From: Sipunculus nudus
Taxonomy: Eukaryota; Annelida; Sipuncula; Golfingiida; Sipunculidae
DNA length: 64,000 nucleotides
Direction: 5' to 3'
NCBI GenBank assembly: GCA_026874595.1
Contig: CM049314.1
Location: 53,613,812-53,677,811, forward strand
Shown: in pieces, positions 1 to 64,000 of the stretch
Layout of the letters: every line of letters begins with the position of its first letter
Position numbering within the stretch: the first letter of the stretch is position 1
Made by a program: the position numbers and the translations under genes
The notes under the pieces: model-generated
What the model was told of the DNA's origin: nothing
What the model saw: only the letters and a program-made list of their open reading frames with translations
Databases searched by the model: none

Positions 1-3000
1 AGGAAAGTCTTGTGAGCAGAGGTATCGTGTCAGCAGGATGGTCGTGTAAACAGAGGTATCGTGTGAGCGGAATGGTCTTGTTAACAGAGTTATCGTGTCA
101 ACAGCATGGTCATTTAAACAGAGGTATCGTGTCAGCAGGATGGTCGTATAAGCAGAGGTATCGTGTCAGCAGGATGTTCGTGTAAACAGAGGTATCGTGT
201 GAGCAGGATGGTCTTGTTAACAGAGGTATCGCGTCAACAGGATGGTCATGTAAGCAGAGGTATCGTGTCAGCACGATGGTCGTGTAAGCAGAGGTATCAT
301 GTCAGCATGATGGTCGTGTAAACAGAGGTATTGTGTGAGCAGGATGGTCTTGTTAACAGAGCTATCGTGTCAATAGAATGGTCATGTAAACAGAGGTATC
401 GTGTCAGCGGGATGGTCATGTAAACAGAGGTATCGTGTCAGCAGGATGGTCGTGTAAGAAGAGGTATCGTGTCAGCAGGATGGTCTTGTGAGCAGAGGTA
501 TCGTGTCAGCAGGATGGTCTTGTGAGCAGAAGTATCGTGTCAACAGGATGGTCATGTAAACAGAGGTATCGTGTCAGCAGGATGGTCATGTAAACAGAGG
601 TATCGTGTGAGCAGGATGGTCTTGTTAACAGAGGTATCGTGTGAGCAGGATGGTCTTGTTAACAGAAGTATCGTGTCAACAGGATGGTCATGTAAACAAA
701 AGTATCCTGTCAGCAGGATGGTCGTGTAAGCAGAGGTATCGTGTCAACAGGATGGTCGTGTAAACAGAGGTATCGTGTGAGCGGGATGGTCTTGTTAACA
801 GAGGTATCGTGTCAACAGGATCGTCGTGTAAACAGAGGTATCGTGTGAGCGGGATGGTTGTGTAAGCAGAGGTATCGTGTCAGCAGAATGGTCGTGTAAG
901 CAGAGGTATCGTGTCAGCAGGATGGTCGTGTAAGCAGATGTATCGTGTCAGCAGGATGGTCGTGTAAGCAGAGGTATCATGTCAGCATGATGGTCGTGTA
1001 AACAGAGGTATTTTGTGAGCAGGATGGTCTTGTTAACAGGGCTATCGTGTCAATAGGATGGTCATGTAAACAGAGGTATCGTGTCAGCAGGATGGTCGTG
1101 TAAGGAGAGGTATCGTGTTAGCAGGATGGTCTTGTGAGCAGAGATATCGTGTCAACAGTGTCAGAGGTATCGTGTCAGCAAGATGGTAATGTAAACAGAG
1201 GTTTCGTGTCAGCAAAATGGTCGTGTAAACAGAGGTATCGTGTCAGCAGGATGGACGTATAAACAGAGGTATCGTGTGAGCAGGATGGTCTTGTTAACAG
1301 AGGTATCGTGTCAACAGGATGGTCATGTAAGCAGAGGTATCGTGTCAGCACGATGGTCGTGTAAGCAGAGGTATCATGTCAGCATGATGGTCGTGTAAAC
1401 AGAGGTATTGTGTGAGCAGGATGGTCTTGTTAACAGAGCTATCGTGTCAATAGAATGGTCATGTAAACAGAGGTATCGTGTCAGCGGGATGGTCATGTAA
1501 ACAGAGGTATCGTGTCAGCAGGATGGTCTTGTGAGCAGAGGTATCGTGTCAGCAGGATGGTCTTGTGAGCAGAAGTATCGTGTCAACAGGATGGTCATGT
1601 AAACAGAGGTATCGTGTCAGCAGGATGGTCATGTAAACAGAGGTATCGTGTGAGCAGGATGGTCTTGTTAACAGTGGTATCGTGTGAGCAGGATGGTCTT
1701 GTTAACAGAAGTATCGTGTCAACAGGATGGTCATGTAAACAAAAGTATCCTGTCAGCAGGATGGTCGTGTAAGCAGAGGTATCGTGTCAACAGGATGGTC
1801 GTGTAAACAGAGGTATCGTGTGAGCGGGATGGTCTTGTTAACAGAGGTATCGTGTCAACAGGATGGTCGTGTAAACAGAGGTATCGTGTGAGCGGGATGG
1901 TCTTGTTAACAGAGTTATCGTGTCAACAGGATGGTCATGTAAGCAGAGGTATCGTGTCAACAGGATGGTCATGTAAGCAGAGGTATCGTGTCAGCAGGAT
2001 GGTCTTGTAAGCAGAGGTATCGTGTCAGCAGGATGGTCGTGTAAGCAGAGGTATCGTGTCAGCAGGATGGTAATGTTAACAGAGGTATCGTGTCAGCAGG
2101 ATGGTCTTATGAGAAGAGGTATCGTGTCAGCAGGATGGTCGTGTAAACAGAGGTATCGTGTGAGCGGGATGGTCTTGTTAACAGAGGTATCGTGTCAACA
2201 GGATGGTCGTGTAAGCAGAGGTATCGTGTCAGCAGGATGGTCTTGTGAGCAGAGTTATCGTGTCAGCAGGATAGTCTTGTGAGCAGAGGTATCGTGTCAG
2301 CAGGATAGTCTTGTGAGCAGAGGTATCGTGTCAGCAGGATGGTCGTGTAAACAGAGGTATCGTGTGAGCGGAATGGTCTTGTTAACAGAGTTATCGTGTC
2401 AACAGGATGGTCATTTAAACAGAGGTATCGTGTCAGCAGGATGGTCGTATAAGCAGAGGTATCGTGTCAGCAGGATGGTCGTGTAAACAGAGGTATCGTG
2501 TGAGCAGGATGGTCTTGTTAACAGAGGTATCGTGTCAACAGGATGGTCATGTAAGCAGAGATATCGTGTCAGCAGGATGGTCTTGTTTACAGAGGTATCG
2601 TGTCAACAGGATGGTCATGTAAACAGAGGTATCGTGTCAGCAGGATGGTCGTATAAGCAGAGGTATCGTGTCAGGAGGATGGTCGTGTAAACAGAGGTAT
2701 CGTGTGAGCAGGATGGTCTTGTTAACAGAGGTATCGTGTCAACAGGATGGTCGTGTAAGCAGAGGTATCATGTCAGCATGATGGTCATGTAAACAGAGGT
2801 ATTGTGTGAGCAGGATGGTCTTGTTAACAGAGCTATCGTGTCAATAGGATGGTCATGTAAACAGAGGTATCGTGTCAGCGGGATGGTCATGTAAACAGAG
2901 GTATCGTGTCAGCAGGATTGTCGTGTAAGGAGAGGTATCGTGTCAGCAGGATGGTCTTGTGAGCAGAGGTATCGTGTCAGCAGGATAGTCTTGTGAGCAG

Positions 3001-3448
3001 AAGTATCGTGTCAGCAGAATGGTCTTGTGAGCAGAGGTATCGTGTCAGCAGGATGGTCGTGTAAGCAGAGGTATCGTGTCAGCAGGATGGTCCTGTAAAC
3101 AGAGGTATCGTGTCAACAGGATGGTCATGTAAACAGAGGTATCGTGTCGGCAGGATGGTCGTGTAAGCAGAGGTATCGTGTCAACAGGATGGTCATGTAA
3201 GCAGAGACATCGTGTTAGCAGGATGGTCGTGTAAGCAGAGGTATCGTGTCAGCAGGATAGTCGTTTCAGCAGAGTGGTCGTGTGGGCAGAGTGCTCATAT
3301 CAGGGATATCGTGTCAGCAGGGTAGTTAGACTAAACAGAGATATCGTGTCAGCAGGGTGGTCGTGTCAGCAGGGTGGTCGTGTAGACAGTACTCATGTCC
3401 GCAGGGTGGTCGTGAAGACAGGGTGCTCATGTCAGCAGGGCAAGCCAT
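1..3448. repeat. 34-bp minisatellite array, about 95 copies
   Basis: Tandem array with a period of exactly 34 bp (for example successive units at 21 and 55). A typical unit contains GTATCGTGTCAGCAGGATGG followed by TCGTGTAAGCAGAG. Variants recur in a patterned order: GTGAGC or GTCAAC for GTCAGC, and TCTTGTTAAC or TCATGTAAAC for TCGTGTAAGC. The array runs off the left edge of the window. From about 3255 it degenerates into units containing CAGGGTGGTCGTGT and stops near 3448. Open frames inside it (for example 2022-2282) are by-products of the repeat, since 34 is not a multiple of three and most frames hit TAA or TGA. Confidence 0.97.
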
Positions 3449-4264
3449 ATAAATTTATCAGTTAAATACTCGCTGCCATGAAACATGTTCAAAGGTTGGA
3501 AAAATCCCCCATCGCCTTGATGTAAGTATCAAATTAACACATATATACCCAAAAGCGACATAAAATCCTAATTAGAAATTATACGCGGAAGCAGTTACTA
3601 TAATCGTTGTCAATATGTCAGTTTATGCCACAGCTAGTTAGGAATTTTCAAAGGGAGGTTTAGGCATGCATTATTAGCCTGTACAAAAAGGGAGTCGCTA
3701 AATGCTTTCTTATCCTATAAAGTTTTCAGTATGTCATAAACATTATATTTGGTCGGGACGATTCTTTACTGTGGGTCTTGTTATCATTATCTTTTTGACC
3801 CGTATCAAAGTATCCTGTAGCTTATAAAACAACCCCTAAGACACCTGTTATTCACGTGCACAGCCATTCAGTATGATACAGCTGTTTATTTGCCACATTT
3901 TCAAGGAACCTTGCTATAGGAAAACAAAGAACACCGTATGATAAAGCCGTTTATTATATAAGTTTATCAGAGTATCTTATTATATTAAACAAACGGCTGT
4001 AATAATTTAATCATTTTGATAGAACAGTATTTTTTTTTTAACAATGAGTCCAATAACTTGTATTTGATGTCACATTTATATGATCATGTAACATGATGAT
4101 ATTTTTATACGGTAGTCAATTAAACAATAAAAGAAAAAAAATATTATCCCATCTTAAAAGTTCACACACACATACATATATACATGCATGAATATTGACT
4201 ACAATAAATAATTTGGACACGCGTTTCGGTTCAACAATAAAACCGTTTACAGGGATAAGACCGC
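3449..4264. other. AT-rich intergenic stretch, nothing recognised
   Basis: I see no open frame of note, no tandem repeat and no element boundary. Short poly-T and poly-A runs and a CA/TA-rich patch near 4164-4190 are the only low-complexity features. Confidence 0.6.
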
Positions 4265-4270
4265 ATTCAT

Positions 4271-4455
4271 GAATTCACAAGCCAGGGGCGGACCCAGGAT
4301 TTAGGAAAAAGAGGGGTCCGACCCAGAAGGACAAATGACAAAACCTGAAAAAGTATCCCAGGTCTAGAAAAGGAGGGAGGCAAGGCCGCCAAAAATGGTC
4401 TGAAACTCTTAAAAAGGTTGCAGGGGCTTGAAAGGGGGAAGGGTGGTCCGGACCG
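4271..4455. repeat. GGCGGATCC-type dispersed repeat, copy 1
   Basis: Begins with GGGGCGGACCCAGGATTTAG and ends at GGTCCGGACCGCC. A second, longer copy is at 25690-25980 (GGGGCGGATCCAGGATTTAA, read on the minus strand), with the same order of blocks: a CCCAGGAGGAC-like motif, an AAACCCTTAAAAAGGTTG-like motif, and a purine-rich AAAGGGG block. The minus-strand open frame 4267-4470 is within it and is not a gene. Confidence 0.6.
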
Positions 4456-4456
4456 C

Positions 4457-5035
4457 CTTAGCCGTGACAATCAGACTCAGTAGGAAATGATAAATGGGCT
4501 TGTAAGCCTACTTGAGTCGTGATACAAGCACTATCGAGGGAATGCATCGCAGTGGGTTCCATCATGTTGCATTCATATCGTGGTAAACCACTCATAATCC
4601 TAACATTATGCTACGGATGATTATTTAACACAAGAGAAAACATGTGAACTCATTACCCAAACTGAAAACCCGTCTCTATGGTACCCAGTCATTTCCGGTA
4701 TCGTCTACAAGTTGCCTGCGTCCTGTAAACCGTTCGAGCCATGATTCTGTTTATGCGGTCACAAATCCAACAAACATGCCGAGATGTTTACCAATATGCT
4801 GAGTTAAAACTTTTTTTTGCTCATGTTTGGTGTTGTTTAAAAGTACACAAAAAATGCTATCGATCGGTCTGGTATATGTTGATTGACAGTGTACCTGTAG
4901 GCCATGAGGCGTTGTCGAAAATATTTGCATCCTCATGGGGCCTTAAAATGCGTTCCTCGGACCTAGATGAAAAGACACTCTGGCAGGCCAGTAATCTGGT
5001 CGTAATTTCAGAGGGTCGATATGGCGCTGAACCCC
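4457..5035. repeat. Direct duplication, left copy
   Basis: Starts at GCCGTGACAATCAGACTCAG and reads in the same order and orientation as 5736-6320 (GCCGTGACAACCCGACTCAG). Shared landmarks are CCTACTTGAGTCGTGATACA, AATGCATCGCAGTGG, GCCATGAGGCGTTGTC and TTTGCATCCTCATGGGGCCT. The copies are diverged by many point changes and small indels. The overlapping open frames on both strands at 4741-5240 are not supported as genes. Confidence 0.8.
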
Positions 5036-5080
5036 CCCCCCCCCCCACCCACCCCACACACACACACACACACACACACT
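5028..5080. repeat. Poly-C / (CA)n microsatellite
   Basis: A run of Cs followed by CCCACC and about 12 CA units. It ends the left copy of the direct duplication; the right copy has a different sequence at the equivalent point, so it expanded after or at the duplication boundary. Confidence 0.9.
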
Positions 5081-5735
5081 GACACAGCCTTGGATAAGCT
5101 TCTGCAAGCATTTCATTTAACATTCTTAATAAATGAGCGAGTTGTGTCTCTGTAACGCGATACTTGGACAAATACCTATGTTTCAGAATTATAAATTGCT
5201 CCTGATTTGACAGTTTATATGTTTTATTTTTATTTTTCATTTTTTTTGGGTGGTTGGGATGGGGATGGGTGAGAGGAGTTAAAATATGACCTGTAGTAAA
5301 TTTTGTGTTTAAACTAGCTAAACATGTCCTTGCTTGTCATTTGAGACACTACATGTCAGAAAGGCAGAACGGTCACTACACTTGAATCAGCATTATCCAA
5401 CAAACCAAGGAAAAGAAGAAAACTCAACTTATCTAAATTACATTAAGATTTAATGTAAACGTTAATATAAAAGTTGATTCCAGACTTTTGAAAGCTCCAT
5501 GTTCCAAAAGTCACATCTCACACGCCGGTTACCATCACACGGAAACAGATATCCGGGAACGTCCGCCTTCCTGTAATAAAAAAAGTAGCAAAAGTGACGT
5601 GTTAAAGGTAAAGAGGCCCCGGCATCATTCATACAGGTAGAATCATATAGGGAGAACATATGCCAGGGAACAGAAAACATGTTGCAACCTACTGCTTTTC
5701 TTATGATTTGTTTTCATTCGATTTTTCTTGATCCT
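5081..5735. other. Spacer between the two duplicated blocks, nothing recognised
   Basis: AT-rich with a poly-T/G patch at 5226-5265. The minus-strand open frame at 5462-5680 has no recognisable motif and no supporting splice signals. Confidence 0.5.
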
Positions 5736-6320
5736 AGCCGTGACAACCCGACTCAGTAGGCAATGATAATTGGGCTGGTAATTAAGCCTACTTGAGTCGT
5801 GATACAAGCAATATACAGGAATGCATCGCAGTGGTCTTCCGCCATGTTGCATTCATATTGTGGTAAACAACCCATAATCTTAACATTATACTTCAAATGA
5901 TGTCTTAACACAAAGGAATACATGTGAACTCAGACCCCAAACTAAAACTCCGTCTCCATGATAACCAGTAACGAGTCATTTCCTGCATGTATCGCGTACA
6001 AGTTGGCTGCGTCCAGTAACCCGTGCGAGCCATGCTTGTATTCATGCGGTTAGAAATTCAACAAACATGCGGAGGGGTTTACCAATATGTTGAGGTAAAA
6101 CGGAACTTGTTAGAAAGTGTACTAAAAAGGCTAACGTTGAGTCTGTTGTATGTCAAGTAGCAGTGTACCTGTAGGCCATGAGGCGTTGTCAAAAATGACG
6201 AAAATATTTGCATCCTCATGGGGCCTGATAATGCGTTACTCAGACCTAGATATAAAGGCACTCTGACAGCCAGTGATCTGGCCGTAATGTCAGAGGGCCG
6301 ATATTGCGCTAGACTTGATT
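5736..6320. repeat. Direct duplication, right copy
   Basis: Second copy of the block at 4457-5035, displaced by about 1.27 kb. Matches extend through AGACCTAGAT, AGGCACTCTG and TCAGAGGGCCGATAT, which correspond to AGACACTCTG and TCAGAGGGTCGATAT on the left. It is unclear whether this is a tandem segmental duplication or two insertions of one dispersed element. Confidence 0.8.
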
Positions 6321-7095
6321 CCTGCTGCCGATGCAGTTCCACAACTTTACCAAGAAGTTATATTATGTGTGCTTTATGTCGGAGACACGATTCAGGAACA
6401 CGAGGAACCTAATGGTGTAACCTAAGTGATCAACAGCAATCGGCAAAATTGCAATGACGTATTTTTGAAGAAAAAAAAAAATGTTTCATTTATTTATTAA
6501 ATTTTTTTTTTTTTTGGGGGGGGGGGGATTATGAATCCTCTGACCTAGAATTTCCACAAATAAAAGAAAGGAAAATTTATAACATTATCTGCACTCGCCC
6601 GGTTTCAATTTACTGCCTCGATAATATGTCCAAGGGGCTGAAAAACGAACGAGTCCCGCACGACATAGCAGTCATTGATCAAAGCAGCTTATACTTTAGG
6701 CTGGTTTTCTGTTTCGTTCGGCCAGGTATGCAGTAAAAATATTCAGGGTACAAATAAATACACGTGAAGCCGGTAAACTCAAAAACATTTTGAATATGGC
6801 CTAACTATTACATAAATGGTATGACATAGTGACAAGAGTATACATAGACTGAAAACAAAACAAAACGGAATATGCTTGAACATATTGTAGTAATATGACT
6901 TTTATCAATATGATATTTAAATAGTAGAAAACATATTCTCTTTTACGTGTAATTTAGTTTTACACAAATGGATATTTTGTTGATATATATCCAGTTGAAA
7001 AAAAGCTCTCTGTAAAATTAATTGGGCAATATTATGAAAATTTATTTATGCCAACTTAATGCATCTGTTGGTTTTGTGGGTGACTTACGGAATGA
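6321..7095. other. AT-rich stretch with homopolymers, nothing recognised
   Basis: Contains a poly-A run near 6468-6480, a poly-T run near 6504-6516 and a poly-G run at 6517-6527. No coding signal seen. Confidence 0.5.
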
Positions 7096-7254
7096 CTAGT
7101 TGAAGCAGGTGGACGGGGCGTTTCCTGTTGGGTAGCAGCATGCCTCGTGTAGTTGATATTCACAGTTACACATGGCCCAGTCAGGTCTCTCCTCGAAACA
7201 CACCGGGCATCCCTCATAGCCCTCACCGCAACCGAACCTGACGCCAGCGTGACA
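7096..7254 (-). CDS. Cysteine-rich minus-strand open frame, possible terminal exon
   Basis: Not recognised. A 52-codon open frame ending in TAG (7096-7098) lies in a local GC-rich island (about 7080-7330) within AT-rich DNA. It has about ten cysteines, including the cluster CPVCFEERPDWAMCNCEYQL and then HEACC, a spacing that could suit a zinc-binding or disulphide-rich fold. There is no in-frame ATG. A CAG at the minus-strand position just before the codon for the first Phe (about 7240-7242) could be a splice acceptor, but the pyrimidine tract is poor. An overlapping frame with an ATG (minus strand, 7056-7262) codes for an unconvincing basic peptide. It could be a last exon of a small secreted or RING-like protein, a decayed transposon exon, or chance. 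Confidence 0.25.
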   Translation of the reverse strand, partial: CHAGVRFGCGEGYEGCPVCFEERPDWAMCNCEYQLHEACCYPTGNAPSTCFN

Positions 7255-7995
7255 TTAGCCATGACAACATGACACTCAGGCCTTCGGAAATAAACTGATA
7301 GGGCCTGGAGTCATGATGGCAGTCACAACAGAACGCCCATTCTAAGGGTCGGATCAAAATATTTACTGTCTGGTATTATTTGGCATCACAGGCTTATAAA
7401 GTCGTATTATATGTGCTTAATATCGAAGAAGAAATGTTGTTACACAAAAATAATTACATTTTTTACCTCCTTTCATCACTGTGGCACCGATTCACGTGAA
7501 GCGGTACTTCTCATTCAAAACTAAAGGTGTCATGGCGCGGTCGTGTATGTAAACTTGGAAGTCGGAAGCCGGAAGCCGGAAACCAAGGAATGTCTTATAA
7601 ATAAAGCAGTTTAAAGCATGTACAAAATGCTAACGCTTCAATACCATTTTGTTTTTTCCCCGATAGAATAAGATCTTTATTATCATTCTGTGAAGAATAA
7701 TAGTGATCCATTCTTTAATCTGAAAGTTATGGATGATTTTGTGCTCGGAAGCCATCTCGGATTTCAGGCAGAAGTGATGGGATGTGATCCAATGTGTATA
7801 ACTCGGAAGTCACAGAGACGCACTGGTTAACTTGTGGTCAGTTAAGAGCCACAGCCCAAATGCAGTTTCATTATAATTATAGCTGCATGCAAATATTAAA
7901 ATTGCTTATGCATGATTCTGCTTTTAATGAGTGTATAATACAATACATGATACATAATCGAAAAACTATAACTTCTTAATTTTTTTATTTGTTAG

Positions 7996-7997
<2 letters not shown>

Positions 7998-8067
<70 letters not shown>
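7998..8067. repeat. (TA)n microsatellite
   Basis: About 34 uninterrupted TA units inside the 7.5-9.7 kb inverted-repeat element. Confidence 0.97.
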
Positions 8068-8071
<4 letters not shown>

Positions 8072-8502
8072 GTGTGGGTTTATTTTCACGTAATATATTT
8101 CACCCCATCTAAAGCTTTGTTTTTGTTAAAGATATTTATATTTACATGGGGAGGGTATGGGAAGGGATTAATTTTTAAAATATGCAATGTAAAGAGGACA
8201 TTTTGAGGCACCTAAAACAAATGATTATGAGGATTTTCTGTTCCGCAACTATTCTCCTACATGTTTTTGAACAATATATTAAAACCTGATGTTGTTGGGC
8301 TTTAATATTTATATTTCTATAAAATTACGGTATAAACTGGAAAGTCCAAATATTCAAAAGTTCATAACATGTTAATGTCAATGATGAAACGCGCGTCTAT
8401 ACATTTATAACTTTCAAAATGTCACTATTTAAAGGTAGTACTCGTTGTCAAATAATTAATATGTTTAAATCTTATGACAATCTTTGCATTTGACCGACTT
8501 TT

Positions 8503-8667
8503 GTGATCTGTGAGCGCCCAGGCTCGGGCAGCAGAGCACAGTGCGTGAGTCTGAGTATCAGCCGAGGAGGCGTGAGATTTTTCACGGTCGATCCCACCCC
8601 GAGCTCAGCTCTGTGGGAGACCGTGCATGACTCGCACGGTAATGCGATGGGGGGGGGGGGGGGGGGA
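8503..8667. other. GC-rich patch ending in poly-G
   Basis: A GC-rich segment in an AT-rich background, ending in a run of about 18 Gs at 8649-8666. Open frames on both strands overlap here because the composition is stop-poor. No protein family recognised. Confidence 0.4.
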
Positions 8668-9735
8668 TTCCTCAATATACTAGTTTATATTTGGATGCTC
8701 TCATAGTGGAGTAAATCACAAACTTGTGAATTGGAAAGTAAAAAATATAATAATGAAATTGCTGGGGAATAAAAAAAAGTAATCTGAAAAAGAAAGGAAA
8801 ATTAATTACGAATTAATTGGAAAATAACTCGATAAAATGAGAGATATTACGTCTGAAGTGGCTTGCGCCCTCTATGGATGCACCACTGAATAATAAATAT
8901 GTTATAATAAACCCTAATACGGCATTAAAAATAGTAATAAATTACGATGTCATTCAAAATAAAAACAGTAATATATTTCCCATACGTTGAACAAATATGA
9001 AAATTCAATATATTTTGATCCTTATAAAAATCTTTATCTGAATATTCTGTGTATACTGACTATTTTTATTTGATTCTTATATTTTTATCCTCAGAAAACA
9101 AAATTAACCGGACTATAGTCGGAATTCTCGATACAGTAGTACCGTGCGCTTTCGGACATCCTTCTCTCCGAACAAAATAGTTGCTGGTACCATGCAGGTT
9201 CTTAATTAAACAGAATGTGTTATATCTGTAACATTTGCTATGTAACAATTTATTTTTAAACATTTACTGAACTTTCCCCCAACATAAAATACGTAACAGC
9301 GTAAAATATTGATGAGTTAATATAATCTTGTTTTACAAATGAAATAAAATATCATTATTATATATTATAAAAAAAACAGCATCATGAATGTAAAAAAAAA
9401 CAGATTGAGTTTATGAAATATATGTCATATTGAAATAATTGAAAATGCTTGACACGTTTGCTGACGATATGATGACCAGTGCATTAGCCAATACTGGCTT
9501 CCGAGTTTTACACATCTGGACCATAATCGGGCATTTCCGAGAAAAAAAAATAGTCTATAACTTCGGATGGATAACTTTGATTTTTGCATTATGATAGAAA
9601 AAACCTTATTCTATCAATAAACATAAAATGTACTTTCCATTGATCTAGTAGCATTTTAATTATGCTTCGACCATTGCTTTATTTAAAAAAATCCTTGCTT
9701 CCGACTTCCGACTTCCGAGTTTTACACATAGCCGT

Positions 9736-10089
9736 TTGGGAATCCCCTACCGGAAGTTATGGTTCTCCCGCTGACAGACGTGGAGACGAGTTTTTCGAGT
9801 AAAACTAGCCTCGGTATTAAAAACTGCTGCACGAATACACGTAAGTCAACCGTGGTTGTAATAATAATTATTTTCGCCAACAGAATAACGTCACTTTTTG
9901 TCTTAACTCGGGAAAATGACAGCTCGAGAAGTAGATGAAAATGAAAAATTAGTGTCAGAAATGGCGTGCACATCTGCACGTACTAGAATTGATGCGAACC
10001 CAATAGCTTGTACTGTCACCCCATCGTCTTCAGTATATCTAAAATCGACGTTTGGGGTGACAAGCTGTCGCTAGCGTGACATGTGCCTT
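9736..10089. other. Intergenic stretch, nothing recognised
   Basis: The 85-residue minus-strand frame at 9722-9979 has no recognisable motif and begins inside the adjacent element's terminus. Confidence 0.4.
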
Positions 10090-11085
10090 GACCGTCCGGA
10101 CCGCAGCGCAGCTGGCAGACTACAAGGCCTGTAGGTATAAACCATCAAATTAAATAAGAACCTCCAGCCCGCACGGCAGCTGGCAGACAACCTCTCCTGT
10201 AGGTAAAAAGTCAACATAAAAAAGACCCTCCGGCCCGCACTTCAGCTGGCAGACAACGTATCATCTAGGTAAAAAAAAACATAAATAAGACCCTCCGGCG
10301 TTAACGGCAGTACGCTCTTTTCACAGCGCTTTAACAATAGGCCTAGTACCCATACCGTAAGCGCTGTTTGTTATGACCTCGTATCCTGAATTGCTATACC
10401 AGAGGGGAGCACTGTATTTTTGTCCAATCAGGTGAGACTTTGTGCTGGAAGACACTGTCAAGCGAGGAATACACGGAGCCAATCATGTTCATTTCGTTTT
10501 GATTGACAGCTCATCGCCCCGGTAAAAGGCCACAGGCTCAGAGAGAATTGCCCCAGACGTGGTTTGCTTAAGGCCTTGGGCACATATGATGCCCGGCCGG
10601 TGAGCTGTAATTCAAACGAAACGTATCAACAAAGGCTGCTTGCACACCTCGCTGGCTGGTTTCAATTCTGCAGACAACAGATACATGGCTACACTAACAC
10701 AGTCATAATGTCATAATCGAATTGGGTCAATGATGCGAGAATGCAGAGGGAGCAATTAAAATTCGACCGTAAACTCATCAAGCGGCGCTTGAAGCGCAGC
10801 TATTGGCGGAGCCAGGATGCCTGTCGAGTATTTGTTTATTGGCATCTGGTTGGCTGCTTGTCACATCATACGAACGTATTTTTCAGGGGACAACGAACCG
10901 CCATCTTGTGTCTAAATATATCATAAACGGTCAAAGCTGGCAGCGTGAAAATCAGTTGCTTCTTTAGAAGCGCAAGATTTCCGCTGCCTCGGGAGCATAT
11001 ATCGGCAGCTGGCAGACAATTAGTCCTGTAGATAAAAATCACCAAACTAGATAAGACCCTCCGGCCCTAACGGCAGCTGGCAGAC
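10090..11085. repeat. Composite repeat with five copies of an approximately 70-bp motif
   Basis: CAGCTGGCAGACAAC-type units, each followed by CCTGTAGGTAAAAA and preceded by CCTCCGGCCC, recur at about 10108, 10180 and 10243 and again at about 11005 and 11070, all in the same orientation. Between the two clusters are two blocks with counterparts elsewhere. Block 10310-10460 (CACAGCGCTTTA, AAGCGCTGTT, GGGGAGCACTGTAT, CCAATCAG) matches 34779-34920. Block 10818-11000 (GCTTCTTTAGAAGCGCAAGA, CTGCCTCGGGAGCATA) matches 38100-38245. The order is conserved. The 61-codon frame at 10741-10926 is inside the repeat. Confidence 0.65.
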
Positions 11086-11676
11086 AACTATTTTGAGAAT
11101 CTGCCTGAAGGTTAGCCCACAAGAATGGACTCCGCAATTGCTTTTATTTTGGCGACTGGCGCAATATGGAGTCGATAGATTGCCCCTGTATAGTTAACTA
11201 TGACTATAACACTTAATATACAACTGTGCGATTTAATATATTTCCATTGGTTAATGTTCAGTTCATCTATGTTTATTGAATATTTGATCACTCAAAAATC
11301 ATAAATGGTCTATTCTGAGCACTATTTTGCACCCAGAAACTGAAAATATGTACATAATAGTACACAGGGTGTAGCATTATACAGGACCGCCACCAAATGC
11401 AAGATGTTTACCATCATGTTAATGCTTCAATTCTCTCTGGACAAATAAATCAATTATTGATGTTACAGGTGCTTCACGCTTTCCAGAATGGTTATTTTTT
11501 ATTACAGGCCTTTCAATATACCACATAATGTAAACATAGGTATGTTACAACCATAGGAAATAGTTTTATTCAATTTCCATTCTAAGAGTAACAGATCGTT
11601 TCGTGCTATAATCCCAGTTAGCCCTATGGTTTGCCGGCCGACGCAACAGACTCAGAAACCTGTTGCGTCGCCGTAT
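11086..11676. other. Spacer up to the palindrome, nothing recognised
   Basis: AT-rich, no coding signal. A small hairpin (GACGCAACAG paired with CTGTTGCGTC, 11639-11669) sits just outside the left arm of the 4.9-kb palindrome. Confidence 0.5.
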
Positions 11677-14600
11677 AGTGGGTGAGTTAAGTGCATAAAA
11701 TAGGCTGTTGACTTCATTTCATGATGCAAAGGTCCCCTTTGGCATAAAAGTACCTTAGGGTCATAGGATTAAATTTATCCAAAGACACAAGTTAGATCTC
11801 CCTTAGTATGTGAAATATATGCAAATTATTCAAAATGGCCGCCGAAAATACTCCAAACCCATATGCTTGCTGCTGTTACAGCTATAATGACAAATTTTGT
11901 GTCAAAATATACATTTTCTTGGTCAAGGAATCCAATGAAATAGGTTTCCAGATTGAGAAAACAATAGTTTTCTCCTTAACATGAAAATCTGGGGTAAAAT
12001 GGGCACATTTCATAAAATATCAATGATTTTCTTCCATCAGGGTAACCTGAGACACTTGAGACATCTATGTCCTTGGTATTTGGGAGGTATTAAACAGTTG
12101 TGAATAGACCATGAAGACGCGTCTAACTGAACACAATCCTCAGTCGACATACATAGAGCATGAAACCACAGGAAATTTAAAGCATTAACTAGAGAATTAC
12201 TGGTACGTGGCACTTAATTAATCTGAGTTTAGGCAGTACAGCAAGACCATGGTATTACAAGGACAGATATACAGTTTTTTCTTTTTTTTTAAGAATCACC
12301 CAATGAAATACCCACATTCTTGCTCTATCACCGATCAAATACCCACACAGGATCCTCTACTACTAGCAAATATACATAAGGCCTTGGTTGTGGTTTTTTA
12401 CGCATGTACTGTTATTTCATTTATATACATTATCTGGGTAATACGGCATAAAATGACCTTTCTCGAAAGTACAGCATGCATGAGATATATATAAAACCAG
12501 AGTACCAGTACACACAGGAATGGGTAGACATTCCTGTAGGAGAACACAATAAAGTTGCCAATTGTGGTTCCTTCCCAGATTCTAAAATTTTGATTCGACA
12601 GAATATATTGCTTGAAATATATCTTATCTATCTCATGATCTATCTCATGATGGCCAACCCATAATAGTAAATGATCAATGCTGAAAACTAAAAAGCCATC
12701 AGTTCTTGATATTCTTGGTGTTTATGCTTCGCCAATAAGTTTAGGGTTTTATAGTGAAATATCCTAAAAACTGTTCTCATTTCTATTTTTTACAAGTAAT
12801 GTTTAGGGAACTGAAGGAATTAGATGTCTTATATTTTAGTTGTGGGTGAAATGATTGTTGAAGTAATGGTGGCAGTGCTGATTGTTCAGGATGTGGTGCA
12901 GGTTATATCAATGAATCCAGTATTGTTCACAAAAACTGCAATAATGCCACCGATCATCAGCATGTTAATGATGCAATAATAAACTTGCAACCGAAGTATA
13001 AGCACAGCAAGAAGGCGTGATGCCAAGTCCGCCTAACAGGCTTTAATTACCTCTCACTTCCGTGCAATATAACCTTTTACACTAGTCATAACAGAAAAGC
13101 AGAAAGTGTTGAATGTAATGTCTAAATGTAATTCAATAAAGTTTAGAATTTGATAAATTGTAACTTTATCACTTTACATGGACTCAGAGAAACTACTGAC
13201 CTGGAAAGGGTCACTGTCATCTATTCTCATAGCTTTCCCGGGAATTGAAACTGGGTATAGCCAGCACAGAGATTAAAGTCTATTACCACTCGACTCCTAT
13301 GTTCCATGTTCTCAGTGATTAGCTCTTTATTTAAACATTGCGTCCAAAGACATTTCTTTCCGTTGCCAAAAATCAGCTATAATCTTTGGGCAAAAGGATC
13401 TCACATGTACTCCCTGAGGATCCAGTCACCTCTTGGTCCACATATGTTCCTGGTGTCCAATGTCCATGGGGAAGTAAATAATTTTCTTCTCAGTAAGATC
13501 CAAATTGAAGTGGTATAGAAAATTGGTAGTGTCCTTTGTCATATAAAGAGATTAAGACACTAATTTACTTACATCATGCAATGAAAATACATCTTAAACC
13601 TAGATATGCACAAGTCGCGGTAATGCATAAGTGTGAATAATATGTCATTTAACCTTAACAATACCCCGAACAGACCTAGGAAATTAAGTTATCAGTACCT
13701 GGGAGTATACAAGTGTCAGGGCTTACACCAAGAAAATAACCCTTTAGGTTCCATCAGTGGAAAACAAATATTTTTAGGGTTGTAAAGCTGACCATTTGTC
13801 AATGATTCTCCAAAGTTAGGTAATCTCTGATGAACTTATTTAGCAAATCCCATTCAGTCATGTCGCACCAGCAGCTTTATGTTACTATGTATAACCCTTT
13901 CAGGCATGGGCCACGTTGATAAACAGCAGCAGCGCCCGTCATGTTACTTGTCTCTGACCTCTTCAGCAAATTCTCACACATTTCCAATCAAACAAATAAT
14001 CAGTTTTTTTTTCCAGAAAAAAACTAATTCTTGCTCATAAAAATTTAATAAAATGTGTATGTTATACTTTAACAGTTGGTCACAACTAACCTGAAAAGGG
14101 GGCTCAAACTGCTTTGACGTCAGCAAGACACGCCACAAATGTCACTTAAAATTCGAAGGGCCTATAACATAAACAGTACTGGACATTTTATTTAACCTAT
14201 GAAGCAAGATATAGGTTTTCTTTAATTTATGCTGTGGTACCACAATGTGATAATTCCTATGCACACAATCCATTAGTTTTAATTGAAGTGCAATGCTCCT
14301 AAGTTTTTCAGGGTCACCTGCCGATATTCTGCAGATGAATTTGGCAAGTAGGGCCATACCAGGTCACATTTGGGTTTTTAGGGAGATTTCTAAGATTGTA
14401 ATACATGTTGTGCTTACTCGTTAGAATTTCAACAGATATCAGGCGGCTATTAAGTTCATTATAAATATTAATAAACACCAAAGTCCAGGAATCACTCCAA
14501 TCTAAAAGATAGATGTTTGAGGATTTGGCTTCAGAAGTATACACACATTCTCAAATGCAGTTTGACTAGATCTGTAAACAAGCAATGTTTGGCCAAGTTT

Positions 14601-16535
14601 ATCAATTTGTGACTGTCCTGTGACAACTCTGATAGTAGTACTGCCTTTCTGTGCATAAGGGACTTTTACTAATGTGATTCGTGCAATGGACTTCACTATC
14701 CAGAATGCTAGATTCTGGGAAATAGGTGCTTCCATTTTTATCAAATGCACATCTTAAATTGATTATGTGATGATTATATCGCACAAGACCTGAAAGTTGT
14801 GCATTGAAGCTCAAGCAGACGATAATCTTTTGTTGGCAATAAAGAAATTCTCATGTCCACTGTGTACAGCTGCCAATACCTCTGTGTACTCCGTATGTGA
14901 CAGAGTGAAACCTATGTAAGCCGTGCAAAACGTATGGTTTAAGGGGTATTAAAGAGATATTGTATTCCAGAACATGGCAGTAAATTTGAAAACTTACGGA
15001 AGCAAGACTATGGAAGTGTGTTCTTACGTTCAATTAAATTATATCTGATCATAAGCATAATTATATATTATTCGAATAGCATGCAGCTTAATTATTTCTC
15101 CACGCAATACAAATTTGTTTATCACTTTGTTGTGGTTTTATGCTCTGTATGCAGTGAATCGCACACATCGGGTACATATACACTGGTATTAAATGCTCCC
15201 CTGTCTATATAAGGATAATAAACAAGAACTTATAAAGGAATATAATACAAAACCAATCAAAGATATTAAAAGTTTTCATGATGACACTAAAATTTATTGA
15301 AATTTACATACTTTCCCCATAATTTTAAGGTAGGATGAATACTTTTAGTTCATTACTTCAACAATCATTTAATCCACAATAAAACATAACACATCTAATT
15401 CCTTCAGTTACCTGACGTTACTTGTAAAAATAGAAATACGAACACACCTTTCAGGATACGTGTATTTCCCTATAAAACCCAATAACTAACTGGAGAAGCA
15501 TAAAAACCAAGAGTGTCAATGACTGTTGGCTTTTGTGCTTTTGGTATTGATCAACTATTAAGGGTTGACCATCATGAGATAGATAATATGTGTCTCAAAC
15601 AAAATATTCTGTTGAATCAAAATGTTAGATACTGGGAAGAAACTACAGTTGGCAACATTATTGAGTTTTGTTACAGGAATGTCTTCCCATTCCTGTGTGT
15701 ACTGGTACTCTGCTTTTGCCAAGTAAATCCCATGCATGTTGTGAGGTCCAGAAGGGTCAGTTTATGCCGTATTACCCAGATAATGTATATAAATGAAATA
15801 ACAGTACATGCGTAAAAAAACCACAACCAAGGCCTTATGTATATTTGCTAGTAAAAGAGCATCGTGTGTGGGTATTTGATCGGTGATAGAGCAAGAATGT
15901 GGGTATTTCATTGGGTGATTCTTAAAAAAAAGAAAAAAAAACTGTATATCTGTCCTTGTAATACCATGGTCTTGCTGTACTGCCTAAACTCAGATTAAGT
16001 AAGTGCCACGTACCAGTAATTCTCTAGTTAATGCTTTAAATTTCCTGTGGTTTCATGCTCTATGTATGTCGACTGAGGATTGTGTTCAGTTAGACGCGTC
16101 TTCATGGTCTATTCACAACTGTTTAATACCTCCCAAATGCCAAGGACATAGATGTCTCAAGTGTCTCAGGTTACCATGATGGAAGAAAATCATTTATATT
16201 TTATTAAATGTGCCCATTTTACCCCAGATTTTCATGTTAAGGAGAAAACTATTGTTTTCTCAATCTGGAAACCTATTTCATTGGATTCCTTGACCAAGAA
16301 AATGTATATTTTGACACAACATTTGTCATTATAGCTGTAACAGCAGCAAGCATATGGGGTTTGGAGTATTTTCGGCGGCCATTTTGAATAATTTGCATAT
16401 ATTTTACATACTAAGGGAGATCTAACTTGTGTCTTTGGATAAATTTATTCCTATGACCCTAAGGTACTTTTGTGCCAAAGGGGACCTTTGCATCATGAAA
16501 TGAAGTCAAAAGTCACTTAACCCACCTACTAGTAG
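11677..16535. mobile_element. 4.9-kb palindrome with inverted arms of about 1.2 kb
   Basis: The left arm (about 11677-12880) and right arm (about 15345-16535) are inverted copies. Outer ends are GTGGGTGAGTTAAGTG and CACTTAACCCAC. Landmarks shared in inverse order include CATGATGCAAAGGTCCCC, the AATGGCCGCCGAAAATACTC block, GAAGACGCGTCTAACTGAAC, CAAGACCATGGTATTACAAG, GGTAATACGGCATAAA and ATTTCTATTTTTTACAAGTA. Similarity by eye is high but with indels. The loop of about 2.4 kb contains no recognised protein. Open frames in the arms occur in matching positions on opposite strands (12249-12494 against 15513-15815) and reflect the duplication. It could be a foldback DNA transposon or an inverted segmental duplication; no target duplication was identified. 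Confidence 0.8.
14142..14814 (-). pseudogene. Broken minus-strand coding-like tract in the palindrome loop
   Basis: Four overlapping minus-strand open frames of 70-82 codons tile this segment in different frames, more densely than the surroundings, as expected of a formerly longer frame broken by frameshifts. The frame at 14602-14814 contains SSILDSEVHCTNHISKSPLC; that at 14142-14357 contains KFICRISAGDPEKLRSIALQ. I recognise no family. It may be the remnant of the protein once carried by the inverted-repeat element, or chance. Confidence 0.2.
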
Positions 16536-17548
16536 GCGGCTACCGAAAGGTAAATTTCATCTATATCAGATATATGGGGATCATGAGGGATCGTGGTTCC
16601 CAATTTAATTCATTTTCAGAACAATACTTTAAACAACATAGAGGGTAATAACATCTGGATACAGTTTAAATCTGAGTGGCTAACCGCTTACTGGTTAACT
16701 ATGAAGTCCCCTTTCCACAGAGAAATTAATTACGGAGCTAAATTGGTCAATGTCGTAAACTTGTTTCCTGTGCTTTAAGATTCGTGTTATCTTTATTTAC
16801 ATATAATTACTTGCACTTAACATACAAATGAATTCTGATTATTTCTTTTGTCTTTTTGACATAAAAAATCCAGTAATTAGTGTTTGATCATAATTAACTG
16901 TGGATATATAGGTGTAGGTTAATTCAATGAAATAATTCACAGTGATGATTAGTTTTGTAGATTGTTTAATGTATTATAGTAATTGTTAAAAAGAAAACGC
17001 GTATTTTCATCTTCGGTTGTATAAACAATTAGTTTATATATAACTGATCATTTTGAGTATGCTTTACAATATACCAAAGCACATTCAAGGTGTAATGTCA
17101 TAGGTAGGCCTATCATATTATCAATATTGTATTTATAAATTTTTGTTGTTGCATGCCACAAATCATATCTTTCAGACCATGAAACTCCTGACCACAATAA
17201 CATCTAGACAGCCTTGTTGCTAAAGGGGCGAACAAGTAACTTTACACTCCTTGAAAGCTCGACGTTTCTATGTGTTAAAAAATGCTGAAAAATAATGAAT
17301 ATTTGTTTATATTTAAATTATGTACCACTACACTTTGGAACTTCAAACAGAATCTGCAACCAGTTCGAAAATATCAACAACAGTTGTTAAATTTTAAAAT
17401 TGGTCAGCTACTGAGTGACTTAAAGTGAGGCATCGACGAAGGAGGGGCAGTGTTAACAAACCCGGAAATCAAATCACCATTATATTAAAATAAAAGTAAA
17501 CTCTGGCTACAATAACAACGGCACGTGCCCTCCCTTACAAGCACCTAC
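16536..17548. other. AT-rich stretch, nothing recognised
   Basis: No tandem repeats and no convincing open frame. If the exon at 17549-17594 is real, this is the start of its first intron. Confidence 0.4.
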
Positions 17549-17594
17549 CACACATCAGGAGCATTAGGACGAGTCTCGCGGTCATCTTGTACAT
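17549..17594 (-). CDS. Possible first coding exon with a signal peptide
   Basis: On the minus strand an ATG at 17592-17594 begins the frame MYKMTARLVLMLLMCG. A second ATG three codons on gives a cleaner signal peptide: MTAR followed by a hydrophobic core LVLMLLM. The frame meets a good splice donor, G/GTAGGT, at 17549/17548. A TATATAAG box lies 56-63 bases upstream on the same strand (17650-17657), so transcription would start about 30 bases before the ATG. TATA, short leader, signal peptide and donor are in the right order for a gene for a secreted protein reading towards lower coordinates. I cannot identify the next exon; the region downstream is the palindrome. The cysteine-rich frame at 7096-7254 is on the same strand, but its reading phase does not match a direct join. 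This could be chance. Confidence 0.3.
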
Positions 17595-17649
17595 TATACG
17601 AATCAGCCGACCTCCTTTCTGCGGTTTTAACTTTACTAAGAAAGTTGAA

Positions 17650-17657
17650 CTTATATA
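17650..17657 (-). promoter_or_regulatory. TATA box upstream of the putative signal-peptide exon
   Basis: TATATAAG on the minus strand, about 60 bases before the ATG at 17594. A CACGTG-like E-box region lies about 40 bases further upstream (ACGTACACGTGCACG, 17691-17705). Value depends on whether the exon is real. Confidence 0.3.
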
Positions 17658-18904
17658 ATCACGCCACGGCCAGCAACCAGAACATACACACGTACACGTG
17701 CACGGCGGGACCGTGGTTCCCAGCAGGGTGTATTTAAATATCCACGATCATTCCCACGTTTCTTTGTTTTCAGGGCAGGAACATATGTTAACCGGAGTGC
17801 AGCAAGGTGCCGGGATCTGTCGCCGGTGCATCGGTAAATGTTGGTATGTCGGAGTCACGTGACAAAATTAACTTGACATGCTGCAATCTTATTTTTGGCA
17901 CTGAGCATGTTCTGATATATGTTTATGAAAATATAAATGAGACAGGTAAAGAAATGTATAATAATCAAATTAAAAAAAACTTTGGTTCGTGTGATAGTGT
18001 GGTATGCCCATATTCTTAAGGTTGAATTTTCGCGATTTTCATTTTTTACTGCTTTCACCTTTAATACAATATTATATGAAATTTTAAATAAGTGACTGTT
18101 AAGTTGCGTTGATGAGGCATTTTCTTCAGGAAGGCTTTACTGTCTCCGCCATCAGGGTATACATTCATGCGTGTGTGTTTGTTTGTGTGTGTTTGTTCAC
18201 ATCATAACTGTATTTCGGGATGGGCCAATAAAGAATAGATTTGGTTTTAGTGTGGATCCTGCACATGATCCTGATTCAGGAATGTCATCAAAGAATATTC
18301 ACAATTGTGAAGTTACTTATACACGAATGAACCTGGGAATATAAGGGTGGAATATAGGAATGCAAACATGATTTATGACGGAGGCTTGCATTCTTTAAGA
18401 TTCAGATTTCTAGTTTTCGCGATAATTTCCCCTTCTTGAATATCGCAGATTGGGAACCCTCGAGAACATAAAACCAACCACAGTGTCTGAGGATTGTAGG
18501 CTTGTATTAATTCATTGCAGCTTTCATAAAAAAATAGGCCAGAAAACGTGGATATCACCACACACAGGCTACTTGTTTTGTTTATATCAACGTATGTATA
18601 TAGTATGAGGGGGCCCGCCAAAATAATCAAAACAAATTCAACAAGGGCATCTAGCAGCAAGTCAGATAAGCCAGAGCTTTGCAAATGGCATTTTGCGATT
18701 ACAAGTGACCTTTCTTTCGCTGCATAAATGCAACTTACCACCTTAAGTTACATGTTTTCCCCGTTTGTCAACATTGCTGTGTTTACAAACATGTTGTTGA
18801 TAAACAAGTTCATACATCCTTCACGTAGGCATATTAACTTTTCACAACCAGAAGTAGCCTTATATCATTATTATATTTACAGAGGAAGCCAGAAATCACC
18901 ATAA
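17658..18904. other. AT-rich stretch with one long minus-strand frame, no gene supported
   Basis: The minus-strand frame at 18373-18741 is 122 codons long, unusual here, and includes a hydrophobic run (DALVEFVLIILAGPLILYTY). It starts at GTG rather than ATG and has no internal ATG near its start. I do not recognise it. An internal exon is possible but no acceptor was identified. Confidence 0.3.
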
Positions 18905-19200
18905 TTTATTATATTTCTTTATAAATCTACCATAGTTTATATAATTATTCTTTATAAATGTACCATAGTTCATTATAATTCTCTACAAAAAATGTACCAT
19001 ATAATATTATAATTCTCTGTAAATGTACCATAGTTTATTATAATTCTCTATAAATGTACCATAGTTTATTATAATTCTTTATTAATGTACCATAGTTTAT
19101 TATAATTCTCTATAAATGTACCATAATTATTATAGTTCTTTATAAATGTACCATAGTTTATTATAATTTTTTTATACATGTACCATAGTTTATTTTATTT
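18905..19200. repeat. Tandem repeat of about 30 bp, about 9 copies
   Basis: Units contain AAATGTACCATAGTTTATTA followed by TAATTCTCTAT, with length variation of a few bases between copies. Confidence 0.9.
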
Positions 19201-19410
19201 TTTATAATTGTATATCAGGAACAAAATGTTTCATACGCTACAGCTGGGGTAAATATTAGATCTATAACTGTAGCACTGAAATTTAATTTTGAGAATTTTA
19301 ACTGGAGTATATTAATTGATTTAGGGAAGATCTACTTTGCATATACATGTATACTTGAACATGTTTCTATCACACTTCAAACGAACCTTCTTGTGTGTTT
19401 GAATAAAACA

Positions 19411-19539
19411 GGGAAAGTTATCCTTATATTGAGCAGATAACAGGAAAAGTTATCCTTATATTGAGCAGATAACAGGAAAAGTTATCCTTATATTGAGCAG
19501 AAAAGGGTGAAAGTTATCCTTATATTGAGCAGAAAACGG
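19411..19539. repeat. 32-bp tandem repeat, 4 copies
   Basis: Four nearly identical units of GGAAAAGTTATCCTTATATT followed by GAGCAGATAACA. The last two units differ only around AGAAAAGGGTG. Confidence 0.95.
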
Positions 19540-19689
19540 AGCATATTTTAAAAGTATTTTAGAACTGCACAAGCCTTCCCCGTCAGCAAAAAATGTGTCC
19601 TTAAGGGCCCAACTGTAAAAGAGTTGAAGACGAGAGACCAGGGTGATTAGAGACTAAGGCCTGTCAGTTTTAAGGTTGAATCATTATAA

Positions 19690-20379
19690 TTAAATGAAAA
19701 GTTTATTCAGGTATGAAGGCCTCTGGCCCATGGACCAAAAAACAAAGTACTGCAATGAATACATAAATATATGGGGTGCTCATCCAAGTCAGAGTAAAAA
19801 CATAAAGTATAACAAGTGCATGAATAATAATAACAATAACAACAATAATACTTGATATAGATATGAAATCAGCCATAAGATATCTGAAATTAGGTGTAAA
19901 GACACTATGCTCATCATTATATCAGTCTATGGAGAACTCAGACATATCTACATGTTTTCAAAAGTCTCCAAAAATAACAACAATACATTTTGAGTGTGCT
20001 GCCACCCATTGGCAAACTTTTACGGTTCACCATTAACTCTGGTGTTGATTTAAAGTAATATACTGAAACTTTAACTGTAATGTTTATACACATATTGGAA
20101 TGATGATTTTATGATAATCAATTATGATATACAAAATATGGTAACATTACGATATAAATGCATTAACACAAGAAAATATAATTACACAAGATACAGTGAC
20201 CAATTATTGGTGCGAGCATAATTATGCAGATGTTATACTCAACCGTGATAAATATACATGACATGCATCGTCCCTTTTATTGAAATGAATGATATATATA
20301 TATAAAGCAAAATTTTTCATTGTATAAATATTTTTGCTCGACATCAGCTAAATTAAGCTATTTGTATTGTTTCGAAACG
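19690..20379 (-). mobile_element. Probable 3' untranslated end of the minus-strand LINE
   Basis: The stretch between the last recognisable LINE coding block and 19690 reads, on the minus strand, into GGTCCATGGGCCAGAGGCCT and then CTGAATAAAC, which resembles the 3' ends of bivalve CR1/jockey-like LINEs as I recall them. It includes an AAT/AAC-rich patch at 19826-19850. The assignment is by position and resemblance. Confidence 0.4.
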
Positions 20380-20965
20380 TGTTCACTTAGATATTTTCTT
20401 CTTAGTTCATCATATATAAATTTCATGATAAAGTGACTTTTACCCGTTTTTCTGTTTCCAGCAAGGATTTGTACTGCATATAACTTTGTAGTTTTTGATT
20501 ACTGGCCATTTGTTCATTAAATTCTTGTTTACCCATGTCGTGAACTCTTTGCTGGGACATGCATAAGAATAAATTCACATCCCTAACATCCTGTATAATC
20601 CAGGCTAAACCAAATCCATAACTAAATATGATAATTTTCACCTTTGCTACCCAGTTGATTCTACCAGCTGTGTCTAGCTGTTACAAACAATAATATGCCT
20701 GTTTGACAAGTCTTTTGTCAGTCATGTTCAATATTTTGACCCAGTATTTTTATCAGTGTTGTAAAACAATGTATTTTAATAGGTAATCTTCCACATTCTT
20801 CTATAAAACAGCAGGAGTGGAAGTTGATGAGCCCAGTTTTAGCATGAAATTACAAAATTTTGTTTAAACTCTTTCTAAGTTTTCACATTCTCTCAATCCC
20901 CATGCATAGTTCACTTCCATATTTCAGGACTGGTAAAACCTTTATATAAAAATGTTAAATAACGG
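20380..20965 (-). pseudogene. LINE reverse transcriptase, C-terminal fragment
   Basis: Minus-strand translation gives, in order, a VLPVLKYGSELCMGIER block (compare the VLPVLLYGSEVWG block that follows the polymerase domain in non-LTR retrotransposons) and, in the open frame 20423-20641, QQRVHDMGKQEFNEQMASNQ followed by KLQSYMQYKSLLETEK, a C-terminal block typical of CR1/jockey-like LINEs. Frames are interrupted by stops and shifts. This is the downstream end of the element whose polymerase core is at 24475-25200; about 3.5 kb of later insertions separates the two. Confidence 0.75.
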
Positions 20966-20984
20966 ATTTAAAGATGTAGATTTG

Positions 20985-21070
20985 TAACGATTACAGCTGA
21001 GTTTTAAAACGCTCGGCCTTCTCCGCTGGCGACCCGGGTTCGATTCTCGGGGTGGCTATGAGAGTGGGTT
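20985..21070 (+). mobile_element. tRNA-derived SINE, 5' part
   Basis: Contains a B-box GGTTCGATTC at 21037-21046 within CCGCTGGCGACCCGGGTTCG, with a degenerate A-box region upstream (ACAGCTGAGT...CGCTCGGCC), then GGTGGCTATGAGAGTGGG. The rest of the same SINE is at 24275-24423. The interruption is exactly the 21071-24274 element. Confidence 0.65.
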
Positions 21071-22030
21071 CACTGTAAAATATGGAGACACGTCTAGTGT
21101 TTTTGTACAAAACGCCACTGTTTTATTTGAATACCCACGTGTTTTTAAGTGCTATGATAAAACGTCAGTGTTTTGGCCGAAAACACTAGTGTCTACTAAT
21201 AGACACTAGACGTGTTTTTACTGACATGTTTATAAGCTCCTTTAAAGTGGTATAATTCTGACAAAAATGAATTAATGACAAAATATTGATATACTTTGTG
21301 CATATGCATGAGCGCGCAAGTTTTCTTCAAATGCTAATTACATTGAAACATTATCAAATGTTTGTAAAAATAAACTTTTTTTAATAATAGGTACTATATA
21401 TACGCGTATTTCAGGGATTATTGTTTGGGGTCAGTATTTTTGACAAATACATATTTGCAGTTAAATAATTTATGGTGGATTGAAGGTTTAAGAGGTTTTA
21501 TAATGCCTATCCCTTTATTCATTAATTCGTCAGCCCCTATAACAAGAGCAGTATAAACACCAGGGTGTTTATAAGCGACACGATATAAACACCTGGGAAA
21601 ACGCTAGTGTTTTTATGGTTGACCAAGGTCCAGTGCTTAATGAGACCACGTGATGCTGTACGGCCAGCTGCTGATAATGCGCGGTTGACTTGAAATGACC
21701 TACATCTTAGGCTGCACATGTATAGACAACTAAACATTCAGTTCACGCGATTTTTATCCAGTGTCATCCCGAAGACCACCATGTGAAAACAGGTACGTCT
21801 TTATTTATCTTGACAGTTATTATATTTATCATATAATTTATAACAATAAGAAAACATGCAACTACATCAAATTACTTTTATTGGTTACTTTATCAGTCCA
21901 ATATGATATAAGACATTGTTACAATGTAAATGTAAAAATGGCGGCCATGTTGATTTCAACCTTGTTTTGTTAACATATAAACTGAGGTGTGGTAGAAGTT
22001 ATGGTTGAGTAATTGTTTGCATATATATAC

Positions 22031-22060
22031 GTGTGTGTGTGTGTGTGTCTGTGTGTGTGA
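22031..22060. repeat. (GT)n microsatellite
   Basis: Imperfect GT repeat within the CACTA-like element. Confidence 0.9.
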
Positions 22061-22310
22061 ATGTGTGAAGATGATCTTTAGAGTGCTCGAGCTGTAACAG
22101 AGGGAGAGACGTTCGACTCGACTACGGGATCTTGTTGTTTAAGGTTGCTACCCTAGAGAGGGCAGCTCCATCTGCTCCCCGCCCCAAGAAGAAGGGGGGG
22201 GGGGGGGCAGTGCCATACACAAAAACACACCGCAATGCCAAAAAAACCCTGTCATTTACATTCATCTTCAGCCAAAATATCAAAACCTGCCCTGAGTAGA
22301 GCATGTTTTC

Positions 22311-22312
<2 letters not shown>

Positions 22313-22369
<57 letters not shown>

Positions 22370-22370
22370 C

Positions 22371-22402
<32 letters not shown>

Positions 22403-22410
22403 ATACACTC
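22313..22410. repeat. Compound microsatellite (CT)n-(AT)n-(GT)n
   Basis: About 17 CT units, then AT units, then GT units, with AT-rich joins. A further (TA)n is at about 22481-22515. The plus-strand open frame 22235-22471 is produced by these repeats. Confidence 0.95.
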
Positions 22411-22476
22411 TCTCTTTATATATATATGTGTATATGTGTGTGTGCTCGTGATATGTTACGTTATGTTATAGACTAA

Positions 22477-22517
<41 letters not shown>

Positions 22518-24274
22518 CTATATATATATTTAGTATATATGCGTATATCTTATGCATGATCTGTAAATTAATCTTTCAGCTCAATCACGGCCACTCTTAA
22601 TCATGAGGACAAACCGAGGACAAATAAGACACAACAGTCTGTCATCAGAAGGCATTACCAGTGCCATGTTTCTAGTCAACAAGAATTAACCTAGTGGTAA
22701 ATATATTTTTTACATCTGAAGTGAGCACATAATTCATGTTCCTCAGAGAACCTGCTTTTTTCGATGAATACACCTTGATTTAACGAATAAATATGTGTAT
22801 ATAGATTTATCTTTACTGCAGTACTGGAATTGTCAACATACATAGCTTTACGTTTACCGTTATGTTATTGAACTATTTAAATATATAACAACGACTAATA
22901 TATACATGTATTCTTTATATTCTTACAATAATTCACAACTTTTCATTAATCTCATATAAAATTATATAGGCTTGTTTCTTTCTGCAGAATCATTTTAAAA
23001 TGTTGTTTAATCATTATAATTATCTCATATCTGACGATTCAAAAAATATATCTATATAATTTCTTTTTACAGGCATGTGTATGTATAAGCACCATAAAAA
23101 AAACGATAATTTTCTATTTATCAATATGGTTGATTAGTCATCTATGTGTCTGTTTTTGTCTTCCGTTATTAAACAAGACCTTTAATTAAGGTTTCAGATT
23201 TGCTGCTTTTCTTCAAGTAAACAAAACTGTAGTGTTCTCATTCATCCTCGAAGCATTATTAAAATGTGCTGGGCAAATGATCTAAAAGTTTGTAACTGTC
23301 CATGAACTGTTGTTACAATTTCACAGAAACTATATTACAGATTCATTTATTTCTACAGATTTATAATGGGAACTAATATACATACTTCACAGCTGATTCC
23401 ATGATCATAATACAAATTCTTTGATTGTCTTATTTTAGAGAATAACCGAGACAGAAGTGGACCTTCATGCATGACATGTGGATAGAAGGGGTCCCATACA
23501 AAAGACAACCTCATCGTCCGGTTATATAAAAGTCTGACCTGGAAGACATCCTTGAATTCCATCCTATAGAATTCCATATGGTGGCTGATATGACAAAAGT
23601 CTTGACCACCAAGAATAGTGTTTACCAGACCTAATAAATTGTTGATGCTGTACTTTATATATGTGAGCAATTCAGATTCACGTTGGATTTATTTACTACC
23701 GGTTGGTTTAGTTCAGCAGTTAGCACTATAAGAGGTGAAGCGAATTTCAATCAGAACTACTGGAGAAAATGTCTGAACTTCAAAATCAGGATGGACACAA
23801 TTAATGTTATATACTGAACTTTATCATCACTACATTGTTTCGCACTGAAATAAACAAATATGATTAAACTGCAACCACTGTTTCTTTTCTCGTTTCTGCA
23901 AGGTACATATATGCTTCTGCAATGTATTCTTCAAAGTTCTCTATTTGCAAATAGACGAGCATGTTCACAAGACGTGGATGGGTGACATTAAAAGTAATTC
24001 ATGCCGATATCGAGGTGTAAAAACACCGACGTCTTCCCCATATAAACATTAGACGCGTCTATAGCCTTAAAACACCGGCGTCTTCCCTATAAACACTAGA
24101 CGCGTCTATCCTGAAAACCCCCGTGTTTATTCCAGTGTCTACCCTTAAAAACACCGGCGTCTATCCCATAAACACTAGACGCGTCTTAATTTGTAAACAC
24201 TAGACACGTTTTCTAGCTGTTACACTTAGGTGTTTTTCAGTAAGACGTGTTTACCCTTTTTTGTTTTTACAGTG

Positions 24275-24423
24275 TTGTAGTGGCCCGTCCAAGGTCGGTG
24301 GTTTTCTCCGGGTCCTCCGATTTCCTCCACCCTTTCCGACTACCGAGCGCAAACATCGGTGCCATGAAGAGTGCCTCGTCTTATGTTTATAACTAGTTGA
24401 ACAATCCATGTAAAATAAATAAA
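24275..24423 (+). mobile_element. tRNA-derived SINE, 3' part
   Basis: Begins TTGTAGTGGCCCGTCCAAGG and continues through GGTGGTTTTCTCCGGGTCCT to AATAAATAAAG and a (TA)n tail at 24424-24470. This conserved tail type is shared by several molluscan SINEs as I recall them. It is the continuation of the SINE at 20985-21070. Confidence 0.65.

Positions 24424-24471
<48 letters not shown>
24424..24471. repeat. (TA)n microsatellite at the SINE 3' end
   Basis: About 23 TA units, directly between the SINE tail and the resumption of LINE coding sequence. Confidence 0.95.
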
Positions 24472-24473
<2 letters not shown>

Positions 24474-24474
24474 T

Positions 24475-25200
24475 ATTACATGGTATACCGGTATTTCTTT
24501 ATTAATCCTATTGCTTTCTGTGCTTGGTTTGCTTGATATTTATGACATTCAGACCCTTTACTAAATCTTGAAAAAACTGTTCCGAGATATTTACATATAA
24601 ATATGAGCTTACTGTTTCAATATCATGACCCTAAAATTTCAATTTTTCATTTCCCCCCCAGTTTTCTACCATTTCCGAATAAACTACCTTTGTTTTCTTA
24701 AGGTTGACATTCATCCCATATCAGAAGGACTCCAAGAGTTTTAATGTGGTTTTGATGGTTTCCAACTGTGTCTCCTAAATTGAATAAAACAATATCATCT
24801 GCATACATAAGTTTAGCTAATTTGGCAATTTTTCAGATAAGGATAACCCACAGTAATCAGAATGTATTATCATATGATAAAGTTCATAAAAATGATAAAT
24901 ACCATAGGACTTATCATTCAACCCTGTCGTTTTCCGGCCAGTCTCACACTGGAAATATTCAGAAAAGCCTGTTTCTGTAAAAAAAAAAAAAAAAAAAAAA
25001 AATGACTTTAATTTAAAATGCATGGAATTGAGGATTTTAAAGAAGCTTCTTGTTACACCAATTTTAAATAGAACATACATTAAAATATTATGTTTTATAC
25101 TGTCAAAAGCTCTTGAAAAATCCACAAATAATGCATATACTCTTCTTTTAGGTTAAGATATAGACTTCTGAATTCCTGTCATTAAAGTAAACATATTATC
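24475..25200 (-). pseudogene. LINE reverse transcriptase, polymerase core
   Basis: Minus-strand translation shows successive reverse transcriptase blocks: TVDNMFTLMTGIQKS, then LFVDFSRAFDSIKHN (block A, with an active-site Asp), then TGFSEYFQCETG, and MYADDIVLFNLGD with the catalytic YADD at 24794-24805, followed by YLGTVFSRFSKG. Stops, frameshifts and an A24 run at 24979-25002 between the FKLKS and TETGF blocks show that it is dead. The family is a non-LTR retrotransposon of CR1/jockey type. The intact product would be an endonuclease-reverse transcriptase for target-primed insertion. Confidence 0.85.
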
Positions 25201-25215
25201 TACAGTGCTTCTTGC

Positions 25216-25424
25216 TGCAGTGTCTCTATCCTCTTCGACTCCTCTCTATTTTCTCGACCCCTGGTGCGGAAAGCAGTAGCGTAATCTCGCGGCTCCCTGC
25301 TTGGCTTGTGTGCAGTGCGTCTATCAACTCCATCAAAATTACGCTTAGGGAGCGCGCAGGTCTGAAGTCCAAGACTTCAGCAACCTGTAGCTGCTCGAAA
25401 AAGCACAAACATTTGCAATCAATT
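25216..25424. mobile_element. 209-bp insertion flanked by a direct repeat of about 15 bp
   Basis: TACAGTGCTTCTTGC (25201-25215) precedes and TACAGTGCCTTTTTTGC (25425-25441) follows a GC-richer segment that splits the LINE between its LVEEQAG and STVDNM blocks. A long target duplication suggests insertion by LINE machinery, that is, a SINE or a small retrocopy. The inserted segment has an open frame on each strand (25212-25472 plus, 25226-25408 minus) that I do not recognise. Confidence 0.5.
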
Positions 25425-25440
25425 TACAGTGCCTTTTTTG

Positions 25441-25690
25441 CTTCTGACTCCCGCCTGTTCCTCCACCAGTAAATTAAGCTGCTTCCACTGTCTATTTAGT
25501 TCAGTAGCCTATTATTCAATAATTAGCTGAATATCTTTCCTATGCAATTAAATAATGAAATTCCTCTTTATATCATAGATGTCACCAAACTTGTATAAAG
25601 GTATAAAAATTGCTTGTGCCCAGTTTTCAGGAAATACCCCTTGATGCAAGGTCTCATTAAATAACATCAATAACATATCCTGGCAAGCAG
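25441..25690 (-). pseudogene. LINE reverse transcriptase, N-terminal fragment
   Basis: Minus-strand translation gives LFNETLHQGVFPENWAQAIF followed by IPLYKFGD, a region typical of the start of the reverse transcriptase domain in non-LTR elements, and then LLVEEQAG. The fragment ends at 25690, where the GGCGGATCC-type repeat begins. It is the upstream end of the same LINE as 24475-25200. Confidence 0.75.
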
Positions 25691-25982
25691 AAGCGGATCC
25701 GAGGGGAGGGTCTAGGGGTTCCCCCCCCCCCCCTTTCTGGACCCGGGGACCCTTTTTTAAGCTCTGTCATAAGTCCTCCTGGGTTGGACCCCTCCTATAG
25801 CTATTCTTAAATCCTGGATCCGCCCCTGTCAAGGTTCAAGCTAAAAAGGTCCAGTCTGGTCCGGAAAGGAGGCGGTCTAGATCACATAATTTGGTTTGAA
25901 ACCCTTAAAAAAGGTTGTTTCGGCTCAACAAAAGGGGAAAGGGGACCCCTTGGACCCCCCCCCCCCTGGATCCGCCACTGAA
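25690..25982 (-). repeat. GGCGGATCC-type dispersed repeat, copy 2
   Basis: Bounded by GCGGATCCGAGG near 25690 and CTGGATCCGCCACTG near 25980, with an internal GGATCCGCCCCTG at 25816-25828. Poly-C runs at 25720-25733 and 25957-25968. Same block order as 4271-4455. It may be two partly overlapping copies of the element. Confidence 0.6.
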
Positions 25983-26658
25983 TTATTACATAAAATTAAA
26001 ATATATAACAAAATCTTTTAAAATATACATCATGGTAACAGCCTTGATATGAATGATGCAGTCAGACATTCAGTTATCTACTCATGGATGCAAAATCAAA
26101 TTTGATAACTAGAATTTCGACTACACATATTTCAATACAACTGCACGTTAAATATACCCTGTCAGATAATACATTTTACTGTTTACGAATGTGCGCATGA
26201 GATCTATCGTGGAACTTCAAACAGCTCTCATGTGTGGAGAATGCGAGAAATCATGTCACGAGAACTACCGTGAATTTCTCCCTGTGTGGAGGTTGGCGTG
26301 TACCCACCCTTCCGCCAGAGGTCGTTTCTACTCAAAACGAATCTCTTCTGTTTGGGCACTGTGGGAAGGACCGAACTACTTGACAAGTGTAGCCGGTACC
26401 AAATATATCATGCACCTATAGTTCGTCCCAGTACCCGTGTCAACATGTTTTTCTGGGATGATTTTTCATACGTGTAAAGCAGTGTAAACCTTTCTTGTCC
26501 AAAAACAGGAGCTATTCCGCCGACTACCTGCGTAAAAAGTAATGCCTTACCTTGTTTTGATTTTGTATGAGACAATCTAAAATATGACAAAACAAGTTAC
26601 AGATTTTACGAATTATTCCTTGTCTGAGAACTGATAATAAAAAAGCCAGTCAAACATA
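25983..26658. other. Upstream region, no gene supported
   Basis: The plus-strand frame 26191-26421 (76 codons) and an overlapping frame (26286-26477) lie in a slightly GC-richer patch. Neither has a motif I recognise. Confidence 0.4.
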
Positions 26659-26717
26659 TGACGTCAGTCAATTGAAGGTGACGCGCGACCGATCACAGTG
26701 ACGTCTTTGTGACGTCA
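26659..26717. promoter_or_regulatory. Cluster of cAMP-response-element-like sites
   Basis: Two full TGACGTCA palindromes (26659-26666 and 26710-26717) and a TGACGTCT variant (26699-26706) occur within 59 bp, in a segment that also contains GGTGACGCGCGACC. Such clusters bind CREB/ATF-type factors. With the 27157-30844 and 26958-27038 insertions subtracted, the cluster would lie about 0.4 kb upstream of the CFAP300 start codon. Confidence 0.45.
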
Positions 26718-26957
26718 CTGATGTCTAACGAACACAAAAACACAGCCATAGGCACGGAAAGTGTACCATGGAGGAATGTACTGTCCAGCAGTGCCGATAA
26801 GACGCCATCCACGGTATTTCAGCAATAAGGCAAAAGAGTCGCAAAGTGAATTCGTTTTACATGATAACTAGGCTACTTTGTACAAAATCCGACGCATTTT
26901 AACGGACTACATTGGCTCATTTTCACCACTTGTATATTTCCGCTGTCAGTGTACATG

Positions 26958-27038
26958 TAGACTGGTACCCCGCTCTATTATGGCACCGCTTCTCTAGGCC
27001 AAGGCTTGAGGGCCTTAATAGAGCAGGGTACCAGTCTA
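26958..27038. mobile_element. 81-bp miniature inverted-repeat element with 10-bp target duplication
   Basis: TAGACTGGTACCCCGCTCTA at the left and its inverse, ending GGTACCAGTCTA, at the right form arms of about 23 bp around a short loop. It is flanked by AGTGTACATG (26948-26957) and AGTGAACATG (27039-27048), a direct repeat matching at 9 of 10 positions. The terminus is the same as that of the 3.7-kb element at 27157-30844. Confidence 0.75.
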
Positions 27039-27156
27039 AGTGAACATGTTGATGCCGCGCGGTGCATTATTGGAGTCAGATTTTGACTCCAACAATCCCT
27101 AGACAGCAATGTCGTACTATTTAGAGTCCGAGTCTGCGCAGTGTGGGCATGTACCT

Positions 27157-27667
27157 TAGACTGGTACCCCGCTCTATTATGGCAGCCGCTGCTCTAGGCC
27201 AATCATAGAGACGGGCGTACAACGCCATTTTATTTACTCCCGGCAGACTGTTTCCAACTCCAGTATGTATTATATGATAAAAATAAGCATTTCGTTTGCT
27301 CAGAGAAGTTACCTAAAGTTGGCTGTACATTATGTGTGACATTAATGATTAGATTAATAGATATTAATAATAAATCATTGCTACGCACAGTGGAATATCA
27401 AAGATACAGTATATCGTATTATCTATACATCCATCATTCAATTTTTGTGCAACATATCATTCTTCAATATTTGAAAACTAGAAATAACAAAAGAAAAATA
27501 TTTTATAAAAAAATCTTCATGGATTATCAGCCAGGATCGCGTGAACGTCCATGACAACCGGTATGAGCGTGCATACTGGAGTTGGAACCAGTCTACGGGT
27601 AAGTCAGGAGTTGCAACTGGGAGTACTGTACGCCTGTCTCTATGCTTGGCTGAGAGCCATAATAGAG
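27157..27667. mobile_element. Extra hairpin unit fused into the left end of the 3.7-kb element
   Basis: 27157-27266 and 27572-27667 are inverted copies: GCTCTAGGCCAATCATAGAG, GGCGTACA and TTCCAACTCCAGTATG on the left face CATACTGGAGTTGGAA, TGTACGCC and CTCTATGCTTGGCTGAGAGC on the right. The unit lacks its own final GGTACCAGTCTA; instead CCATAATAGAG runs straight into GGGAGGGTATAATTCGC, the subterminal sequence of the larger element. It looks like a second family member merged into the left end by recombination at the shared terminus. Confidence 0.6.
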
Positions 27668-30600
27668 GGGAGGGTATAATTCGCTGATCAGCGCGCTGAT
27701 CAGCGGTCTGCAGTATAAAACGCTGATCAGCGCGCTGATCAGCCACCTTTAAAAGACAGCATTGATTTCCGGCAAATTATCTCCCATACAGCAACCTCCG
27801 CCTATTTTGTGATTAAATATGATAAAAAGACACTTTTCCTATCAGTATTACGTATTCACAAACATATACATTTATTTTTATTGTGTTTATAATTATACAT
27901 GAAACGCAAGTTACCTGCCAGTGACTATTTCGCTGATCAGCGGGCTGATCAGGAACCCTTCTTCCAAGCAATTATTTTAGACAAATTAGCCCCATATAAC
28001 AACCTCCGACTATTATATGATTAAATTTGATTTAAAGATACATATTCTATAAGTGTTTCATATTTACAAACAAACGAAAACACTTTTAATGTGTTACTTA
28101 TTATGCATGAAACCTTTCTACCACCTACTATTTCGCTGATCAGCAAACTGCGCAATCGCTGATCGGCAATGATTTACGTACTTCTTGACTAAGATACCTG
28201 TCACGGGTGATTCGCTATAATGGTAATACTGAAGGCTCTCAGTTGTTTTACTTATATCCTGTGAAACCGAGTGATTGCCAATACATCGCCCATTCCAGGC
28301 TACTTCATACAACTTTAAAATATCAGTCCCCCACCGACCACTCGGAGATATTAGCTAACAGTAGGGGGCGCTGCATTAATTAATGTCAGGTGTTCACCGG
28401 CCAGGTGAGATAAATAGCTGAGATATGAACTTAGTATGAATGTATATAAAATTTGAATTTATCGAAAAAAAATGTTAAATGTATATGGCCATAAAAAAAG
28501 ACTGATTATCCTCTTATTTTTTATTAAGAACTGTACGTATAGCCTATAAGGATTCTTTCACTCTTCATTTATAATATAATCGTTCCTTAAAAACTTTCTC
28601 GAGTTTCTTTACATCCCTCTTATATTTCCCCTTTTTGCATTTAAAAAGTGGGTCGCCAGAATCTTTTTCAACACCATTGTATAGATGATTTGATCGATTT
28701 TAACACGATGTTGATAGACTACTCCTGTTTTAATCCCACTTATATATATATTATATATATATGTTGAAGTACGTCAAAGAATAACTCAACAAAAACATCA
28801 TTATCGGTATTTTTTTTTATTTTTTTTCATTTTACAACAGGACATTTCCATTATTGTGTAAAATTTTCCGCATATCTATTGCTTTATCATCGATACATAT
28901 AAAAAACGATTGGAATATGAATGCTTTTCATAGTTTTGGAAAACAGCATACACTACCAACATAAATATAATGAGTACTAGAAAGGTTGAAGGAGTAATTA
29001 CTTTTAATTACAACACTACAATAAATCATCATCTTTTTTTTTAACTTTTAACGGCAGTGAATGTCGATGAACGGTGTTGAAACAATAAGGTAACAGGATG
29101 GATGTAACCTCTAAATTCTACAATGGCATTGTTATTCAGAACTTTATCGTTTTTATAGGGATCAATGTGTTAGGTATTATAAAATATTAAACTCTTAAAA
29201 ATTTATTATAAAAGAAGTCTGCATGCTTCGAGTAATAATTTTGCCAATGATTTCATTTATTTTAATTCAACACAGTTCTCCTTCTTTAGCACAGTTATAT
29301 GTTGAAATAGGCATCATTTCAAGAAATAAATAAAATGACTTAGAAATATGTTAGGAAAATGATTTTATCGCCCACATTTTTATTGACCGAGGAAGATTGC
29401 TATAAATTTCCCTTTTATTTATTGCATTATACCTTCTGTGGGTTGCAGTTTTATTTTGTTTCAGGATATAATCGGAACAAATTTAAATTAAAAATACGCA
29501 ATTTACAAGGTTAAAATATATTTTTATAATACAATACATCGTACAAGTGAATCTTCCATATTTTTTTCTATATAAATTATGCGGGACCGCGCAAGTCTGT
29601 AACAGTGTTGAAATTGATGATACACTTAGGGCATTAATTTAGCCGAAACTATAATTTAATATGAAAGTACCTGTTCTGCTAAAAGAAATTTTATACACTA
29701 GTAGTTAATATTTTTATTGCCATAATAGACTCCAAAAAAATAAATATTAAGATGTCATTTTTCAGATGCTGTATACCTGCTGAAATGGGAAGTTTTTCGT
29801 AGAAAGACCCATTAAATTTTAAATCCTTTTACGGTTTCTTTAGGTGAACGACTATATATGCCTTCTTCTAAATAATTAATGATTGCCCTCTCACTTTTGT
29901 CTGATCAAAATACACGTTTTTCCTATATAGGCCTACTTTTAAATTAATTTTAAAAAATCAACAATATTAGAGATTGCAAAAAAATCCACAGTCCAAATAT
30001 TTTGCTGTTGGTTCATTCGTGGTATTTTCACTTAAATATATATGCAAGATATTGTAAATAAATTAAAATTTTAAAATTCAATTAAACTTAGTATTAATCT
30101 CGGCTATTTCTATCATCTGGCCGGTGAAATATACCAACAAATTACTGCAGCGCCCCCTACTGTCAGCTAATATCTCCTGTGGGGAACGGATTTTTGTAAA
30201 TTGTATGTGGTACGATGTTTTGGCAGTCATTCGGGTTTCACAGGAAATAATTAAGTAAACAACTGAGAGGTTTCTATGTTACCATTATAGAGAATCACAG
30301 ATGACAGGTATCATAGTCATGAAATACATATGACATATTGTCATATATGTCATTGCCGATGAGCACTTTATCAGCGTCAAGTGATTGCGCAGTTTGCTGA
30401 TCAGCGAAATAGGTGGTAGAAAGGTTTCATGTAACACATTAAAAGTGTTTTCGTTGTTTATGAATATGAAACATTGATAGAATATATATCTTTAGATCAT
30501 AATCACACAATAGTCGGAGGTTGTTATATTTGGGCTAATTTGTCTAAAATAAATGCTTGGTTTGAAAGGTTCCTAATCTGCGCCGCTGATCAGCGAAATA

Positions 30601-30844
30601 GTCACTGGCATGTAACTTGCGTTTTCATGTATAATTATGAACACAATAAAAATATATGCATATCTTTGTAAATACGTAACACTGATAGGAAAGGTGTCTT
30701 TTAATCATATTTAAACACAAAATAGGCGGAGGTTGCTGTATGGGAGATAATTTGCCTCAAATTAATGCTTTAATTGAAAGGTGGCTGATCAGCGCGCTGA
30801 TCAGCGAATTATACCCTCCCATAATAGAGCAGGGTACCAGTCTA
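27157..30844. mobile_element. 3.7-kb long-inverted-repeat transposon, Mutator-like by target duplication
   Basis: The left end is TAGACTGGTACCCCGCTCTA and the right end is its inverse, GGTACCAGTCTA at 30833-30844. Flanks are GCATGTACCT (27147-27156) and GCGTGTACCT (30845-30854), matching at 9 of 10. Long inverted arms (about 27668-28470 and 30050-30828) agree closely by eye, for example AACCTCCGCCTATTTTGTG and TTACCTGCCAGTGACTATTT against their inverses. The 1.6-kb centre is AT-rich with no transposase frame, so the element is non-autonomous. A 10-bp target duplication with long terminal repeats fits Mutator-like elements; other superfamilies cannot be excluded. The left end carries an extra hairpin unit at 27157-27667. 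Open frames inside (27438-27746, 30474-30940) are not genes. Confidence 0.75.
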
Positions 30845-30847
30845 GCG

Positions 30848-30861
30848 TGTACCTTCGCAAC
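30848..30861 (+). promoter_or_regulatory. Weak candidate X-box (RFX site) just before the CFAP300 start
   Basis: TGTACCTTCGCAAC fits the ciliary X-box consensus (GTNRCC, short spacer, RGYAAC) at about 9 of 12 positions and lies 15 bases before the ATG. Ciliary genes are commonly regulated by RFX factors through such sites. The match is imperfect and the site overlaps the transposon's target duplication. Confidence 0.25.
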
Positions 30862-30876
30862 TTCGTTAGCGTCATC

Positions 30877-61229
<30,353 letters not shown>

Positions 61230-61396
61230 TTCTCACCCTCAGCCCTGTATATGTCTATTTATTGCACTGAATCTGTTGTTATGGTAACCCAAGATGCCGT
61301 TTGATTGTGTAATGTAGTTAAGTGAGAGAGTATATAAAAGAACATCTTTATTTTGAATGTAAAGAACAGTTTGTTTATGCATATCCTTCAAACTTG

Positions 61397-61402
61397 AATA
61401 AA
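61397..61402 (+). terminator. Poly(A) signal of CFAP300
   Basis: AATAAA 168 bases after the stop codon, the first canonical signal downstream. A second AATAAA is at 61821-61826. A 3' untranslated region of roughly 190 bases would result from the first. Confidence 0.7.
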
Positions 61403-62049
61403 TTTAAGTGTGAAGCTGTTTTTAAATCAAATAGGTGATACTAAGGCACTAGATATGTCATACAAACTGTTATGTAATGTAGTTACAAGCTATCAATTCA
61501 GATAAACATATTTAAGTATTAAGTACAGTTTATGAACTATTGTATATTTTTGCCAGATTAGAAGTGTTAAGTCTTAAAGCAATGTTAAAACCGTTTGCTG
61601 TCAGTGATGTCCTGTTGTCTACATTAGAATTGACCTATCCACCAAAGCCCAAATGCTTCGCCCTTTAAACCTGATTATTATAACCCTAAAAGTAATCCTA
61701 CACAGGTTTTCCATGCCCTTGGTACTAGAGCTGTTTACACCATAATAATGATGTGACAAAGATCACATAGAGTTCATGAAAAGGTCAATTGCTCATGGTC
61801 TGTTAACTTGTTCATCTGATCAATAAAAATATGAACCATTCTGAAGACTTTTCAATTTATCACTCCAATGATTTAATTTCCAAGCTGGTCTTGGGACCTC
61901 CTGTTGAGGCATTAGTCTTATGATACACATTCCAAACCATTCTGGATATTTTAAAATGTTTAAGTCCATTATACTATTCAAAACCATTTTGTGGATATTT
62001 CAAGATATGAGTCTATTTATCAACATTGTGTATCTTTCTCAGGACTGTA
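61403..62049. other. Downstream of CFAP300, nothing recognised
   Basis: AT-rich with no coding blocks. Confidence 0.5.
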
Positions 62050-63060
62050 CACATCAGTTTTAAGCAAACCTGTAAGCTTATGCCATTATTTGGCATCGTC
62101 CATTGTCCATACACTAGCCCTTACTATTGCAAAAACAACAGGAGCTAGCATCACCAAATTTTACACAAAAATCAGCCATAAAAAAACTCTATCGGATTTT
62201 GCTTATTTTTTTGCTATCTTCATTTACTTAGATTTAATTGGAATAAAGCTAAAAAAAAAACTAAAAAATTCTTCATCTCCAGAACTGTTAAGCCATATTG
62301 TTCATTATTTCACAGAAATAATCTCTGAGACAATTTCTCTCAAGTTTGTTCGAATGATTCTAGTTTGGTGAATTTAAGCTGAGTTACAGGAAGCTGAACT
62401 TAGTCATTTGGCCAAAAATGGATACTAAAATTACAATATCAGAATTGTCTGCAGCTATCTTCACCAAATTTTATGCAAATGTTGGTCACATGACTCAAAT
62501 TTGAAACTGAGGTATTTGTGGCGCCACCTGCATTGACCTTTTTTGTACAGGGGTCATCAGTTATCAGTAATTAACACATAATTTCTAAGGAATAGCTGGA
62601 GCTAACATCCCCAAATTTTATTCAAAAACCTGTCAAATATCAAATATTGTGGGATTGAGCTTTTTGTGGTGTCACCTGCTTTAACTTACATTTTACATGG
62701 AAAAAGCAATAAAACCTTTGAAAATCTTCTTCTCTGAAATCATTCAGCCATATTGTTCAGTATTTTACTGAAATGATCCTAGGCACAAGCTCTCTCAAGT
62801 TTGTTCGAATGATTCTAGTTTGATGAATTTTTGCCGAGTTACAGAAATTTGAACTCAGTCATTTGGCCAAGTAAGTATACTGAAATAATGATAACAGAAG
62901 CGACAATTGCTAGCATCACAAAGAATTGTGCAAATGTTGGTCTCATGACTCATATTTGAAATTGCAGTTTTTGCCGGGCCACCTACATAGACCTGTTTTT
63001 TAAATACAAAACCTTATAATTTTAGCCTCTTTAAAGTCATAGAAAGCTAAAGCTGCATTA
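62050..63060. repeat. Interspersed repeat family B, copy 2
   Basis: Same order of modules as 35220-36380: AACCTGTAAGCTTATGCCAT, TTGGCATCGTCCATTG, AGGAGCTAGCATCACCAAAT, GAGTTACAGGAAGCTGAACT, GTGGCGCCACCTGCATTGAC. The 126-codon frame at 61991-62371 lies in this repeat and is not a gene. Confidence 0.75.
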
Positions 63061-63089
63061 GTTGTTCAGATACCAGAGCTTTTGTATTA

Positions 63090-64000
63090 AATATTCCATT
63101 ATTCTGAGGGATATTTCAGAGCCCCATAGCTTGGAGGATATGGGTAACAGTGACCTAATTTCAGGTTTCAAGGTAGACTTTTTCATGGGCCTCACTGCAT
63201 GTCAAGAGAGAATATTGTAGGTCTAGATGTTACGAATTGTGCCTTGTAAACAGATGACTGCATCTTTAAAGGTATTAAAAACAGAGAAAACAATTTGAAA
63301 AAAAAATTTTTTAAAATACAGGTGGCACCACCAGCCTGCAGAAACTGATGAATCCCTCCATGATCAATATCCATGCAAAAAATCATGGTGATAAATACAG
63401 TAGTTGTTTAGATACTGGTGCTTTTGTATCAAATTTTTCATTATTCTGGAGGATACTTTGGACCCCAATTGCGTATAGGATATGGGTAACAGAGACCTAT
63501 TTTCAGGTTTCCAAGGAGACTTTTCATAAGCCTTTCTGTATGTCAAGAGAAAAGATTCTAGGTCTAGTTGTTACGATTTGTACCCTGTTATCGGACAACA
63601 GCATCATTAAGATCTCAAAAATAGAGAAAAAAAATCGAAAAAATACAGATGGCGCCACCAAATTGCAGAAACTGAAGAAACATTCCATGATCAATATCCA
63701 TGCAAAGAATCATGGTGATAACTACAATAGTTGTTCAGATACTTGAGCTTTTGTATCAAATGTTCCATTATTCTGGGGGATACTTCAGAGCCCCATATCT
63801 TGGAGGATGTGGGTAACAGGGATATAATGTCAGGTTTCCAAGGAGACACTTCATATTTCATTAAAAACAGAGAAAACATGATTTGAGCCCTATTAACAGA
63901 TGACGCATTTTAAGAGGTCTCAAAAGTAGAGAAAAAAAATCCTTAAAATCGAAAAAAATACAGCTAGCGCCACCAAACTGCAGAAACTAATAAAACATTC
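63090..64000 (-). repeat. Interspersed repeat family C, tandem inverse copies, runs off the window
   Basis: Three successive rounds of CATTATTCTG(A/G)GG, GATACTTCAGAGCCCCATA, GATATGGGTAACAG, TCAGGTTTCCAAGGAGAC and ATGATCAATATCCATGCAAA, inverse to the 43.9-kb and 57.2-kb copies. Period about 300 bp. Open frames on both strands here are repeat-derived. Confidence 0.8.

Follow-up and report, generated by a model that had tools for sequence, protein, structure and literature searches.

Mutator-like elements (MULEs) duplicate 8-11 bp of target DNA upon insertion (PMC6446971), and most of those from arthropods carry G/C at their first three terminal bases (PMC13359780). Two animal families are close in their construction to the locus described below. 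Tm1, a Mutator/Foldback family of root-knot nematodes, combines composite long arms containing a repeated short motif with mostly 9-bp duplications (range 8-10), mostly non-coding, MITE-like members, and nested insertions (PMC3169594). In Aedes aegypti, the active Mutator-like element Muta1, assigned to the type-2 Foldback class, generates 8- or 9-bp duplications, possesses arms of more than 100 bp with subterminal repeats, and is accompanied by many truncated non-coding derivatives (PMC5225508).

The interval 27147..30854 resembles these families in the traits just listed. It lies in a 64,000-nucleotide stretch of Sipunculus nudus DNA, hereafter the window (C9:53613812-53677811), taken from an assembly of 1.4265 Gb in 153 contigs. 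We read it, with a probability of about 0.9, as two non-autonomous cut-and-paste DNA transposons, an inner element B nested in an outer element A, both of Mutator (9-bp duplication) type. Each represents a family that encodes no protein and has many copies in the host genome. The original prediction, a single 3.7-kb non-autonomous Mutator-like element, was a correct and useful observation that contained one structural error.

A Nested Pair of Transposons Upstream of CFAP300

The predicted outer termini, TAGACTGGTACC and GGTACCAGTCTA, are present at 27157 and 30844, and the flanks GCATGTACCT (27147..27156, + strand) and GCGTGTACCT (30845..30854, +), identical at nine of ten positions, represent a real target duplication. 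As foreseen, the element ends 32 bp ahead of the CFAP300 ATG at 30877. The boundaries had been argued from a second element in the window, and this argument holds: A' (26958..27038, +; 81 bp) shares the terminus and is flanked by a separate 10-bp duplication, AGTGTACATG (26948..26957, +) and AGTGAACATG (27039..27048, +), again with nine identities in ten. Consisting of about 45 bp from the left and 36 bp from the right end, A' is an internally deleted copy of the A family and thereby supports the outer boundary.

The error concerns the arms of about 0.8 kb, which had been ascribed to the outer element. In a repeat map, the outer TAGACTGG repeat pairs over only about 29 bp, and a separate, perfect 37-bp inverted repeat, GGGAGGGTATAATTCGCTGATCAGC..., marks both ends of the stretch from 27668 to 30820, with the long arms lying inward of it. 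These are the ends of B (27668..30820, +), a non-coding, Foldback-like element of 3153 bp that begins with GGGAGGGTATAATTC and is flanked, within A, by an exact 9-bp duplication, ATAATAGAG, at 27659..27667 (+) and 30821..30829 (+). Element A is thus split into a left portion of 511 bp (27157..27667, +), which starts with TAGACTGGTACCCCGC, ends with the 9-bp target of B and has full-length copies elsewhere, and a right terminal portion of 15 bp, CAGGGTACCAGTCTA (30830..30844, +). Removal of B together with one copy of its duplication restores an A element of 526 bp whose ends pair over about 111 bp.

The outer termini and the 10-bp duplication also match what one would expect of a single 3.7-kb long-arm Mutator-like element with TAGACTGG ends. 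However, the inner 3153 bp possess their own ends, their own duplication and an independent family of copies, and the B insertion point is uninterrupted in all 36 other aligned A copies (no more than three mismatches in 27 bp). As these copies were selected for a length of 495-560 bp, they demonstrate that A occurs without B but not how often B resides in A. Moreover, 19 further B loci were inspected together with their 1.5-kb flanks, and at none of them does A surround B in the fashion seen in the window. The single-element explanation is consequently very improbable, and we reject it on account of the independent B copies, the duplication specific to B, and the A copies devoid of B. B-free A copies exist alongside B copies elsewhere, so the two families are independent, and at this locus B arrived after A.

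The nested pair lends itself to a model in two steps. An A element of about 0.53 kb with TAGACTGGTACC ends came first, creating a 10-bp duplication at a site 32 bp ahead of the CFAP300 start codon. A B element of 3.15 kb with GGGAGGGTATAATTC ends then entered A close to its right end, duplicating 9 bp of A and bringing along its arms of about 0.8 kb with their repeated 10-bp palindrome. Each element was presumably mobilized by a transposase made elsewhere, and these transposases probably differed because the ends and the target preferences of A and B differ.

CFAP300, an animal cilia gene, is situated directly downstream of the A/B insertion. Its coding exon 1 (30877..30974, +) and exon 2 (39908-39989), with splice sites read by eye, give a match to the Pfam CFAP300 family when joined (E 1.8e-13). 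A search for RNA families within 26500-31300 returned none at the gathering threshold, and an exact 26-mer of A had no counterpart in viral contigs.

The Two Families and Their Target Duplications

Searching the genome with the left part of A (511-bp query) yielded 1504 first-look candidates, and the best 40 scored, the window copy included, all match nearly the whole query. The plurality sequence of 37 copies comprises 538 bp with 40% GC, and divergence from it lies at 1.7-10.8% among the copies, with 3.4% for that of the window. The terminal inverted repeats of the plurality sequence span about 110-123 bp, and the terminal motif is found again, as the variant AGACTGGTTCC, some 90-100 bp inward of either end. 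Genome-wide, exact matches to the A terminus number 1617+1592, vs 181+162 for a reversed control pattern. Short, non-coding, abundant and bordered by inverted repeats, A fits the description of a MITE, and its window copy lacks open frames of transposase size.

Target duplications of A were assessed at 58 loci under a fixed rule (paired termini with at most two mismatches in 12 bp; the best duplication among lengths of 7-12 bp, allowing one mismatch). It had been proposed to collect copies with TAGACTGG ends and look for 9-11-bp duplications, and this expectation is borne out: in 48 elements, A' among them, the duplication measures 9 bp in 39 (31 exact) and 10 bp in 9 (5 exact). As a single one of 2256 cross-paired flanks passes the rule, chance pairing is negligible. 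The 10-bp duplication in the window, which like that of A' has one mismatch in ten, is accordingly a minority form of a 9-10-bp habit. No duplication was found under the rule at 14 of the 58 loci: eight (L001-L008) are centered on bare terminus matches, some of them due to chance, five contain a near-complete A with ends or flanks outside the rule (L046, L052, L055-L057), and the last is L021, to which we return below. One A element, seen in both L002 and L003, has both ends and no duplication.

The corresponding search with B gave 508 first-look candidates. Among the 40 scored, at least 20 copies besides that of the window span 3000 or more of the 3153 bp at 87-90% identity, and exact matches to the B terminus amount to 84+88 in the genome, vs 0 for the control. 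We fetched 20 B loci, the window's own included. At three of them one terminus is missing (L067, L072, L077), and all 17 two-ended copies, again counting the window, display a duplication, of 9 bp in 16 and of 8 bp in one. The motif CTAT/ATAG occurs in 7 of 20 B duplications, vs 4.6% of background 9-mers, an observation made post hoc.

The arms of B contain internal modules of about 200 bp and a repeated palindrome, and such internal repetition within long arms gives B its Foldback character. The left arm (27668..28486, +) carries the palindrome GCTGATCAGC at 27683, 27695, 27722, 27734, 27932 and 28135, and the right arm (30036..30820, -) at 30396, 30585, 30784 and 30796. Across the 17 copies, 8-12 exact palindromes are present per copy, confined to the outer 900 bp in 16 of them; the exception is L075, where one is displaced by an inserted A. 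The four palindromes in the right arm of the window B compare with six in 11 of the 17 copies. These palindromes, like the repeated TAGACTGGTWCC motif of A, may serve in transposase binding. The predicted absence of coding capacity was confirmed: the longest open frame of the window B has 78 residues, below the mean of 88 in 200 shuffled sequences, and the longest among the 17 copies has 125. Two fetched B copies of 3.6-3.7 kb (L082, L083) are variants with their own exact 9-bp duplications and no long open frame.

Target Preference and the Position of A at the Tips of B

The flanks of A bear a GC dinucleotide at positions 3-4 outward from the edge of the duplication in 35 of 96 cases, against a baseline of 6% (binomial p about 8e-19). 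This signal was first noticed by inspection and then seen again in the small, separate set of elements with 10-bp duplications (6/18, p 0.002), next to 29/78 in the 9-bp set. GC is equally far from the cut in both sets, a pattern suggestive of paired half-sites whose spacing is flexible. In the window, GC is present at these positions in the right flank of A only and absent from the left flank of A and from both flanks of A'. Flanks of B have GC at these positions in 0 of 32 cases, and a preference displayed by A and lacking in B argues for different transposases.

At 3 of the 19 other B loci, which were chosen on similarity to B alone, a full A element is found no more than 30 bp from a tip of B; the remaining 16 contain no long A match. 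Each of the three has its own exact duplication, of 9, 9 and 10 bp. In L075, A sits inside B at 29 bp from the tip (duplication ATCAGCGCG), and in L063 and L069 it is located outside the tip by 18 and 17 bp, with duplications of 10 and 9 bp that touch those of B. With about 1500 A candidates in 1.43 Gb, or one per megabase, the tips of 19 B copies should by our estimate have fewer than 0.01 A neighbors of this kind. A may prefer the tips of B, or A and B may share a preference for the same sites.

Micro-Elements of Family A

The sizes of A elements are sharply two-peaked, with a separate class of 60-120 bp. Pairs of exact A ends, counted genome-wide in bins covering 60-150 and 294-323 bp, number 126 at 60-90 bp, 66 at 91-120 bp, 4 at 121-150 bp (in one case with the same start as a 90-bp element) and a single one at 294-323 bp; the reversed control pattern has zero matches in each of these bins. 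The 50 pairs listed from the 91-120-bp bin measure 91-114 bp, 47 of them less than 100 bp. Inspection by eye of the first 46 Mb of contig C1 revealed 14 A pairs at 502-550 bp, 4 at 66-89 bp and none in between.

We read 46 micro-elements, comprising 45 of the 50 listed at 60-90 bp plus A'. A looser reading of their junctions gives 33 classes among all 46, and the mean microhomology at the junctions (0.88 vs 0.59 expected, p 0.08) is not significant. In DNA folding, A' proves much more stable than shuffled versions of its sequence (z -7.2).

Superfamily Assignment and Search for Autonomous Partners

With respect to the features typical of MULEs, the duplications of both A and B fall within 8-11 bp, and both families possess inverted repeats of the kind that often exceeds 100 bp in MULEs, about 110-123 bp in A and about 0.8 kb in B. 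The terminal GGG of B agrees with the G/C pattern of most arthropod MULEs and the TAG of A does not, the pattern not being a strict criterion. At least 131 matches to the MULE domain are present in the genome (150 of 252 candidates scored). At seven loci opened among the 131 matches listed, with 4.6-5.0 kb fetched each, A and B termini are absent. One of these (L079) represents an abundant 607-residue FLYWCH-MULE protein and displays neither an A/B terminus nor a clear inverted repeat; the six others likewise drop out as transposase sources, as they have neither terminus.

Unusually long copies were considered as autonomous partners and dismissed in each case. A 2.1-kb A copy (L019) carries a reverse transcriptase (Pfam RVT_1), and a 2.8-kb A copy (L020) holds a 347-residue frame that we read as LINE-like and that has no Pfam match. 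The 3.0-kb L021 has only the outer 27 bp or so in common with A and no duplication, and its five longest open frames have no match above a Pfam cut-off. On the side of B, a 9.5-kb copy (L080) is a B element holding a further inverted-repeat element of about 7 kb, and a 9.3-kb copy (L081), whose flanks match at 7/9, contains reverse-transcriptase fragments recognized by eye.

Hence, as no transposase could be linked to A or B, the Mutator-type assignment is built on duplications and arms; it is good for B and weaker for A, where duplication length and arms are the evidence. With regard to the original prediction, the non-autonomous nature, the outer boundaries and the Mutator-like duplication length stand, and membership in Mutator is unproven.

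Alternative Explanations

Transposases of the Mutator type would account for both families, but A and B might instead be non-autonomous members of other superfamilies, for instance hAT or P/Galileo-type Foldback elements. Such an origin would be in keeping with the missing link to a transposase. P/Galileo Foldback elements create 7-bp duplications (8-bp for P), and hAT elements 8-bp ones. The duplications of our two families speak against both: 9 bp was found in 39/48 A and 16/17 B elements, 7 bp in 0/48 and 0/17, and 8 bp in 0/48 and 1/17. In favor of such an origin, Foldback elements are moved by differing classes of transposases, Galileo by a P transposase (PMC3169594). Against it, the range given for Mutator-like elements is 8-11 bp (PMC6446971). 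We consider an origin outside Mutator unlikely.

For the micro-elements, our preferred, albeit unproven, reading is a recurrent hairpin collapse. On this reading, held tentatively and at somewhat less than even odds, A would collapse repeatedly at independent sites to hairpins of about 64-100 bp by losing its paired inner arms and loop, so that about 33-52 bp remain at the left end and 21-46 bp at the right, with almost no intermediate sizes left. On this view hairpin formation, or gap repair that fails after the transposase has cut, would give rise to micro-elements again and again, in place of one spreading founder. The A transposase would recognize a GC half-site located 2 bp outward from each cut, accept 9- or 10-bp spacing between the half-sites, and be drawn to the tips of B. 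A competing explanation, to which we likewise give a serious chance short of one half, views the A elements of 60-120 bp, A' included, as ordinary MITEs, in which one or a few deleted founders transposed and later small indels blurred the junction. It derives support from the recurrence of junction 45/44 in 10 of the 40 micro-elements with clean junctions (40/46) and of 48/42 in four; the 9- or 10-bp duplications retained by A' and by five micro-elements in the fetched loci agree with it as well, and shortening in place is equally compatible with them. Against it stand the at least 26 distinct junction classes among these 40 elements, the largest with 10 members and 22 of them singletons, and at least one center (C4:27312068) that looks, by eye, like a palindrome newly formed out of the left arm only. 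With 26 classes a single founder is hard to reconcile, although a recurrent class could still have spread.

Significance and Comparison with Known Systems

Collectively, the locus is an ordinary nesting of two non-autonomous transposons, to which the target preference of A, its position at the tips of B and its two-peaked sizes add interest. As the long arms and the terminal sequence derive from different elements, a repeat library that took the 3.7-kb unit as its basis would lump two families together. Two animal transposon families now have duplications checked on many copies. The symmetric target preference of A and its presence at B tips offer testable clues to the target choice of a transposase, and the two-peaked sizes together with the diverse junctions offer such clues to the origin of tiny derivatives. 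A double insertion 32 bp from a start codon offers, furthermore, a natural opportunity to ask whether transposon sequence is tolerated or borrowed by the CFAP300 promoter. Among the open-licence papers listed for our searches, none concerned the A or B termini, and the families may stand in a repeat library; the exact string TAGACTGGTACC has a single match in these papers, in an unrelated plant study.

Given the repeated palindromes in its long arms and its 9-bp duplications, B is built like the Mutator/Foldback families Tm1 and Muta1. Tm1 differs from B in its repeat unit, 13-15 bp in tandem as opposed to a perfect 10-bp palindrome within longer modules, in its asymmetric 7-bp tips, and in having a transposase-bearing member, of which we found none for B; its target sites are reported without a consensus (PMC3169594). 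The transposase of Muta1 is known, unlike those of A and B, and Muta1 is reported to have no target preference, whereas that of A is strong (PMC5225508). The MULE-Mollusca group consists of animal Mutator-like elements, as A and B are candidates to be; unlike for A and B, its duplication length is not indicated and its arms are entered as none in Table 1 of the cited report (PMC6446971). Maize Mu shares with A 9-bp duplications and a symmetric target consensus, a weak one that covers two bases inside and two outside each edge of the duplication, where A has its GC 2 bp outside (PMC2774946). Mu also favors the 5' ends of genes (PMC2774946), and the A/B pair of the window, as a single locus, sits at one such end.

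Insertion sites of families A and B

Copies of family A, the short non-autonomous transposon, lie at the tips of the long-armed element B at three loci fetched from the host genome. At two of them A sits 17–18 bp outside the B tip (L063:944-1482 and L069:4704-5241), and at the third it is found 29 bp inside B, as measured from the tip (L075:937-1474). Each of these A elements is flanked by an exact duplication of its own, and their placement at B tips is far more frequent than expected by chance. Family A also inserts into itself, as one copy is nested in a second at L040:236-1318 and both possess separate duplications.

Among the B loci (L059 to L083), CTAT or ATAG is present in 7 of 20 target duplications against a background of 4.6%, a pattern that was spotted post hoc. 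If this preference holds, the terminal CTCTATTAT of A would consequently be a favoured target of B.

Further repeats and a putative MULE transposase gene family

The 9.5-kb B copy at L080 harbors a further element of about 7 kb (L080:2383-9337), in which inverted-repeat pieces of 97 bp and 71 bp (96–100%) and a 202-bp tandem repeat are present. In the window itself, a second structure with long arms is the inverted repeat at 11705-16512, whose arms, up to 98% complementary, amount to about 0.9 kb in pieces; it contains no 120-aa open frames, and no clear target duplication was found around it.

Tandem arrays occupy positions 7-3366 (34/68-bp unit), 45424-55913 (65-bp unit, about 161 copies) and, within the first intron of CFAP300, 38412-39299 (35-bp unit). 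Reading frames resembling reverse transcriptase were recognized by eye in the same intron (31700-33000).

At C10:28517874 of the host genome (L079:1082-2902), an open frame encodes 607 residues that include FLYWCH and MULE domains; no element ends were found in this one opened copy. The frame recurs with near-identical scores at about 43 genome places, this one included (counted by eye), a pattern that suggests a recently active Mutator-type transposase.
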